This document shows, one piece after another, positions 1-64,000 of a stretch of DNA of 64,000 nt. The position numbers were made by a program, and so were the translations under genes. How positions within the stretch are numbered: position 1 is the stretch's first letter; each line of letters starts with the position of its first letter. The notes beneath the pieces were generated by a model. It was given only the letters and a program-made list of their open reading frames with translations, did not search any database and was not told where the DNA came from. This DNA comes from Nitrospira sp. (GTDB taxonomy: Bacteria > Nitrospirota > Nitrospiria > Nitrospirales > Nitrospiraceae): assembly GCA_029194535.1 (NCBI GenBank), contig JARFXR010000001.1, positions 1,496,721 to 1,560,720 of the forward strand. Direction: 5' to 3'.

Positions 1-2
1 AC

Positions 3-2309
3 CGTCGCATCAACGGCAAGGTGGAGGTCGTCTCGGCGACCGTGACCGGGTCGTACGGAGAAGGACCGCAGTTGTCCGTGACGGGAGAATTCCGCATCCG
101 TGAGGGAGAAGCGCTCATCGGCGACAGCCATGTCCCGTCCAAGGATCTCTCGGCGGTCGTCCTGGTCGAAGCGGGCCGGATGCGTGTGACGAACTTGGGG
201 GGGCGGTACGGAACGATCCAGATGACCGACAGCAAGGGGCTGATCTCGTTTCTGGAAGCAGGTCCTTGGATGGAAATGGAAATCTTGGGTACGATGGCGG
301 CATCGGACCTGTTGCAATTTCTCTCGAAAACCGTCGAGTCGGAGCAGCTGTCGAAGGTGCTGGGGGAAGCCCGGGACGTGGAGGGGGTGGCCAAGCCCAC
401 GTTCCGGCTGGTCGGGCCGTTGACACAGCCGGGAGGCGTCACGTTCGCGGGTGGCGAAATCACGGCGCAACAGGTGAGCCTGAGCCATCCGTCGCTCCCG
501 GAGCGGATGACGGACATCCAAGGGCGTTTCGTTCTGGCCGAAGGGGAGACGCAGTTCGATCAGGTCAGCGGCCATTTGGGCGACTTGACCGTGCAGGTCC
601 AGGGCGGCATCACGGGCGGCGGCACCAGCTCGTTCCGTGACCTGCTCGTGCGGGTAACCGGCGACTCCTTGCACCTGACGCAGGTGCTGCCGATGAAACA
701 CATTCCCAAGGGAATGGTCCAGGGTCTGACCAGCGTCGCGGTCGCGCTCAGAGGTCTGACCTCCGTGCCCGAGATGCGGGGCGAGATCGTGCTGACGGAA
801 TCGAAGGTGATCTGGCCGGAAGTGTTGGAGAAGCCTGTCGGCGCGCCGGCCACCATCAATTTCGAAGGGCATGTGGCGCCGAAGGGAGGGCTGACCCTCA
901 CGCACATCGAGGCGGACGTGCCGCCGCTGCGTCTGCCGGTAAAGGGGAATATCCGGCTCGGCGAGCGCGTGTCGATCGATGCGTCCCTGGCGACCGGCAC
1001 CGTATCGCTCTCCACGGTGCCCGAATGGATTACCAAGGGGGGATTCGAGGCGGGCAACGTTGAAGTGTCGCTCGACGTCAAGGGCAAAGGCGCCGACTGG
1101 CGAATGTGGAAAACCAACGGCTGGCTGGCCCTGAGCAACGGGCTGGTCAACGTCAGGGGTGCCGATGGCCCCATCCAGGACCTGTACGTGCGCCTGCAGT
1201 TCAATCGCGACGCGGCCGAGCTCAAGCGCCTGTCCTTCCGGCTCCTCGACAGCGACCTGGTGATGGAAGCGATGATCCGAAATTGGGCGACGAAGCCGGC
1301 CATCTCGGGGAAGATGGAATCCAACCAGATGGATCTGGATCTGCTGATTCCTAAGGGCGAGCGGTCGCCCATGCGGGAATTCTTGGAGACCCTGGCGGCG
1401 ACGAGCCGGGTCGCCATGACGGCCTCCATCACACGCGGGCACTACAAGCACCTGAAGTTCGGCGGCCTCTCGGCCCGCATCACGATCCAGGACGGCGTCC
1501 TCGACGTAGATCGGATCTCCGGTCAGTCGACCGACGGTGAAGTCGCCGGCCGGATCGCCGTGCAGTTGCCGCGCCACGAGCCCGCGGAGGCGGAAATCTC
1601 CGTGCGGGCCACCGGCGTGCCGGTCAGCGACATCCTGCGGCTCGTGGGGAAGAACGAGGGTGGAGTGACCGGAGAGATCCGCATCACCGGAACGATCCGC
1701 GGCCACGGCCGGAACCCTCACGGGGTCTATCCCACGCTGAACGGGAAGGCCGACATCCTAATCGAGAACGGCCACATCTTCAAATCGAAGGAGCGGGTGA
1801 CCTGGAAGATCATCAGCATTCTGAACCTGCCGGCCGTGCTTCAGGGCAAGGTGGATCTGGAAAAGGAAGGCCTGCCGTACAACAAGATCACCGCGACCGT
1901 GACGGTACGCAACGGCCTGTTCGAAACGGAGAACATGATCATCGACAGTCCGATCGTGAAGATCACCGCAGCCGGCAACTACGATCTTCCGACCGACCAG
2001 GGCGACATGGTCTGGGCCGTGAGCCCGTTCGGGTCGTACTCGCAGTTCCTCAAGACCATTCCCTTGTTCGGGCGCCTGTTTGCCGGCGACCGCAAGGGCG
2101 TGGCGACGGCGATGTTCTCCGTCAAGGGCAGCATCGAAGATCCGGAGGTGACCTACATGCCGATGAAGTCCTTCGCCACCGGACTGACGGGATTGGGGCA
2201 GCTCGCCGTCGATGTCTTGAAGAACACGGTGATGTTGCCGATTGATCTCATGACGCCCGATGAGGACAAGGCGTCGCCCAAGGACGTCCCGGCCCCGTCG
2301 TCGCCTTGA
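3..2309 (+). CDS. AsmA-like / DUF3971 envelope protein, 5'-truncated by the window edge
   Basis: The frame is open from the first bases, so the true start lies upstream; the GTG at 21 is internal to continuous coding sequence. The visible 760-odd residues are rich in beta-strand repeats of alternating hydrophobic residues. They end in an AsmA-type C-terminal region (roughly the last 250 residues), with a GEIRITGTIRGHG stretch and a run around LNLPAVLQGKVDLEKEG, followed by an FGSYSQFLKTIPLFGRLFAG segment. Proteins of this family (YhdP/TamB/AsmA-like) bridge the periplasm and are linked to phospholipid transport to the outer membrane. That role is family knowledge, not shown here. The M24 peptidase gene follows after 43 bases. 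Confidence 0.8.
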   Translation, partial: RRINGKVEVVSATVTGSYGEGPQLSVTGEFRIREGEALIGDSHVPSKDLSAVVLVEAGRMRVTNLGGRYGTIQMTDSKGLISFLEAGPWMEMEILGTMAASDLLQFLSKTVESEQLSKVLGEARDVEGVAKPTFRLVGPLTQPGGVTFAGGEITAQQVSLSHPSLPERMTDIQGRFVLAEGETQFDQVSGHLGDLTVQVQGGITGGGTSSFRDLLVRVTGDSLHLTQVLPMKHIPKGMVQGLTSVAVALRGLTSVPEMRGEIVLTESKVIWPEVLEKPVGAPATINFEGHVAPKGGLTLTHIEADVPPLRLPVKGNIRLGERVSIDASLATGTVSLSTVPEWITKGGFEAGNVEVSLDVKGKGADWRMWKTNGWLALSNGLVNVRGADGPIQDLYVRLQFNRDAAELKRLSFRLLDSDLVMEAMIRNWATKPAISGKMESNQMDLDLLIPKGERSPMREFLETLAATSRVAMTASITRGHYKHLKFGGLSARITIQDGVLDVDRISGQSTDGEVAGRIAVQLPRHEPAEAEISVRATGVPVSDILRLVGKNEGGVTGEIRITGTIRGHGRNPHGVYPTLNGKADILIENGHIFKSKERVTWKIISILNLPAVLQGKVDLEKEGLPYNKITATVTVRNGLFETENMIIDSPIVKITAAGNYDLPTDQGDMVWAVSPFGSYSQFLKTIPLFGRLFAGDRKGVATAMFSVKGSIEDPEVTYMPMKSFATGLTGLGQLAVDVLKNTVMLPIDLMTPDEDKASPKDVPAPSSP

Positions 2310-2352
2310 CCGGTCTCTGACCCCGTGCTAAGGTCCAGCGGGTAGCCAAGCC

Positions 2353-3498
2353 ATGTCTCGATCCGCTTCGCAATCACACAAAGCCGTCCTGTTCATCGCC
2401 GCCAGCGAGACGGACGCCAATCTCTACTACGCGACCAAATTCATCGCGCCGGATCCCTTCATCTATCTGGAGATCAAGGGAGAGCGCCTCCTCGTCATGA
2501 ACGATCTGGAGATGGATCGGGCGAAAAGCCAGGCCTCGGTCGATCGCGTGCTGTCCTATTCCGAGATCGAGAAACGCGCGCGCGATCAGGGGGTCGCGTC
2601 CCCAGGCAGCGTGGACATCGTCCACGTCGTGTTGCGCGACGCCAAGATCAAACAGGTGCTCGTGCCGGGCAATTTTCCCTTCCGCCACGCGAGCCGCCTG
2701 CAGGAATTGGGGTATCAAGTCCATGCGAAGCCGGACCCGTTCTACGAGCAGCGCGTCGTGAAGACCGCCGAAGAAGTTCGGCACATCGAGAGCGCCCAGC
2801 GCGCGACGGAAGCGGCTGTCGCCGCGGCCCACACCGTGCTTCGCCGGGCGACAATCGTGAGGGCCGAATTGTGGCTCGACGACGCCCCGTTGACCTCCGA
2901 GCGAATCAAGAAACTGATCAACGTGAAGCTAATGGAGGCCGACTGCGTCGCCCAGCACACGATCGTGGCCGGGGGCGAGCAGGCCTGCGATCCCCACAAC
3001 GAAGGCAGCGGACCATTGCCGGCGTACCGCAGCATCATCTTCGACGTGTTTCCGCGCTCCGCGACGACGCGCTACTTCGCCGACATGTCTCGCACGGTCG
3101 TCCGAGGCACGGCCAGTCCCGAGCTCGTCCGACTGTATCAGACCGTGAAGGATGCGCAGGAAGAGGCCATTACCAAGATCAAAGACGGCGCCGACGGCAT
3201 GAAAATCCACCGCGGCATCTGCGACCGATTCGAAAAAGCCGGCTACAAGACCGGCCTGGTCAACGGCCGTATGCAGGGCTACTTCCACGGGACCGGCCAT
3301 GGCGTCGGACTCGACATCCACGAAGCCCCGCGCATCAGCCGCACCGGATCGCTGTTACAGGAAGGCCACGTCGTGACGGTCGAGCCGGGGCTTTACTATC
3401 CGGGCTTGGGTGCCGTCCGCATCGAGGACATGGTGCTGGTTACGAGCGATGGGTGTCGGAATCTGACGGACTTTCCGAAGATCTTCGAATTGGGTTAG
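2353..3498 (+). CDS. M24 family metallopeptidase (Xaa-Pro aminopeptidase type)
   Basis: The 381 residues show the creatinase N-terminal domain (about 1-140) followed by the pita-bread catalytic domain. All five expected metal ligands are visible: Asp in IIFDVFPRS, Asp in YFADMSRTVV, His in GTGHGVGLDIHE, Glu in VTVEPGLYYPG and Glu in RIEDMVLV. The enzyme should cleave N-terminal residues preceding proline in the cytoplasm using two Mn or Co ions. The N-terminal domain is short and acidic, which fits the prokaryotic PepQ/aminopeptidase P-like group. The exact substrate (dipeptide or longer peptide) cannot be decided. The start is the ATG at 2353; no strong ribosome site precedes it. Confidence 0.88.
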   Translation: MSRSASQSHKAVLFIAASETDANLYYATKFIAPDPFIYLEIKGERLLVMNDLEMDRAKSQASVDRVLSYSEIEKRARDQGVASPGSVDIVHVVLRDAKIKQVLVPGNFPFRHASRLQELGYQVHAKPDPFYEQRVVKTAEEVRHIESAQRATEAAVAAAHTVLRRATIVRAELWLDDAPLTSERIKKLINVKLMEADCVAQHTIVAGGEQACDPHNEGSGPLPAYRSIIFDVFPRSATTRYFADMSRTVVRGTASPELVRLYQTVKDAQEEAITKIKDGADGMKIHRGICDRFEKAGYKTGLVNGRMQGYFHGTGHGVGLDIHEAPRISRTGSLLQEGHVVTVEPGLYYPGLGAVRIEDMVLVTSDGCRNLTDFPKIFELG

Positions 3499-3552
3499 TT
3501 CCGATTCGTCTGGCTCATCGCTAGTCGCATCCCTTCCAAGGCCTACCCAAGC

Positions 3553-3987
3553 ATGACCTTCTCCTTTCGCTTCCTTGACGATGTGGCGCTGGCTGATATG
3601 GCCTTCGAAGCCGACGGCGACTCAGTTGAAGCGCTGTTTGCCGGCGCCACACGGGCCTTGCTCACGACGTTGGCTGATCCGGCCACGGTCGGTTCGTCGT
3701 GGGAGCGGGCAATCGAACGTCGGGACGCAGACTTGCCGCAATTGCTGTTTGACTGGCTCTCCGACATCGTCTATTGGAAGGATGCGGCAGGCGTCGTCTT
3801 CCACGATGCACCGCTGGCCCTCGCCAGGGAAGAAGAGCAATGGGTGCTGAAGGCGCGGCTGATCGGCGCGCCGGTTGATCGAGAGACACAGGAGCTCCAC
3901 AACGATGTGAAGGGAGTGACCAAGCATCTCTATGCGTTGCGTCAGGTGCACGGCCACTGGACAGTACGGGTGGTATTGGATGTGTGA
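3553..3987 (+). CDS. archease, RtcB ligase activator
   Basis: The 144-residue protein has the size and end motifs of archease: a C-terminal KGVTKHLYALRQVHG followed by TVRVVLDV, matching the family's conserved end. It lies 53 bases upstream of rtcB on the same strand, the usual pairing. Archease stimulates guanylylation and turnover of RtcB. The N-terminal metal-binding segment is divergent: the family pattern DHTAD reads here as D-D-V-A-L-A-D, so the His and Thr are missing while the outer Asp residues are kept. Either metal coordination differs or the activator has adapted to its partner. Identification rests on length, C-terminal pattern and context. Confidence 0.82.
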   Translation: MTFSFRFLDDVALADMAFEADGDSVEALFAGATRALLTTLADPATVGSSWERAIERRDADLPQLLFDWLSDIVYWKDAAGVVFHDAPLALAREEEQWVLKARLIGAPVDRETQELHNDVKGVTKHLYALRQVHGHWTVRVVLDV

Positions 3988-4040
3988 CAGGAAAGGTTAG
4001 GGCTAAGGTTGAGGTTGAGAAGCGTACGGATTGAAGACGT

Positions 4041-5492
4041 ATGAAACTGCATACGGACATGCGGGTGAATCGTGTCACGGATGAAATCTGGGAGGTTCCT
4101 GTCTCGGAAAAATCTGGCATGCTCGTGCCCGCGCGCCTCTACGCGACCGAGGCGGTGCTCCGCTCCATGGACTCGGGAGTGTTCGATCAGGTGACGAATG
4201 TCGCCTGCCTGCCCGGCATCCAACGCTATGCCCTCTGCATGCCCGACGGCCATTGGGGCTATGGTTTTCCGATCGGCGGCGTGGCGGCTTTCGATGTGAG
4301 CCACGGGGTCATTTCGCCCGGCGGGATCGGATTCGATATCAACTGCGGCATGCGGCTGATCCGCACTGATTTGACCTTGGACGACGTGCAGCCGCGGTTG
4401 GAACGACTCATGACCGAATTGTTCCGGCGCGTGCCGGCCGGCGTGGGAGCTGCGGGATTTGTCCGATTGAATCGCCGATCGTTCGAAGAGGTCATGACCG
4501 ACGGCGCGCGCTGGTGCATCGAGCAAGGATATGGCTGGCACCAGGATCTCACGAAGATCGAAGAGCGGGGCTGTATTGGCGGCGCCGATCCCTCGAAGGT
4601 GACCGATCATGCTGTGGGTAGAGGTATCAATCAGCTCGGCACGTTGGGATCGGGCAATCACTATCTGGAAGTCCAGGTGGTGTCGAACGATCGGGTGTTC
4701 GATCCGGACGCCGCTGCCGCACTGGGCATCACCGGCCACGATCAGATCGTGGTAATGGTGCATTGCGGGTCGCGAGGCTTCGGCCATCAAGTGGCGAGCG
4801 ACTACCTCAAGGTGTTCGAGAAGGCCATGCGACGCTACGGCATCTCGGTGAAGGATCAGCAACTGGCCTGTGCGCCGTTCAGCTCGAACGAGGGCCAGGA
4901 CTACTTCGCGGCGATGAACTGCGCCGCCAATACCGCGTTCGCGAATCGGCAGGTCATCACCCATCAGATCCGCGAGGCCTTTGCCGCCGTCTTCGGTCAA
5001 TCTGCGGAAGAGTTGGGCATGGAGCTGGTCTATGACGTCGCGCACAACATCGCCAAGGTCGAACGGTACGTCGAAGGCGAGCTGCTGGTGCATCGCAAGG
5101 GATCGACGAGAGCCTTCGGGCCAGGACATCCGGAGTTGCCCGAGGCGTTTCGGCAGATCGGCCAGCCAGTTATTTGCGGCGGATCGATGGAAACCGGCTC
5201 TTATCTGCTGGTCGGAACCGATCGGGCCGTGCAGGAGACCTTCGGCTCCACGATGCACGGATCGGGGCGAACGATGTCGCGCGCGCAGGCCAAGAAGTCG
5301 GTCCGAGGCGAGCAACTCCAACAACAGATGAAACAACGCGGCATCGTGGTGAAGGCCGTGTCGATGTCGGGGCTCGCAGAAGAAGCGGGCTTCGCCTACA
5401 AGAATATCTCCGAGGTGGTCGAGACGGTCGATCGAGCGGGAATCACAAAAAAAGTGGCGGAACTCAGGCCGATTGGCAATATTAAGGGATAG
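4041..5492 (+). CDS. rtcB: RtcB 3'-phosphate/5'-hydroxyl RNA ligase
   Basis: The 483 residues carry the full RtcB signature: MPDGHWGYGFPIGG, the metal-binding GFDINCGMRLIRTDL, GSGNHYLEVQ, the HCGSRGFGHQ motif and HGSGRTMSRAQAKK with the nucleotidyl-accepting histidine. The C-terminal segment is NISEVVETVDRAGI. RtcB joins RNA 2',3'-cyclic-phosphate or 3'-phosphate ends to 5'-OH ends using GTP and Mn, in tRNA splicing or in repair of RNA cut by ribonucleases. In bacteria lacking intron-split tRNAs, repair of toxin-cleaved tRNA or rRNA is the likely role. HEPN and PIN toxin genes occur elsewhere in this window. The stop codon coincides with the first bases of a large palindromic repeat. Confidence 0.95.
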   Translation: MKLHTDMRVNRVTDEIWEVPVSEKSGMLVPARLYATEAVLRSMDSGVFDQVTNVACLPGIQRYALCMPDGHWGYGFPIGGVAAFDVSHGVISPGGIGFDINCGMRLIRTDLTLDDVQPRLERLMTELFRRVPAGVGAAGFVRLNRRSFEEVMTDGARWCIEQGYGWHQDLTKIEERGCIGGADPSKVTDHAVGRGINQLGTLGSGNHYLEVQVVSNDRVFDPDAAAALGITGHDQIVVMVHCGSRGFGHQVASDYLKVFEKAMRRYGISVKDQQLACAPFSSNEGQDYFAAMNCAANTAFANRQVITHQIREAFAAVFGQSAEELGMELVYDVAHNIAKVERYVEGELLVHRKGSTRAFGPGHPELPEAFRQIGQPVICGGSMETGSYLLVGTDRAVQETFGSTMHGSGRTMSRAQAKKSVRGEQLQQQMKQRGIVVKAVSMSGLAEEAGFAYKNISEVVETVDRAGITKKVAELRPIGNIKG

Positions 5493-5615
5493 CAGAACGC
5501 TGAAAAAGACTTCCAGCTTCGTTCTCGCATCGCTCAAACCCTCAACGTACCATCAGACGTACGCTTCGGGTTTCGCTCGCTACGGCCTTGCCGGACAGTC
5601 TTTTGAGCGTCCTGC
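5492..5615. repeat. dispersed palindromic repeat family 1, copy 1
   Basis: This is a 124-bp imperfect palindrome starting at the rtcB stop codon. The outer arms are GCAGAACGCT (5492-5501) and AGCGTCCTGC (5606-5615), with one mismatch. The inner arms pair AAAAAGACT with AGTCTTTT apart from a bulged A, and a G faces a G between the two paired blocks. A small central hairpin is CGTAC, eight bases, GTACG. Copies in the opposite orientation lie at 36197-36313 and 59318-59437. It could also fold in rtcB mRNA and act as a transcript end; there is no T-tract. Confidence 0.8.
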
Positions 5616-5652
5616 GCGTGACGTGGGCAGCCGAACATTGAGAGGTCCTGAG

Positions 5653-6009
5653 ATGGAGCAACGGCACAGCCAGCGGTTTCCGGTTCGGTTCCGCAGTTCG
5701 TTCACCTCGCTGAACATCGTGGGGGGAGACGGCGCGTTGATCGATCTGTCGCTGCGTGGATGCCGGATCGACAGTGCGGTTGAAGTGCGGCCCGGCACGT
5801 CGCTGGAACTGCGCATCCAGGCGGCAGATGAGGAGCCGCCGTTGAAGGTCCAGGAGGCGGTCGTCCGCTGGAGCCGTCCGCGTCAGTTCGGTCTGGAATT
5901 CGTGACCCTCGGTCCGGAAGAATGGGCCCGCCTGCAGCACACCGTCACCCAACTCGAACGTCATCCCTACCAGCGAGCTGCTTCGGACGAAGACTCTCAA
6001 GCGGCTTGA
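5653..6009 (+). CDS. PilZ domain protein
   Basis: The 118 residues start at MEQRHSQRFPVRFRSSF. RFPVRF followed by a later DLSLRGCRIDS segment is the PilZ cyclic-di-GMP-binding layout (RxxxR, then D/NxSxxG). The last third (VVRWSRPRQFGLEFVTLGPEEWARL) is the usual PilZ barrel end. It should bind cyclic-di-GMP in the cytoplasm and act as a single-domain effector; its partner is unknown. The frame stays open upstream to 5473 across the palindromic repeat, but the family's conserved N-terminus begins at the ATG at 5653, so the longer start is rejected. No strong ribosome site is seen. Confidence 0.85.
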   Translation: MEQRHSQRFPVRFRSSFTSLNIVGGDGALIDLSLRGCRIDSAVEVRPGTSLELRIQAADEEPPLKVQEAVVRWSRPRQFGLEFVTLGPEEWARLQHTVTQLERHPYQRAASDEDSQAA

Positions 6010-6043
6010 CCCACCATCGTTCTATCCCAACGGGCCTGCGCCG

Positions 6044-7735
6044 CTAAGTTTTCAGCCGGTGGCCGTACAACAGCGTGATGTTGATGCGGCGGCTGAGGTA
6101 GTCGTCTTTGAAGGCGATGTGGTCGCTTTCATGGAAGAGATCGGAGTTGAAGATCACGGCGCGGTTCGCGCGGTAGGGAATCTTGATCGTCTCGGCGCCC
6201 ACCTCCTTGAGCCAGGCCAGAATCTTCGGCTTGTTCCGGTCGCTGTTGTAGTCCTTGAAGTTCCAGTCCTTGGGCGCTTCCTTGTCGTAGACGACCAGGC
6301 CTCCGGCGGAGGGGTCGCGGTTCGCCTCGTCCGGCGTAATCCAAAAATTCACGTTGACCGCCGCGGCGTCGGCATGGATGTTCAGCCCTCGACGCGCGCT
6401 GTCCTGCTTGAAGGCCCAAGCCTGCGTCAGCCGGTGGTGGGTGAAGATGCGGGGAAACTTCAGGCGCAGCTCTTCGGCGATCTGCAGGAGAAGCGGGGAG
6501 GCGAAGCCGTCGCCCAGGAACGCTCCGCAATAGCCGTTTTCGTAATCCTTCTTCCAGATCGTCGCGTCCAGACAGAAGCGGCGCAGCGCCTCCAGCGCGG
6601 CGTCGTTCACGAGCCCGTCGACGAACGTGACTTCAGGATGCTTGCCGAGATAGCGGGACTCGACGGCCGCGACGTCGAGCGCGCGGTTGAGGGCGCCGCC
6701 TTCGATGCGCCGGGGAGGCTCGCTGTAGAGTATGCGATTGAACGCCGGCGCGACCGAGGCGAGCGCGTCCGTGGTGATGGTCACGCGATTACCGGCGGTC
6801 GTGTCGTCGTCCAACAGCCGCTGCAGCCGGATCAGCGAATCGAGCTGGGCGCGATACTCCTCGCCGAGCAGTCGGCGATCGAGGAGATGGTGTGTCTGCT
6901 CGACTTCGTGTTTGATCCGGGAGCGATAGGTGGCCTGTTCAGTCGGCGCCTGGCCATGGTCGTGTCGCGCTTTGGCGATTTGCGAGAAGCAGGATACCGC
7001 TTTGTCGTCGTTGCCTACCCAAATGGAGGCGATGCCTAGATTATAGAGCGCCTTCTGGTAGCCGGGCATCAACGACAGTGCCTGCTGAAAGGACGCGATG
7101 GCTTCATGCAGCGTGCCGGCTTCCATCAAGGCCAGGCCCAAGTTGTTCAGCGCTTCCACATGCTGAGGCTTCGCCTCCAACGCGCGGCGGAACGAGCCGA
7201 TCGCCTCATCGACCGCGCCCTGTTCCTGGAGGGCGACGCCCAGGTTGTTGTGCAGTTCCGGATGTGTCGAATTGATCGCCAAGGCCCGTCGGTAGACGTT
7301 GACGGAGTCATCGAGGCGGCCCTGGTCTCGGAGCGCGTTGCCGAGGTTCATCAGCGCTTCCAGGTGACGCGGGTTGAGGGACACTGCTTTCTCATAGGCC
7401 GTGACGGCGTGCGGCAGTCTGCCGGCTTTCTGGGCGACCACGCCGAGGTTGAACCAGTAGAGGGGCGAGGCAGGCTGCTGTTCGACCGCGGCGGTCAACT
7501 GCTCGAGGGCCTCGTCCAGCCGGTTCATCCGGTAGGACAACAGTCCGAGCAGGTGCAACGCGTCCGGATGGCGGGGCGCGATGGCGAGCGCCTGACGGTA
7601 GGCCTGTTCGGCCTCCGCCAATCGGCCGGCCTGGTGGTGTGCCTTCCCTTGGTTCAGCCAAGGCGTCACATCTTGAGTGCCTCTCCGCGCATCCAGCCGT
7701 CGTCGTTCCGCTCGATTCATGGTAGATCTGTTCAC
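6044..7735 (-). CDS. TPR protein fused to a 2-oxoglutarate/Fe(II) oxygenase domain
   Basis: This is a 563-residue two-part protein. Residues about 25-240 are tandem tetratricopeptide repeats (e.g. HPDALHLLGLLSYRMNRLDE). The C-terminal 200 residues look like a prolyl-hydroxylase-type oxygenase. The Fe ligands are probably H and D in NIHADAAAVNVNFW and the distal H in VIFNSDLFHESDH, with R in LSRRINITLLYGHR for 2-oxoglutarate. There is no signal peptide. The TPR part probably presents a protein or sugar-nucleotide substrate to the oxygenase. The family is known from gene neighbourhoods but most members have no assigned substrate. It is divergent from the cupin gene at 7879. Confidence 0.8.
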   Translation of the reverse strand: MNRSTMNRAERRRLDARRGTQDVTPWLNQGKAHHQAGRLAEAEQAYRQALAIAPRHPDALHLLGLLSYRMNRLDEALEQLTAAVEQQPASPLYWFNLGVVAQKAGRLPHAVTAYEKAVSLNPRHLEALMNLGNALRDQGRLDDSVNVYRRALAINSTHPELHNNLGVALQEQGAVDEAIGSFRRALEAKPQHVEALNNLGLALMEAGTLHEAIASFQQALSLMPGYQKALYNLGIASIWVGNDDKAVSCFSQIAKARHDHGQAPTEQATYRSRIKHEVEQTHHLLDRRLLGEEYRAQLDSLIRLQRLLDDDTTAGNRVTITTDALASVAPAFNRILYSEPPRRIEGGALNRALDVAAVESRYLGKHPEVTFVDGLVNDAALEALRRFCLDATIWKKDYENGYCGAFLGDGFASPLLLQIAEELRLKFPRIFTHHRLTQAWAFKQDSARRGLNIHADAAAVNVNFWITPDEANRDPSAGGLVVYDKEAPKDWNFKDYNSDRNKPKILAWLKEVGAETIKIPYRANRAVIFNSDLFHESDHIAFKDDYLSRRINITLLYGHRLKT

Positions 7736-7878
7736 ACTAACTGAAACCGGAGGGGCCGGTCAAAGCCGCTTGATATAGATGGGGCTGATTTCCAACACGT
7801 CACGGGCTATACTCCTCTCGCCACGCCCATGAATGCCGAAGGCGGAACACCGCTTGTCCACCGGAAGGAGTCTCTCGC

Positions 7879-8196
7879 ATGAAGGTCATCAATCTCTCTG
7901 ACTTTCAACAGTTTAGCCATGAGAAGATGAAGAAGAACAATATCTTTCAAACGTCGCGGTTTTTCTGCGATGTCTACTGTTTTGAGCCAGGACAGGAGCA
8001 GAAGGGGCATGTGCACGGTGAGCAGGACAAGGTCTATCTGGTACTCGAAGGCCAGGGGACGTTTCAGGTGGGAGGGGAGCAGCAGGTCCTGCGCGCCGGC
8101 CAAGGAACGATGGCGCCGGCAGGGGAGGAACACGGGGTAAAGAATGATAGCGGACAGCGGCTCAAAGTATTGGTCTTTGTCGCGCCGAATCCCTGA
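7879..8196 (+). CDS. small cupin-fold protein
   Basis: The 105-residue single-domain cupin begins at the ATG at 7879 with AAGGAG just upstream. Motif 1 reads as GHVHGEQDKVYLVLEGQG, giving metal ligands His-His-Glu. Motif 2 is PAGEEHGVKNDSG, with the fourth His. This all-ligand cupin could bind a single metal and act as a small-molecule dioxygenase, isomerase or sensor. The substrate cannot be read from the sequence. It stands alone between a divergent gene and a convergent one (the response regulator ends at 8222). Confidence 0.8.
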   Translation: MKVINLSDFQQFSHEKMKKNNIFQTSRFFCDVYCFEPGQEQKGHVHGEQDKVYLVLEGQGTFQVGGEQQVLRAGQGTMAPAGEEHGVKNDSGQRLKVLVFVAPNP

Positions 8197-8221
8197 GGGC
8201 CGTACGTTTGGACGTCGGCGC

Positions 8222-9613
8222 TTATCTGTCCTTCTCGATTTTCTTCAACCGGCGGTCGAGCGCAAACCGGGTCAGGCCGAGCTGTTTGGCCGCCAGGCTC
8301 TTGTTGTAGTCGGCCAGCCGCAGCGTTTCCTCGATCACCGACTCTTCGATCTCGGCCAGCGTCTGCTTGCCGACCTCCATTTCGACCCGGATAAGATGCC
8401 CGTCTCCGCGCGCGACCGTCGTCGTGGTCTGTTTGGCCTGGTCGTGGAGCTCGCGTGGCAGATAGCTGGCGGTGAGCGTTCGCCCTTGGCAAAAGATCAT
8501 CGCCCGCTCGATGATGTTCTGGAGTTCCCGGATATTGCCCGGATACGAATACCGTTCCAGCAGCGCCCGCGCTTCAGGGTCGATGTCGGCGACGTCCTTC
8601 CCGAACTCCTTGCCGTAGTGCAGCAGCGCCCTCATGCAGAGAGGCAGAATGTCCTCCACGCGCTGACGGAGCGGCGGCAGTTCGAGCGCCACAACGTTGA
8701 GCCGGAAGTACAGATCCTCGCGAAAGTTGCCGGCGGCGATCTCCTTCTTGAGATCCCGGTTGGTCGCGGCGATAAGCCGGAAGTCCACCGCGATGTCGTC
8801 CGTCCCCCCGAGGCGGCGGAATGTCCGCTCCTGCAGCACCCTCAGAAGTTTGGCCTGCATACCGAGGTCCAAATCCCCGATCTCGTCAAGGAACAGCGTG
8901 CCGCCTTCCGCCCGGTCCAGCAAGCCGAGCTTGCGCTGATTCGCGCCGGTAAATGCCCCGCGCTCGTACCCAAACAGTTCGCTCTCGAACAGCTCTCTGG
9001 GAATGGCCGTGCAATTGACGCCGATGAAGGGACTGGTCGCCCGGCCGCCGTTATGGTGGAGGACGCGCGCGACGAATTCCTTGCCTGTACCGGTTTCGCC
9101 GAGCATGAGCACGGTGCTTTTCGGGTTGTGGGCGATTTCCCGAATCTGCGCCAGGAGGACCTGCATGGCGGTGCTGTCGGCGATCAGCTGGGTTAGGGCA
9201 TATTGGTCCATATCCTGCTCGGACTGGAAGCTCATGCGACGGCGGAGCGCCAGCAGTTCGAGCGCGCGGTCCAAAACTTGTTCCACCCCTTCGAGATCCA
9301 CGGTTTTGATGACGAAATCGTAGGCGCCGAGCTTCATCGCTTCGACGGCGTCCTGGACGGTCCCGTAGGCGGTGAGCATGATCACGAGCGCGAACGGCGC
9401 CTTCAGCCGGCAGATCTTGAGCGCATCCAACCCGGAGAGCCCCGGCATCTTCACGTCGAGCAGCAGCAGATCCGGCACTTCGTGATCCAGCGCCTGCACG
9501 AGGTCTTCGCCCGAGGCGAACGCCGTGACCCGATGGTTGCGCCTGGTGATGCGTTTCGCGAGAGCCGAGCGGATCGCAGGCTCGTCGTCGGTGACAAAGA
9601 TGGTCGCGTTCAT
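8222..9613 (-). CDS. NtrC-family sigma-54-dependent response regulator
   Basis: The 463 residues have three domains. The receiver (about 1-120) has the acidic pocket TDDEP and phospho-Asp in LLLLDVKMPG. The AAA+ domain has Walker A GETGTGKE, the sigma-54 contact loop GAFTGA and FLDEIGDLD. A Fis-type helix-turn-helix ends the protein (ETLRLADYNKSLAAKQLGL). Once phosphorylated it should oligomerise and open sigma-54 promoters. A longer upstream frame exists, but the ATG at 9613 overlaps the kinase stop by four bases (ATGA) and has GGGAG upstream, so this start is preferred. The partner is the kinase encoded immediately upstream. Target genes are unknown; the adjacent efflux and nitrite-channel block is a natural candidate. 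Confidence 0.93.
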   Translation of the reverse strand: MNATIFVTDDEPAIRSALAKRITRRNHRVTAFASGEDLVQALDHEVPDLLLLDVKMPGLSGLDALKICRLKAPFALVIMLTAYGTVQDAVEAMKLGAYDFVIKTVDLEGVEQVLDRALELLALRRRMSFQSEQDMDQYALTQLIADSTAMQVLLAQIREIAHNPKSTVLMLGETGTGKEFVARVLHHNGGRATSPFIGVNCTAIPRELFESELFGYERGAFTGANQRKLGLLDRAEGGTLFLDEIGDLDLGMQAKLLRVLQERTFRRLGGTDDIAVDFRLIAATNRDLKKEIAAGNFREDLYFRLNVVALELPPLRQRVEDILPLCMRALLHYGKEFGKDVADIDPEARALLERYSYPGNIRELQNIIERAMIFCQGRTLTASYLPRELHDQAKQTTTTVARGDGHLIRVEMEVGKQTLAEIEESVIEETLRLADYNKSLAAKQLGLTRFALDRRLKKIEKDR

Positions 9614-11550
9614 AAGATCTCCCTCATCATGGTCATCGATGTCTTCAGCGGAAGCCAGAGCCGGGCCGTCGTTCCGCTCCCGACCTGACTGACCAGGGCG
9701 ATATCGCCCCCATGGGCGTCCACGATGTTGCGGCAAATCGCCAGACCCAGCCCGGTCCCGTGCTGCTTCCCGCTGGTGAAGAAGGGCTGGAACACCTGGG
9801 CCAGGGCCCGCGCCGGAATGCCGGGGCCGGTGTCGACGATCTCGATCAGCACGCCCGGTTTGTCGTCGTGCGATGTCTCGGTCGCGTCGAGTTGCAGGGA
9901 CCCGCCGTCGGGCATCGCGTCCAACGCGTTGTGGCAGAGGTTGAGCAGCACCTGCTTGATCTGATCGCGATCCGCATAGACCATGATCGCCCCGTTGGAA
10001 GGCTGCGTCACGGTGACGTGCTGGGCGTGAATCTTCGCGTCCAACAGTTTCAAGACGTCCTCGACGGCGTCTTTGAAGAGCCAGGAGGTCGGCACCAGGT
10101 CCCGAGGGCGCGCATAGTCGATGATCTGATTGACGATGCGATCCAACCGTCTGGTCTCGTTCAAGATGATATCGAGATCGGCGCGCTTCGGATCGGTGGG
10201 GTCGGTCTCGTCTCGCAGCAGCGAAGCGGTGGACCCGATGCCGACCAACGGGTTCCGGATCTCGTGCGCGATGCCGGCGGCCACCTGCCCGAGCGTCGCG
10301 AGCCGCTCGGCCCGGCTCAATTGCGTCTGCATGTCGTCGAGCGCCGTGATGTCGACGTTGAACCCCTGATACATCGTGGGCTGTCCTTCCGCGTTCTTGA
10401 TCGGAATACGCCGGCTCAGGACCTTGCGCGCCGTGCCGTCTGGCCGCACGAAGCGGAAGACCGTTTCGTAGGGCATACCGTCGGCAACCGCCTGCTCATA
10501 TTCCCGCAGCACGCGGTCGCGATCGTCCGGGTGGATCCAGTGACGGAAGGCTTCCGGTTCGCCCGCTTCGTCGGGATTCATGCCGGCCAGCGATTTGTTG
10601 TAACGGTTGCTGAAGGTGATCGTCATGCCGGAGGTCGTAAAGATGCCGAAGGGCGCGTGATCGACGATGTTGCGATATTTATCTTCCGACGCGGCAAGAT
10701 TCTGGTTGAGCTCGCGCAGCTCGGCCTGATTCTTTTGGACGCTCGCGAGATGCTCCCGCACCTGCCGGCTCATGGTGCTCATACCGCGGGTCAATTCACC
10801 CAACTCGTCCTGTCTCGCGAGGGCCGGCACATCGGCCGGGAGGATGGCGTCGGACGACCGGACCAACTTGGCCAGGCTGATCAGCGGGCCGGTGATGGAG
10901 CGGGCGATGAGCTGAAGCGCCAAGATGAGCAGCACGAGAACCAGCGCGATGCCCCCCATGATGTGAGCCACCATCTGGTTGCGCGACTTGGCCATGTTGG
11001 CGAGCGCGTCGTTAAGCGCCTCTTGTTCTAAGCGGTCGAACCGCGCCATGTGCTCACGGGTGAGTTGCATGAGGGCGCGGCCTCGGCTCTGCTCGATATA
11101 GTGGATCGCTTCCGTCGTCCGTCCGCTCTTCACCAATTGGATCAGGTTTTCCTTCTCCTCCATCATTTGTTTGACCAGGCGTTGGGCCTGCTCGACGGCC
11201 TCGTATTGAGGCCGGTGGGGGCGGATCAATCCCAGCAACGTCTGCTCGACCGAGGGCATGTGCTGGTGTGCGTTTCTCGAGGGCACCAGGTAGGCTTCCT
11301 GCCTGGTCATCACGTATCCGCGGAAACCCGTTTCGTAGTCCACGATCAACCGCATGTATTCCGCCGCGGCGCGTTGCGCCACGTACACGCGATCGAGTTG
11401 CTCTTCGTCCTCCGTCAAGGCTTCAAGCCGTTGATAGGCGTCCAACCCCAAGACGAGGAACGCGACAAGAGGAATCAGGGAGGTCAGGAGCAGTTTGCGT
11501 GCGATGGGCAGATCGTTGAAGAGTCCGGAGATTCGTCGCCACATCAGCAT
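9610..11550 (-). CDS. CHASE3-HAMP-PAS sensor histidine kinase
   Basis: The 646 residues contain an N-terminal membrane helix (LLLTSLIPLVAFLVLGL), a CHASE3-like four-helix periplasmic sensor (conserved GFRGYVMT) and a second helix (GGIALVLVLLILALQLIA). These are followed by HAMP, a coiled region, a PAS domain (NIVDHAPFGIF) and HisKA with AAGIAHEIRNPLVGI. The ATPase has the N box in LLNLCHNALDAMPDGG, DTGPGIPA and GTGLGLAICRN. The start is set at 11550 because AGGAG precedes it by six bases; a start 29 codons upstream lacks a site. It is translationally coupled to the regulator at 9613. The ligand is unknown. Confidence 0.92.
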   Translation of the reverse strand: MLMWRRISGLFNDLPIARKLLLTSLIPLVAFLVLGLDAYQRLEALTEDEEQLDRVYVAQRAAAEYMRLIVDYETGFRGYVMTRQEAYLVPSRNAHQHMPSVEQTLLGLIRPHRPQYEAVEQAQRLVKQMMEEKENLIQLVKSGRTTEAIHYIEQSRGRALMQLTREHMARFDRLEQEALNDALANMAKSRNQMVAHIMGGIALVLVLLILALQLIARSITGPLISLAKLVRSSDAILPADVPALARQDELGELTRGMSTMSRQVREHLASVQKNQAELRELNQNLAASEDKYRNIVDHAPFGIFTTSGMTITFSNRYNKSLAGMNPDEAGEPEAFRHWIHPDDRDRVLREYEQAVADGMPYETVFRFVRPDGTARKVLSRRIPIKNAEGQPTMYQGFNVDITALDDMQTQLSRAERLATLGQVAAGIAHEIRNPLVGIGSTASLLRDETDPTDPKRADLDIILNETRRLDRIVNQIIDYARPRDLVPTSWLFKDAVEDVLKLLDAKIHAQHVTVTQPSNGAIMVYADRDQIKQVLLNLCHNALDAMPDGGSLQLDATETSHDDKPGVLIEIVDTGPGIPARALAQVFQPFFTSGKQHGTGLGLAICRNIVDAHGGDIALVSQVGSGTTARLWLPLKTSMTMMREIL

Positions 11551-11664
11551 GTGCCGCTCCTGGCGATCATCGTAAGGAGCGCCGAGAAGCCTTGTCAATT
11601 GCGTCGGCGCGGCGCGTTTGAGACTGTCGGACACCATGGCGGTGATGCGGGCCTCCTTGGCCCG

Positions 11665-13152
11665 TCACGGTTCGGTCGATCTCATGACGCCTCTGCCTCG
11701 CTCCGGAATGGCGGGGCGTGTGAAGGCCGGAGGACTGGCCTGCTGACCGAGCCGGTCCGCGCCGGGGCCGATGGCCGGAGCGAGCGGGAGATGAGCCTCG
11801 CCGAGGTCCGGGCTTTTCGGCGGAACGTGGGATCCCGAGTCCGGTTCGAGGCTCCGGCCGAGGGGACGCTCGCCGGACCGGTCCCGCATACCGAGGTCCG
11901 ACTGCGTGGTGGGCGCCCGCGGAGCTGAGGTCCCATCCTCGATTGCTCGGACGATCGCCGAAGGCAGTCCGACGATCGGGATGCCGCTGCCCCTCACGTT
12001 ACCGGCGATCACCTCCTGGGCCACGGATTCGGCGTTCGTCAATTCAGTGCCGTAGACGTCGGTCCGGTATTCGTCGGTATCGGCTTTGGCCAACGAAGAC
12101 CAGACGGACCGGCCCGGTTCGCCGACACGAATCTTGGTGACGGTCGAGAGTCCCGGCCTCACGGGATGTTCGCGGATCTCGTCGGCCGCCAGCGCGATGC
12201 GGACCGGCACGCGCTCGATGATATGGATGAAGTTGCCGGTGGAATTGTCGGGAGGCAACAAGGCGAACGGGCTTCCGGTGCCGGGCACCAGGCCTTCGAC
12301 CGTTCCGTGGAAGGTATGTTTGTCACCGTACAGGTCGACGCGGATCTCGGCCGGCTGGCCGGGGCGGATCTCGCCCAATTCAGTTTCGCGCAAGTTGGCT
12401 TCCACCCACAGGTGATCGAGCGGCACGATCGTCATGAGATTCGCGCCGGGCTTCACCCGGTCGCCCACCTGAGCCTTGCGCTTGGCGACGTAGCCGGATA
12501 CCGGGGCGAGAATCCGCTGGCGGGCATATTCCAGATGAGCCTCGATGAATTCGTGCTTGGCCAATTCAACCGCCGGATGTTCCATGACCGTCGTGCCGCC
12601 GATCTGGGCGTCCAGGGCTTCGTATTCCGCCTCCGTTTCCCTGACATCGGCTTCGAGCGCCTGGAGCTGGTCGATGGCGTTTTGCAGCGTCTGCTTGGAG
12701 ACGGCTCCGGTCGGGGAGGCCAGGCGGTAGCGCTCCGCATCGTGGCGAATCACGTCGAGCCTGGCGTGGCGGGCGGCCAGTTTTTCTCCCACCTGCCGCT
12801 GCGTGAGGAACAAGGCGTTGATCCGGCGGACAGTTTCGCCGAGGCGTCCCCGCGCGCGTCCCAAGGTCGCGTAGGCCTCGTGTTCGTCCAAGCGGATCAG
12901 TACGTCGCCTCGATTCACGAATTGGGTTTCCTCGAAGAGGACCTGCGTGATGATGCCCGTCGCCTGCGCGGCGACCGGCACGAGATTGCCCGTCACGTAG
13001 GCGTTGTCCGTTTCGACCCAGTGGCGCGAGACGGTCCACCAGTAGGCGCCGTAGGCCGCACCGGCCAGGATCAGCGCGGCCGTGACGGCCAGCAGGCGCC
13101 GGTTGCGCTGTCGTCGAAGTGCCGCGTCGTCCATTCCTGAATCTTGGATCAT
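11665..13152 (-). CDS. EmrA/HlyD-type membrane fusion protein
   Basis: The 495 residues start at MIQDSGMDDAALRRQR. One membrane helix (LLAVTAALILAGAAYGAYWW) is followed by WVETDNAYVTGNLVPVAAQATG, the biotinyl-lipoyl signature of EmrA adaptors, then a long coiled-coil hairpin and a beta-barrel (AEIRVDLYGDKHTFHGTVEGL). It should link the inner-membrane MFS pump to the TolC-like factor encoded immediately upstream, for export of hydrophobic compounds. The C-terminal ~90 residues after the adaptor fold are a Pro/Arg/Gly-rich low-complexity tail not seen in standard EmrA. The frame is open further upstream into the outer-membrane-factor gene, but that extension is not adaptor-like. Confidence 0.9.
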   Translation of the reverse strand: MIQDSGMDDAALRRQRNRRLLAVTAALILAGAAYGAYWWTVSRHWVETDNAYVTGNLVPVAAQATGIITQVLFEETQFVNRGDVLIRLDEHEAYATLGRARGRLGETVRRINALFLTQRQVGEKLAARHARLDVIRHDAERYRLASPTGAVSKQTLQNAIDQLQALEADVRETEAEYEALDAQIGGTTVMEHPAVELAKHEFIEAHLEYARQRILAPVSGYVAKRKAQVGDRVKPGANLMTIVPLDHLWVEANLRETELGEIRPGQPAEIRVDLYGDKHTFHGTVEGLVPGTGSPFALLPPDNSTGNFIHIIERVPVRIALAADEIREHPVRPGLSTVTKIRVGEPGRSVWSSLAKADTDEYRTDVYGTELTNAESVAQEVIAGNVRGSGIPIVGLPSAIVRAIEDGTSAPRAPTTQSDLGMRDRSGERPLGRSLEPDSGSHVPPKSPDLGEAHLPLAPAIGPGADRLGQQASPPAFTRPAIPERGRGVMRSTEP

Positions 13153-13175
13153 CTTCGTCGTTCCATGCTCAACGC

Positions 13176-14687
13176 TCAGCCGGCCTGTTGCACCGGCCGC
13201 TTGCTCACGTCGTCGTTGCGATAGCCGCCGCCGAGCGCTTCGATCAGGTCCACGGCGGCGACCAGCTGGTCGCTTTCGAGCGCCCGCAGGGCATATTCCT
13301 GCTCGAGCACCGGGTAGCGGTGGCGCAAGACCTCCCGATCGTCGTCCAGTCCGGAGATCAGCCGCACCTTCGCCAGCCGCCAATCCTCGCGCAACGCTGC
13401 GACGAGCCGGTGGTGCGACTCGAGCATCTCGCGGGTGGCCTGCCAGGCGCTGAGGCTGTCCGCCACCTCGCGCAACGCGCCGAGGAGCGTGTCGTTGTAC
13501 AATTCCACCGCCGCGTCGTACTCCGCCCGGTGCGCGGCGAGTTCGCCGCGCAGCCGGCCCCCTTCGAAGATCGGCAGGCGCAGGCCCGGCGCGATGCCGT
13601 AGGAAAAACTCTGCCCGCTGAACAAGAAGTTGGCGAGCTTGTCGGCCCCCTTGGTGAGGGTCAACGCATTGAAGCCGACGAAGGCGGTCAGGTCGATCGT
13701 CGGGTAGAACTGGGTTTTGGCCACCTTCACCATTCTGGCCGCCGAATCGGCGCGATACAGGGCAGCCGCCAGATCAGGCCGATGCACCAACAACCCCATC
13801 GACAGATGCTCCGGTACGGGAATCTGTTCGGGAATGGCGACGCCGGATTTGCCGAACAGGCGAAGCGCCTCATCCGGTCCCTTCCCCATGAGGCGGGCGA
13901 GCAGGTGACGCTGGACGTCGAGCTGATCCCGTACCCCCGCCAGACGTTTGATCGCAGCCTCATACTCCGCGACGCTCTGCTTGACCGCCAGATCGGTGTC
14001 CAGGCCGAGCTGGTAGCGGGTTTCGGCGAGCCGGCGAAGCCCCCGGCGAAGGTCCACGATCGCACGGACCAATTCGAGCTGTCGGTGAAGGGCCTGGCCG
14101 CGAAAATAGGCACGGGCGATTCCGGTCGTCAGCCGGAGGCGGATCTCGGCCCTCTCGGCCTCTTCGGCGGCCGCTTGTCCCAGCGCCGCTTCGATGGTCG
14201 CGCGGTTCTTGCCCCAGAAGTCGAATTCGTACCGAAGGCTCAGCGGGTTGATGACGCCCAGTAGAATCTGCGCGCCGGCGACCTCGGGGTTCAAGGCTGC
14301 GAAGACGCCATGCTGGGAAATGCGTTCGTAGGTCAGTGAGGCGTCGGCTTCCAGAAACGGCAGCAGTCTGGCGCCCTCGACGCGGACCACCGCCTGCGCC
14401 TCGCGCAGCCGGGCGGAGGCGGCCTTCAGACCGGGATTGTCTTTCAGAGCGTGCTCCATCAGCCCGTTCAGTTCGGCGTTGTCGAACTGTGTCCACCAGC
14501 GGTCGTCCGGCCACTTCTGCAACCGACTCGACACCTCCTCGATCGTTTCCTTGAGTTCGGGCGTGTCGAGATAGGCGGACGGAACCTCGCCCTTGGGAAT
14601 CCACGCACAGCCGGCGGTGATCAGGAAGGCGCCGGCGGCGACGACCGAAAGAAGCGATCGAATGGCTGCGCGACGGGCTTGCGTCAC
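13176..14687 (-). CDS. TolC/NodT-family outer-membrane efflux lipoprotein
   Basis: The 503 residues include a lipoprotein signal: charged start, LLSVVAAGAFLITAGC with Cys as the lipidation site. Two OEP repeats with long amphipathic helices follow (SLRYEFDFWGKNRATIE and the second-half SFSYGIAPGLRLPIFEGGRL are typical). It forms a trimeric channel across the outer membrane for the adjacent MFS/EmrA pair. The start is a GTG whose bases overlap the TGA of the MFS gene (GTGA), implying translational coupling. A much longer open frame upstream is the shadow of the MFS gene. The adaptor starts 23 bases after its stop. Confidence 0.9.
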   Translation of the reverse strand: MTQARRAAIRSLLSVVAAGAFLITAGCAWIPKGEVPSAYLDTPELKETIEEVSSRLQKWPDDRWWTQFDNAELNGLMEHALKDNPGLKAASARLREAQAVVRVEGARLLPFLEADASLTYERISQHGVFAALNPEVAGAQILLGVINPLSLRYEFDFWGKNRATIEAALGQAAAEEAERAEIRLRLTTGIARAYFRGQALHRQLELVRAIVDLRRGLRRLAETRYQLGLDTDLAVKQSVAEYEAAIKRLAGVRDQLDVQRHLLARLMGKGPDEALRLFGKSGVAIPEQIPVPEHLSMGLLVHRPDLAAALYRADSAARMVKVAKTQFYPTIDLTAFVGFNALTLTKGADKLANFLFSGQSFSYGIAPGLRLPIFEGGRLRGELAAHRAEYDAAVELYNDTLLGALREVADSLSAWQATREMLESHHRLVAALREDWRLAKVRLISGLDDDREVLRHRYPVLEQEYALRALESDQLVAAVDLIEALGGGYRNDDVSKRPVQQAG

Positions 14688-16294
14688 GGTTGCTCCATGA
14701 GCTCTTCGGACTGTAGGGCTCTGACCGTCTCGGCCCTGCTCAGGGCAGGCTCCTGGGTGGAGCGGGCGAACCACACGACGAGGGCGAGTCCGAGGGACAG
14801 GTAACTCGAGAGAAGAAACGCGTCGTTCAGAGCCAGAATCCCGGCCCCCTGCTTCATGATGAGTTGGAGTTTTCGCTCGACCATGCCTGGAGCGAGGCCG
14901 ACCTGCTCCAGTTTGTCCATGACCGGGCGCAGCACGTCGTAACTGGCCGAGGCTCGGCCGCCGAAGTGGTCGCTCAGCCGCAACTGATGAAAGGGGGAGC
15001 GCCGGAAGAGGACGACACCCTGCCATGTGATGCCGAGCGCGCCGGCCGCGACCCGGAAGATGTTCGCGGCTTCGGCGGCCCGCAGCATCTGCTCGCCGGA
15101 CAGGCCCTGCAGCGTCAGCACCGTCAAGGGCGTAAAGAAGGAGCCGAGAAAGATGCCTTCCAACATCATGGGCCAAAAGATCTGGTCGAAGGAGTGGGGA
15201 TCGTCGAACAGACCGATCCAATAATAGGTGGCTGCGAATCCGAGGGCGTTGAGGCTGGCCAGCAGCCGGGCGTCCACGTGCTTAGCGATTTCATGCACGA
15301 CGGCGATCATCGGAATGCCCAGGAGAATCATGGGCACGAACACCATGCCGGCGAGGGTCGACGAATATCCCATGAGCACTTGTAACTGGACGACGAACAA
15401 TGCCAAGAGTCCCTGAATGGACAGAAATCCCAGCGCCAGGCACAGGACCCCGACGGCGAAATTCCGATGTGTGAACAGTCGCAGATCGACGGCCGGACGT
15501 CGTTCGCCGAGTTCCCAGACGATCCAGATCGGAATCGCGGCCAGGACGACGACCAGCACGATCCGCAAGAGCGGATCGTCGAACCAGTCGAAGTCGTTCC
15601 CCTCGTTCAGGATGGTCTGGAGGCCTCCCAAGATCACGGCCAACAGGAGAAATCCCACGAGGTCGAACGGCTCCGAACGTGTCTCGAACGGTCTCTGATG
15701 CAGCAGGGCCGCCGTGAACCCAGCGACGGCAAGGGCGAGCGGGATGTTGAGATAGAACAGACTTCGCCATCCCCACTCGTCCGCGATCCATCCGCCGGTC
15801 GCGAGTCCCATGGTGAAGGGCATCAAGGTGAACAGACCCCAAATCGCCAGGCCCATCGATTTAAGCCGGTCCGGATATTCCTGGAGCAGCAGCGATTGAC
15901 CCAATGGAATGGTGAGCCCGCCGGCCAGTCCTAGGAGGATTCGGGCCGCCACGAACGTGGGGATGGTGGCATCGATGGCGCACAGCCCGGATGCGGCGGC
16001 ATAAGCCACGAAGGCCCAGACGAAGACCCGCACCTCGCCGAAGCGAGACGCGAGCCATCGGGCGATCGGAAACGCCAGCGCCAGGGCGATCATGAAATCC
16101 GTCTGGGCCCAGGTGCCGAAGCTAGGAAGCACACCTCCAAGGTCTCCCGCCGCGTGAGGAAGGAGCGCTACGTAGGAGCCCGCATTGAACAGCACGACCA
16201 TATGCGCGAGGCCGGAGACGACGTTGAACAGTACGAACGGCCATCCCTGCAGTCGCGTGACGCGAGATTCGGCGGAGAGCGGCGGGCGGTTCAT
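14684..16294 (-). CDS. MFS drug transporter, DHA2 (EmrB) family
   Basis: The 536 residues show about 14 hydrophobic helices, the count for the DHA2 subfamily. The motif-A region reads FPIARWLASRFGEVRVF, and motif-C-like LGLAGGLTIPLGQSLLLQ lies in the first half. It should be a proton-driven exporter in the inner membrane, working with the EmrA-type and TolC-type genes directly downstream. AGGA lies 5' of the ATG. The FNT channel gene ends 19 bases upstream, so one transcript from the FNT gene through the efflux genes is likely (inference from spacing). Confidence 0.9.
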   Translation of the reverse strand: MNRPPLSAESRVTRLQGWPFVLFNVVSGLAHMVVLFNAGSYVALLPHAAGDLGGVLPSFGTWAQTDFMIALALAFPIARWLASRFGEVRVFVWAFVAYAAASGLCAIDATIPTFVAARILLGLAGGLTIPLGQSLLLQEYPDRLKSMGLAIWGLFTLMPFTMGLATGGWIADEWGWRSLFYLNIPLALAVAGFTAALLHQRPFETRSEPFDLVGFLLLAVILGGLQTILNEGNDFDWFDDPLLRIVLVVVLAAIPIWIVWELGERRPAVDLRLFTHRNFAVGVLCLALGFLSIQGLLALFVVQLQVLMGYSSTLAGMVFVPMILLGIPMIAVVHEIAKHVDARLLASLNALGFAATYYWIGLFDDPHSFDQIFWPMMLEGIFLGSFFTPLTVLTLQGLSGEQMLRAAEAANIFRVAAGALGITWQGVVLFRRSPFHQLRLSDHFGGRASASYDVLRPVMDKLEQVGLAPGMVERKLQLIMKQGAGILALNDAFLLSSYLSLGLALVVWFARSTQEPALSRAETVRALQSEELMEQP

Positions 16295-16313
16295 GAGGGC
16301 GTGTCCTGTCTCA

Positions 16314-17186
16314 TCAGTATGACGGAGAATATCCGCGCGTATGATCGGAAGCGGCCGCGGCTCCCGTCGTCACCGGCGCGGCCGTGACCGCAACCGGGGG
16401 TCGGTGTGTGAAATAGATGGCCAAGCCGGTGAACACCATCCCGCCGACCAGGTTGCCGAGGGTGACAGGCACTTGGTTCCAGATCCACCAGTCCGCCATC
16501 GTGACCTGCGCGCCCAACAACATGCCGACCGGAACGATGAACATGTTGACGACGGCATGTTCAAAGCCTTGTGAGAAGAAGAGCAGGGTGGGTCCCCAGA
16601 TGGCCAGGATCTTTCCTGACAACGAAGTCGTTGCAAACGCGAAGATGACGGCAAGGCTCACCATCCAATTGCACAGCACGGCCTTTGTGAACACGGTCAA
16701 CATGCCTGCCGAGCCGTGAGAGGCATAGTAGTTGGTCTTGGCCTCGGCGATGGCGATCAGCTTGGTGCCGGTCGCTGAGAGCCCGGCGTCCCCCGCAGTC
16801 GTCAGCACAATCGCCAACATGGCGGCATAGAGAAGGCTGCCGAGCAGATTGCCGAGAAAGACCCAAGCCCAGTTGATGAGCACCCGGCTGACGCAGGCAT
16901 TCGCCTTCCCGGCCGCCGTCGCGCAGGGCAGCAGGGCAAAGCTGCCGGTAATGATCTCGGTCCGCAGCAGAATCGCGATGCACAGGCCGATCGGGAACAA
17001 CAGCGATCCCACGAGCCAACTGCCGGTTTCGACCGCCGCCGTAACGGCCATGCTGGTGGCGATCCCCAGGTAGGCGCCGGCCAGGGCGCCGCGGATGAGG
17101 AGATGCGAAGCCGGCACATCCAGCTTCAGCGCGCCCGTGTTAACCATCTCTTTGACGACGTCGTGGGGCTTCACATAATCCATCAT
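16314..17186 (-). CDS. formate/nitrite transporter (FNT family)
   Basis: About 290 residues from MMDYVKPHDVVKEMVNTG match the FNT family: six membrane segments, an early HLLIRGALAGAYLGIATSMA and a central CNWMVSLAVIFAFATTSLSGKI. The latter is the region around the conserved loop between helices 4 and 5. These pentameric channels pass formate or nitrite with a proton. With nirK two kilobases away, nitrite is the favoured substrate, but FocA/NirC cannot be separated by eye. GGAG sits four bases before the first ATG and seven before the second, so translation may begin at 17183. A longer upstream open frame lacks FNT character and is rejected. Confidence 0.88.
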   Translation of the reverse strand: MMDYVKPHDVVKEMVNTGALKLDVPASHLLIRGALAGAYLGIATSMAVTAAVETGSWLVGSLLFPIGLCIAILLRTEIITGSFALLPCATAAGKANACVSRVLINWAWVFLGNLLGSLLYAAMLAIVLTTAGDAGLSATGTKLIAIAEAKTNYYASHGSAGMLTVFTKAVLCNWMVSLAVIFAFATTSLSGKILAIWGPTLLFFSQGFEHAVVNMFIVPVGMLLGAQVTMADWWIWNQVPVTLGNLVGGMVFTGLAIYFTHRPPVAVTAAPVTTGAAAASDHTRGYSPSY

Positions 17187-17707
17187 CCTGCTCCGTTCAA
17201 GATAGGAAGGTGAGTTGCGCGGATGTCGAGCACGAGCAGAGCAACTTTGAGGCCAAGGCGGTTGCTGCGCATCTCGGCGGGCGATCTCTGGTTTTCTCTG
17301 AAATACGAGCTGAATGAGGGAGTGGGGCGTATGAGAGCATGAAGCATGAGTGGAGTCGATGCGTGCGGTCCGTGCGATATCGCTCAAGATAATCGCTCGA
17401 GTCGATCTCCAGCTCGCGCGACACTGTGCGGAATACTGAGACCATCAGTTAGGCTCGACCAGAGGCCAGGTTGGCCGCGACGAAAGAATTTCGTGACATC
17501 CGGAGGTTGAGACGTTCGATCGCTGTAAAGTGTCGTGATGCCTCGTTGGTGGTATGGACCGTGCGTCTCCGTTGAAGGTACCGTATCGGTCGATGCAGAT
17601 GCCGACCCTCTCCAAAACCCTAGGGAGAGAGCGAACCCTCGGCGCGAAGATGATGGAAGCGGGGCGAGCGGCCTGAGGAGACCACGAGGGAAAGGAGCGA
17701 AGGATAG
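17187..17707. other. gene-free region with a structured leader before the gene at 17708
   Basis: No convincing coding sequence is seen in this 521-bp gap between divergent genes. Its right end, just before the next gene, can form two hairpins: CTCTCC (17608-17613) with GGAGAG (17624-17629), and CCCTCG (17636-17641) with CGAGGG (17685-17690). A clear ribosome site (AAAGGAG) follows. This could be a cis-regulatory leader, but it matches no riboswitch class I recognise. Confidence 0.35.
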
Positions 17708-18010
17708 ATGATGAGCAATCTGGAAAAAGCCGAGGTGATCCGCCGGTGGGTCAACCCGGAGGAACGGATCACCGTGCAATTCGATGACGCACGGGATCTC
17801 AATGCCGAGGTGACGGATTGCACCGATCAGCTGGTGGTCCTGGCGTTGGACACCGACGTCCCGCACATGCGACAGCAGTTGTCGATTCCGCTCAGCAAGG
17901 TGGAAGTGGGGGCGGACCCTTCGCACTACACCCGGGATCCGGATCAGCCATTACGACTCGAGCGGCTACTGTTGCTGGTGAAGGGAAACCGTCCTCCGGT
18001 AGTCTATTGA
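17708..18010 (+). CDS. hypothetical protein, 100 aa
   Basis: A small soluble acidic protein beginning MMSNLEKAEVIRRWVNP, with GAAAGGAG upstream of paired ATGs. The central part (ERITVQFDDARDLNAEV) and later ERLLLLVKGN suggest a small beta-rich fold reminiscent of regulatory barrels, but no family motif is visible and no function is assigned. Coding potential is supported by the ribosome site, the third-position GC bias and the lack of any better overlapping frame. It stands alone between the FNT gene (divergent) and a pseudogene. Confidence 0.65.
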   Translation: MMSNLEKAEVIRRWVNPEERITVQFDDARDLNAEVTDCTDQLVVLALDTDVPHMRQQLSIPLSKVEVGADPSHYTRDPDQPLRLERLLLLVKGNRPPVVY

Positions 18011-18160
18011 AGTGATCCGGCTCACCAGGACGCGGATGGCGTCGTGACTGTCGAGCCTGCGGCCGGGAAGCTGGTGCAGGATGCCATCGGCCGCACGTTG
18101 CAGAATGGGCCGCCGACCCGTGCGTATTCGCTCATGGGTGACGAAACATCGTTTGTATCT

Positions 18161-18640
18161 TCAGAGCAATTTCGGGTCAAGCGGGATAGTTACGCTGATG
18201 GCGCCTGCCAACTCTCCTTCTCGAGCACCCTCCCTTGGATAGCTGGAAATGTTCCATTCTCCTTTCGGTTCGCCATGGCATGCCAGGCATTCTCGTTGAT
18301 AGTAAATCGGTATCATGACATGGAAGGTTTTGCCCGACTCGGTCAATTCGCTGACGTAGGCCTCGCCGTTCGGTCTGCCGGATAACCAGCGCAACACCGA
18401 CGATTCGTACTCATCCGCTTCATTTTTCGGATTGCGCGGTTGACTGGCTGTTTGCTTGAGCTGCACATGAGACCGTTTCGAACAGCGAGCCGCCGCCTGA
18501 CTGTCGGTAGGTCGCGGGAATGAAATTCTTATAGCCGACGCCGCGCTGATTGATCACAACCTACGCATCGCGGACGACTTCCTTGCTGGCTTCAATCAAG
18601 GCCGGAAGCAGCTCACGAGCCAGAGGCGGCACACCGAATG
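18161..18640 (-). pseudogene. DUF3365 (c-type haem sensor domain) pseudogene
   Basis: On the minus strand, joined frames give the pattern of DUF3365/Tll0287-like haem domains: PLARELLPALIEASKEVVRDA, stop, VVINQRGVGYKNFIPATY, a frame change, LKQTASQPRNPKNEADEYE, HVMIPIYYQRECLACHGEPKG and GAISVTIPL. The CLACHG haem-binding site survives. The coding path is broken by an in-frame TAG (explainable as CAG to TAG) near 18560 and by a frameshift near 18470, and no complete signal peptide or start is seen. Intact relatives are periplasmic redox or gas sensors, alone or fused to kinases. It lies downstream of the nirK transcription unit. Confidence 0.7.
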
Positions 18641-18743
18641 TTGAAAGAAAGCAGGCAGGAGGGAAAGCGCAAGAAGAACCAATGCCGGATGGATGATGCC
18701 GCGTAACCCGGACTGCAGTCCGAGTCTCGGCAGGGCAGTTCTG

Positions 18744-19139
18744 TCACGGTGAACGGTCCAGCCTGTCGGTGGTCACGTGGAGCCTGGTGGTTTCCGCCTG
18801 GCTCGCCGCCGAAATGCATGATTGCATCGGCTCCACACGGCAGGCCGATGATCCTATGGTCCGGGTGACAAGTGTGGACAAATCGTGAGCGCTGAGCGCG
18901 CCCGTGTCGATATCGACCAATGCGTGATCGGGAACCGATGAGAGATCGACGCTCCGGACTCCCGGCACGGCCGACAGAGCGGAATGGATGCTCGCCCGTT
19001 GCCCCTGACACGCGGGACCGTCGAGTAGGAGGGCGATGCGTTCCAACGATGAGTGCGCAAAAGCGGGATGAGACGGATAGCTCGTAGTTCCGCCGATGCC
19101 AATGAGGAGAACGATGATGAGTGCAGACCTGAGACGCAT
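18744..19139 (-). CDS. secreted HMA-like (metal-binding fold) protein
   Basis: The 131 residues start with a signal peptide (MRLRSALIIVLLIGIGGTTS, cleavage near AFA). A ferredoxin-like heavy-metal-associated fold follows: IALLLDGPACQGQRASIHSA, then LSAVPGVRSVDLSSVPDHALVDID. The usual CxxC metal loop is reduced to a single Cys (ACQGQ), with two more Cys near the end (SSACRVEP, QSCIS). The gene lies 90 bases downstream of nirK on the same strand, so it may be co-transcribed. A copper-delivery or copper-sensing role for periplasmic NirK is plausible but inferred. No obvious ribosome site precedes the ATG; an in-frame stop just upstream fixes the start. Confidence 0.65.
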   Translation of the reverse strand: MRLRSALIIVLLIGIGGTTSYPSHPAFAHSSLERIALLLDGPACQGQRASIHSALSAVPGVRSVDLSSVPDHALVDIDTGALSAHDLSTLVTRTIGSSACRVEPMQSCISAASQAETTRLHVTTDRLDRSP

Positions 19140-19229
19140 GAGAGTTTACGGCCGGAGAGCCATGCCCGATACCATGCCCGATACAAGGGCCGACCGGCTC
19201 AGAAGGAGCCGGCCGGCCCGGTCGCCCTG

Positions 19230-20216
19230 CTATTGCACGGGAACAGGGGTAATTTCGGTTTGAGGTGTCGTGATCTTCCACGGCACCATCGGCATAAGCG
19301 GCTGCGGTTTGGCATCGGGGGATGCTACCAACACCGCAATGGCCCCGCGAAGCGCGCCGGTCAGGGAATGGGTGACCAATGGGTACGCGCCTTCAGATTC
19401 AACGACCACATCGAAGGTCGCAGCGCTACCCGGTCCCACCACATAAGTTTGAACGCCGGTGAGCTTGTTGGCCGGGTTGCCGCTCTCATAGACATTGTCC
19501 CAGATCTCGCCGATCGGGTGGAACGAGGAAAACTCGTTCGGTCCCGCATTGACGAAGTAGACGCGTACTCGCTCGCCGGGCTTCGCCTCCAGTTTTCCTC
19601 CGCCCGTGACGAAGGGATGGTACTTGAAGATGCCCCCGTTGAACATCAACCCGTCGTATTTCCGGTCGAACATCGCCTGCACGTCACCGGGGTTCTTAAA
19701 ATGCTCCGATTGCATCAACACATATTCGCGATCGGCCTTGGGCCAGGCTTTGGCATTTTGAGGGTCCACGATGATCGCGCCGAACATGCCGCGGGCGATG
19801 TGCTGGATCATCGGCGGGGCGCCGCAGTGATAGAAGAACACGCCGGGCTTTTTGGCGACGAAGGTAAAGCTGATGGTTTCGCCGGCATTGACGGCTCGAT
19901 AGTTCTTCAGAAAGTCGATCTCGGCTGCGTGAAAATCCATCGCGTGCGGGTTCTTGTTCTCGGCGGGGTTGGTCAGGGTGAACTTGATCGTATCGCCCTC
20001 GGTCACACGGACGACCGGCCCCGGCATCGTTCCGTTGAACGTCCAGGCGGCGTACTTCTCGCCGCTGCCCTCGATGACGACATCGGTTTCGACCGCCGTC
20101 ATGGCCACCTCGTGTGTTTTCGCGCGGGCCTGGGTTGCATCGAACGATAGAGAAATCAGAAAACAGGTTCCCAACCCGACAAGGGTCAGAAACGAGCGGG
20201 AACGACGGATCTTCAT
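19230..20216 (-). CDS. nirK: copper-containing nitrite reductase NirK
   Basis: The 328 residues begin with a signal peptide (MKIRRSRSFLTLVGLGTCFL through ATQARA) and continue with two cupredoxin domains. Type-1 copper ligands are H in NPHAMDFHAAE, C in FFYHCGAPP, then H and M in MIQHIARGM. Type-2 ligands are the second H of HAMDFH, the H before the Cys and the late H in PLVTHSLTG. The catalytic Asp (MDFH) and His (SSFHPIGEIWD) are present, so the enzyme looks active, reducing nitrite to NO in the periplasm. In nitrite oxidisers its physiological role is debated. The start has AAGGAGG seven bases upstream. A Crp/Fnr-type operator lies 87 bases before the ATG. Confidence 0.95.
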   Translation of the reverse strand: MKIRRSRSFLTLVGLGTCFLISLSFDATQARAKTHEVAMTAVETDVVIEGSGEKYAAWTFNGTMPGPVVRVTEGDTIKFTLTNPAENKNPHAMDFHAAEIDFLKNYRAVNAGETISFTFVAKKPGVFFYHCGAPPMIQHIARGMFGAIIVDPQNAKAWPKADREYVLMQSEHFKNPGDVQAMFDRKYDGLMFNGGIFKYHPFVTGGGKLEAKPGERVRVYFVNAGPNEFSSFHPIGEIWDNVYESGNPANKLTGVQTYVVGPGSAATFDVVVESEGAYPLVTHSLTGALRGAIAVLVASPDAKPQPLMPMVPWKITTPQTEITPVPVQ

Positions 20217-20278
20217 CTGTACTGCCTCCTTCTTAGAAATGACATCCAGTGTGGGGTGATGAGTCGAAATGTGCGGCT

Positions 20279-20284
20279 AGGATA
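20279..20284 (-). promoter_or_regulatory. probable -10 element of nirK
   Basis: On the minus strand the hexamer reads TATCCT (four of six consensus bases). The implied start is near 20272. This places the centre of the palindromic operator (20314.5) about 42 bases upstream, the spacing of class II Crp/Fnr-activated promoters. No -35 hexamer is needed in that arrangement. Confidence 0.5.
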
Positions 20285-20302
20285 CCGAAGGAGAGCGGAA
20301 TA

Positions 20303-20326
20303 AAAACATGACATGCGTCATGTTTT
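20303..20326. promoter_or_regulatory. Crp/Fnr-family operator upstream of nirK
   Basis: A perfect 24-bp inverted repeat: AAAACATGAC, spacer ATGC, GTCATGTTTT. It contains the TGA-N6-TCA core recognised by Crp/Fnr proteins that carry Glu and Arg in the recognition helix. It lies between nirK and the Crp/Fnr gene, whose product has that Glu-x-x-x-Arg pattern (ETAIR). Confidence 0.75.
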
Positions 20327-20354
20327 AGGAAAAAACCCGTCCGATGCGTGGAAA

Positions 20355-21083
20355 TCAGGCCGATGCAAACGCTTTGAGGCGGGCCGGATCGCGGATGACC
20401 AGCCGGTTGGCGGTGCCGGTCACCAGGCGGGCTTTCTTGAAGCGGCTCATGATGCGGATGGCCGTCTCGGTCGTGGTACCGATCATATCAGCCATGTCCT
20501 GGCGGGTAAGCCGCACGGCGAGTCTGATGCCCTGCGGGTCCCGGACGCCGCTGCGTTCGGCCAGGTCGAGCAGCAGGGCCGCCAGGCGTTGATCGGTCCG
20601 ATCCAATGCGAGCAGCTTGGCTTTCTCCTGCGCCTCGTTGAGCCGCGCCCCCAGATACTTGATGACTTCGAGCGCGGCGGCCGGACTGCGCCGGAGCAGA
20701 TCGAAATACGCGCTCTTCCTCATGCGGAGGACGCTCACGTTGCCCATCGGTCGTGCGGTGCCGGGATGGCACGCTCCGTCAAAGGCGGCGGCGTCGCAGC
20801 AGAACAGGTCTCCGGGCATCAGCATTTTCAACGTGCAGTCCTTGCCGCCGGGCGACGACTTGACGCACTTGACGACGCCTTCCTTGACGATGTGGAAATA
20901 TTCGGTCGGATCGCCTTCGCGGAAGATGTATTCGTCCCTGCCGTAGCGGGCTTCGGACAGTTCGCCGAGCATGCGCAGGCGGTCGGTGTCGGACAGGATA
21001 TTGAGCAGGGGGATGCGTGCGAGCCCCGGCGAGAGCGCAGAACCCTCTCCGCTACTTGATGATTTGTTTTGCCGCTTCGACAA
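20355..21083 (-). CDS. Crp/Fnr family transcriptional regulator
   Basis: The 242 residues have a cyclic-nucleotide-like beta-roll (DEYIFREGDPTEYFHIVKEG), a dimerisation helix and a C-terminal winged helix (LTRQDMADMIGTTTETAIRI) with recognition residues E and R of ETAIR. The sensor region has several cysteines (VKCVKS, KDCTL, FCCDAAAFDGACHPG) but no N-terminal Fnr cluster, so the signal is uncertain; a redox or haem signal is possible. Translation starts at TTG (21083), supported by AGGAG nine bases upstream. It overlaps the transketolase 3' end by 32 bases and reads toward nirK, whose operator fits its recognition helix. Confidence 0.9.
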   Translation of the reverse strand: MSKRQNKSSSSGEGSALSPGLARIPLLNILSDTDRLRMLGELSEARYGRDEYIFREGDPTEYFHIVKEGVVKCVKSSPGGKDCTLKMLMPGDLFCCDAAAFDGACHPGTARPMGNVSVLRMRKSAYFDLLRRSPAAALEVIKYLGARLNEAQEKAKLLALDRTDQRLAALLLDLAERSGVRDPQGIRLAVRLTRQDMADMIGTTTETAIRIMSRFKKARLVTGTANRLVIRDPARLKAFASA

Positions 21084-22917
21084 TAGAGCGCGCTCCTATG
21101 CCAAAGTGGTCGATCAGCTCTTCGGGTTTTCCGCTATGGGGGATGGCCCGAACCGCGAGCTTGTGCACCCGGATCCCTTCGGAGCCGACGGCGTCGAGCA
21201 CCGCGTCGCCGAGTCCTCCGTGCGCGTAATGGTCTTCGACGGTCAGGATGCGTCCCTGCGCGGAGCGGGCGCAGTCCAACAGCGTGGTGCGGTCGATGGG
21301 AACGATGCTGTACAGATCCACCACGCGGACAGAGACGCCCGCCGCTTTCAATTGATCGTAGGCTTTGAGCGCTTCGAACAGCGTGACACCCGCCGCCACG
21401 ATGGTCAGCGCGTCAGCTTGACTGTGACGCAGGACTTTGGATCCACCGATGGGAAAGCGCTCGTCCGGACCGTAGAGCACGGGCGATTTCGGCCGGCCCG
21501 CTCTGAGATAGACCATGCCTTTGTGGGCGGCCGCCGCCTCCACCAACCGATAGGTACTGGTGGCGTCCGACGGATAGAGGACGGTGACACCGGGCTGCGC
21601 GGCCAACATGGCGATGTCCTCCAGCCCCATCTGCGAAGGTCCGTCTTCGCCGATGCTGACTCCCACATGCGTGCCGACGAGTTTGATGTTCGAGCCGCTG
21701 ATGGCCGCCATGCGGATGAAGTCATAGGCCCTGGTGAAAAAGGCGGCGAAGGTGGCGACGAAGGGAATCTTTCCGCAGGCGGCAAGTCCCGCCGCAGCGC
21801 CGAGCATGTTCTGCTCCGCGATAAAACTCTCGAAAAACCGGTCGGGAAATTTCTTGCCGAATTTTTCCGTATAGGTCGAATTCTTGACGTCCGCGTCCAA
21901 CGCCACGACCTGTTGGTTGGCGGCACCGATCGCCTCGAGCGCGACGCCGAAGGCTTCCCGTGTCGCCGCCGAATCACCGATCTTATACGGAGGAGCCGGC
22001 ACGGTTCCCGCGACTGCAGGGGCGGCCGAAGCGGGGATCGGCTTGGTGATGGCGATCTCGGCGCCGTTGGGCTTGAGTTGCTTCGTCAATTCCTCGATCG
22101 CCTTCTGCATGTCCTGGCCCTTCGGGATGGGCTTGCCGTGCCAGTTGGCGTGGTCCTCGATGAAGGAGATGCCCCGGCCCTTGAAGGTCTTGGCCAGAAT
22201 CACCGTGGGCCTTCCTTTCGTCTCGGCTGCTTTCGAGAAGGCCTCCACGATGGCCTTGAGGTCATGCCCGTCGATCACCACCGCATGCCAGCCGAAACCG
22301 GACCAACGCGCGCGGTAGGCGTCCATGTCGTGCTGCAGCATCGTCGGATCGCTCTGCCCGAGACGGTTCACGTCCACGACGGCACAGAGGTTGTCCAAGC
22401 CGTACTGGCGCGCGATTTCCGCGGCTTCCCAGACGGAGCCTTCGACGGATTCTCCGTCCCCCATCAACACGTATGTGCGGCGGGTCAGTTTGTCGACGAA
22501 CTTCGCATCGAGCGCGATACCCACGCCCACGGGAAGCCCTTGACCCAGCGAGCCGGTCGCCATGTCCACGAACGGCAGCCGTGGAGTCGGATGGCCTTCG
22601 AGATCGGACGTCAGGGTTCTCAGTTTGAGCAATTCAGCGGCGGGAAACAGACCCGCTTCGGCCCAGGCGGCGTACAGCAGCGGAGCGGCGTGTCCCTTGG
22701 ACAGGACGAATCGGTCGCTGTTGGAAGCTTTGGGGTTCTTCGGATCATAGCGCATGACGTGAAAAAACAGGGCCGACACGATGTCCGCGGCGGAACAGCA
22801 ACTCGACGGATGTCCGCTGCCGGCCTCGCTGGTCGCCCGAACGCTGTCGATCCGGAGCTTCGTGGCTTTGTTATGGAGCGTGGTGAGGAGGTCGGGCGTG
22901 AGGCTCAGGCTGGCCAT
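21052..22917 (-). CDS. tkt: transketolase
   Basis: The 621 residues contain the thiamine diphosphate site (GDGESVEGSVWEAA), the early substrate loop ATSEAGSGHPSSCCSA, the pyrimidine domain with FFESFIAEQNMLGAAAGLA and the C-terminal domain. The enzyme moves two-carbon units between sugar phosphates in the pentose phosphate or reductive cycles. It is slightly shorter than E. coli transketolase and closer to the animal/archaeal-like type. AGGAG lies six bases 5' of the ATG. The Crp/Fnr gene overlaps its end, so the two are probably co-transcribed. Confidence 0.92.
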   Translation of the reverse strand: MASLSLTPDLLTTLHNKATKLRIDSVRATSEAGSGHPSSCCSAADIVSALFFHVMRYDPKNPKASNSDRFVLSKGHAAPLLYAAWAEAGLFPAAELLKLRTLTSDLEGHPTPRLPFVDMATGSLGQGLPVGVGIALDAKFVDKLTRRTYVLMGDGESVEGSVWEAAEIARQYGLDNLCAVVDVNRLGQSDPTMLQHDMDAYRARWSGFGWHAVVIDGHDLKAIVEAFSKAAETKGRPTVILAKTFKGRGISFIEDHANWHGKPIPKGQDMQKAIEELTKQLKPNGAEIAITKPIPASAAPAVAGTVPAPPYKIGDSAATREAFGVALEAIGAANQQVVALDADVKNSTYTEKFGKKFPDRFFESFIAEQNMLGAAAGLAACGKIPFVATFAAFFTRAYDFIRMAAISGSNIKLVGTHVGVSIGEDGPSQMGLEDIAMLAAQPGVTVLYPSDATSTYRLVEAAAAHKGMVYLRAGRPKSPVLYGPDERFPIGGSKVLRHSQADALTIVAAGVTLFEALKAYDQLKAAGVSVRVVDLYSIVPIDRTTLLDCARSAQGRILTVEDHYAHGGLGDAVLDAVGSEGIRVHKLAVRAIPHSGKPEELIDHFGIGARSIVEAAKQIIK

Positions 22918-23071
22918 TGCATCTCCTTTCGGGAAATCCGTTCGGAATTCCGCCGGACGCGTCTCGTGTCCATTCGCTCGCGCGCGGCGGCAAGAAGAGA
23001 AATCTCAGGCTAGCAAACCGGAGGCGGACGAGTCAATGAAGCCGAGGCCGAGTGTCTACTGCTCTCGATGA

Positions 23072-23473
23072 TCATGCCGGTAACGCGGGAGTCACGGTCG
23101 ACACTTCCTCGGAGCAGGACCCTTCAATTCCGTTGTACGAGCTGACGGAAAAATAATACCGTGTCTCGGGATGCAGATTGCCCACGGTTCCTTGTGGCTG
23201 CGACACGAAGAGCGACGTTTCATACCCACAAGACCCGCGCTGATTCGAGGACGAGCGTCCATAGTGAATGACGTATCCAGTGACGCTGGGATCCGGGACC
23301 GGATCCCAGGCCAGGGTGACGCTCAATGGAGAGACAGGTTCCACTGTGTCCGGGCCGGCAGCCGTATTTCCGTTGCCTTGCCCGCAGGCGCTCAGCGCAA
23401 AGGACATCAGCGACAGCAGCAGGGCATGAACGGGGCGAACGGAGAATCCGGATGTCGGGAGGAGCATGGTCAT
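23072..23473 (-). CDS. lipoprotein with a single fibronectin type III domain
   Basis: About 133 residues from MTMLLPTSGFSVRPVHALLL. The signal ends in the lipobox LSAC. The mature part is one Fn3 domain: PLSVTLAWDPVPDPSVTGYVI, then GTVGNLHPETRYYFSVSSYN, with conserved Trp, Leu and Tyr. It is probably anchored in the outer membrane as a binding module; no enzymatic part is present. AGAGG precedes the ATG at 23473. A longer upstream frame lacks signal features. Two Cys (GSCGYE, EGSCSEE) could form a disulphide. Confidence 0.75.
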   Translation of the reverse strand: MTMLLPTSGFSVRPVHALLLSLMSFALSACGQGNGNTAAGPDTVEPVSPLSVTLAWDPVPDPSVTGYVIHYGRSSSNQRGSCGYETSLFVSQPQGTVGNLHPETRYYFSVSSYNGIEGSCSEEVSTVTPALPA

Positions 23474-23587
23474 CGCAACCTCTCGTCGAGGCGGGGATGA
23501 AGCGCCCGTTTGAGCGAGACGAATCGCTCGTTCGGGAAAGGGTAGGCTAGCAAAGGATCCGGAGCGAGTCAATGAATCGGAAGGCAT

Positions 23588-23760
23588 GGAAGCGGGTCAG
23601 TTTCCGTTTGCGTCATGCCCGCCCCCGATCGGTGTCGAGGGCAGGTTCCAGCGGGCATCCACTCCTCGTTCACGACTGAACGCTGAGAAGAAGGCCTTCA
23701 CTGGATTCCCGCTTCCGCGGGAATGACAAACATCAGTGCGTTCGACGGCAACCAGACCCG
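23588..23760. repeat. dispersed two-hairpin repeat family 2, copy A, in a gene-free stretch
   Basis: The 335 bp between 23588 and 23923 hold no gene. The repeat has a left hairpin around GTCATGCCCGC ... GCGGGC and a right hairpin ATTCCCGCTTCCGCGGGAAT, joined by a conserved linker (CCACTCCTCG ... GAGAAG ... GGCCTT). An extra block (GATCGGTGTCGAGGGCAGG) is inserted in the left hairpin. Related copies: 46376-46560 and 54784-54852. Confidence 0.75.
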
Positions 23761-23923
23761 CTACCGAACACAGCGTGTCGCCGGCGGCCGGCGGGGCGAC
23801 CACCGTGGACTGGGCCTTGCGGTTTGACTCGCCGAACGATGCTCCGGTATAGAACATTTAATGGCGTCGTCCTCTTTTCGGACGACCGTCGCGATTCCAT
23901 CAACCACATCAACGGGAGGTAAG

Positions 23924-24271
23924 ATGATGATGCGAGGGACGATGTGTGCGATCGTGTTGGGAGGGGTGTTGGCCGTGAGCGGCGTTGCGTCGGCGGTGTT
24001 CGCGGGCGATGAGGACGGATCGAAAGTGACGATCACGGCGCCTGCGGACGGCGCGACTGTCGACGGAGCCTCCCTCGATCTCAAGTACGAGTTGGCGAAA
24101 GGTGTGAAGGCTCATCATGCCCATGTCTACCTCGATGGGCAGTATCAGAAGGGATTCAAGGGGACCTTCACCAATCTTCCGCCCGGCAAGCACGAGATCA
24201 AGGTTGTGGCCGCGACGGACGACCATAAGATGCTGGCGGCCGAATCCGTCGTCACGATCGAGGTGAAGTAG
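23924..24271 (+). CDS. secreted Ig-like hypothetical protein
   Basis: The 115 residues begin MMMRGTMCAIVLGGVLAVSG with a signal peptide cleaved near VFAGD. The mature ~90 residues, with VTITAPADGATVDGASLDLK, then HHAHVYLDGQ and NLPPGKHEIKVVAATDDH, match a small Ig-like beta sandwich often seen in periplasmic proteins. GGAGG lies just before the ATG pair. The His-rich HHAHVY segment could bind metal but this is speculative. It stands alone; the upstream region is a repeat. Confidence 0.7.
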   Translation: MMMRGTMCAIVLGGVLAVSGVASAVFAGDEDGSKVTITAPADGATVDGASLDLKYELAKGVKAHHAHVYLDGQYQKGFKGTFTNLPPGKHEIKVVAATDDHKMLAAESVVTIEVK

Positions 24272-24419
24272 CAAGGGAGGGAGGCTCCCGGTCCCGGAAG
24301 AACCGGAACAACAGATAGTCGTTGATCAGGATTACGATCGTCAGAATGCCGTAGGTGGTCAGGGAGGAAGCCGGATCCAACTCCCTGAGCACCCGCGACA
24401 AGCCGAATCCCACCGCCAC
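24252..24419 (-). CDS. possible small membrane protein, about 55 aa
   Basis: The minus frame from a GTG at 24419 encodes FGLSRVLRELDPASSLTTYG followed by a strongly hydrophobic ILTIVILINDYLLF and a basic end. This is one membrane segment with positive residues after it. It begins 20 bases after the Rrf2 stop on the same strand and ends inside the 3' end of the convergent gene. GGAG is near the GTG. It may be a real small gene or a leftover of a larger one. Confidence 0.35.
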   Translation of the reverse strand: MAVGFGLSRVLRELDPASSLTTYGILTIVILINDYLLFRFFRDREPPSLATSPRS

Positions 24420-24438
24420 TCCGTCAAAAGCCCTATGG

Positions 24439-24873
24439 TCATCCGTTGCGTTGTCCGGACGAGAAGTCCTCGAGCGTGTAGTTGTCCAGGATGTCGGCGA
24501 TCGCGTCGCGCACCGTGCCCATCACATGCTGAACCGGGCATTGCGCTTTTTCGGCGTAGGGACATTCGGAGCACTTCTGGTAGGCGGTCTTGCTGACGCA
24601 GCCGATGGGAGCCAGCGGACCATCGAGAATTCGAATGACCTGCCCCAGCGTGATTTGGCTCGGCGGCTTGATCAGCGCGTAGCCGCCGCGGATCCCGCGA
24701 CGGCTGGACAGCAGGCCCGCGCGCTTCAGCGCCAGCAAAATCTGTTCGAGGAATTCCACGGGAATACCTTGGCGATCGGCGATTTCGTGGCGCTGCAATG
24801 GTTTGCTTCCGTTCGCCAACGTCAATTCGAGGAGGGCGCGTAGACCGTACTCGCTTTTCTTGGACAATTTCAT
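24439..24873 (-). CDS. Rrf2 family transcriptional regulator
   Basis: The 144 residues have an N-terminal winged helix (MKLSKKSEYGLRALLELTLA, then EFLEQILLALKRAGLLSSRR with GIRGGYAL) typical of Rrf2. The C-terminal cysteines of CVSKTAYQKCSECPYAEKAQC include the three that bind an iron-sulphur cluster in IscR/NsrR relatives, plus one more. It may sense NO, iron-sulphur status or redox. The target genes are not evident; no isc or suf genes are in the window. It is divergent from glyQ across a 260-bp gap. Confidence 0.88.
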   Translation of the reverse strand: MKLSKKSEYGLRALLELTLANGSKPLQRHEIADRQGIPVEFLEQILLALKRAGLLSSRRGIRGGYALIKPPSQITLGQVIRILDGPLAPIGCVSKTAYQKCSECPYAEKAQCPVQHVMGTVRDAIADILDNYTLEDFSSGQRNG

Positions 24874-25133
24874 CGTCGCTAGAAAGAAAGTGAGTTAATC
24901 AAGAATGGCAGAATAGGCCCAGGCCTTCGATCGAGTCAAGACGGAGACAGGCTTCCTCAGATCGTCTGGCTGCGGTATGCTTCGCAGAATTCCCTGAGGA
25001 CAGCGCACACTGGAGGAATCGCGCAACTCATTGATGATAGAGGAGGTTTATTGACAGAACCGCTCGATTCTTGATAGCTTCCACACACGCGGCGTCGAGA
25101 AAATCCGTTATCCGCATCGGGGCGTGACTCTTC
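24874..25133. promoter_or_regulatory. divergent promoter region between the Rrf2 regulator and glyQ
   Basis: This 260-bp gene-free interval must hold both promoters. For glyQ, TTGACA lies at about 25051 with a weak TATA-like GATAGC about 16-17 bases downstream. No T-box-like glycine-codon leader or aptamer could be recognised. No clear Rrf2 operator is identified. Confidence 0.35.
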
Positions 25134-26045
25134 GTGACCTTCCAGGACCTCATCCTCACATTACACCGGTTTTGGGCCGATCAAGGCTGCGTGATTCATC
25201 AGCCGTATGATCTGGAGATGGGCGCCGGAACATTCCATCCGGCCACGTGTCTGCGTGCCCTCGGGCCGGAACCCTGGCAGGCGGCCTACGCGCAGCCATG
25301 CCGGCGACCCACCGACGGCCGATACGGAGAGAATCCCAATCGCCTCCAGCATTACTACCAGTATCAAGTGGTGCTCAAGCCGTCGCCGGACAATATCCAG
25401 GACCTCTATCTGGAGAGTCTGGCTCGCCTCGGGATCAATCCGAAACAGCACGACATCCGCTTCATCCAGGACGACTGGGAATCGCCGACGCTGGGAGCCT
25501 GGGGGCTCGGCTGGGAAGTCCGGCTGGACGGCATGGAGATCACGCAGTTCACCTACTTTCAGGAAATCGGCGGCATCGAACTCAGTCCGATCACGGGTGA
25601 GATCACGTACGGCACCGAACGCATCGCCATGTATTTGCAGCAAGTGAACAATGTCTACGATCTCGCGTGGACCGATCATATTCGATACGGCGACATTCAT
25701 CATGAATCCGAGGTGCAGTTCTCGCGCTATAACTTCGAAGAAGGCGATGTGACGATGTTGACGGACTCGTTCCGCGCGTACGAAGCGGAGTGCAAGCGGT
25801 TGCTCGGTCGCTCGGACCGGCGGCTCGCGCTTCCGGCCTACGATTTCTGCATCAAGTCCTCCCATGTGTTCAACTTGCTCGACGCGCGCGGGGCGATCAG
25901 CGTGGCGGAACGGACGGGCTACATCGGGCGGGTGCGCGCGTTGGCCAGGCAGTGCGCCGAGCGGTATATAGAGGAGCGGGCCGCTATGGGCCATCCGCTC
26001 ATCGAACGCCAGGCGAACACGGCCGGCTCTCGTGGCCGCAAGTAG
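25134..26045 (+). CDS. glyQ: glycyl-tRNA synthetase alpha subunit
   Basis: The 303 residues (GTG start) match the alpha chain of the bacterial alpha2-beta2 glycyl-tRNA synthetase: [48 protein letters not shown] and [16 protein letters not shown], the class II active-site core. It activates glycine and works only with the beta subunit encoded directly downstream. The gap to glyS is 10 bases. Confidence 0.96.
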
Positions 26046-26055
26046 GTCACGGCTG

Positions 26056-28227
26056 ATGAAAAAACACGCGACACGCACTCCAGCTTCCAAAGCGCCTGCT
26101 CGCCGTGACGGCGGTGAACTGCTTCTGGAAATCGGCACGGAAGAGCTGCCCTATCAATTCATCGTCCCGGCCCTCGCGTCGCTCAAAGAACGGGCGGCGC
26201 TGGCCCTGACGGAGGCCCGCTTGTCCTATGGCGCCCTCCGCAGCTACGGGACGCCGCGACGGCTGGTGCTCATCGTCGATGCGTTGGCGCTCCGGCAGGC
26301 CTCGGTGGTCAAGGAGACCATGGGGCCGTCGAAGACGGTGGCCTTCGACGCCGGCGGGCAACCGACCAAAGCGGCCGTGGGCTTCGCGGCCGGCCAAGGC
26401 GTAGCGGTCGAATCGCTCCAGGTCCGTTCCACACCCAAAGGCGAATATGTGTTTGCGATCAAGCAGGATGCCGGAAGCGCCGCCAAGGCGGTCTTGCAGG
26501 AGCTGCTGCCGCAACTGGTCGACAGCCTGACGTTTCCGAAGGCCATGAAATGGAACGACAGCGGCGTTCGGTTTGCGCGACCGGTGCGCTGGCTCTTGGC
26601 GCTCTTCGCGGGCGCCGTCGTGCCGATTCAGATCGCAGGTCTCACGGCCGGGAACCGGACCTATGGCCATCGGGTGAAGGCGGGCAATCGCCCCATCACG
26701 GTGCGCGACGCCAGGTCGTATGAAACGGCGCTGGAGCGGGGCGGAGTGCTGGTTGATCCCGAACGGAGAAGAGCCCTGATTCAGTCGCAACTGGATCGGC
26801 TCTGCGCGACCGCCCACTTCGCGATGCAGGCCGATGAGTCGCTGCTCGACCAAGCGGTGTTCACCACCGAATGGCCGCAGGCCTTAATCGGCGGTTTCAA
26901 ACCGGATTATCTCGCCGTGCCGTCCGACATTCTCATGACCTCAATGAAAGAACACCAGGGGTTTTTTTCGGTCAGGAATAAGGAAACTGGCGCTCTGGCT
27001 CCGCATTTCATCGCCGTGGCCAACACCCAGCTCAAAGACTTGTCGTTGATCCGAGCCGGTAACGAGCGCGTCCTGGCCGCCCGGCTGGCCGACGCAAAGT
27101 TCTTTTTCGATGAAGACCGAAAGACGACGCTCGAGGCGCGCGTGGCGAAGCTGGGAGGCGTGACGTTCCATCAAAAACTGGGAACGATGGGACAGAAGCA
27201 GGAGCGGGTCAGAAAACTGGCGGAAATTCTCGCCGGGCAAACCGCCCCCGGCGACGCCGAGTTGGCGCGGATCTGCGGTCGGGCCGGCGCCTTGTGCAAG
27301 GCCGATCTCCTGACGGGCATCGTCGGCGAGTTTCCCGAGCTGCAGGGGATCATGGGCGGAGAATATGCCCGTCACGACGGGGAGCCGGCCGCGGTGGCGC
27401 AGGCGGTTCGTGAACAATACTTGCCCAAGGCGCTCGAAGGGGAACTGCCAGGCTCGCTGCCAGGCCGGCTGCTGTCGATGGCCGACCGGCTCGATTCGAT
27501 CGCCGCGTTTTTTCATGTGGGTCTCGTGCCGACCGGCTCGGAAGACCCCTTTGCGCTTCGCCGGCACGCGACGGCGGTCGTGCGCATCGTCCTGGAGGGC
27601 GGCCTCCGGCTTGATGTGCATCGTTCCATCGAGCAGGCCAGAGCCCTCGTCGTCGCGGAAGGCTTCAAAGGCGCGGCGGAATCCGATCAGCAGGGCCTGC
27701 GCCGGATCACCGACTTTCTGTTCGAGCGGGTGCGCCACTACGGCCGCACCGTACATCGCTTGCGCGACGATGTCATGGACGCGGTGCTGCGGGCGGTACC
27801 GGGGACCGTGCTCGACTTGCCGGATATTCTCCAGCGGATGCAGGCGCTTCAAGCCGTCACGCTCGAACCGGAGTTCGACCCGCTCATCGTCGGCTTCAAG
27901 CGCGCGTCCCGGATCGTCGAGAAAGAACGGTGGAGCAGGGAGCCGGTCAATCCGGCGCTGTTCAACCATCCGGCTGAAACGGAGCTGCACCGCCAGGCGG
28001 ACGCGTGCCGAAAGGAATTCGAAGCCGAAATGGAGCAGGGACGATACGACCGGGCGCTGGGTCATCTCGTGCGGCTGAAGCCGGTCATCGACGCGTTTTT
28101 CGCGGGGGTCATGGTCAACGCCGAAGATCCCGCCATCCGCGGTAATCGTCTGTCGCTGCTGAAGACCGTCGATGACTTTTTCAAGTCGTTCGCAGACTTT
28201 TCGCGTATTATGGTACAAAGTGGGTAG
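26056..28227 (+). CDS. glyS: glycyl-tRNA synthetase beta subunit
   Basis: About 723 residues from the ATG at 26056 (an in-frame GTG at 26032 is less likely). GGELLLEIGTEELPYQFI is the family start. It is followed by FPKAMKWNDSGVRFARPVRW and an HD-like central region (LLSMADRLDSIAAFFHVGL, PTGSEDPFALRR). The C-terminal DALR-type anticodon-binding domain contains FFAGVMVNAEDPAIRGNRLS. It binds tRNA-Gly and completes the enzyme. It probably shares an mRNA with glyQ. Confidence 0.95.
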   Translation: MKKHATRTPASKAPARRDGGELLLEIGTEELPYQFIVPALASLKERAALALTEARLSYGALRSYGTPRRLVLIVDALALRQASVVKETMGPSKTVAFDAGGQPTKAAVGFAAGQGVAVESLQVRSTPKGEYVFAIKQDAGSAAKAVLQELLPQLVDSLTFPKAMKWNDSGVRFARPVRWLLALFAGAVVPIQIAGLTAGNRTYGHRVKAGNRPITVRDARSYETALERGGVLVDPERRRALIQSQLDRLCATAHFAMQADESLLDQAVFTTEWPQALIGGFKPDYLAVPSDILMTSMKEHQGFFSVRNKETGALAPHFIAVANTQLKDLSLIRAGNERVLAARLADAKFFFDEDRKTTLEARVAKLGGVTFHQKLGTMGQKQERVRKLAEILAGQTAPGDAELARICGRAGALCKADLLTGIVGEFPELQGIMGGEYARHDGEPAAVAQAVREQYLPKALEGELPGSLPGRLLSMADRLDSIAAFFHVGLVPTGSEDPFALRRHATAVVRIVLEGGLRLDVHRSIEQARALVVAEGFKGAAESDQQGLRRITDFLFERVRHYGRTVHRLRDDVMDAVLRAVPGTVLDLPDILQRMQALQAVTLEPEFDPLIVGFKRASRIVEKERWSREPVNPALFNHPAETELHRQADACRKEFEAEMEQGRYDRALGHLVRLKPVIDAFFAGVMVNAEDPAIRGNRLSLLKTVDDFFKSFADFSRIMVQSG

Positions 28228-28254
28228 TCGCGCCTGTGGTCCTGAGGGAGGGGG

Positions 28255-28749
28255 ATGGAACGACCGTACCCCACAGCTGAGCCTGCGCCTCGGGATTCGC
28301 GCGTGGCGAAGGTGCGGCGCTATGCAATGCTCGTCACGCTCGGCATGATCGTGCTGTGCAACGGCATTCTGCTGTTCGGGGTCTGGGTCAGCGGCGTGAA
28401 TCTCGACGAGTTGGTGAAGACTCCGGATCTCTTCAACGCGGCCAAGGATGTCTGTCTGCGGTTGACGTGGGAGCGGGTAGCCGGCGCGCCGGAACCGGTC
28501 CGGCTGTGCTCCGAATGGATCAATCTGGCCGATCCGTCAGGGGCACCGCACCGTTTGGCGAGCGACATCAAAGTGCGGCAAGGGCCGGACGGGCGGTACT
28601 ACTTCGATCAAGGCATCCGACCTGATTTTCGGCTGTTGGCTCTCGCGCTGTTCGTCGGGGCCGTACTCTTGTTCGGCCTGTGGGTGAGGCGCTATCTTGT
28701 GAGCCGCTATCGGCTTCAACTGGAGATTGCCGCCCCGCGCAGTTCATGA
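28255..28749 (+). CDS. two-helix membrane protein of unknown function
   Basis: The 164 residues have membrane segments at each end (MLVTLGMIVLCNGILLFGVW and LALALFVGAVLLFGLWV). A ~70-residue loop between them holds two Cys (DVCLRLTWER, RLCSEW) and should be periplasmic if both ends are cytoplasmic. GGGAGGGGG precedes the ATG. It sits between glyS and the PPDK gene in the same direction with short gaps. I do not recognise a family. Confidence 0.65.
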   Translation: MERPYPTAEPAPRDSRVAKVRRYAMLVTLGMIVLCNGILLFGVWVSGVNLDELVKTPDLFNAAKDVCLRLTWERVAGAPEPVRLCSEWINLADPSGAPHRLASDIKVRQGPDGRYYFDQGIRPDFRLLALALFVGAVLLFGLWVRRYLVSRYRLQLEIAAPRSS

Positions 28750-28787
28750 ATTCTCCACTGGTCGTGGAGCGGAAGGAGAGGGCACCC

Positions 28788-31589
28788 GTGGCAAAGAAAT
28801 ACGTGTATTACTTCGGGGACGGCAAAGCCGAGGGCACCTCGAACATGAAAGAGCTGCTCGGCGGAAAGGGCGCCGGATTGGCGGAGATGACCAATCTCGG
28901 CATCTCCGTCCCGCCCGGTTTTACGATTTCGACCGACGCCTGCGTCGAGTATTACAAGCTGGGGAAGAAATATCCGCCCGGCATGTGGGACGCCGCCTTG
29001 CAGTCCCTGAAGCGCGTCGAGCGGTCCATGGGTATGGGATTCGGCAATCCCGAGCGACCGTTGCTCGTGTCGGTGCGGTCCGGCGCGCGCGCGTCCATGC
29101 CCGGGATGATGGATACGGTCCTGAACGTCGGATTGACCACCAAGACCGTCGAAGGGTTGGCGGCCAAGACCCGCAACGACCGATTCGCCCAGGACAGTTA
29201 CCGCCGGTTCGTCTCGATGTTCGGCAGCATCGTGATGGGGGTGCCGCGCGAACACTTCGAAGCGATTCTCAAGCATAAGAAGGCCGAAGTGGGGGTCGCG
29301 CACGAGACGCATCTGGACGCCAGGCATCTCCGAGAACTGGTCGCGAGCTTCAAGGCGCTGGTCAAGGAGGAAACCAAGAAGGATTTTCCGGACGAGCCGC
29401 TCGATCAATTGCGCATGGCCATCAGCGCCGTCTTCTCCTCCTGGTTCGGCGCGCGGGCCATCACCTATCGCCGGCTCTACAGCATCCCCGATTCATGGGG
29501 GACCGCCGTGAACGTCGTGGCGATGGTATTCGGCAACATGGGCGAAACGAGCGGCACCGGCGTCGCGTTCACCCGCAGCCCGAGTTCCGGCGAGAAGACG
29601 TTCTTCGGCGAGTGTCTGATGAACGCGCAGGGCGAAGATGTCGTGGCGGGAATCCGCACGCCGCTGCCCGTGAATGCGCTCGCGAAGAACGTGCCCGATG
29701 CCTATAAGGATCTCGAGCACACCTACAAGAAACTCGAAAAGCATTACCGCGACATGCTGGACCTGGAGTTCACGATCCAGGAAGGCAAGCTCTACATGCT
29801 GCAGACCCGCGTCGGGAAACGCACCGGAATCGCGGCCGTCAAGATCGCCGTCGATATGGTCAAGGAAGGGGCCATCACCAGGCAGGAAGCGGTTCAGCGG
29901 ATCGGGCCGGACCAGCTCGCACAATATCTCTATCCGATTTTCGATACCAAAGAGGAATCCAAGGCCAATCCGCTCGGCAAGGGATTGCCGGCCGGACCCG
30001 GCGCCGCAGCCGGCAAGATTGCATTGACGCCGGATCGGGCCGTGGACATGAAAGCGGCTGGTAACCGCGTCGTGCTGGTCCGGCAGGAGACGAGCCCCGA
30101 CGATATCCACGGGATGAATGCCGCGGCGGGGTTTCTGACCGCCCGCGGCGGGATGACCTCCCATGCGGCCGTCGTCGCGCGACAGATGGGCAAGGTCTGC
30201 GTGGCCGGGTGCGAATCGGTGGAAGTCCTGGACGCACAAACGGTGAAGATCGGTGCCAAGACGTTTCGCGAAGGGGATTATTTGTCGATCAACGGATCCA
30301 CCGGCAACGTCTATGAAGGCGATATTCCGGTCGTCGAATCCGAAATCATCCAAGTCATTCAAGGCAAGCTCGATCCCAGAAAGTCGGACAAGTTCCAGCG
30401 ATTCGCCACGATCCTCTCCTGGGCCGACAGCTTCCGGACGCTGCGCGTGCGTGCCAATGCCGATGTGCCGGAGCAGGCCAATATCGCGCGGGGATTCGGC
30501 GCCGAGGGCATCGGCTTGTGCCGCACGGAGCACATGTTTTTCGCGGAAGACCGCATCTCCATCATGCAGAAGATGATCCTGGCCCGAACGAAGGAAGAGC
30601 GGGAAAAGTTTCTCGATCAGCTCCTGCCGCTGCAGAAACAGGACTTCATCGGGCTGTATCGGGAGATGCAGGGATTTCCGGTGACCATCCGGCTGCTCGA
30701 TCCTCCGCTGCATGAGTTTCTGCCGAAGCGGGAAGAGCTGATGGTCGAGATCGCGCAACTGGAATTGACCGGAGGCGATGCCGCTACGCTCGGGGAAAAG
30801 CGCCGGCTGCTCGCCCGCGTCGAAGAGCTGCACGAATTCAATCCCATGCTCGGGCTCCGCGGTTGCCGGTTGGGCATCACGATGCCTGAGATCACGCGGA
30901 TGCAGGCCAGAGCCATCATGGAAGCCGCCTGCGAGCTGGCGAAGGAGGGCAAGAAGATTGTTCCAGAGATCATGATTCCGCTCGTCGGCATGGTCTCGGA
31001 AATGAAGTCTCAAAAGGATCTGGTCCGCGAAGTCGCGCAGGAGACCATGAAGCGGTACAACGTGAAGCTCTCCTATTTCGTCGGCACCATGATCGAGTTG
31101 CCTCGCGCCGCGGTGACGGCCGACCGCATCGCCGAAGAGGCGGAATTCTTTTCCTTCGGGACGAATGATTTGACGCAGACCACGTTCGGATTCTCGCGCG
31201 ACGATGCGGCAAAATTCATCGACCACTATAAGACCGTCAACATCATGGACGCGGATCCCTTCGCCGTTCTCGATCGGGAGGGCGTCGGCTCGCTGATGAA
31301 GCAGGCGATTGCTGCCGGCAGGAAGACCCGTCCCGCGATCAAGTTGGGTATCTGCGGAGAACACGGAGGCGATCCGAGCTCCGTCGAGTTCTGCCATGAG
31401 CTGGGCCTGGATTATGTCAGTTGCTCGCCCTATCGGGTGCCGATCGCCCGGCTCGCCGCGGCGCACGCCGCGTTGGCCGAGGCCGATGCGAAGAAGGCCG
31501 CCAGATCATCGGCTTCCTCGAGCCCGAAACCAAAGCCAGCCGCGCGATCCGCGCGCCGTTCGCCTGCGGCTCGCAAGAAGAAGCGCTGA
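28788..31589 (+). CDS. ppdK: pyruvate, phosphate dikinase with basic C-terminal tail
   Basis: About 933 residues. The ATP-grasp domain begins KYVYYFGDGKAEGTSNMKEL with LLGGKGAGLAEM. The phosphohistidine domain has GGMTSHAAVVARQMGKVCVA with the catalytic His. The PEP-binding barrel includes GLCRTEHMFF and LGICGEHGGDP. The enzyme interconverts pyruvate, ATP and phosphate with PEP, AMP and diphosphate, consistent with gluconeogenesis from C2/C3 units. The start is set at the GTG (28788) because AAGGAG lies nine bases upstream and the protein then begins like its family; ATG 28746 is an alternative. The last ~35 residues (Lys/Arg/Ala/Ser/Pro rich, ending AARKKKR) are an unusual histone-like extension. 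Confidence 0.93.
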   Translation: MAKKYVYYFGDGKAEGTSNMKELLGGKGAGLAEMTNLGISVPPGFTISTDACVEYYKLGKKYPPGMWDAALQSLKRVERSMGMGFGNPERPLLVSVRSGARASMPGMMDTVLNVGLTTKTVEGLAAKTRNDRFAQDSYRRFVSMFGSIVMGVPREHFEAILKHKKAEVGVAHETHLDARHLRELVASFKALVKEETKKDFPDEPLDQLRMAISAVFSSWFGARAITYRRLYSIPDSWGTAVNVVAMVFGNMGETSGTGVAFTRSPSSGEKTFFGECLMNAQGEDVVAGIRTPLPVNALAKNVPDAYKDLEHTYKKLEKHYRDMLDLEFTIQEGKLYMLQTRVGKRTGIAAVKIAVDMVKEGAITRQEAVQRIGPDQLAQYLYPIFDTKEESKANPLGKGLPAGPGAAAGKIALTPDRAVDMKAAGNRVVLVRQETSPDDIHGMNAAAGFLTARGGMTSHAAVVARQMGKVCVAGCESVEVLDAQTVKIGAKTFREGDYLSINGSTGNVYEGDIPVVESEIIQVIQGKLDPRKSDKFQRFATILSWADSFRTLRVRANADVPEQANIARGFGAEGIGLCRTEHMFFAEDRISIMQKMILARTKEEREKFLDQLLPLQKQDFIGLYREMQGFPVTIRLLDPPLHEFLPKREELMVEIAQLELTGGDAATLGEKRRLLARVEELHEFNPMLGLRGCRLGITMPEITRMQARAIMEAACELAKEGKKIVPEIMIPLVGMVSEMKSQKDLVREVAQETMKRYNVKLSYFVGTMIELPRAAVTADRIAEEAEFFSFGTNDLTQTTFGFSRDDAAKFIDHYKTVNIMDADPFAVLDREGVGSLMKQAIAAGRKTRPAIKLGICGEHGGDPSSVEFCHELGLDYVSCSPYRVPIARLAAAHAALAEADAKKAARSSASSSPKPKPAARSARRSPAARKKKR

Positions 31590-31646
31590 TCGGTTGCATG
31601 GTTAAGCGGAGGGACCGCCCGATTCACCTGCGCATCTTCGTGAACC

Positions 31647-32768
31647 ATGCGAGTTGATCCCAAAGACGACGACCGGTACATGTCCCATGCGCTTCGCCTG
31701 GCGGAGAAGGGTCGGGGAACAACCAGCCCCAACCCCATGGCCGGGGCGGTGGTCGTCAGGCAGGGCCGCATCGTGGGCCGCGGATTCCATCTCCGTCCCG
31801 GCTTGCCCCACGCGGAAATTCTGGCTCTCCTCGAGGCGGGACCCTTATCCGAAGGGGCCGACCTCTACATCACCCTGGAACCCTGCTGTCATACCAAGAA
31901 ACGTACGCCGCCCTGCGTACCGGCAGTGCTCGACTCACACCTGCGGCGCGTGGTCGTCGCGATGACCGATCCGAATCCCTTGGTCGACGGCAAAGGCGTC
32001 GCCGCGCTCCGGCGGGCCGGTCTTCCGGTCACGGTTGGCGTGAAGGAGCGCGAGGCCCAAGCGCTGAACCGAACCTACAGCCACTGGGTCACGTCGAAGC
32101 GGCCTTATGTGATTTTGAAGGCGGGGATGACCTTGGACGGACAGATTGCGACGGCGGCGGGCCGGTCCCGATGGATCACCGGCCTGCCGTCTCGCAGAGA
32201 CGCGCACCGGCTGCGCGCGCAGGTCGATGCCGTACTGGTGGGAGTGGGCACGGTGCTGAAGGACGATCCGTCGTTGATCGCCAGGACCGGCGCACGCCTG
32301 GCGAGGCCTGCCGACAGGCAGCCGCTGCGCATCGTCGTCGACAGTATCCTCCGGGTGCCGCCGGGCGCGCACGTGCTGATGGAGCAGGAAACCGCCAAGA
32401 CCCTTGTGGCGACGACAGGGGCCGCGTCGGCGTCCCGCCGCCGCGCGCTCGAGCAGCTCGGAATCGAGACCCTCACCCTGCCCGCAGCCGGCAAACGGGT
32501 GTCGCTTCCTTCATTGCTGAGGACTCTGGGTCATCGCGGTATCACGTCGGTGCTCGTCGAAGGCGGCGGCGAGATCAATGCGTCGCTGCTTCGCGGGAAG
32601 CTCATCGATCATGTATGCTTGTATGTCGCGCCGTTGTTGCTGGGCGGCGCCGACGCCAAAGGGCTCATCGGAGGTCAAGGACCGGCACGGCTCGTCTCGG
32701 CGACGGGATTGCGCGACATGAAGGTTCGATCTCTGGGCAATGATTTTCTGGTCGAAGGAGAGTTGTGA
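31647..32768 (+). CDS. ribD: bifunctional riboflavin biosynthesis protein RibD
   Basis: The 373 residues have an N-terminal deaminase with Zn ligands in HAEILALLE and LEPCCHTKKRTPPC, and a C-terminal reductase (KAGMTLDGQIATAAGRSRWI, then VEGGGEINASLL). It deaminates and reduces the pyrimidine intermediate of riboflavin synthesis. The stop overlaps the next start by four bases (GTGA), beginning a chain of coupled genes. ribE lies 3.5 kb downstream; ribA/B and ribH are not in the window. Confidence 0.95.
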   Translation: MRVDPKDDDRYMSHALRLAEKGRGTTSPNPMAGAVVVRQGRIVGRGFHLRPGLPHAEILALLEAGPLSEGADLYITLEPCCHTKKRTPPCVPAVLDSHLRRVVVAMTDPNPLVDGKGVAALRRAGLPVTVGVKEREAQALNRTYSHWVTSKRPYVILKAGMTLDGQIATAAGRSRWITGLPSRRDAHRLRAQVDAVLVGVGTVLKDDPSLIARTGARLARPADRQPLRIVVDSILRVPPGAHVLMEQETAKTLVATTGAASASRRRALEQLGIETLTLPAAGKRVSLPSLLRTLGHRGITSVLVEGGGEINASLLRGKLIDHVCLYVAPLLLGGADAKGLIGGQGPARLVSATGLRDMKVRSLGNDFLVEGEL

Positions 32769-34057
32769 TCCGGTGGATGCTCGCGCTGATCGTTCTCACC
32801 GCGTTCAGCTTCCTCACCGCCCCCGGCCTGCGGAGTGAGCCGGCGTCCCGTGTCGCGGATGCCGACGCGCTCGCCCCGCTGATCTTCCGATATCTGGACT
32901 CCCAGGACACCGATGAAGCGGAGCGACTGCTGCCGACGATCGTGGCCAACCCGGAGGCCTCGATTGAGACCGTCATGCAGATCATCCAAACGGAATACCC
33001 GTACTCATCACAGCCGATCGGCACCCTGCCGGATGAGCAGGTCGTCGTCGACGACCGATCCTACCAGCTCGCGCTGTCCATCCCGCTCACCTATCAACCG
33101 TCCAAGGGTTACGCGTTGGTGGTGTGTCTACACGGCGCGGGGTTCACGGGCGAGGCCTATCTTGAGCGATGGCGGGCCCGTTTGGAGGATGAATATCTCT
33201 TGGCCTGTCCGACGTATCCGGGTGGCGCTTGGTTCACCAAACGCGCCGAGACGCTCGTTCTGGCCTCCATCAAGCAGGTGCGGCGTCGCTACCACGTCGA
33301 TCCGGATCGGATTTTCCTCACCGGCATGTCGAACGGCGGTATCGGCACCTGGCTGATCGGGATGCATCATGCGCCGCTCTTCGCCGGCATCGCTCCGATG
33401 GCGAGTGGACTGGATCAGGTCCTGATGCCGTTTCTGGCGAATCTCCGCAACACCCCCGTGTATATGATCCACGGCGAAAAGGATCAGGTCATGCCGGTGG
33501 AGCTGAGCCGGTCCATCTCGCGTGAGCTGACGGCGCTGGGTTATCCGCACGTGTATCGGGAACATCAGGGCGAGCATCCGGTGGCCGGCGGCCACTACTT
33601 TCCGCGCGAGGAACTCCCTGAACTGTCGGCCTGGCTCAATCGCCAGCGCCGTGATCCGCTGCCCGCGAGACTGACGGTCGTGCGCGAGGCCAGCCACTTT
33701 CAGCCGTTCGATTGGGTGCGGGTCGACGCGACCGATCCCATCGCGGCCTTCGCCGACGATCTGGTCAGTAAACGTGACGAGGCGATCCGTCGGCGAGAGT
33801 ACGCCAAGCTCGACGCGACCATCGTCGCGCCGGATCGTATCGAGGTGACGACGGAGCGGGTGCGGCGCTACAGCCTGTTTCTCAACGGAAGCATGATCGA
33901 TGTCTCGAAGCCGCTGACGGTCTTGACCAACGGCACGGTGTCGTTCGAGGGACTCGTGACTCCCTCGGTGGAGCACGTGCTGCGGCAAATGCGGCTGCGC
34001 GACGACCCACGGCAGCTCTTCTCCGTCCACCTCACGATCTCGGCGCAGGCGCCATGA
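32765..34057 (+). CDS. exported alpha/beta hydrolase (esterase-like)
   Basis: The 430 residues have a signal-like N-terminus (MIRWMLALIVLTAFSFLTAP). The hydrolase core has the oxyanion region CLHGAGFTG, nucleophile Ser in GMSNGGIGTW, acid Asp in HGEKDQVMP and His in AGGHYFPR. The arrangement resembles poly(3-hydroxybutyrate) depolymerase or dienelactone-hydrolase-like exported esterases. The C-terminal ~130 residues form an extra beta-rich domain. The substrate is unknown. It is translationally coupled to ribD upstream (4-bp overlap) and to the next gene downstream, suggesting a joint unit whose biochemical link to riboflavin is unclear. Confidence 0.72.
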   Translation: MIRWMLALIVLTAFSFLTAPGLRSEPASRVADADALAPLIFRYLDSQDTDEAERLLPTIVANPEASIETVMQIIQTEYPYSSQPIGTLPDEQVVVDDRSYQLALSIPLTYQPSKGYALVVCLHGAGFTGEAYLERWRARLEDEYLLACPTYPGGAWFTKRAETLVLASIKQVRRRYHVDPDRIFLTGMSNGGIGTWLIGMHHAPLFAGIAPMASGLDQVLMPFLANLRNTPVYMIHGEKDQVMPVELSRSISRELTALGYPHVYREHQGEHPVAGGHYFPREELPELSAWLNRQRRDPLPARLTVVREASHFQPFDWVRVDATDPIAAFADDLVSKRDEAIRRREYAKLDATIVAPDRIEVTTERVRRYSLFLNGSMIDVSKPLTVLTNGTVSFEGLVTPSVEHVLRQMRLRDDPRQLFSVHLTISAQAP

Positions 34058-34866
34058 GGTCCGCACCGCCCGGCGCGGCTCCGCTCCTCGCCGCGGTCGT
34101 GATCGGCACGGTGGCGTGCTGGCCGGCCGGGCCTGCCCGGTCGGAGGCCTGTGCTGTACCGGCCGAACATGCCGGGCTGACGTTTCCCGTCGACAAGGTC
34201 GATGCCGCTTGGATCTGCCGGTTGCAACCGGTCGTCGGCGACTATACGACGGCCAACAAGATCGGTCCCGTGCGGACGGCGCTGACGGAAGCGCTCTACA
34301 CCTATCTGCTCGATCGCCCGCCGACGGCGGCGGCGCTGATCAATCGTCTGGATCTAGGGCTCTACAAGGCGGACACTCGAGGGCCCGGCTTGTACTGGGG
34401 CAATGACGGGGAGGGGACCGAAGGCCTCGTCCACCTCATCTATCATGACCGCACGTCGCGGATTTATTTTCTCGAAGGAACCCACCACAGCCGGCTCTTG
34501 CCAAGCCTGACCGGTAAGGCCGTCGTGCTGCTCAGAATGAACGCCGTGCGGGAGCCGGAGGGAACCCAGTCGATGGACACGACGCTGGTCTCCTACACGA
34601 GAGTCGACAATCGTTTCGTGGCGGGACTCCTGTCACTCTTGCGGCCGCTCATCGGCGGCACGGTGGAGCGGAAGTTGGTGAAGGGGCTGCAGACCGTCAA
34701 TCGCCTCGGGCTGGAAATGCGCCGGCATCCGGATCGAGTCTTGTTCGAAGCCATGGATCCCCCGGCCTTGGACGCCGCCGATATCGCTTTCTTGCGGCAG
34801 GCCTTGGCCGATCTGGAACAGCTGCCGGCGGCTTCGCGCGGCGGGCGTGATCGGATGATTCCATGA
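34054..34866 (+). CDS. secreted protein of unknown function, coupled to the hydrolase
   Basis: The 270 residues carry a signal peptide (LLAAVVIGTVACWPAGPARS). The mature region has CAVPAEHAGLTFPVDKVDAAW, ANKIGPVRTALTEALYTYLL and LYWGNDGEGTEGLVHLIYHD. I see no catalytic motif. The gene overlaps both neighbours by four bases (ATGA), so it is very likely co-translated with the exported hydrolase and the MFS transporter. A periplasmic role in the same pathway is inferred. Confidence 0.65.
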   Translation: MRSAPPGAAPLLAAVVIGTVACWPAGPARSEACAVPAEHAGLTFPVDKVDAAWICRLQPVVGDYTTANKIGPVRTALTEALYTYLLDRPPTAAALINRLDLGLYKADTRGPGLYWGNDGEGTEGLVHLIYHDRTSRIYFLEGTHHSRLLPSLTGKAVVLLRMNAVREPEGTQSMDTTLVSYTRVDNRFVAGLLSLLRPLIGGTVERKLVKGLQTVNRLGLEMRRHPDRVLFEAMDPPALDAADIAFLRQALADLEQLPAASRGGRDRMIP

Positions 34867-36032
34867 CCTCCGCGCGCAGCTTCCTCCTGATCTGCACGGT
34901 CGGCGTGCTCTGTTTCATCAGCTACAACATGGTGCGCATGCCGGTCCTGGCGCTGTTCGCCGAATCGCTCGGCGCCGGCCCAGAGCGGATCGGATTGATC
35001 GTGTCGGTATCGACCTTGACGGGCGTGCTGTTGAAGCTGCCGTCGGGCGCGCTGTCCGACATGTACGGACGAACGATGCTGCTGCGGATCGGCGTCGTGG
35101 CGTTCGGCCTGCCTCCGTTCCTGTACCCGTTCATCACGGATCTGAATGCCTTGACGGCCTTGCGGTTCGTGCACGGCCTCGCAACGGCGATCTTTGCGCC
35201 GAGCGCCTTGGCGACCGTCGCCGAACTCTACCGGGAACGCCGCGGGGCCGCACTCGGCACCTATACGGCCTGCACGCAGTCCGGCGCCTTGCTGGGCCCC
35301 TTCATCGGAGGCTATCTCGTGTACGCGGCCGGATTTTCCGCCTCGTTCGTGACCGCCGGCCTGTTCGGATGCGCCGCGATCGTGCTCTTCTACAGCCTGC
35401 GGCTGAACGTGGCGCCGCCGCGCATGCAGGGGAAGGGGTTTTCGGCGATCACAGCGGAAATATGGAAGGGTTTTACGGTGGTCGCGAAGAACAAGAAGGT
35501 TCTGATCACGAGTTCCACGGACGCGGCCAAGATGATCGCCAACGGCGCCTTGATGGCCTTTTTGCCGTTGTACGGCCTGTCGGTGGGACTGAATGCCGGA
35601 GACGTCGGACTCCTTTTCAGTGTTCAGGCCTTCACGTCATTCTTTTCCAAGCCGATCATGGGGCGGGTATCCGACCGTGCCGGACGGCAGCCGCTCATCA
35701 TATTGGGATTGATGATCTGCGCCGGCACATTCATCTGCATCCCGCACGTGTCCATGTTTTTGCTGCTGCTGGTGCTGTCCGCCGGGTTCGGGTTCGGGGA
35801 GGCGGTCGTCTCGTCGTCGTCCTCGGCGCTCGTGGCGGACAGTTCGGAGTTCAAGACGCTGGGAACGGGCATGGGCATGCAGGGCACGATCATGGACATC
35901 GGACACGCGAGCGGGCCGCTCCTGGCCGGCATCCTGATCGCCGCGATGAGCTATGCCGGCGCCTTTGCCGTCATCGCAGGCCTGCAACTCGCCGCCGCGG
36001 CGACGTTTTGGTTCACCATGAGACGGATGTAG
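34863..36032 (+). CDS. MFS transporter (12-helix type)
   Basis: The 389 residues have about 12 hydrophobic segments and a motif-A loop LPSGALSDMYGRTMLLRIG between helices 2 and 3, with a second-half equivalent KPIMGRVSDRAGRQPLI. The substrate cannot be assigned; drug, sugar or metabolite export are all possible. The ATGA overlap couples it to the secreted protein gene before it. Confidence 0.85.
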   Translation: MTSARSFLLICTVGVLCFISYNMVRMPVLALFAESLGAGPERIGLIVSVSTLTGVLLKLPSGALSDMYGRTMLLRIGVVAFGLPPFLYPFITDLNALTALRFVHGLATAIFAPSALATVAELYRERRGAALGTYTACTQSGALLGPFIGGYLVYAAGFSASFVTAGLFGCAAIVLFYSLRLNVAPPRMQGKGFSAITAEIWKGFTVVAKNKKVLITSSTDAAKMIANGALMAFLPLYGLSVGLNAGDVGLLFSVQAFTSFFSKPIMGRVSDRAGRQPLIILGLMICAGTFICIPHVSMFLLLLVLSAGFGFGEAVVSSSSSALVADSSEFKTLGTGMGMQGTIMDIGHASGPLLAGILIAAMSYAGAFAVIAGLQLAAAATFWFTMRRM

Positions 36033-36041
36033 CCCCGGTGC

Positions 36042-36047
36042 TATAAT
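36042..36047 (+). promoter_or_regulatory. -10 box of a near-leaderless promoter
   Basis: A perfect TATAAT lies nine bases before the ATG at 36057, placing the transcript start within a few bases of the start codon. No -35 match at standard spacing is evident. Confidence 0.5.
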
Positions 36048-36056
36048 GCCCGGCTC

Positions 36057-36176
36057 ATGAAGGACGTGGCGACAGAAAACCTCGTGATCGGCGTGTTGGC
36101 GTCGATCGGCGTGGTCGTGTTGATTGTGCTCTTCGTGTACGTCGTCAAACAGGTATTCAGCAAGAAAGGGGAATAA
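36057..36176 (+). CDS. 39-aa single-membrane-segment protein
   Basis: The ORF encodes MKDVATENLVIGVLASIGVV, then VLIVLFVYVVKQVF and a KKGE end. This is one helix with an acidic N-terminus and basic C-terminus, so N-out/C-in topology or a regulatory micropeptide are possible. It has no ribosome site but a TATAAT immediately upstream, suggesting leaderless expression. It lies between the MFS gene and a palindromic repeat in front of ribE. Function unknown. Confidence 0.5.
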   Translation: MKDVATENLVIGVLASIGVVVLIVLFVYVVKQVFSKKGE

Positions 36177-36196
36177 GCTCCATGTCTCTGCTTCTT

Positions 36197-36313
36197 CAGG
36201 ATACTCAAAATGGCCTCCGTCAAGGCCGTGGCGAGCGGCTAGCCGAGGCGTACCGTTTCTAGGCACGTCGAAGGTCGGCGAGAAGCGAGAAGGAAGCCGT
36301 TTTCAATATCCTG
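36197..36313. repeat. dispersed palindromic repeat family 1, copy 2, adjoining ribE
   Basis: A 117-bp imperfect palindrome. Left arm CAGGATACTCAAAATGGC and right arm GCCGTTTTCAATATCCTG pair at 15 of 18 positions plus one G-T, with the conserved C facing C in the arm. The order of internal motifs (CAAGGCCGT-GCGAGCG, GCGTAC, GCGAGAA-GAAG) matches the reverse complement of the copy at 5492. It ends two bases before the ribE ATG. Confidence 0.8.
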
Positions 36314-36315
36314 TT

Positions 36316-36969
36316 ATGTTTACCGGGATCGTCGAAGAAATGGGCGCGATACGGTCCGTCGACAAGACGCTCGCCGGGACGCGAATGACGATTCTTGCGA
36401 CGACGGTCATGAGCGACCTCAAGGTCGGGGACAGCGTGAGCGTGAACGGCGCCTGCTTGACGGTGGCGGAACGGGATCAGGCTTGGTTTGCGGTAGAGGT
36501 CTCGCCGGAAACGCTTTCGGTCACGGCGCTCGGCCGCCTCGGGGCGGGCACTCCGGTGAATCTAGAGCGGGCCATGAAGCTGAACGAACGCATCGGCGGG
36601 CACCTCGTGGCAGGCCACGTGGACGGGGTCGGCAGGATTCGCAGCCGCCGTCACGACGCCAACGCCGTCGTGGTGACCATCGACATGCCGCCGGACGTGT
36701 TGCGTTATTGCGTACTGAAAGGCTCGATCACGGTCGACGGCGTCAGTCTGACGATCAACGACGTAACCGACCAGACCATATCGGTCGCGATCATTCCGCA
36801 CACCGCCAAGGTGACCACGCTCGGGCTCAAGCAGGTCGACGATCCGGTGAACCTTGAATCCGATCTCATCGGCAGGTATGTCGAGCGCCTGCTCCAGGAC
36901 CGGAGCCAGTTGTCGAAGCCGACGCCCGCCATCGACAAGGACTATCTGAAAAAACGCGGGCTAATATGA
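36316..36969 (+). CDS. ribE: riboflavin synthase alpha subunit
   Basis: The 217 residues have two lumazine-binding barrel repeats: MFTGIVEEMGAIRSV with VGDSVSVNGACLTV, and GGHLVAGHVDGVGRIRS with DGVSLTINDV. The enzyme dismutates two 6,7-dimethyl-8-ribityllumazine molecules to riboflavin. The start at 36316 gives the canonical MFTG beginning; the open frame upstream to 36124 runs through the repeat and is not coding. No ribosome site lies within 12 bases because the palindromic repeat abuts the ATG. No FMN riboswitch is recognisable. Confidence 0.94.
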   Translation: MFTGIVEEMGAIRSVDKTLAGTRMTILATTVMSDLKVGDSVSVNGACLTVAERDQAWFAVEVSPETLSVTALGRLGAGTPVNLERAMKLNERIGGHLVAGHVDGVGRIRSRRHDANAVVVTIDMPPDVLRYCVLKGSITVDGVSLTINDVTDQTISVAIIPHTAKVTTLGLKQVDDPVNLESDLIGRYVERLLQDRSQLSKPTPAIDKDYLKKRGLI

Positions 36970-37040
36970 GGGATGGCCCGGATGGTCCACGTGCGCCGAC
37001 CTCTTGCGTGCACGAGACGGGAAGGAGCAAGGAGACCGAA

Positions 37041-37766
37041 ATGACGATCACGAACAAGCAATCCGGGACCAATATTCAGGAAGTTGCGGACGGGATCTAC
37101 CGCATCAGTACGCCGGTGATCATGTCGGGCAGCGGCTTTTCATTCAACCAGTATCTCATCGTGGACGACGAGCCACTGATTTTTCACACAGGGCCGCGGA
37201 AGCTGTTTCCGCTCGTGCACGAGGCGGTTACACGCGTGCTTCCGCCCCCACGACTTCGTCACATTGCCTTCTCACACGTCGAGGCTGACGAGTGCGGATC
37301 GCTCAATGAGTGGCTGGCCGCCGCCCCGCGGTCCGCGCCCCTATGCGGAACCGTTGCGGCGCTGGTCTCCATCAACGACCTTGCGGACCGACCGCCTCGA
37401 GCGCTCGCTGACGGCGAGTTGCTCTCACTGGGAAAACACTCCGTCCGGTGGTTTGACACCCCTCACCTGCCGCACGCGTGGGAATGCGGCTTCCTAATGG
37501 AAGAAACGACCGGGACGCTTCTGTGCGGTGACCTCTTCACTCAGGGCGGCGCCGACAATCCGGCCATGACCGAGTCGGACATCCTCGGGCCGAGCGAGGC
37601 GTTCCGCCACGGAATGGACTATTTCTCGCATACAAAGCATGCGCGCCACATGCTGGAGCGATTGGCGTCCACTCGCCCAACAACACTCGCCTGCATGCAC
37701 GGCAGCGCATGGCGCGGCGACGGCGCGAAGCTCTTGCGCGCGCTGGCTGCTGCGATCTGTATGTGA
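37041..37766 (+). CDS. metallo-beta-lactamase-fold, diiron (ODP-like) protein
   Basis: The 241 residues start at MTITNKQSGTNIQEVADGIY with AAGGAG upstream. The metal motif reads SHVEADECGS (H-x-E-x-D, the flavodiiron variant rather than HxHxDH). Later ligands are likely H in DTPHLPHAWE, D in LLCGDLFTQGG and H in LACMHGSAWRG. Such stand-alone diiron domains bind O2 or NO or act as redox sensors. There is no flavodoxin domain, so an electron partner would be separate. A terminator follows. Confidence 0.82.
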   Translation: MTITNKQSGTNIQEVADGIYRISTPVIMSGSGFSFNQYLIVDDEPLIFHTGPRKLFPLVHEAVTRVLPPPRLRHIAFSHVEADECGSLNEWLAAAPRSAPLCGTVAALVSINDLADRPPRALADGELLSLGKHSVRWFDTPHLPHAWECGFLMEETTGTLLCGDLFTQGGADNPAMTESDILGPSEAFRHGMDYFSHTKHARHMLERLASTRPTTLACMHGSAWRGDGAKLLRALAAAICM

Positions 37767-37799
37767 ACGGGCTGGAACAAAGGGACGGCGGGAGCAAAG

Positions 37800-37854
37800 G
37801 GGTCGGGAGTCTTTTCTAGACCGCTCGTCGGCATTTAAGACTCCCGACCCTTTT
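37800..37854 (+). terminator. rho-independent terminator
   Basis: A perfect 14-bp stem (GGGTCGGGAGTCTT at 37800 and AAGACTCCCGACCC at 37837) with a 23-base loop, followed by TTTT. It lies 34 bases after the metallo-beta-lactamase-fold gene. Confidence 0.85.
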
Positions 37855-37987
37855 CGTCGGCCGCACGTTCACGAAACGATTCTACATCGAACCGTCAAGG
37901 ACGTCGGCACTACCATGAGGGATGCCCACGTGTTGAACAAAGGCGGCCACGGGGTGAGGAGTCCGGTCGATGGTCTATGAACCGTCT

Positions 37988-38002
37988 TATACAGACTGTA
38001 TA
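37988..38002. promoter_or_regulatory. operator-like palindrome TATACAG-A-CTGTATA
   Basis: A perfect 15-bp inverted repeat. A second, partly matching copy (TATACAG-T-CTGT) lies at 38122-38133. Both fall in the 390-bp gene-free stretch before the first gene cassette. They may be repressor sites; the cognate protein is unknown. Confidence 0.4.
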
Positions 38003-38142
38003 CGACGAGTATCCGCAAGCGGTAATGGAGCGGAACTTGCCCTCGTTGCAAGTGCTTAAGGCTGGCATGCGGTGCGTACCTGCCGGTTTAGGCAGATGTG
38101 GACACGCTGCCGTAACGGGATTATACAGTCTGTCCAAACATT

Positions 38143-38149
38143 GTTAGGC
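38143..38149 (+). other. integron recombination core site GTTAGGC at the left edge of the cassettes
   Basis: GTTAGGC fits the GTTRRRY core at which integron cassettes join. It lies nine bases before the GNAT ATG and is complementary to the GCCTAAC opening the attC site after that gene. A full attC or attI to its left could not be delineated. Confidence 0.5.
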
Positions 38150-38157
38150 ACCCATAG

Positions 38158-38655
38158 ATGTCAGTACCGTTCATTCTTCGAGACTTTCAACCCACCGACG
38201 CTGGGGCAGTAGACGCGCTCGTGCTGAGCGCGTTCCATCAGTACCGCGATGCGTATTCAGACTGGCCCGCCTTCTCCTCGCGTCTGGGGCAAATGGTGCA
38301 GAACGCTCAACACAGCGAGATTATTGTGGCGGAGCGCGACGGAGTCGTTGTCGGTGCGGTCGCTTATGTTGGAGCGAGTCAGCCCAAGCCGTCCTTTTAT
38401 CCGGCTGAGTGGCCGATGCTGCGCATGCTGGTTGCTGACCCCTCAGCGAGGGCTCTTGGCATCGGTCGAGCACTCTCTGAGGAGGCTGTCCGCCGCGCGG
38501 TCCGAGACGAAGCGCCGCTCATTGCGCTGCACACCAGTCCCATCATGAAAGTTGCGCTTCCACTATACGAGCGCATGGGCTTTCGCTTGGAGCGCGACAT
38601 TGCGCCCATCTTTGGGGTTCCGTATGCGCTCTATGTCAAACCATTGGGCGCCTAA
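38158..38655 (+). CDS. GNAT family N-acetyltransferase (cassette gene)
   Basis: The 165 residues show the GNAT fold: an N-terminal FILRDFQPTDAGAVDALVLS, a central IIVAERDGVVVGAVAYVG strand pair, the acetyl-CoA loop LVADPSARALGIGRALSEEA and a C-terminal LYERMGFRLERDI. The substrate is unknown; antibiotic, amino-acid or protein N-acetylation are all possible. The gene has no promoter-like leader and is framed by integron core sites, with the stop codon lying inside the attC start. This is the layout of a mobile cassette. Confidence 0.88.
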   Translation: MSVPFILRDFQPTDAGAVDALVLSAFHQYRDAYSDWPAFSSRLGQMVQNAQHSEIIVAERDGVVVGAVAYVGASQPKPSFYPAEWPMLRMLVADPSARALGIGRALSEEAVRRAVRDEAPLIALHTSPIMKVALPLYERMGFRLERDIAPIFGVPYALYVKPLGA

Positions 38656-38746
38656 CAACGCGCTCCTGCGGGACGGCCGCTGCGCGGCCGCCCCTGAGCG
38701 CGGGCGATGGGCCGGCGCTCGCCGCTCAGCCGCCGCTCCGTTAGTC
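38650..38746 (+). other. attC recombination site 1
   Basis: A 97-bp imperfectly palindromic GC-rich site opening with GCCTAAC (38650-38656) and closing with GTTAGTC (38740-38746). The right end GCCGCCGCTCCGTTAG recurs with one change at the end of attC site 2, and the two sites have nearly equal length. The last base of the closing core departs from the strict consensus. Confidence 0.65.
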
Positions 38747-38800
38747 ACCAAACCTCGATCCGGTGTATAATCCACCGGACAGCTACCTCGGAATCATGCC

Positions 38801-39025
38801 ATGACCTCGAAGACCGCCGTTAGTCACAGCGACCCAGAGATCCTCGGCGGAACTCCGGTATTCGTGGGGACTCGCGTGCCCACTCGGACGCTCTTCGACT
38901 ATCTCGAAGGTGGCGAGACACTCGACGAGTTTCTTCACCAGTTCCCTTCGGTCAAGCGTGAGCAGGCCCTAGCCGCGCTGGAGATGGCCCGCGATTCACT
39001 CCTGGCCGATGCGCGTCCTACTTGA
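38801..39025 (+). CDS. DUF433 antitoxin
   Basis: The 74 residues carry the DUF433 helix-turn-helix core: SDPEILGGTPVFVGTRVPTR, TLFDYLEGGETLDEFLHQFP and KREQALAALEMA. These are DNA-binding antitoxins usually paired with DUF5615 PIN-like toxins, as here (the next gene overlaps by 17 bases). TATAAT at 38766 gives the cassette its own promoter. It is expected to autoregulate the pair. Confidence 0.88.
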   Translation: MTSKTAVSHSDPEILGGTPVFVGTRVPTRTLFDYLEGGETLDEFLHQFPSVKREQALAALEMARDSLLADARPT

Positions 39026-39329
39026 CGAGAACATCCCCGTGGACTTGGCCGGCCTCTTGAGCGGCCATGACGCCCAGACTGTCGCCGGGCTTGGTTGGGA
39101 TGGTGTCAAGAACGGTGAACTTTTGCGTCGGATGCAGGGTACATTCGACGCACTCGTCACGATGGACAGGAACCTCCCGCACCAGCAGAACCTTGCCGGC
39201 CAGCCCTTCGGCATCGTCCTCATTGAGGCACCTTCGAACCGAATGGTTCACCTTCGACCGTTGGTGTTCGAGATTCTTAGGGCCCTCGGCGGCATCGGCC
39301 CCGGCGAACTCCGACGCGTGGGTGCCTAA
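39009..39329 (+). CDS. DUF5615 PIN-like toxin
   Basis: The 106 residues begin MRVLLDENIPVDLAGLL, with the acidic D-E of a PIN-like nuclease. They continue DAQTVAGLGWDGVKNGELLR and DALVTMDRNLPHQQN. The fold is related to VapC ribonucleases, predicted to cut RNA. It overlaps the DUF433 gene by 17 bases, ensuring coupled expression. Its stop lies inside the opening of attC site 2, typical of a cassette. Confidence 0.85.
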   Translation: MRVLLDENIPVDLAGLLSGHDAQTVAGLGWDGVKNGELLRRMQGTFDALVTMDRNLPHQQNLAGQPFGIVLIEAPSNRMVHLRPLVFEILRALGGIGPGELRRVGA

Positions 39330-39421
39330 CCCGCCGCTGGAGTTGACCAGCGCATGAACGACCGTCCGGTCCGACTGCGTACGATGGCCGCGTTCGCGGC
39401 TCTGCCGCCGCTCCGCTAGCC
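39324..39421 (+). other. attC recombination site 2
   Basis: A 98-bp site opening with GCCTAAC (39324-39330) and closing with a decayed core GCTAGCC (39415-39421). Its right end (GCCGCCGCTCCGCTAG) is homologous to that of attC site 1. The closing core has C in place of the invariant second T, so recombination may be impaired. Confidence 0.6.
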
Positions 39422-39464
39422 CTTCTGCCTCGCGTCAGTCGGATGTTTCATGTATATTCTCCGC

Positions 39465-39782
39465 ATGAGCAAAATGTCCCTCACCCGTGACGAGGCGTTC
39501 CGGCAGCTCCAAACGGCCGAGCCCGAGGTTCGGCGGCTCAGTGTTCGTCGGTTGGCGCTCTTCGGATCCGTGCGTCGCAACGAGGCTCGCCCCGACAGTG
39601 ATGTTGATGTGCTTGTCGAGTTCGTTCCGACAGAGAAGACGTTCGATCGCTTCATGGCGTTGGCGGATCTGCTCGAAGACACTTTAGAGCATCGGGTTGA
39701 AGTGGTCACCACTGAGTCCCTCTCGCCTTTTATTGGGCCGCACATCTTGGCCGAGGCAACGGATGTCCTTCGAGCCGCGTGA
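39465..39782 (+). CDS. MNT-type nucleotidyltransferase antitoxin
   Basis: About 105 residues. The minimal nucleotidyltransferase motif LALFGSVRRNEARPDSDVDV carries GSxxR and the DxD metal pair. Proteins of this type (MntA) neutralise HEPN toxins by attaching AMP to the toxin. The start is taken at 39465 because TATATT, a likely -10 box, lies six bases upstream and overlaps the alternative ATG at 39450. The stop overlaps the HEPN start region. The partner toxin is frameshifted, so this antitoxin may now be without a target. Confidence 0.85.
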   Translation: MSKMSLTRDEAFRQLQTAEPEVRRLSVRRLALFGSVRRNEARPDSDVDVLVEFVPTEKTFDRFMALADLLEDTLEHRVEVVTTESLSPFIGPHILAEATDVLRAA

Positions 39783-40117
39783 CTACCTGCGGCATATTCT
39801 CGTGGAAGTCGAGTGCCTCCTTAATCAGAGTCAGCCTCCGACCTATGAGCGTTTCGCAGCGGATGACACGTTGCGGCGTGCGTTCGTGCGCAGCTTGGAA
39901 ATTATCGAAAATTATCGGCGATGCGGTGAAGAACCTGCCCGATGAGTTCCGGGCATCGCATCCTGAGGGTGAGTGGCGTCCGATTGCTCAGATGCGCGAC
40001 CGCTTGTTCCATGGTTACTTTGGGGTGGACTATCAGCTGGTAGGGGATATGGTGTGCGAGAAACTGCCAGAACTGAAACGTAGCATCCAGCGGATCATTG
40101 ATTCACAACAGGCCTGA
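39763..40117 (+). pseudogene. HEPN toxin gene disrupted by a 10-bp tandem duplication
   Basis: The frame from ATG 39763 encodes MSFEPRDYLRHILVEVECLL and ends after ENYRRCGEEPAR. A second frame continues IIGDAVKNLPDEFRASHPEG and carries the HEPN catalytic R-x4-H in RDRLFHGYF, ending at 40117. The break is an imperfect direct repeat: GAAATTATCG (39898-39907) followed by AAAATTATCG (39908-39917). Removing one unit gives 345 bases, exactly 115 codons, and joins SLEIIGDAVK in frame. As it stands, the RNase motif is not made from the normal start. Confidence 0.85.
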
Positions 40118-40379
40118 CCATCGGGTTGAGAAGGACACGGCACGCCCCGCCTCTCACCCGCCACGTGAGCCGTAATAGCCGGCAAGGAGAGGCCGCGTCT
40201 CACCCTGTGCACATAAGAGCGAGATGGCAGTGATTGCCGCAACGACGTTCGGCGTAGAGGTGACGGCGTGATTCTGGAGAGGAATGGCATGCTCGCCTCC
40301 CACCGTGCGAAGGGCACAGGTCTGTATCTTGAGCATCAACTACCGGACGCGCAGACCAGCCACAGGGGATTCTGACGGT
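40118..40379. other. gene-free stretch between the HEPN remnant and the urea transporter
   Basis: I see no coding sequence, attC end or terminator in these 262 bases. Short inverted segments (e.g. GAGGCGTG-like repeats) are present but not convincing. Confidence 0.3.
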
Positions 40380-41372
40380 ATGGCCGCGCGATTCTCTTCG
40401 ACAGGTCTCATCATAGAAGGCCAGGGTGTTTCGCAGTCTCTGTTGGGGTTTCTTGACTGCGTACTGCGCGGCATCGGGCAGGTAATGCTACAGAACAACA
40501 GCTATACCGGTCTGCTCTTCGTCATAGGAGTTTGTTACAGCTCCCTGCTGTTCGGGGCCGCCCTTCTGCTCGGCAGTGCAGTGAGCACGGCCACCGCGAT
40601 GCTGTTGGGCGTTGATCGCAGGCTGGTCCGGGCAGGGCTCTTCGGCTTCAACGGCGGGCTCGTGGGCATCGCCTTGCTCTACTTCCTGCAACCGAATGTG
40701 TTGACTTGGGGCTGCGTCGGTTTTGCGGCGGCGTGCTCGACCATCGCGATGGCGGCACTGCTTTCCCTGCTGGATGGCTGGAAAATCCCCGCACTCACAG
40801 CGCCATTTGTCTTCATCTCCCTCTGTTTCTTCCTGGCGACAGCGCGTTTTGGGCGACTCCAGACCACGGGTCTCCTCCCGACGGCCGGGCTGCCCAAGAC
40901 GGTGGCGGTCGAGGGAGTCGTCACCGCGTCGTCGGTCGTCGAAGGCCTCTTCAACGGTCTTGCTCAGGTCTTTTTTCAGGAAAGCATCGTCACCGGCATG
41001 CTATTTGCGGCTGGTCTGTTCATCGCGTCAAGGGTGGCCTGTGCTGCTGCGCTGTCGGGTTCCCTGAGCGGGCTGCTCGTGGCTTGGGGCATGGGTGCCG
41101 CTGAACCTGCGATCCGCTCGGGTGCGTTCGGATTCAACAGCGTGCTGGTCGCAGTCGCCTTGGGCAGCGTCTTCTTTGTGCCGGGAAGCGCATCGCTCGC
41201 CTATGCGCTGCTGGCGACGATCGCCACTCCCTTTGTGTTCGCGGCATTTTCCGCTGCACTGCAGCCGCTGGGCATGCCTGCGCTGACGCTTCCCTTCGTG
41301 CTCGTCACATGGCTGTTGTTGTCCGCGAGCGAGCGCGTTCCAAAGCTTCGAGCGGCAAGAGTCGCGGGCTGA
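40380..41372 (+). CDS. urea transporter (UT family)
   Basis: About 330 residues with the duplicated UT fold. The first half has NNSYTGLLFVIGVC, LFGFNGGLVGIAL and LTAPFVF; the second half has FFQESIVTGMLFAAGLF, AFGFNSVLVAVAL and LTLPFVLVTWLL. The repeated FGFN pore signature is diagnostic of channel-like urea transporters. It moves urea passively across the inner membrane. No urease or ABC-type urea genes are in the window, so it must serve genes elsewhere. The start at 40380 is chosen because the open frame upstream lacks membrane character; the ribosome site is weak. Confidence 0.88.
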   Translation: MAARFSSTGLIIEGQGVSQSLLGFLDCVLRGIGQVMLQNNSYTGLLFVIGVCYSSLLFGAALLLGSAVSTATAMLLGVDRRLVRAGLFGFNGGLVGIALLYFLQPNVLTWGCVGFAAACSTIAMAALLSLLDGWKIPALTAPFVFISLCFFLATARFGRLQTTGLLPTAGLPKTVAVEGVVTASSVVEGLFNGLAQVFFQESIVTGMLFAAGLFIASRVACAAALSGSLSGLLVAWGMGAAEPAIRSGAFGFNSVLVAVALGSVFFVPGSASLAYALLATIATPFVFAAFSAALQPLGMPALTLPFVLVTWLLLSASERVPKLRAARVAG

Positions 41373-41629
41373 ATGACCAGCCCGCCGGATGATCTCGGTA
41401 GTGACCGCTCGGGGAGAGATGAGCGTTTCTACCAATAGAATCAAACCGGTCTATTGCAGGAAATTACTATGAGCCGATCAACCCAAGATCTATCAGGCAG
41501 TTCCGACCAACCTCTCCGCAACTTTATCGATGAAGCCGTGGTCATCCAAGAGAATGACGCACTCGCGGGCCGTGACCTTGAGCGTGTGGGCCTCCCACCG
41601 GGTATAATCGCACGAGGAGAGATCGATAC

Positions 41630-42538
41630 ATGCCGAGTCGTATTACAAACAGAGTGGAGTCGGTCACGTCCATGCATCCGGCACGCTCGCTCATCAAGTC
41701 ACATCTCAAGAATCTGTCTGGAAGCGGCACATTGCTGGAGGGCATCATTGTCGAGCGTGACTTGGAGCAGCCGAATTCAGGCGTCTACCGCCCAAGCCAT
41801 CAGGCTCCCAGGCATATCATCGTCCTCCATTCTGCCTATCCCGCAACGCTGACATGGCGATTCGATGGTCGATCTCAGGAAGCGTTCTTCTCCGGTGGGG
41901 AAGCCATTATCAACCCAGCCGGCTTGTTCATTGCGCCTCGTTGGAGCGCGGCCGTCGAATTGCTCTTGATGGCAATTCAACCGGGCTTCATGAATCGCAT
42001 CGCCAAAGAGATGGGATCTCGCGAGCCGGTGGAACTCACGCCGCGATTTCATTTCCGTGACGCGTTGCTGGAACAGCTCGCTCGAACATTGGTGATGGAG
42101 TTCGAACAACCCTCGCCGCCTGATCGCGTCTATGCCGACTCACTGGCCCATACCCTTATTGTCCATCTCATCAAAAAATATTCCAAGACGCGGGTTCGCC
42201 CGCAACTGTCCAGACACGGTCTCCCCCAGAGACGTCTTTCGCAGGTAGTGGAGTACATTCACGGGCATCTGAGCGACGATTTAAGCCTGAGGGGGATTGC
42301 GGATATAGCCGGTATGAGCCCGTCCTATTTCTTGACCATGTTTAAACGATCGACCGGACTCGCACCCCATCAATACGTCATTGCGAAACGGATCGAGCGA
42401 GCGAGAGCATTATTGACCGAGACCAGATTATCCATCGCCGATATCGCCGATCAGGCCGGATTTGCGGACCAAAGCCATCTCACGCGGATGATGAGACGAC
42501 ATACCGGACTGACTCCCAGCCGAATACGGAGCAGTTGA
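41630..42538 (+). CDS. AraC family transcriptional regulator
   Basis: The 302 residues have an N-terminal ligand/dimerisation domain and a C-terminal double helix-turn-helix: SLRGIADIAGMSPSYFLTMF with KRSTGLAPHQYVI, and LSIADIADQAGFADQSHLTR with MMRRHTGLTPSRIR. AGGAGAG lies upstream, and TATAAT at about 41603 gives a promoter. The SDR gene 133 bases downstream in the same direction is the likely target. The 257 bases before it (41373-41629) show no convincing gene. Confidence 0.9.
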   Translation: MPSRITNRVESVTSMHPARSLIKSHLKNLSGSGTLLEGIIVERDLEQPNSGVYRPSHQAPRHIIVLHSAYPATLTWRFDGRSQEAFFSGGEAIINPAGLFIAPRWSAAVELLLMAIQPGFMNRIAKEMGSREPVELTPRFHFRDALLEQLARTLVMEFEQPSPPDRVYADSLAHTLIVHLIKKYSKTRVRPQLSRHGLPQRRLSQVVEYIHGHLSDDLSLRGIADIAGMSPSYFLTMFKRSTGLAPHQYVIAKRIERARALLTETRLSIADIADQAGFADQSHLTRMMRRHTGLTPSRIRSS

Positions 42539-42671
42539 ATCCGATCGGTCCGAAAAAGACATTCCAATCACAGTTGTTGCGTTCAAGACAGAGCCGGGCC
42601 TGCATTCGTAAAATGTTTCGTAATGTGCTCCGTCATCGAGACGGAGGATCGAGTTGCTGAAGGAGGAAAGT

Positions 42672-43427
42672 ATGGCGACGCAATCTTTGCAGGGGAAAGT
42701 GGTGGTGGTAGGGGCGGGGGCCAAGAATCTTGGCGGACTCATCAGTCGCGAGTTCGGGAAGGGCGGGGCCAAGATCGTAGTGCATTACAACAGCCACGCG
42801 ACCAAACCGGAAGCCGAGTCCACCGTGCAAGCCATTAAATCCTTGGGCAGCGAAGCCTATGCTACCCAGGGAGACCTGACTAAGCCGGTCAATGTTGCCG
42901 CGCTGTTCGAGCAAGCCAAAAAACATTTCGGCGGCGTCGACATTGCGATCAACACGGTGGGCAAGGTGCTGCGCAAACCCATCGTTGACACCACCGAGGA
43001 GGAGTACGACTCCATGTTCGACATCAACGCCAAAGCCGCCTACTTCTTCATCAAGGAAGCCGGCAAGCATCTCAATGACCACGGCAAAATCATCACCATC
43101 GTGACCTCGCTGTTGGCGGCGTTCACCGACGGCTATTCCACTTATGCCGGCGGCAAGGCGCCGGTGGAACATTTCACTCGTGCGGCGGCCAAGGAATTCG
43201 GGCCCCGCGGCATCTCAGTCACGGCCGTCGGTCCCGGTCCTATGGATACCCCGTTTTTCTACGGGCAGGAAACGCCCCAGCGCGTGGCCTACCACAAATC
43301 GCAGGCCTTGAACGGTGACTTGACGAAGGTCGAAGACATCGTTCCAATCGTCAAATTTTTGGCCACCGAAGGATGGTGGATCACCGGACAGACGATATTT
43401 GCCAACGGCGGGTATACTACGAGATAG
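42672..43427 (+). CDS. SDR-family NAD(P)-dependent oxidoreductase
   Basis: The 251 residues form a Rossmann fold. The dinucleotide loop VVVGAGAKNLGG is a variant of TGxxxGxG. NTVGK replaces the usual NNAG. The catalytic triad is S in VTSLLAAF and Y and K in YSTYAGGKAP. C-terminal GWWITGQTIFANGGYTTR is the usual end. AAGGAGG lies six bases before the ATG at 42672. The substrate is unknown; regulation by the adjacent AraC protein is plausible. Confidence 0.9.
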   Translation: MATQSLQGKVVVVGAGAKNLGGLISREFGKGGAKIVVHYNSHATKPEAESTVQAIKSLGSEAYATQGDLTKPVNVAALFEQAKKHFGGVDIAINTVGKVLRKPIVDTTEEEYDSMFDINAKAAYFFIKEAGKHLNDHGKIITIVTSLLAAFTDGYSTYAGGKAPVEHFTRAAAKEFGPRGISVTAVGPGPMDTPFFYGQETPQRVAYHKSQALNGDLTKVEDIVPIVKFLATEGWWITGQTIFANGGYTTR

Positions 43428-43621
43428 ACCGAGAGCCGGTAGTTCCTGTACGCCATTTGTCATGGCGACGCATGACGATGCGTTGGCCACAGCAGCGAAA
43501 GCGAGCGGGTTGCCGGTCATAGGCTCGTGAACGCTTCCTCTTTTCTTTGACATTCCGTTGAGGCATCGTGGGGTGTCCTGGAAGGCACGCCTTTTTGGGA
43601 CTAGACGGGAAGCGGGCGTAT

Positions 43622-43843
43622 TTACGGTTCGTTCTGGGCCGAGGCGCGATAGAGCAGATAAAGGCCGATCCCGGCGATGACGGACACGACGATCGCCAGG
43701 GCCAGCTGGACGGCAAAGCTGATCGGCCCGATGTAAATCTTATAGAGCTGGAGCAGAACGATCGGCAGGCAGACGGCCAGGAAGAGGGCCACCATGTGCC
43801 GTCGCTGGTAAATCGGTTCTCCCGGTTTTCTCGACCCCTTCAT
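43622..43843 (-). CDS. small two-helix membrane protein
   Basis: The 73 residues have a basic start (MKGSRKPGEPIYQRRHM) and two hydrophobic helices (VALFLAVCLPIVLLQLY and VQLALAIVVSVIAGIGLYLL) with a short loop. No known family is recognised. It ends convergently to the SDR and lies 40 bases downstream of the IPT/TIG gene on the same strand. Confidence 0.6.
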   Translation of the reverse strand: MKGSRKPGEPIYQRRHMVALFLAVCLPIVLLQLYKIYIGPISFAVQLALAIVVSVIAGIGLYLLYRASAQNEP

Positions 43844-43883
43844 GTTCGGACGATCGACGGCGCTTCGCCGGTCTGCGGGATGG

Positions 43884-44354
43884 TCACTTCATCAGAAAGG
43901 CCTTTGAGTCCTCTCCGGAAGCCGTCGTGACGGTCAGGATCGCGAGCCCCTTGCGCCCGCCGGACGGGATGGCTGCGGTGACGGTCGTATCGTTCTTGAA
44001 CGTAAACTTGGCGGGACGGCCCGGTCCGAACGACACGCCGCGCAGGCAGTTCGCCGGACCGAAGCGGGTTCCCTTAATGGTCACGCTCTCTCCGGCCTTG
44101 CCTTCGTCCGGTGTGAGCTGCTCGATCTTGGGCGCAACACCGAAACAGGCCTCCGCTTTGCTCGCCGTTTCGGCCGACTGAAACTTCGGTTTGTCCTGCT
44201 TGGGCTTGGAGGCCTTGACCTGCGACGCTGACTTTGGCGGCTTGGCCTGCGTGTCTTTGTCCGCCGCGAAGACGTGCGAGGGAGCGAACGTCGGGCAGAA
44301 CCATAACACCACGCCGATGAGTGCCATCGGCGCAAGATTCACGGATTTCATCAT
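43884..44354 (-). CDS. secreted IPT/TIG-domain protein
   Basis: The 156 residues carry a signal peptide (MALIGVVLWFCPTFAPSHVF, cleaved near AFA or after). A Lys/Ser/Pro-rich linker follows (about residues 32-65). One IPT/TIG Ig-like domain ends the protein: APKIEQLTPDEGKAGESVTI, then VSFGPGRPAKFTFKNDTTV and ILTVTTASGEDS. Two Cys (EACFGV, NCLRGV) may be bridged. It probably acts as a periplasmic or surface binding module. It is 50 bases downstream of acs and may be in its transcript. Confidence 0.75.
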   Translation of the reverse strand: MMKSVNLAPMALIGVVLWFCPTFAPSHVFAADKDTQAKPPKSASQVKASKPKQDKPKFQSAETASKAEACFGVAPKIEQLTPDEGKAGESVTIKGTRFGPANCLRGVSFGPGRPAKFTFKNDTTVTAAIPSGGRKGLAILTVTTASGEDSKAFLMK

Positions 44355-44404
44355 ACCGGCCTCCTGTTGGTCACGATCACAGTCTGCTTGAAAAATTCGC
44401 CGCG

Positions 44405-46294
<1,890 letters not shown>

Positions 46295-46375
46295 ACGCGC
46301 GCTCCCTCGTCCGCATACGAGTTTACCGATGAATCGGCCACAACCATACCTTGCTCCGGAGAACTATGCAATCCG

Positions 46376-46560
46376 CCGGGTAGCGGGCCAGTTTCCTCTT
46401 GCGTCATGCCCGCGAAGGCGGGCGCCCACTCCTCGATCAAGACTCAATGCCGGTATGAGAAGTAGGCCTTGACTGGATTCCCGCTGGAGCCTGCCCTCGA
46501 CACCGATCGGGGGCGGGAATGGCAAACTTCAGTGCTTCTGATGGCAAACTGATCCACGAC
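46376..46560. repeat. dispersed two-hairpin repeat family 2, copy B, in a gene-free stretch
   Basis: The 444 bp before the caspase-like gene hold no other gene. The repeat matches copy A (23588) over its framework: GTCATGCCCGC ... GCGGGC, CCACTCCTCG, GAGAAG, GGCCTT, CTGGATTCCCGCT ... GCGGGAATG, TCAGTGC. The extra block reading GATCGGTGTCGAGGGCAGG in copy A is here in the right hairpin and in inverse orientation. Confidence 0.75.
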
Positions 46561-46738
46561 CCAGGCGCATGTGCCGGTGTGCGCCTTTGTGTATGTGATG
46601 GATCGTCACAGGACCGATCGCTCCGAACCGGCGCCGGCTCGAAGATGCGGCGCGTCCTCCGTCGGAGTGTTTCTTGACAGTTACGGGAAGGCAAGAGTAG
46701 GCTGAATTTTCAGAGTGATCTCACGCCCGTTCTTACCT

Positions 46739-48115
46739 ATGTCGCCACGGTTTGCCAGTCGCGCCCGCAGCCTCCTTCGCTCGCTGTGTTCCTGCCTGCT
46801 TCTCGTCTCGGCCGCATCTTCCGCCTGGGCTCAAATAGGAAAACCGGAGGGGTTGTACTACAAATCCTGGGCGGTCGTGATCGGAATCGAAAACTACGTG
46901 GTCGCCCCCAAGCTGCCCGGCGCAAGAGCAGACGGCAAGGCGATGGCTGAGGTCTTGCGCGGGCTGGGCTTTGAAGAGGTGGTGGAGCTGTACGACAATG
47001 ATGCCAGCTTCCGCCGCCTCCAGCAGCTGCTGTCGGATTTTCTTCCCCGCAAGGTCGGCCGTCAGGACCGTCTCGTCATCTATTTCGTCGGCCATGCGGG
47101 AGTGACGCGGGACCAATCAGGCAACGACGTGGGCTATCTGGTCCCTTGGGATGCGCAGCCCAACAACGTGTCCAAAGCGGTGACCTTCGATCAGCTCAAG
47201 GAATTCAGCCGCCGCAGCGCCTCGAAGCACACACTCTTGCTGCTCGACGTGGCCGTGCGAGGCTGGGAGGTCAGCGTCGCGCAGCCTTTGTCGCTGGAAG
47301 GGCGCGTCGCACCGGAGGACGATCAGGAAAAGCGGGCGGTTCAGGTCTTGACGGCGGGAGACAAGGGGGAGACGGTCATCAGGACGCAGGATCGAAGCCT
47401 GTTCGTTCAGGTTCTCGCCAAAGGAATGTCGGGCGCCGCCGATCTGGACAAAAACGGGTGGCTGATGGCCTCGGAACTGGGGCGCTATACAGCCCAGCAG
47501 ATCCGGGAGCAGTCCAAGGGAACCCAGCACCCGCTCTTCACACAGCTCGAAGGGGACGGCGATACGATTCTGATCGAAGGCCGCAAGGCGGCGTTCAGAC
47601 TCGGAGGAGAACCGCAGTCGCCGGCCGAGCGGAAACAGGCGGCCAAGCTGCAGTACGAGCAGGCCTTCGCGCTGTTGCAGACCGGAAAGTCGGCGGACGA
47701 AGCGTTGGAGCGGCTCAACCGCGCGGTGGAATATGATCCCGAATTCGGCGACGCCTATGTATTGAAGAGCTACGTGCAACTCGAGGTCCTGCCCGACCTC
47801 GACGAGGCCTTGGCGGCCGGCAAACTGGCCGTGCAGCATGCCCCGAAGAATCCGGACTCGCACTACACGCTGGGGCTGATCTATGAAAAGCGGGGACAGT
47901 ATCCGGAAGCCGAGCGGGCCATGCTGGACGCCCTCGCGGTCAACCCGACCTACGTAGATGTCTATTTTTCGCTCGGGGTCCTGTATGAGGATGAATTGAA
48001 GAACAACCAGAAGGCCGTCGAGGCGTTTCAGCGGTATTTGGAACTCGGCGGCAACCACGTGCGGGCCCGCGAGGCCGTCGCGCGTGGCAACCAATCCGTA
48101 CCGGCAAGACCTTAG
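46739..48115 (+). CDS. exported caspase-fold pseudoenzyme with TPR repeats
   Basis: About 458 residues with a signal peptide (LLRSLCSCLLLVSAASSAWA). The caspase-like p20 domain has SWAVVIGIENY, LPGARADGKAMAEVLRGLGF and RLVIYFVGHAG with the catalytic His (residue ~119). The second catalytic site, normally D-x-C-x-S/R-G, reads LLLLDVAVRGW: the nucleophilic Cys is Ala (residue ~172). An EF-hand-like loop DLDKNGWLMASE follows. The C-terminal third is TPR-like (PEFGDAYVLKSYVQL, NPDSHYTLGLIYEKRGQYPE). Protease activity is unlikely; a scaffold role is inferred. A GTG at 46715 is an alternative start. Confidence 0.85.
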   Translation: MSPRFASRARSLLRSLCSCLLLVSAASSAWAQIGKPEGLYYKSWAVVIGIENYVVAPKLPGARADGKAMAEVLRGLGFEEVVELYDNDASFRRLQQLLSDFLPRKVGRQDRLVIYFVGHAGVTRDQSGNDVGYLVPWDAQPNNVSKAVTFDQLKEFSRRSASKHTLLLLDVAVRGWEVSVAQPLSLEGRVAPEDDQEKRAVQVLTAGDKGETVIRTQDRSLFVQVLAKGMSGAADLDKNGWLMASELGRYTAQQIREQSKGTQHPLFTQLEGDGDTILIEGRKAAFRLGGEPQSPAERKQAAKLQYEQAFALLQTGKSADEALERLNRAVEYDPEFGDAYVLKSYVQLEVLPDLDEALAAGKLAVQHAPKNPDSHYTLGLIYEKRGQYPEAERAMLDALAVNPTYVDVYFSLGVLYEDELKNNQKAVEAFQRYLELGGNHVRAREAVARGNQSVPARP

Positions 48116-48117
48116 CC

Positions 48118-48288
48118 CTAATCTTTTCCACCGCCTTTCAGATAGCCCAAGCCGATCTTGAGCGCGCGCCTCGTGATCTCCGCCCACCGGACCTGAGGAT
48201 ATTCCGCCAGCACTGCGGCTGCCTTCGGGTCCTGCACGTCGAGTCCGACGATCCGGATGATGCCGTCTTCAATTTGTACGTCCGCCAT
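48118..48288 (-). CDS. 56-aa hypothetical protein
   Basis: A small ORF starting MADVQIEDGIIRIVGLDVQD, followed by PKAAAVLAEYPQVRWAEITR and RALKIGLGYLKGGGKD. AGAGGAAA precedes the ATG. The composition is globular and coding-like, with a possible short beta strand and a C-terminal helix. The length and layout recall small ribbon-helix or antitoxin-like proteins, but no motif is decisive. It is convergent with the caspase-like gene, the stop codons two bases apart, and divergent from the lipoprotein cluster. Confidence 0.6.
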   Translation of the reverse strand: MADVQIEDGIIRIVGLDVQDPKAAAVLAEYPQVRWAEITRRALKIGLGYLKGGGKD

Positions 48289-48436
48289 AGTGGTTTTTCC
48301 TCTCTCCCAGGACTCAGGATGACGTTCGTTCGAGACCCCTCGCGTTGACTCAACTGGTCGTGCATGTTAGCATAAACCCGCTCAATTTCTCGTGTTTGTT
48401 CACCGCGCGTTGTTCACCGAGCAAGGAGGAAGTCGC

Positions 48437-49003
48437 ATGAGCCAGCCGCGTGGAATCCTTTCACAATTGGCCGGTGGTGGGGTCGCTCTCGTACTGATCG
48501 TCGGGCTCGCCGCGTGCGGCGGCCCTCCGAAGTGGGTCAAGCAAGGGTCTGGCGCGATGAGCGAAAAGGACAGCAAGGCGTTTTACGGCGTGGGATCCGT
48601 CACCGGCGTCAGGAACGAGCCGTTGGCCTGGGATACGGCGGAGAACCGGGGCCGCGCGGAAATCGCCAAGACGTTCGAGACCTATACCGGCTATCTGATG
48701 AGGGACTATGCCGCCTCGACGACCGCGGGTGATTTTACCCGGAACGCCGAAGAGCAGAACGTCGAGCGGGCGATCAAGACCCTCACCACGACGACGTTGA
48801 GCGGTGTGCGTCCGATTGACCGGTACAAGGACGACAAGACCGGCACCTACTACGTCCTTACCAAGCTCAACCTGGAAGATATGAAAAACAATCTGCAGCA
48901 CGCCAAGGAACTCAACGCGGAAGTCAGAGACTACGTGCGCAAGAACGCCGACAAGGCATTTGAGCGTCTTGAAAAGGAAGAAGACAAACGCGCAATCCGT
49001 TGA
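48437..49003 (+). CDS. LPP20-like lipoprotein
   Basis: The 188 residues begin with a lipoprotein signal (LVLIVGLAACGG). PPKWVKQGSG and AFYGVGSVTGVRNEPLAWDT follow, with ENRGRAEIAKTFETYTGYLM, the pattern of LPP20/LpoP-type proteins. AAGGAGG precedes the ATG at 48437. It is the first gene of a four-gene lipoprotein cluster with LpoB. Such proteins sit at the outer membrane and are linked to cell-wall synthesis or surface exposure; the exact role here is inferred from neighbours. Confidence 0.8.
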   Translation: MSQPRGILSQLAGGGVALVLIVGLAACGGPPKWVKQGSGAMSEKDSKAFYGVGSVTGVRNEPLAWDTAENRGRAEIAKTFETYTGYLMRDYAASTTAGDFTRNAEEQNVERAIKTLTTTTLSGVRPIDRYKDDKTGTYYVLTKLNLEDMKNNLQHAKELNAEVRDYVRKNADKAFERLEKEEDKRAIR

Positions 49004-49042
49004 TCGCGATTCGTGAACCGGTTCCGAAGGAGCGGACGAACG

Positions 49043-49672
49043 ATGGGGATCTCAGGTGGGCGGAGGTGTGGCGGCGCGGCAGCAGCGGCCGTGTTGTGCC
49101 TCGGGTTCTTGACCCTGGCCGGCTGCGGAAGCGAAACGAAAATCACCCGTGTGGATACAGGCGTGGTCACCGATCTCAGCGGCCGCTGGAACGACACCGA
49201 TTCCCGCATGGTAGCCGAGACCATGGTGAAGGAAGCGCTCGACTATCCCTGGCTGAACAACTTCAACCAGGCCAAGAACCGTCCGCCTGTGGTGGTGGTG
49301 GGCACGGTGCTCAACAACAGCCACGAGCACATCAACGTGCAGACCTTCGTCATGGATCTCCAGCGCGAACTGACGAACTCCCAAAAGGTGACGTTCGTGG
49401 CCAACAAGGGCGAGCGGGAGGAAGTCCGCAACGAGCGGAAGGAACAGGCGATGTACGCCAGTGAAGATACGCAGAAGGCTCCCGGAAAGGAAATCGGCGC
49501 CGATTTCATGATGAAGGGCACCATCGCCACGATTCTCGACGAGGCCGAAGGCACCAAAGCCACGTTCTACCAGGTGGATCTCCAGATGGTGGATTTGGAA
49601 AGCAACGCCAAAGTTTGGTTCGGGCAGAAAAAAATCAAGAAAGTGATCGAAAAGAAACGCACCGTTTTCTAA
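49043..49672 (+). CDS. LpoB-like penicillin-binding-protein activator
   Basis: About 209 residues. The lipoprotein signal is AAVLCLGFLTLAGC. The mature domain matches LpoB: DLSGRWNDTDSRMVAETMVK, PPVVVVGTVLNNSHEHINVQ, KEIGADFMMKGTIATILDE and VDLQMVDLESNAKVWFGQKK. In enterobacteria LpoB reaches through the peptidoglycan to activate PBP1b. AAGGAG lies 10 bases before the ATG at 49043; a GTG at 49013 lacks a site. A hairpin terminator follows. Confidence 0.85.
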   Translation: MGISGGRRCGGAAAAAVLCLGFLTLAGCGSETKITRVDTGVVTDLSGRWNDTDSRMVAETMVKEALDYPWLNNFNQAKNRPPVVVVGTVLNNSHEHINVQTFVMDLQRELTNSQKVTFVANKGEREEVRNERKEQAMYASEDTQKAPGKEIGADFMMKGTIATILDEAEGTKATFYQVDLQMVDLESNAKVWFGQKKIKKVIEKKRTVF

Positions 49673-49686
49673 TAGCCAGAAGTCCG

Positions 49687-51162
49687 TTGAGCTGCTTTGT
49701 CTTACGCCCCACCGTCCAGGCGCCTGCACGGTGGGGCGTTTGTCTGTCAACATCCCTCACCCTCGCCGCGCTCCTTGTCGCAAGCGGATGCGGCTCCGCG
49801 GGGAAGCACTACGTACAGGCGGATAAGAGCCTGCTGACGCACGACTACCAGCGGGCCGACGCGGCCATCAAAGAGGCGGAAGACGAATACGGCGACAGAA
49901 GCCGCGTCCTGTACGGCATGGATCGGGGCATGACGCTTCACCTCGCCGGCGACTACAAGCTGAGCAATCTCATGTTGGAACAGTCGGACGACGAGGTCGA
50001 GCGGCTCTACACCAGAAAGGTTCGCACCGAGACCGCCGCGTTCATGACGAACGACAACCTGCTGCCCTATGAGGGCGATCCTTACGAACAGGTCATGATC
50101 AATGTCGTCAAGGCGCTGAATTACGCCATGCTGGGTCTCTGGCAGGAATCGCTGGTGGAAGCTAGGCGCATCGATCATCGCCTGAACGTGCTGTCCGATC
50201 GGGTCAAAGACAAGAGCGCCTATCGGGAGGACGGGTTCGCCCGCTATCTCACCGGTATCCTCTATGAGAGCACCGGCGACATCAACAACGCGTTCATCGC
50301 CTATCGCAAGGCCTATGAAACCTACGACTCGACGAAGGGCTGGTCGCGGGTCGGGGAGCCGGCGCAGTTGCAGAGCGACCTGCTGAGAACGACGGACGGA
50401 CTGCATCTGACGCAGGAATTCACCGCTTACGAGCGGGCCTTTCCGACCGTGCCGTGGCAGTCCATTCAAGCGCAGCAGAATCTCGCCCAAGTGGTCGTGA
50501 TCAGCTATAATGGCCGGGCACCGCGGAAGGAGGACCAGTTTCTTGACCTGCCCATCAGCATGGATGCGCTCCAATTGGTCCTGATCAACCGAGCGCTCAC
50601 CAACCCGAATACGCCGCAAAACCGCGCCGCGGACAGCGTCCTGTACGGCTTGAACGGGCGCGTCGTGCGCGTGGCGTTGCCACGGTTGGTTCCACAGCCC
50701 ACGCATGTTCCGGTGGATACCGTCAGGCTCGATGGCGCGGCCGGGAGCCCCGTCACCGTCAAGACCGAGCCGGTGCAGAACGTGACCGCGCTCGCGGAGA
50801 AAGCGTTGTCGGAGCGCCTGCCCGGCATCGCCGTGAAGGCCGTCGCCCGGGCGGCGACAAAATACGCCATGGCGGAAGCCGCGACGAGGGGATCGCAGAG
50901 CGCCGCGGGATCAAAGAATGCCGATTGGGTCGGACTCCTGGTCAGTTTGATCGCCCACGGCTATGCGGTGGCCTCGGAAGAGGCGGACAAGCGCAGTTGG
51001 CGGACCTTACCTGATCAAATCCATCTGGCCCGCCGGTGGGTGGCTCCCGGTCAGTATGACGTCAAGGGAGCCGGGTTCACCGGGGATGGGGCGCCGGGAA
51101 GCCGCTCTCTGTCGCTGGCGGCCGGGCAAACGGTGTTTCTGGTTCAGCGGGTGGTGCAATGA
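49687..51162 (+). CDS. large lipoprotein of the LPP20/LpoB cluster (COG3014-like)
   Basis: About 491 residues. The lipobox is LLVASGC. The mature part has helical TPR-like features (YVQADKSLLTHDYQRADAAI, NVVKALNYAMLGLWQESLVE, YLTGILYESTGDINNAFIAY) and later a beta-rich half (VVVISYNGRAPRKEDQF, HLARRWVAPGQYDV). This fits an uncharacterised lipoprotein family that often accompanies LpoB and LPP20. No ATG or GTG start exists in frame before the lipobox. TTG at 49687 is the best candidate, and the coding region then runs through a perfect hairpin (49704-49739). The stop overlaps the next ATG (ATGA). Confidence 0.75.
   Translation: MSCFVLRPTVQAPARWGVCLSTSLTLAALLVASGCGSAGKHYVQADKSLLTHDYQRADAAIKEAEDEYGDRSRVLYGMDRGMTLHLAGDYKLSNLMLEQSDDEVERLYTRKVRTETAAFMTNDNLLPYEGDPYEQVMINVVKALNYAMLGLWQESLVEARRIDHRLNVLSDRVKDKSAYREDGFARYLTGILYESTGDINNAFIAYRKAYETYDSTKGWSRVGEPAQLQSDLLRTTDGLHLTQEFTAYERAFPTVPWQSIQAQQNLAQVVVISYNGRAPRKEDQFLDLPISMDALQLVLINRALTNPNTPQNRAADSVLYGLNGRVVRVALPRLVPQPTHVPVDTVRLDGAAGSPVTVKTEPVQNVTALAEKALSERLPGIAVKAVARAATKYAMAEAATRGSQSAAGSKNADWVGLLVSLIAHGYAVASEEADKRSWRTLPDQIHLARRWVAPGQYDVKGAGFTGDGAPGSRSLSLAAGQTVFLVQRVVQ
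49704..49739 (+). terminator. hairpin terminator or attenuator overlapping the next gene's 5' end
   Basis: A perfect 12-bp stem ACGCCCCACCGT / ACGGTGGGGCGT with a 12-base loop, followed by TTTGTCTGT. It lies 31 bases after the LpoB-like stop and inside the only open frame leading to the next lipoprotein signal. Confidence 0.75.
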
Positions 51163-52319
51163 TCGGTCGGATACCCGTGCGGGTGCCCACATTCTTCATC
51201 TGGACGGTCAGTCTGCTGCTCGTCGGATGTTCCTTGTTCGGCGGGCGGGCCAAACCGGCATGGGTCAATGGGATGAGCCACGAGTATCCGCCCGAACAGT
51301 ATCTCACCGGCGTCGGGCAGTCCGACAGGAGCGCGACGGCGGAAGATCAGGCCTATGCGGCCCTGGCCCGCGTGTTCAAGACGGAGGTCTCAGCCCAGGC
51401 AAAAGACTGGGAATCGTATCTGGTCGTCGAGCAGCGGGGACAGAGCCGAGACGAGCGGCGTCTGACCGTCGACAATCTCACCAAGGTCTCTACGGACAAA
51501 GTGCTCGAAAACGTCAGAATCGCCGACCGGTGGTTCGATTCGAAGAAACAGCTGCACTATGCCCTGGCGGTCATGCAGCGGGCACAGGCCGAGACGGCCT
51601 TCATGGAGAAAATCGCCGAGCTGGATCGGGCCATTCAAGCCGACGTCGATGACGCCCACCGGTCGGCGGACCCATTGGCCAAGGTCCGCGGGCTGCGGCG
51701 AGCGGCGCACAACCTCGTGCTCCGCGAAACCTACAACGCGGACCTCCGTGTCGTCCGGCCGAGCGGACAGGGGATCGGGTCTCCCTATCGGGTGAATGAA
51801 TTGACGATGGAATTGGAGCAGTTTCTGGCGACCAACCTGTTGTTCGCGATCGAGGTGACCGGCGATCAGGCTCAGGCCGCGCAGCGGGCCCTCAGCGAAG
51901 GCCTGATCCGCGAAGGTCTGCAGATCGTGGACCGTCCCGCCGCGGATGCGGCTTCGGGCGGCGCGTCGGGAGGCCCCGCGCCGGAGTTGCTGTTGCGCGG
52001 CTTCGTCAGGGTCTGGCCGATCGACGTGCGCGATCCGCAGTTCATGTACGTCCGCTGGTGCGGCGACTTTGAAGTCGTGGAGGTGAAGGGACAGCGGCTG
52101 GTCGGCGCCATTGCAAAGGGTGGAAGAGAGGGACACCTGTCGGAGCGGGAGGCGACGGCCAAGGCGGTTCGCGTGATGCAACAAGAGTTGTCGTCCGATG
52201 TGGCCAAGGCGATCGCCGGCCACATCTATGGAGAATCCGAGTTGCCGGTGGAGGCGGCCCGCCCCGCCGGCTGTCCGCGTGAAGGGGCCGGAGCGAAGCC
52301 GGCGGCAGCAACGCACTAA
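51159..52319 (+). CDS. LPP20-family lipoprotein, long form
   Basis: The 386 residues have the lipobox SLLLVGC. The LPP20-type start of the mature part is KPAWVNGMSHEYPPEQYLTG, with VGQSDRSATAEDQAYAALAR. A second domain follows with YALAVMQRAQAETAFMEK, and a C-terminal LpoB-like curl is suggested by AIEVTGDQAQAAQRAL. It overlaps the preceding stop by four bases. With the LPP20, LpoB and COG3014-like genes it forms one unit for an outer-membrane cell-wall or surface complex (inferred). Confidence 0.8.
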   Translation: MIGRIPVRVPTFFIWTVSLLLVGCSLFGGRAKPAWVNGMSHEYPPEQYLTGVGQSDRSATAEDQAYAALARVFKTEVSAQAKDWESYLVVEQRGQSRDERRLTVDNLTKVSTDKVLENVRIADRWFDSKKQLHYALAVMQRAQAETAFMEKIAELDRAIQADVDDAHRSADPLAKVRGLRRAAHNLVLRETYNADLRVVRPSGQGIGSPYRVNELTMELEQFLATNLLFAIEVTGDQAQAAQRALSEGLIREGLQIVDRPAADAASGGASGGPAPELLLRGFVRVWPIDVRDPQFMYVRWCGDFEVVEVKGQRLVGAIAKGGREGHLSEREATAKAVRVMQQELSSDVAKAIAGHIYGESELPVEAARPAGCPREGAGAKPAAATH

Positions 52320-52341
52320 CAGCAGGAGGGAGATCGCAGGT

Positions 52342-52605
52342 ATGAGCAGATTGAGCAATAGTAGCCGGGCGCCGAGAAGCCGAGGGCGTGGATTGACCGC
52401 GACGCAACAGCGAGTGCCGAGCCGGCTGGCCAAGCGGCGGCTCGGCGAACGGCTGAAGGAAGATACCGCGCTGTTCAACAAGGGCAATCTTGCCGACAAG
52501 CTCCGCCGAGAAGGATATGAGGAACTCCCGCTGGATGAACTGCAGGATCGGCTGTCCAAGCTGCAGGGCCCCTTGGCGTCCGTCATTCTCAAGGGGAGGA
52601 TCTGA
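52342..52605 (+). CDS. small basic protein, possible antitoxin of the PIN gene
   Basis: The 87 residues start MSRLSNSSRAPRSRGRGLTA and end with helices in RLKEDTALFNKGNLADKLRR and ELPLDELQDRLSKLQ. GGAGGGAG lies upstream of ATG 52342. The N-terminal third is very basic and disordered, which could bind nucleic acid; the rest is amphipathic. Its position four bases before a PIN gene is that of an antitoxin, but no known antitoxin fold is clear. Confidence 0.6.
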   Translation: MSRLSNSSRAPRSRGRGLTATQQRVPSRLAKRRLGERLKEDTALFNKGNLADKLRREGYEELPLDELQDRLSKLQGPLASVILKGRI

Positions 52606-52609
52606 GGCC

Positions 52610-53053
52610 ATGCCGTACTACTACTTCGACTCGACCGCCCTGGTGAAACGCTACAGCATGGAGCGCGGCACCCGCATCGTGAACAAGTTGATGGTCAAGC
52701 GCGGCAAGGTGGCGATTCTGCCGACCTGGACCGTCACGGAACTGTATTCCTCCTTTTCCAACCGGGCGCAGCAAGGAGAGATCACGAGGGACGACTGCTA
52801 CTCCGTGATCCACAAATTCGAACGCGAATCCGTCGAAGGCTTGTTTCAGTTCATCGTCCCGACGATGCAGACCTACCTGGCCACCAAGGAATTGGTGATG
52901 GAGTACCCGTTCCTTCGCGCGCAACAGGTGATGCATCTGGCGCTGGCGCTGGAACTGAAGCCGCTCCGGCTGACGGTCGTCAGCGCGGACGTTCAGCTGC
53001 TCGCGGCCAGCAAGACAGCCGGGCTGCACATCATCAATCCGGAAGAAGACTAA
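52610..53053 (+). CDS. PIN-domain ribonuclease (VapC-like)
   Basis: The 147 residues begin MPYYYFDSTALVKRYSMERG, the PIN start with the first catalytic Asp and the ALVKRY pattern. The middle acidic Glu is in TWTVTELYSSF. The C-terminal site is ALELKPLRLTVVSADVQLL, with the last Asp. VQQVMHLALALE-type text usually has Asp before HLA; here it is Met, so one metal ligand is altered and activity is uncertain. It is probably the toxin partner of the small upstream gene. Confidence 0.78.
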   Translation: MPYYYFDSTALVKRYSMERGTRIVNKLMVKRGKVAILPTWTVTELYSSFSNRAQQGEITRDDCYSVIHKFERESVEGLFQFIVPTMQTYLATKELVMEYPFLRAQQVMHLALALELKPLRLTVVSADVQLLAASKTAGLHIINPEED

Positions 53054-53113
53054 GGGGAAATGGAAGGCCGGGACCGGCACCCGCCTTCGCCAAGCTACGG
53101 CGAGAGCCGGTCC

Positions 53114-53638
53114 CTACGGACATTGGTAGTCGGTGATCATCGAGGCGACGACGATGTCCCAGTCGTCGGCCGCTTCCCGGAGTTTTTTGGTGTGTTCCTG
53201 CACATCGGCCGGCGCCTGCTCGTCGGAAACCAGCAGAGACAGGGCTTGCTGCAGGCTGCCTTGCGCCAGCGCCAAGCTGCCGCAGACGCCGGAGGACGCC
53301 GGCAGCTGCCCTCCGGCCCGCCGGAACAATGCGACGGCCCGGTAGCCGTGTTCTTGCGCGCGGAAGAGCGGTTCCGCTCCCTGATAGAACCGTGCGGTTG
53401 CCGGCTCGTCGCGGTGGCTCTTGGCCAGTTGCTTGGCCATGAGCGCGGCCCGGCCCATGCTGAGCGCGGCGCCGTCCGGATCGTCGTTGCCGATCGCTTC
53501 TTCCGCCCGGGCTCGTAGTCGGTCCAACTCGGCGGCTGCGCCGATCACCTGACTCCAAGCGGTCCGGACTTGGGGAAACGTACAGAGGACGACGGCAAGG
53601 CCGATCCGCATGCGGGCGAGGATGGCATGACTCGGCAT
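53114..53638 (-). CDS. exported helical protein of unknown function
   Basis: The 174 residues carry a signal peptide (IGLAVVLCTFPQVRTAWS; a start at Met-10, 53611, is possible). The mature region is almost entirely helical with TPR-like spacing: AAELDRLRARAEEAIGNDDP, GRAALMAKQLAKSHRDEPAT and GSLALAQGSLQQALSLLVSD. There are two Cys (GVCGSL, YQCP). It ends convergently to the PIN gene and follows a HEAT-repeat protein by 13 bases on the same strand, so the two are likely co-expressed. Confidence 0.65.
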   Translation of the reverse strand: MPSHAILARMRIGLAVVLCTFPQVRTAWSQVIGAAAELDRLRARAEEAIGNDDPDGAALSMGRAALMAKQLAKSHRDEPATARFYQGAEPLFRAQEHGYRAVALFRRAGGQLPASSGVCGSLALAQGSLQQALSLLVSDEQAPADVQEHTKKLREAADDWDIVVASMITDYQCP

Positions 53639-53651
53639 GGCGGGATCCCGG

Positions 53652-54731
53652 CTACTGCAGATACTCCCAGGTATCGATCTGCTTGATGCTCCAGTTCACC
53701 GCTTCCTTCAGCTTAACCATTTTCGGGTCGGCGTCGTTCTCCCGCACCTTGTAGAGGGACTTCTGGAGCGCCAGCAGCGGTTCGTGCGCACGCCGGTCGG
53801 GCAGTTTGCCCAAAGCCCAGACGATCTCGGTCTTGAGCGCCGGGTCGTCCGTCGTCTTGAGAGTCTCGAGGAGAGGATCGACGATGCTGAAGTCGCCGTG
53901 CAGGGCTCCCAGAATGCCCAGGGCTTTGGCCGCTGACGGCCGCAACTCCGGACGACCGGTCTGCATCGTCTCGACCAGAGCCGGCACCGCGTCCTTCTGG
54001 CCGATGTTACCCAGCGCCAATGCCGAAGCCTTGGCGATGTCGAGATCGGGGCCCTTGAGACCGGCCAGCAGGCGCGGGACCGCCTCGTTGGAAAACAAAT
54101 AGCCGAACAGACCCACCAGCCTGACCTTCCGCGCCACGGGCGTCGCCGGATCGTCGTACAGCTTGAACAGGCGCTCTTCCTGTCCCCATTCGGCCGTGAT
54201 GAGCGCCGGGAAGTCGTAGTCGTCCAAGCGTTCCCTCAACTGACTCATCGCGTAGGCTCCCGCGTCTTCCGCTTTTGCCGCGGCGGCCGCCTGCTCCGAG
54301 TCCGCAAACTCCGTCCGCACCTCCTTGTGCCATCCCATTCGCTTGCCGTCCAGGAAATAGATCAGCTGGCAGGCCGGACCTTTCCACAGGCGGGACGGCG
54401 AGTCGGGGAGATCCGCGTCGCTGCCCATCTTTGTCGTACCTTCCCACGTCTTTCGCTGCTCGCATTTGACCTGCACCAGTACGTCATGCGGCCGGGCCGG
54501 ATCCGTCACCACGGTGTACCCGAACTCGCGCAGCCGCTTCGAGATCAAGTCCTGGAACGGCGCCGTATCGGCCGGTCCCTTGTCGGTCAGGGCGATGACC
54601 TCCAGGAGCACCCGGTCGATCTTCTTGACCTGCTGTTTCTGCTGCTCGGTGAACGATTCGCGGCGGGCCCAGCTTGGACCGGGGAGGAGGGTCAGAACGG
54701 ACAACAGGCCGATAAGGATTCGCACGGGCAT
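53652..54731 (-). CDS. exported HEAT-repeat protein
   Basis: The 359 residues have a signal peptide (ILIGLLSVLTLLPGPSWA). An N-terminal domain of ~170 residues resembles periplasmic lipoprotein-like modules (ISKRLREFGYTVVTDPARPH, DVLVQVKCEQRKTWEG). HEAT repeats follow (EAVPRLLAGLKGPDLDIAKA, LALGNIGQKDAVPALVETMQ). HEAT arrays bind proteins; the partner is unknown. The start at 54731 is chosen because the signal peptide begins there; the longer frame overlaps a repeat. Confidence 0.75.
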   Translation of the reverse strand: MPVRILIGLLSVLTLLPGPSWARRESFTEQQKQQVKKIDRVLLEVIALTDKGPADTAPFQDLISKRLREFGYTVVTDPARPHDVLVQVKCEQRKTWEGTTKMGSDADLPDSPSRLWKGPACQLIYFLDGKRMGWHKEVRTEFADSEQAAAAAKAEDAGAYAMSQLRERLDDYDFPALITAEWGQEERLFKLYDDPATPVARKVRLVGLFGYLFSNEAVPRLLAGLKGPDLDIAKASALALGNIGQKDAVPALVETMQTGRPELRPSAAKALGILGALHGDFSIVDPLLETLKTTDDPALKTEIVWALGKLPDRRAHEPLLALQKSLYKVRENDADPKMVKLKEAVNWSIKQIDTWEYLQ

Positions 54732-54783
54732 AGGGCTACTGTATCCAACCAGACGCCGTTCTTGCAAGTTGAGGTATTGGGGT

Positions 54784-54852
54784 AATGGGTCAGTTTGTCA
54801 TCTCGGAGAAGCGGGAATCCAGTCAAGGTCTTCTCCTCAAACCCGCTACCCA
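54784..54852. repeat. dispersed two-hairpin repeat family 2, partial copy C
   Basis: A ~69-bp fragment in reverse orientation to copies A and B. Shared elements are GCGGGAATCCAGTCAAGG, CTTCTC and AGCGGG-like ends. The left hairpin is missing, so this is a decayed or half copy. It lies just before the proC promoter. Confidence 0.6.
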
Positions 54853-54854
54853 AG

Positions 54855-54884
54855 TTGCAAGGGCGCGAAAGGCGTCAGTATAAT
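54855..54884 (+). promoter_or_regulatory. proC promoter, leaderless
   Basis: -35 TTGCAA (54855-54860), 18-base spacer, -10 TATAAT (54879-54884). The ATG is at 54891, so transcription should start at or within a base or two of the start codon, and no ribosome site is present. Confidence 0.6.
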
Positions 54885-54890
54885 CGCCGC

Positions 54891-55721
54891 ATGCTGCAGC
54901 ATACCGCAAGAGTCGGATTCATCGGGGCGGGGAACATCACCCAATCCCTCATTGCGGGTCTGCTCCATGCGAAACTGGTCCTTCCCTCGCATTTGATCGC
55001 CTCGGACATCGATCCGGCCGCGCGCGACGCCGTCAGCGGGACGTACCACGTTGCGACTACGGCTGGGAACTCCGAAGCGGCCGAGGGCGCCGATGTGCTT
55101 GTGCTGGCCGTCGAGCCGCAGGTGCTCGACCATGTCCTGACGGAGATCGCCGATATCGTCCAGGAGAAGACCTTGATCGTCTCGGTGGCCGCAGGGTATC
55201 CCATCGCGCGCATCGCCCGCCATCTACGCGGCGTGAAACGGAAAAAGATTGTCCGCGCCATGCCCAACACGCCGGCCGCTATTCGGGAGGGAGTCACGGC
55301 CATCGCCTGCGACGACGACGTGCCGGCCGACGAGTTGGCGACGGCGCGGTCTCTGTTCGAATCGATCGGACACGTCGTGACAGTGCCGGAACGGCTGCTG
55401 GATGCCGTGACTGGGCTCAGTGGGAGCGGGCCCGCCTATGTCTACATCATGACCGAGGCCCTAGCGGACGGAGGCGTGAAGATGGGGCTCCCGCGCCACA
55501 CGGCCCAGCTGCTGGCCGCGCAGACGGTGGTGGGCGCCGCACGGCTGTTGCTGGCGTCCGGCGAGCACCCCGGCGTACTGAAGGACCGAGTCGCGTCGCC
55601 GGGCGGGACCACCATCGCAGGCATTCACGCCTTGGAACTGGGACGATTTCGCGCCACCGTGACATCGGCGGTCGAGGCGGCGGCGAAACGATCGGCAGAG
55701 CTGGGTTTCGAAAATCAGTGA
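54891..55721 (+). CDS. proC: pyrroline-5-carboxylate reductase
   Basis: The 276 residues have an N-terminal Rossmann domain (RVGFIGAGNITQSLIAGLL). The C-terminal dimerisation domain carries the family signature VTGLSGSGPAYVYIMTEAL, with SPGGTTIAGIHALE. It reduces pyrroline-5-carboxylate to proline with NAD(P)H. The ATG at 54891 gives a family-like N-terminus; the longer frame to 54795 covers the repeat and is rejected. The following 64-aa gene is 75 bases downstream. Confidence 0.93.
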   Translation: MLQHTARVGFIGAGNITQSLIAGLLHAKLVLPSHLIASDIDPAARDAVSGTYHVATTAGNSEAAEGADVLVLAVEPQVLDHVLTEIADIVQEKTLIVSVAAGYPIARIARHLRGVKRKKIVRAMPNTPAAIREGVTAIACDDDVPADELATARSLFESIGHVVTVPERLLDAVTGLSGSGPAYVYIMTEALADGGVKMGLPRHTAQLLAAQTVVGAARLLLASGEHPGVLKDRVASPGGTTIAGIHALELGRFRATVTSAVEAAAKRSAELGFENQ

Positions 55722-55796
55722 GCGACGGAGCCGCGATTTGCCGCGGTCCGCCGGTGCAAGCAGGCGACGTGTTGGACATCGTGGGAGGTGGCGATC

Positions 55797-55991
55797 GTGC
55801 AGTATTGGGTGAAGGTGGTGTTTGTGGATAACCAGGAGTTGGTCGTCAAGGATGCGATCCGGCACACGATCAGCGACGACATGGAAGTGCTGGAAGTCGA
55901 TTCCCCCAAGGAAGTCGTAATCATTCCGATGAAGCAGATCAAATACGTCGCGTGCGACGCGACCGTGTTCGCCTCGAAGAAACCCGGCTGA
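55797..55991 (+). CDS. 64-aa hypothetical protein
   Basis: The protein starts at a GTG with GGAGG eight bases upstream: MQYWVKVVFVDNQELVVKDA, then SDDMEVLEVDSPKEVVIIPM and KQIKYVACDATVF. The alternating strands suggest a small beta barrel (Sm-like or similar). No known family is assigned. It probably shares the proC mRNA. Confidence 0.6.
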   Translation: MQYWVKVVFVDNQELVVKDAIRHTISDDMEVLEVDSPKEVVIIPMKQIKYVACDATVFASKKPG

Positions 55992-56265
55992 CACACCCTC
56001 AGGAACGGCGTTCGAGAAGGTCTAGCCCACGGTCATGAATCATGTGGGCTAGGAGCCTGTTCCAGAAATTCGTTCGTGATGCGCTCTTCGACGCACCAAC
56101 CGTTCGTTCTGAGGCTCTCGAAGGAGACGGTTGGTGGTCTCAGGACAGGTCTGTCGAACCCTGCGGTGAGCCGGGTCGAACGGCGTGAACGGAACTCCTT
56201 GAACGTGGGCGCCCTTCGACCGGCTCAGGGCGAACGGATTGTGACCGGAACTTAGGGGCCCAACA
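55992..56265. repeat. gene-free stretch with repeat-like sequence
   Basis: The 274 bp hold no gene. The sequence resembles dispersed intergenic repeats, e.g. the GC-rich AGCCGGGTCGAACGG and CCTTCGACCGGCTCAGGG segments, which form a partly inverted pair. Only one copy is in this window, so the repeat status is unproven. Confidence 0.35.
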
Positions 56266-57921
56266 CTAGGGTCGATCGGTCGACAGACGCTTCGCGAGCC
56301 GCCGCGCGAGCCGGACCATTCCGGGAGAGCGGTCGGCCGGGTCGAGGAGAACATTGAGGACGTGGAGCCGGGTCGTGTCGGCCAGCGCACCGGCCAAGGC
56401 CTGTTCAAATTCCTCCTGGGTCCTGACCCTGGACCCGACCCCGCCGCCGATCAAGTCGCAGATTCGTTCATAATGCCACTCATGCACGTCGTTGAAGGGC
56501 CCATCCAGGATCTCCCGCTCCGTCGAATAGCCTCGATTGTTCAGCACGATCACAATCGGAACCTGCCCGTAGCGCACAGCGGTGGAGAGTTCGGTGCCGG
56601 TCATCTGAAAGGCGCCGTCTCCCACGAGGACGATGGGTCGGACATGGGGGTCGGCGAACGAGGCCCCCACGGCCGCCGGCACCGCAAACCCCATGGACGT
56701 GTAGTAGGCGGGGGAGAGGAACTCGAATCGCCGGTGCACATGAAGATCCGCCGCTGCAAACAGGGATTCGCCGACGTCCGCCACGATCAGGGTCTTGGCG
56801 TTGAGGACGCTGTCCAGATGCCGAAACAGTCCGCGAAGCGAGACCTGGGCCTTCGGCGCGACCGGCTTGTCCTCCACCGGCAGCGGAGGAGGGAGGGGCC
56901 GGGACGTGAAACCTGGAAGGGGATGAGCGCTCAGGGCCTGTACGAAATCCTGGAACCGGATCGAATCGTAGCGGTGATGTCTGATCGAGACGCGATCGGC
57001 CGTCGCGTGGATGGTCCGTCCCTCGGACAGCAAGGGTGACTGCGAGTCGAGACCTTCCATATCGGAGAGGATGGATCCGAGAATCAGCAGACAGTCGGAA
57101 TCGTTGATGAATCGTTGGACCTCATCGCGGGCGATCAGGTTTCCGTAGACGCCTACATAGAGCGGATGGTCTTCCCGTATGATCGATTTGCCCAAGAGGG
57201 TCGAGGCGATAGGCACGTTGATCCGTTCGACCAGGCGGGCCAGATGATCTTGAAGTCCGAAGCGCCCGATCTCCGCCCCGGCCAGAATCGCCGGCCGCTT
57301 GGCGGAGGCAAGCATGGTCTTCACCTCTCCGATGGCCTCCTCCAACGCGCCGGGATCACTCGGCTCATCGTTCAGGCACAGGGGCTTCAGCGGCGTCGCC
57401 AGGGGTGTGTGGACCAGGTCGCGGGGAATCTCAATGTATATGGGCCGGCGATAGCGCAAGAGGGCCGAAAAAGCCCGATCCATTTCACGCTCGGCCGTAA
57501 TCGGATCGTCGAGCGAGACGGCGGCGACCGTCATGCGTTCGAAGACGTCACGCTGCGTCGAGAACTCGCGCACCATGTGGTGCATGTAGGGCATCGTGAT
57601 CCGCTCGGACAAACCGGGTGATCCGGTCAGCAATACGACGGGCGACCGTTCGGCGTAGGCGCAGGCAATGGCGTTGACGGTGTTCAGCCCGCCGACGCAA
57701 TAGGTCACGCAGGCGGCGCCGATGCCGTTGATACGCGCATAGGCATCGGCGGCAAAACCGGCCGAATCCTCCCTGGTGGTGACGATCTGGCGGATGGGCG
57801 ACCGCTCAATCAATTGATACAGGCTCAGGACGTAGTCACCGGGAATGCCGAAGATATGGCGCACGCCTAGTTGATGCAGTCGCTCGATCACCGCGGAACC
57901 GATCGTGGCTGGGTTGGTCAT
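56266..57921 (-). CDS. thiamine-diphosphate-dependent 2-oxoacid decarboxylase (PDC/IPDC-like)
   Basis: About 551 residues from MTNPATIGSAVIERLHQLGV. The conserved Glu is in VTTREDSAGFAADAYARING. The His pair MPYMHHMVREFST is as in pyruvate/indolepyruvate decarboxylases. The TPP motif runs from VGDGAFQMTG to LNNRGYSTE. The likely reaction is decarboxylation of pyruvate, indolepyruvate or a branched oxoacid to the aldehyde; the substrate is not decided by eye. A start at 57996 is possible but the family begins near 57921. It is divergent from the methyltransferase at 58062. Confidence 0.88.
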   Translation of the reverse strand: MTNPATIGSAVIERLHQLGVRHIFGIPGDYVLSLYQLIERSPIRQIVTTREDSAGFAADAYARINGIGAACVTYCVGGLNTVNAIACAYAERSPVVLLTGSPGLSERITMPYMHHMVREFSTQRDVFERMTVAAVSLDDPITAEREMDRAFSALLRYRRPIYIEIPRDLVHTPLATPLKPLCLNDEPSDPGALEEAIGEVKTMLASAKRPAILAGAEIGRFGLQDHLARLVERINVPIASTLLGKSIIREDHPLYVGVYGNLIARDEVQRFINDSDCLLILGSILSDMEGLDSQSPLLSEGRTIHATADRVSIRHHRYDSIRFQDFVQALSAHPLPGFTSRPLPPPLPVEDKPVAPKAQVSLRGLFRHLDSVLNAKTLIVADVGESLFAAADLHVHRRFEFLSPAYYTSMGFAVPAAVGASFADPHVRPIVLVGDGAFQMTGTELSTAVRYGQVPIVIVLNNRGYSTEREILDGPFNDVHEWHYERICDLIGGGVGSRVRTQEEFEQALAGALADTTRLHVLNVLLDPADRSPGMVRLARRLAKRLSTDRP

Positions 57922-58061
57922 GTCGGGTGTCGTTGATACGCGTGGTGTCGTGAATAATCGGCGCGTCTGGCTGCAGGAAACCACAGCGCCAAGCAATCGT
58001 CAAGCTGAACGTCGGCTCTCAAGGGCTTGACGCGGCGCTCGCGCCGTCGGATAAGTACCCC

Positions 58062-59255
58062 ATGACGATCTCAGGCGAACCGTCCGCGGCGAAACTCGTG
58101 CTCGCACGGCGACGCGACCAATCGGAGCCAGGCCACTATTGGATTTATGCCGGTTTTGTCCAACCGGCCAGCGGCGAAGTCGCGGCGGGCGATCTCGTCG
58201 ACGTGGTGCGGCCGGACGGCCGATTCTACGCGAGAGGACTCTACAATCCCGCCTCGAAAATCCGCGTACGGATTCTCACCTTCCAGGATGAACCGGTCGA
58301 TGAGGCGTTCTGGCGAGCACGGATTGCGAGAGCCGTCCGGCTGCGGAAACGCCTCGTATCCGGTACGGATGCCTATCGGCTCATCTATGGCGAAGCGGAT
58401 TTCTTGCCGGGACTGATCGCCGATCGCTACGGAGACGTGCTGGTGCTCCAAACGCTCTCGGCCGGCATGGATCGGCGCAAGGAACGGTTGGCCGAGCTGT
58501 TGTGCGAAGAGAGCGGAGCCGCGCGCGTCTTCCTGCGGAACGATGCCAAGAGCCGGGCGCTCGAAGGATTACCTGTAGAGACCGGATTTCTCAAGGGCAG
58601 CGGAGCCACGACGGTCGAGGTGCATGAAGGGCAGGCTCGATTCGTCGTGGATTTTGGCCGCGGCCAGAAGACCGGATGGTTCTGCGATCAACGGCAAAAT
58701 CGCCTTGACGCGGCCATGTTCGCGCCGAAGGCCGATGTCCTGGAGGTGTTCTGTCATACCGGCGCCTTCGGCATCCATGCGGCGCTGGCCGGCGCCGTCT
58801 CCGTGGAGGGAGTCGACGTCGGAGAGGAGGCGCTCGCCTCCGCGCGACGTCATGCAGCTCTGAACCAGGTCGAGGACCGGTGCACGTACCGCCAAGCCGA
58901 CGCCTTTGAGGAAATGCGCCGGCTGGAACGGTCGGGTCGCCGCTACGATGTGGTGCTGCTGGACCCACCCGCGTTTGCGAGAAGCCGGCAGGCGGTGGCT
59001 CGTGCGCTGGCCGGCTACAAGGATGTCAATCTTCTGGGTCTGCGATTGACGAAACCGGAGGGGTTTCTGGTCTCGAGCTCCTGTTCGCACCATGTGTCGG
59101 AGCAGGACTTCTGGCAGGCCATCCGTGGGGCGGCCAGAGATGCCGGCCGTGAGGTGCGGTTGCTGGCGCAGAAGGGACAAGCGGACGACCATCCGATTCT
59201 TGCCTCGATGCCCGAGACCCGCTACCTGAAGTGCTGCATCATGCAAGTACTGTAG
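58062..59255 (+). CDS. RlmI-like 23S rRNA m5C methyltransferase
   Basis: The 397 residues start with a PUA-like RNA-binding domain (KLVLARRRDQSEPGHYWIYA). The SAM-binding fold follows: FGRGQKTGWFCDQRQNRLDA, VLEVFCHTGAFGIHAALAGA, LLDPPAFARSRQAV and VSSSCSHHVSEQDFW with the candidate catalytic Cys. It fits the RlmI/RlmK group that makes 5-methylcytosine in 23S rRNA. The exact site is inferred from family only. Confidence 0.88.
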   Translation: MTISGEPSAAKLVLARRRDQSEPGHYWIYAGFVQPASGEVAAGDLVDVVRPDGRFYARGLYNPASKIRVRILTFQDEPVDEAFWRARIARAVRLRKRLVSGTDAYRLIYGEADFLPGLIADRYGDVLVLQTLSAGMDRRKERLAELLCEESGAARVFLRNDAKSRALEGLPVETGFLKGSGATTVEVHEGQARFVVDFGRGQKTGWFCDQRQNRLDAAMFAPKADVLEVFCHTGAFGIHAALAGAVSVEGVDVGEEALASARRHAALNQVEDRCTYRQADAFEEMRRLERSGRRYDVVLLDPPAFARSRQAVARALAGYKDVNLLGLRLTKPEGFLVSSSCSHHVSEQDFWQAIRGAARDAGREVRLLAQKGQADDHPILASMPETRYLKCCIMQVL

Positions 59256-59317
59256 AGAGCGTAAGGGGGTTGGGGTTGAAATCCAAGACTCAAGAACTCG
59301 GATCTCTCGGAACCAGA

Positions 59318-59437
59318 GGGCGCTCAAACGGGTTCTTCAGCAAGGCCGCAGCAAACGAAGAGGCGAGGCATACGTTGTTGGGTATGTCGAGCCTCCGAGT
59401 GTGGCGAGAACGAAGCTGAAGGCCCGTTTCAGCGCCC
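59318..59437. repeat. dispersed palindromic repeat family 1, copy 3
   Basis: A 120-bp palindrome. Outer arms GGGCGCT and AGCGCCC are perfect. A C faces C, then AAACGGG pairs with CCCGTTT and CTTCAGC with GCTGAAG. A central hairpin is GCATAC ... GTATG. It matches the copy at 36197 in orientation and motif order. It lies between the RlmI-like gene and the XRE regulator, touching the latter's 3' end. Confidence 0.8.
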
Positions 59438-59440
59438 TAT

Positions 59441-59896
59441 CTAGTCGCTGGGGGGCTCGAAGTGCCCCGACGGCCTGTTCTGCCAGGGAACCGTAGCCTG
59501 CTTCGACTGTTTGACCAGGCTCCGTAGGCTCATCTCGGCGGCTCGGAGCAGCTTCGGTTCCGCGCTTTGGATGAGGGTCGTCAGGAGGATAAAGAGCGAC
59601 CGATCCATGCGGGAGCCTGAGAGAATCCGTTCAGTCACCGGGTCCGGACCGGGAGGAACCTCTGCACCACCGTCGTCCGCAAAGAGCTGTTGGAAGCCGG
59701 TGGGGTGAGTAAAGAGCCAAGCCACCGGAATCTTGAGCGCTCCCGCCAGGGCTTCCAGAGTTGAGATGCCGGGGTCGACCTCGTCGGACTCAATCTTTTC
59801 AAGGGCATAGGCGTCGATTTGAGCTTCGGCGGCCAGGGCTTCGAGCGAGTGGCCACGGGATGCTCTCCAGGCCTGAATATATGCGCCGACCGCCAT
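59441..59896 (-). CDS. XRE-family helix-turn-helix protein
   Basis: The 151 residues have an N-terminal HTH (YIQAWRASRGHSLEALAAEA, then LEKIESDEVDPGISTLEALA). A second helical part is SLFILLTTLIQSAEPKLL with a LRAAEMSLRSLVKQSK stretch. It should bind DNA as a dimer; the target is unknown. It is divergent from the coiled-coil gene at 60069. Confidence 0.8.
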   Translation of the reverse strand: MAVGAYIQAWRASRGHSLEALAAEAQIDAYALEKIESDEVDPGISTLEALAGALKIPVAWLFTHPTGFQQLFADDGGAEVPPGPDPVTERILSGSRMDRSLFILLTTLIQSAEPKLLRAAEMSLRSLVKQSKQATVPWQNRPSGHFEPPSD

Positions 59897-60068
59897 GGCG
59901 GAATCATACTCAAACGGACCGGTTCCCGCAACCGCGCGGACTAGGCCATTTCCGAGGTAGAGGCCGGGATTTCAGGGCGTTTCGGGCCATCCAGCAGTGG
60001 CAGATGAGCCTCCAAATCAGGTACAATGACGGGCACGTCATCCATTTCGTTGCGGTGAGGAGGAAGCC

Positions 60069-60410
60069 ATGTTGGGAACAGATATCCGAGGAATCATGGC
60101 CGAAGAAGAAGAGGTTCAGCGCCGACGTCAAGCGTTGAAATCCCTGCTGTCTATGAGGTCCAAGCAGCTTCGCGAATCGTTAGAACAGCGAATCAAGAGA
60201 GCCAGAACCGGCGGAGATTGGATCCAATTGTCGAAGGAAGAGTGCGCGACCCTCCATCGTCAGGAAAAGGCTCACCTCAAGTCGCAACTCGAACAGCTGC
60301 AGCATGAAGACGACCGCACGCGCGGCAAGCTGACCGCCTTGAAGCGGGCCAAAGCCCGCGCGCAGCGCATCCGTGCGGCAGAGGCAGCCTCGGGGCGGAA
60401 GCGCCGCTGA
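60069..60410 (+). CDS. small coiled-coil protein
   Basis: The 113 residues are nearly all helix with long charged heptads: AEEEEVQRRRQALKSLLSMR, SKQLRESLEQRIKRARTGGD and KLTALKRAKARAQRIRAAEA. GAGGAGG precedes the ATG. No known family is recognised. Its position 24 bases before the TrmH-like gene suggests one transcript. Confidence 0.65.
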   Translation: MLGTDIRGIMAEEEEVQRRRQALKSLLSMRSKQLRESLEQRIKRARTGGDWIQLSKEECATLHRQEKAHLKSQLEQLQHEDDRTRGKLTALKRAKARAQRIRAAEAASGRKRR

Positions 60411-60434
60411 GCGCCGCCCCTACGGCGACATCGG

Positions 60435-61244
60435 GTGTCCCACGCCGACTCTCCACTGACCCGCGCGCAGACCGCGCACATTCGAGATCTCATCCGGGAT
60501 AAACATGTTCGGGAAGCCGACGGCGCCTTCGTGATCGAAGGCGCCAAAGCGGTGCGGGATCTCCTCGCCCATCATCCGTCGCTCGTCCGTTCCGTCGTGA
60601 CGACGCCCGGCTATCGCGAACGGGAACAACCGCGCGACCGCCGGCTTCGCGCCGCCGCCGCATGCCCTTCTTATACCTGTCCCGAACGCGTTTTTGCCGG
60701 AGTGTCCGACCTCGACACCACCCAGGGCATTCTTGCGATCGCCATCCGGCCCGAATGGAACGAGGCAGAGGTACTCGACCGTCCGACGCTGTTCGGTATC
60801 TATGCGGAAGGGATTCAGGATCCGCTGAACGTCGGCACGATCATTCGAACCGCCGCGGCTCTCGGTGTGAGCGCCCTGTGGCTGACGCCAGACTCGGCGG
60901 ATCGATACCATCCCAAGGTCGTTCGGGCGACGAGCGGGGGGCTGCTTTGCCTGCCGGTGTTCGTCACCGGCTCGGTGTCGCCGTTGGTGCGCCGGGGCTG
61001 TTGTCTGTTTGCCGCCGAAGTCGGCGGGCCGGACGCGGTGGAATTGGATAAGATCGAGCATGTGCCGCCGCGCGTGATTCTGGCCGTCGGCAGCGAAGGA
61101 CAGGGGCTCTCCGAGGAAACGAAGACGCTCGCCATCCGCCGCGTGACCATTCCGTTGAGCCGGCGCATGGAGTCGCTCAATGTCGCCTCCACAGTCGCCA
61201 TCGCCGCGCATGTCCTACAGCGCCTCCCGAAACAGTCACTCTAA
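60435..61244 (+). CDS. TrmH/SpoU-family RNA 2'-O-methyltransferase
   Basis: The 269 residues (GTG start) have an N-terminal L30e-like RNA-binding domain (TRAQTAHIRDLIRDKHVREA). The SPOUT domain has all three motifs: QDPLNVGTIIRTAAALG, ILAVGSEGQGLSEETK and VTIPLSRRMESLNVASTVAI. It should transfer methyl to a ribose 2'-OH in tRNA or rRNA. The target nucleotide is not readable from sequence. Confidence 0.9.
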   Translation: MSHADSPLTRAQTAHIRDLIRDKHVREADGAFVIEGAKAVRDLLAHHPSLVRSVVTTPGYREREQPRDRRLRAAAACPSYTCPERVFAGVSDLDTTQGILAIAIRPEWNEAEVLDRPTLFGIYAEGIQDPLNVGTIIRTAAALGVSALWLTPDSADRYHPKVVRATSGGLLCLPVFVTGSVSPLVRRGCCLFAAEVGGPDAVELDKIEHVPPRVILAVGSEGQGLSEETKTLAIRRVTIPLSRRMESLNVASTVAIAAHVLQRLPKQSL

Positions 61245-61344
61245 ACCCACGACTTCGGTGAATTGTAGCTCGCAATCCCTGGAAGTCAGGCGTAAGATAG
61301 GCGCGCTCGCGCCTGATCCTGTCACCATTCAAGGAGGGAACAGC

Positions 61345-62067
61345 ATGAGACGAGGCATCGGCATTGTCCTCGGGTTTGCTGCGATCACTGGGTGTGCAGG
61401 GGGCTCGCCTACTCCCGCAGAACGCAATGTGCAGGATGTGGCGGTCACACGAACATGGCTCCGCGGCCCTATGATGGAAACCTGCACTCGGCTGCCGGGA
61501 CCTGAGAGCCGGAAGGGATGTGTGCTCGCGCTCGACGGTACGTTAGCCAGGCTCCGCGGAGATCATTTGACGCGTGATGACCATTTCCGTATCGAACTGG
61601 CCCGAGCGAAGGGAGCCGATGAACTCCGCCGCCTGTGGACCAGGACCGAGCATGAAGCATGGCTGAGAGGGATCAGAACCGCAGCCTGTCAGCGGGCACC
61701 GTATCCGGCGACAGCTCGCCGCTGTCTCGATGGGATCGAGGCGGAACTCGTTCGGCTCGGTCATCCTGACGAGTTTGCGGGGGAGCAGCCGGCAGTTCGT
61801 GCCAAGCGAGCCGTAGCGCGTATTGAAACGAGAGAGCAGGCTCGCGCAATTGAGCAACAGCGTCCGCATGAACACGAATTCTCCCTCGTGGGCCTAGGTG
61901 CGGAAGGCGGACAGGTTCAACCGTCGGTGTCCCTGTCGGTTTCTAAGCTCCCCGTAGTGGTAAAACCGGTTCAGCCTGGTCTGGGGATGCCGGTCGCGCC
62001 GTTGTCTCCACCCATCTCCTGCACAAGTAGAATGGTCGGTGGAGTGGTTCATACGGACTGCTATTGA
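61345..62067 (+). CDS. lipoprotein of unknown function
   Basis: The 240 residues have a lipoprotein signal (RRGIGIVLGFAAITGCAG). The mature part has paired Cys (METCTRLPGPESRKGCVLAL and TAACQRAPYPATARRCLDGI) in a layout like small-cysteine-repeat domains. A Pro/Val-rich tail ends HTDCY. AAGGAGG precedes the ATG at 61345. Probably extracytoplasmic; no function assigned. The region 62068-62217 after it has no gene and leads into the CRISPR array. Confidence 0.7.
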   Translation: MRRGIGIVLGFAAITGCAGGSPTPAERNVQDVAVTRTWLRGPMMETCTRLPGPESRKGCVLALDGTLARLRGDHLTRDDHFRIELARAKGADELRRLWTRTEHEAWLRGIRTAACQRAPYPATARRCLDGIEAELVRLGHPDEFAGEQPAVRAKRAVARIETREQARAIEQQRPHEHEFSLVGLGAEGGQVQPSVSLSVSKLPVVVKPVQPGLGMPVAPLSPPISCTSRMVGGVVHTDCY

Positions 62068-62734
62068 TCCGAGATCAGATTCTTGCCCGATTCTGCACAA
62101 CCCTTGTCGACTGAATAGGGTCGCGACGATCGAACGCGCTGTGCGGGAACCGGCAAAGCCGCGCCGGGGGACCAAATCGAACGGTCGGCACCAGCCTTCG
62201 TATTTCGCTATTCCACGCTTTCAGTTCCCTCTTCATAGGGAAGGGTGCTTCAACGCTCGGCGAGCGCGGACACGAGATCGCTTGCCAGGTCGGCTTTCAG
62301 TTCCCTCTTCATAGGGAAGGGTGCTTCAACCGACGATCAAGTGGACGCATGGAGTCAAGCCATGAACCTTTCAGTTCCCTCTTCATAGGGAAGGGTGCTT
62401 CAACGGGCCGCGCTGGAGGCGCAGGCCGCTCGGGTCGCGCCTTTCAGTTCCCTCTTCATAGGGAAGGGTGCTTCAACAGATCGATGTCAGGAAGGCGAAT
62501 GCGATGAAACGATTACTTTCAGTTCCCTCTTCATAGGGAAGGGTGCTTCAACGCGGATGGCGACATAATCGAGCACGATGAGGCCGTCCTTTCAGTTCCC
62601 TCTTCATAGGGAAGGGTGCTTCAACTGGGGATGAGGCAGTGCTCTGTACGCCGCTTCCGCACTTTCAGTTCCCTCTTCATAGGGAAGGGTGCTTCAACTG
62701 GGCGAGGCCGACCTGCGCGGGGCCGACCTGCGCG

Positions 62735-62917
62735 CTTTCAGTTCCCTCTTCATAGGGAAGGGTGCTTCAACGATCTGGGTCGTCGAGGACGCCGCGAAAA
62801 TCGTCACGCTTTCAGTTCCCTCTTCATAGGGAAGGGTGCTTCAACCGTCGGGCCCTGCGGGGCGAGGGAGGCGCGCTCCACTTTCAGTTCCCTCTTCATA
62901 GGGAAGGGTGCTTCAAC
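62735..62917. repeat. duplicated two-spacer block in the CRISPR array, copy 1
   Basis: Repeat, spacer 8, repeat, spacer 9, repeat. An identical block occurs at 63100-63282 as spacers 13 and 14. Three different spacers lie between the two copies. Confidence 0.95.
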
Positions 62918-63099
62918 CCTTGGGTCCGCCTGCGCCTCGTCGCAATCCCCTGACTTTCAGTTCCCTCTTCATAGGGAAGGGTGCTTCAACCGGCCTTTCC
63001 CGATGCTCCCGAACGACCACCATACTGCTTTCAGTTCCCTCTTCATAGGGAAGGGTGCTTCAACTCCTGCCCCCACTTGATTCAGTTTGTCTTGTGCAA

Positions 63100-63282
63100 C
63101 TTTCAGTTCCCTCTTCATAGGGAAGGGTGCTTCAACGATCTGGGTCGTCGAGGACGCCGCGAAAATCGTCACGCTTTCAGTTCCCTCTTCATAGGGAAGG
63201 GTGCTTCAACCGTCGGGCCCTGCGGGGCGAGGGAGGCGCGCTCCACTTTCAGTTCCCTCTTCATAGGGAAGGGTGCTTCAAC
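63100..63282. repeat. duplicated two-spacer block in the CRISPR array, copy 2
   Basis: 183 bases identical to 62735-62917, including both 37- and 35-bp spacers. Confidence 0.95.
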
Positions 63283-63658
63283 CGTCGGGAATGTCCGTCA
63301 GCTCCGTGAAGCCCAGCCTTTCAGTTCCCTCTTCATAGGGAAGGGTGCTTCAACACGGACTCGTCTGAAACGGTGCGGACAGCTTCACGTACTTTCAGTT
63401 CCCTCTTCATAGGGAAGGGTGCTTCAACTCAAACGTTTCGTTTCTGCCCGCCACCATTCTTCAACTTTCAGTTCCCTCTTCATAGGGAAGGGTGCTTCAA
63501 CATCGTCGGCAACGTCGCCCCGTTCGGCCACATCTTCCTTTCAGTTCCCTCTTCATAGGGAAGGGTGCTTCAACCGCGTACTGCACGACGCACCCTTGAG
63601 CTAGCCCCACTTTCGTGGACACCTCAAAAAGGGGACAATAGGTTCCGGGAGGTGTCCG

Positions 63659-63952
63659 ATGGGGAAGCGACAGCAATACACGAAAGAGTTCAAGCTGGAG
63701 GCCGTCCGACTGTGGAAGTCATCGGGACGACCGGCAGCAGCCGTCGCGCGAGAATTGGACCTGCGACGCAATCACCTCTATAAATGGCAGCACGAGATTG
63801 AGAACTTTGGGGAGGCGGCGTTCCCTGGCAAAGGCGGCCGCGCGCACAGCGCCGATGAACTCACGCGCTTGCGACGCGAGAATGCCCGGCTGCGTGAGGA
63901 GCGCGACATTTTAAAAAAAGCCGCGATGTTCTTTGCGCGGGAGTCGCCATGA
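63659..63952 (+). CDS. IS3-family transposase OrfA
   Basis: The 97 residues begin MGKRQQYTKEFKLEAVRLWK, a helix-turn-helix followed by a leucine-zipper region (ELTRLRRENARLREERDILK) ending KKAAMFFARESP, the standard OrfA. A run of seven A followed by G (63913-63920) near the 3' end is a candidate -1 frameshift site. The -1 frame is open through to orfB, so the OrfAB transposase fusion could be made. The stop overlaps the orfB ATG (ATGA). Confidence 0.93.
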   Translation: MGKRQQYTKEFKLEAVRLWKSSGRPAAAVARELDLRRNHLYKWQHEIENFGEAAFPGKGGRAHSADELTRLRRENARLREERDILKKAAMFFARESP

Positions 63953-64000
63953 GATATCGCTTCATTCAGGCGCATCGCACGGAATACCGGCTCACCGGGT
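63949..64000 (+). CDS. IS3-family transposase OrfB, 5' end only
   Basis: The ATG at 63949 overlaps the orfA stop. The visible start MRYRFIQAHRTEYRLTG is typical of the OrfB integrase subunit N-terminus. The DDE domain lies beyond the window edge. It is in the -1 frame relative to orfA. Confidence 0.85.
   Translation, partial: MRYRFIQAHRTEYRLTG

Follow-up and report, generated by a model that had tools for sequence, protein, structure and literature searches.

The nirK locus

The window (the whole 64-kb stretch of Nitrospira DNA that was analysed) contains, on the minus strand, the gene of a Crp/Fnr-family regulator located between the genes for transketolase and copper nitrite reductase, with the following features:

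21052..22917, minus strand: transketolase gene (tkt; NF004559)
20355..21083, minus strand: Crp/Fnr-family regulator, 242 aa, TTG start (PF00027 and PF13545)
20303..20326: putative operator AAAACATGAC-ATGC-GTCATGTTTT, a Crp/Fnr-type inverted repeat centred at 20314.5 (read from the window sequence)
20279..20284, minus strand: -10 hexamer TATCCT of the nirK promoter (spacing to the operator fixed in 30 of 30 loci)
20226..20232, minus strand: ribosome-binding site AAGGAGG of nirK (read from the window sequence)
19230..20216, minus strand: nirK, copper nitrite reductase (NO-forming) of the Nitrosomonas-like type (TIGR02376, 4kns)

The regulator gene starts within the 3' end of tkt, so that the two genes overlap, and is separated from nirK by 138 bp. 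The tkt-regulator-nirK order is conserved across relatives, including N. defluvii (FP929003) and N. moscoviensis (NZ_CP011801), and therefore, the regulator is probably co-transcribed with the housekeeping gene tkt. The predicted nirK product matches TIGR02376 (E 5.7e-57) with a score of 193.5 bits, below the curated cut-off of 296.3; its best solved relative is 4kns (E 3e-106), many other NirK structures are matched as well, and it is by this similarity to solved copper nitrite reductases that the protein is predicted to be NirK. About 2 kb past nirK, on the same strand, there is a formate/nitrite transporter gene (PF01226, 16314-17387), with no perfect copy of the operator before it.

The regulator falls within the Crp/Fnr superfamily, as the first-pass annotation of this DNA had it, by the criteria of a sensor domain, a Crp-type helix-turn-helix and a fold match (PF00027, E 3.9e-16; PF13545, E 7.5e-20). 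The predicted structural model (pLDDT 87) has the CRP fold and matches the structures of CRP, GlxR and FNR; the closest solved folds to this model are those of M. tuberculosis CRP and GlxR (Z ~27), and A. fischeri FNR gives Z 24.8 (VIA).

The first-pass annotation also described the repeat as a perfect 24-bp palindrome. This is slightly overstated because the 4-bp centre (ATGC) lacks symmetry, whereas the 10-bp arms are indeed perfect. The rest of its reading of the promoter holds: the TGA-N6-TCA core lies within 20303-20326, TATCCT is found on the minus strand at 20284-20279, the ribosome-binding site AAGGAGG (20232-20226) precedes the nirK ATG at 20216, and the operator centre, placed at about -42, comes out at -42.5 when the hexamer is taken as -12 to -7. 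In that register, the predicted transcription start of nirK is 20272 or 20273, with the operator centred at -42.5 or -41.5. No -35 hexamer was found by a scan of the nirK promoter. Activators of the Crp/Fnr family bound at -41.5 recruit RNA polymerase, and a fixed spacing of -41.5 or -42.5 without a recognisable -35 is typical of class II activation.

The operator is a rare sequence. In the 64-kb window, the motif ACATGACNNNNGTCATGT (ACATGAC-N4-GTCATGT) is matched perfectly only once, compared with a chance expectation of ~2e-4 for 14 fixed bases in 64 kb. When the 3.98-Mb genome is searched by pattern matching with AACATGAY-N4-RTCATGTT, the nirK-linked copy is the single perfect match, and with up to two mismatches allowed, seven matches are obtained versus none for the reversed control pattern. 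Among weaker candidate targets, the site at C1:658833 (L148/L075), between a P-II-like gene and a CBS-domain gene, is the only one in the genome with one mismatch to the strict pattern; it was rejected because it is asymmetric and has no good forward -10. The site at C1:862868 falls within a long ORF and was rejected as well.

Conservation of the operator

The first-pass annotation had proposed searching for the site upstream of orthologous nirK genes in relatives. Of 61 related genomes searched, 40 contain the regulator, and 30 Nitrospiraceae loci were taken for alignment. Each of these has the operator behind the regulator at class II spacing, so the refuting outcome named in the first-pass annotation, a palindrome not conserved upstream of orthologous nirK, is not what is seen; nirK is the next gene in 29, and in the remaining one (L036), the contig stops short of nirK. 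In every locus, the -10 hexamer begins 29 or 30 bp from the operator centre (in L020, the hexamer, TATGGT at 29 bp, was read by eye), which puts the operator centre at -41.5 or -42.5. Given this predicted position in every locus and the lack of a detectable -35, the nirK promoter fits the class II Crp/Fnr-dependent type, as judged from promoter geometry.

The family consensus of the operator is AAYATGAY-N4-RTCATRTT. When 67 non-redundant sites are aligned, the information content of the 20-bp operator is 28.8 bits, compared with ~0.19 bit per column in the upstream and ~0.06 in the downstream flank, and the information rises again at the -10 columns. The ATGA/TCAT blocks are nearly invariant, whereas C.A mismatches are tolerated at the variable pairs.

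This pattern bears on the highly unlikely possibility that the inverted repeat functions as an RNA hairpin, either the intrinsic terminator of the tkt-regulator transcript or a leader structure. The repeat does lie directly 3' of the regulator stop codon, and in this genome, a 10-bp stem with U after it is predicted for the RNA (z -2.6). However, it is the letters that are kept and not just the pairing, the T tract is weak or missing in several genomes, the repeat is absent from the list produced by a terminator scan, and the same element is found away from the regulator, before second nirK genes and a ferredoxin-thioredoxin reductase (FTR) gene, always 29-30 bp from a -10.

The fixed register also bears on the mode of regulation. 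The regulator might bind the site and repress nirK, for instance, by blocking polymerase at -35 in its liganded or unliganded form, given that its site overlaps the -35 region and Crp/Fnr proteins bound there can act as repressors too. A repressor site, however, needs no fixed register, whereas the spacing observed here is constant and no -35 is recognisable, so that repression appears unlikely and activation is the preferred reading.

The operator tracks the regulator rather than nirK

The distribution of the operator was surveyed in 120 Nitrospiraceae genomes, each at least 90% complete; the counts span related genomes and thus overstate the number of independent events. The main-type regulator is present in 61 genomes, in one of which (G139) it is broken by stops, and 55 of the 61 carry a perfect AAYATGAY-N4-RTCATRTT site; G139 has neither a perfect site nor an orthologous nirK. 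By comparison, among the 59 genomes that lack the regulator, 48 of which have nirK, only two (G137 and G147) contain a perfect site, and in neither case is it at nirK. The regulator-bearing genomes contain 63 perfect sites altogether: 55 directly behind the regulator, seven preceding a second, ~60% identical nirK paralogue in the N. defluvii group, and one (in G004) preceding the gene for the FTR catalytic chain. Those copies at second nirK and FTR genes that were examined have a matching -10 at the matching distance, and three more second nirK genes are preceded by a one-mismatch site with TATCCT or TATTCT. The search pattern was built from nirK sites, so that its sensitivity at nirK is by construction, but the rarity of the sites elsewhere is not. 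The tally indicates that the site tracks the regulator and that the predicted regulon, judged on perfect sites, is close to a single gene.

A competitor for the role of the neighbouring protein would be another Crp/Fnr paralogue that binds the operator, with the adjoining gene a bystander. About seven candidates were noticed in this genome at a first search, and operators can be common to paralogues. Nevertheless, this explanation is quite unlikely in view of the co-occurrence counts above, of the persistence of the site behind the regulator where nirK does not adjoin (L186/L233, L132 and L219), and of the coupled changes of helix and operator described below. Thus, the operator appears to be kept or lost with the regulator and not with nirK, which, together with the joint shift of helix and operator types, supports the claim of the first-pass annotation that the neighbouring regulator acts directly on nirK.

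Several loci depart from the common arrangement. In N. defluvii-type genomes, the second nirK, which is far from the regulator, has the same operator and -10 as the first gene (L140 of G034, 2845-2864; also L243, L244 and L246-L249), so that the two nirK genes would share one regulator. The FTR site (L131, 2523-2542; G004:C1:1928022-1928041), with TATCTT at class II spacing, is the only perfect non-nirK target in the regulator-bearing family set, and FTR is a redox enzyme. In L186 (4001-7025) and L132 (4573-7600), the regulator and operator are present, but in place of nirK, ~300-500 bp downstream, there are genes for a plastocyanin/beta-propeller protein and a small cytochrome of the c type. 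In G137 and G147, comammox genomes without the regulator, an identical perfect site, AACATGACGAAGATCATGTT, is apparently intergenic (L234, 1559-1578; L235, 1582-1601), with another Crp/Fnr gene (30% identity) ~1 kb away. In a Lake Baikal MAG (G028; L150, 2040-2701), a seemingly frameshifted regulator is followed by a perfect operator, and no orthologous nirK is present; either the module is decaying or the assembly is in error.

Joint changes of recognition helix and operator

The recognition helix of the regulator is T-E206-T-A-I-R210, so the Glu/Arg pattern for TGA half-sites that had been read from the sequence is indeed there, in the form of Glu206 and Arg210. Orthologues with the helix ETxIR or ETATR go with the operator AYATGAY, and those of deeper Nitrospirales, with the helix K-ETTSR, go with TTAATGAT-CTAT-ATCATTG. 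Orthologues with E-ETxVR, found in G038, G041 and G059 from another family and in the genus-g5 genomes G089 and G091, go with an FNR-type box, TTGAT-CCAY-ATCAA or TTGAC-ATAG-ATCAA. In every lineage, the box at nirK is centred at about -40.5 to -42.5, with a weak -10 in the G038 group. These comparisons, which amount to about three to four independent contrasts between clades, support a joint shift of the recognition helix and the operator at an unchanged promoter position.

The EETxVR proteins form one clade in the tree (support 100/99). In G089 and G091 (L231 and L232), a CC-type regulator that is 41-43% identical lies upstream of nirK with the FNR-type box; the proteins nearest to it in the tree are those of another family, which suggests that the gene was transferred or is an old duplicate. 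G089 has amoA and G091 does not. In relatives of G089 without the regulator, the nirK leader is still recognisable, with the left half-site lost.

Nitrite oxidizers and comammox

With amoA (PF02461) as the comammox marker, the 120 genomes divide into 42 with and 78 without the gene. The main-type regulator is present in 60 of the 78 genomes without amoA and in one of the 42 with it (G098, which has no orthologous nirK). Some of the 18 genomes lacking both the regulator and amoA carry a comammox-type nirK, and these may be comammox drafts from which amoA is missing. In comammox genomes without the regulator, mere remnants of the box of regulator-bearing relatives are seen. By these counts, nearly all comammox genomes seem to lack the regulator and operator, whereas canonical nitrite oxidizers keep both, a split that rests on a few losses.

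The literature on the comammox species N. inopinata fits such a loss of control: NirK levels are strong under aerobic conditions (PMC6478695), and an earlier gene inventory shows no fnr for it (PMC5596200). This agreement comes from published work on that species, and the reported NirK levels, being those of a comammox strain, have no direct bearing on the regulated nitrite oxidizers.

The sensor domain

The sensor domain contains five cysteines (73, 83, 95, 96 and 105). The several sensor cysteines noted by the first-pass annotation are thus present, but as a conserved set they reduce to three: Cys73, Cys95 and Cys96 are found in 37 of 37 Nitrospirota orthologues and in none of seven outgroup relatives, whereas Cys83 and Cys105 vary among the orthologues, so that a five-cysteine sensor was rejected. 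The N-terminal cluster of Fnr is missing, in accord with the earlier reading, the first cysteine being residue 73. His106 is invariant in the Nitrospirota orthologues and is common to FNR too.

When aligned to CRP (numbered with the initiator Met), Cys73 corresponds to Val49, Cys96 to Gly71, Asp/Glu97 to Glu72 and His106 to Arg82, with Cys95 inserted alongside; the alignment of the sensor loop is uncertain by one residue, and the reference sequences of CRP, FNR, CooA and DNR served only to establish which residues correspond. Val49, Gly71, Glu72 and Arg82 of CRP are positions of the cAMP pocket. The replacements fit a pocket in which binding of cyclic nucleotides gave way to a thiol switch or to a cofactor held by cysteines. 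The sensing of redox, O2 or NO through the cysteine set, which the first-pass annotation put forward, is supported only indirectly, by the invariance of three of the five cysteines. Tentatively, the Nitrospirota proteins could represent a Crp/Fnr sensor subfamily in which the pocket was rebuilt on Cys73, Cys95, Cys96 and His106, with a cofactor for sensing redox state or nitrogen oxides of a kind new to Crp/Fnr; such a subfamily would serve a single enzyme, NirK, and where it was lost or replaced, NirK would be controlled differently, setting comammox apart from canonical nitrite oxidizers.

A model for nirK control

The Crp/Fnr protein encoded at 20355-21083 is very probably a dedicated local class II activator of nirK. 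From the conservation of the operator, its fixed spacing, its dependence on the regulator, the co-change with the helix and the near-single target, all of which are observed, we infer binding by the neighbouring protein, activation over repression, and a cofactor. A dimer would bind the repeat at 20303-20326 through Glu206 and Arg210 of each recognition helix, overlap the -35 region and recruit RNA polymerase, with its centre at about -41.5, to a promoter that appears to consist of a -10 without a recognisable -35. Because the regulator is probably transcribed with tkt, it is probably present at a steady level, with its activity set post-translationally. The most likely switch would be a ligand or redox cofactor on Cys73, Cys95 and Cys96, together with His106, at the place of the cAMP pocket of CRP; candidate signals include NO, nitrite, O2 or redox state, and copper.

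The association of an Fnr-type gene with nirK is already published: in N. moscoviensis, N. defluvii, OLB3 and the comammox UW-LDO-01, such a gene is reported to precede nirK, and a role in nirK regulation is suggested (PMC5596200). The UW-LDO-01 copy is probably of the 41-43% identical type with the TTGAY box. In PMC8510549, a Nitrospira Crp/Fnr protein is named NnrR and its targets are predicted with a borrowed NnrR matrix. In their accessible parts, neither paper describes the cysteine set, the near-single regulon, this operator with its spacing, or the difference between nitrite oxidizers and comammox, and the open-access literature yielded no report of these features, subscription journals lying outside this coverage. 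To that extent, the operator and its geometry, the near-single regulon and the split appear to be new.

NirK is present in nearly all Nitrospira and its role there has been called unknown (PMC8115632, PMC6606698). With its defined operator, its one main target and its distinctive cysteines, the proposed dedicated activator offers a direct handle on this role, and knowing what the regulator senses would tell under which conditions the cell calls for nitric oxide. From the contrast between canonical nitrite oxidizers and comammox, which compete in wastewater plants, NirK is predicted to be regulated in the former and unregulated in the latter.

Comparison with known systems

The regulator shares the Crp/Fnr fold, the Glu/Arg pattern, the His-Pro of the sensor loop and an operator at -41.5 with FNR of E. 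coli and A. fischeri. Unlike FNR, it lacks the N-terminal four-cysteine [4Fe-4S] motif and has Cys73, Cys95 and Cys96 instead, its regulon comprises approximately one gene compared with the global regulon of FNR, and its operator is ATGAY, with A as the first base in 66 of 67 non-redundant sites, rather than TTGAT-N4-ATCAA; the FNR-like TTGAY-N4-RTCAA box occurs in sister lineages only. The score against the FNR model PRK11161 (59.7 bits; cut-off 228) places the protein outside FNR proper. It resembles CRP and GlxR, which are the closest solved folds, also in class II geometry. It differs from CRP in that Gly71, Arg82 and Ser83 are replaced by Cys96, His106 and Pro107, Cys95 is extra and the counterpart of Glu72 is Asp or Glu; because these pocket residues are replaced, cAMP binding is not expected, and the score against PRK11753 (53.5 bits; cut-off 266) is likewise far from that of CRP proper.

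The mode of action, a Crp/Fnr activator acting on a nitrite reductase gene, would be shared with DNR and NnrR, the NO-responsive Crp/Fnr regulators of nir and nor genes. The identity to P. aeruginosa DNR is, however, 24%, the operator differs, the cysteine set is absent from DNR, and no DNR/NnrR model in NCBIfam is reached by the regulator. CooA, the heme-dependent CO sensor, is the best sequence match in the PDB (E 2.9e-17), and Cys95 lies in the loop of the heme-ligand Cys75 of CooA, at the position of that residue or close to it; at the position of His77, the regulator has Asp/Glu97 and no His, according to a phmmer alignment that is uncertain in this loop. Against these systems, the predicted switch, a Crp/Fnr class II activator, is ordinary in kind but unusual in being dedicated, with binding and activation well supported by the comparative sequence analysis.
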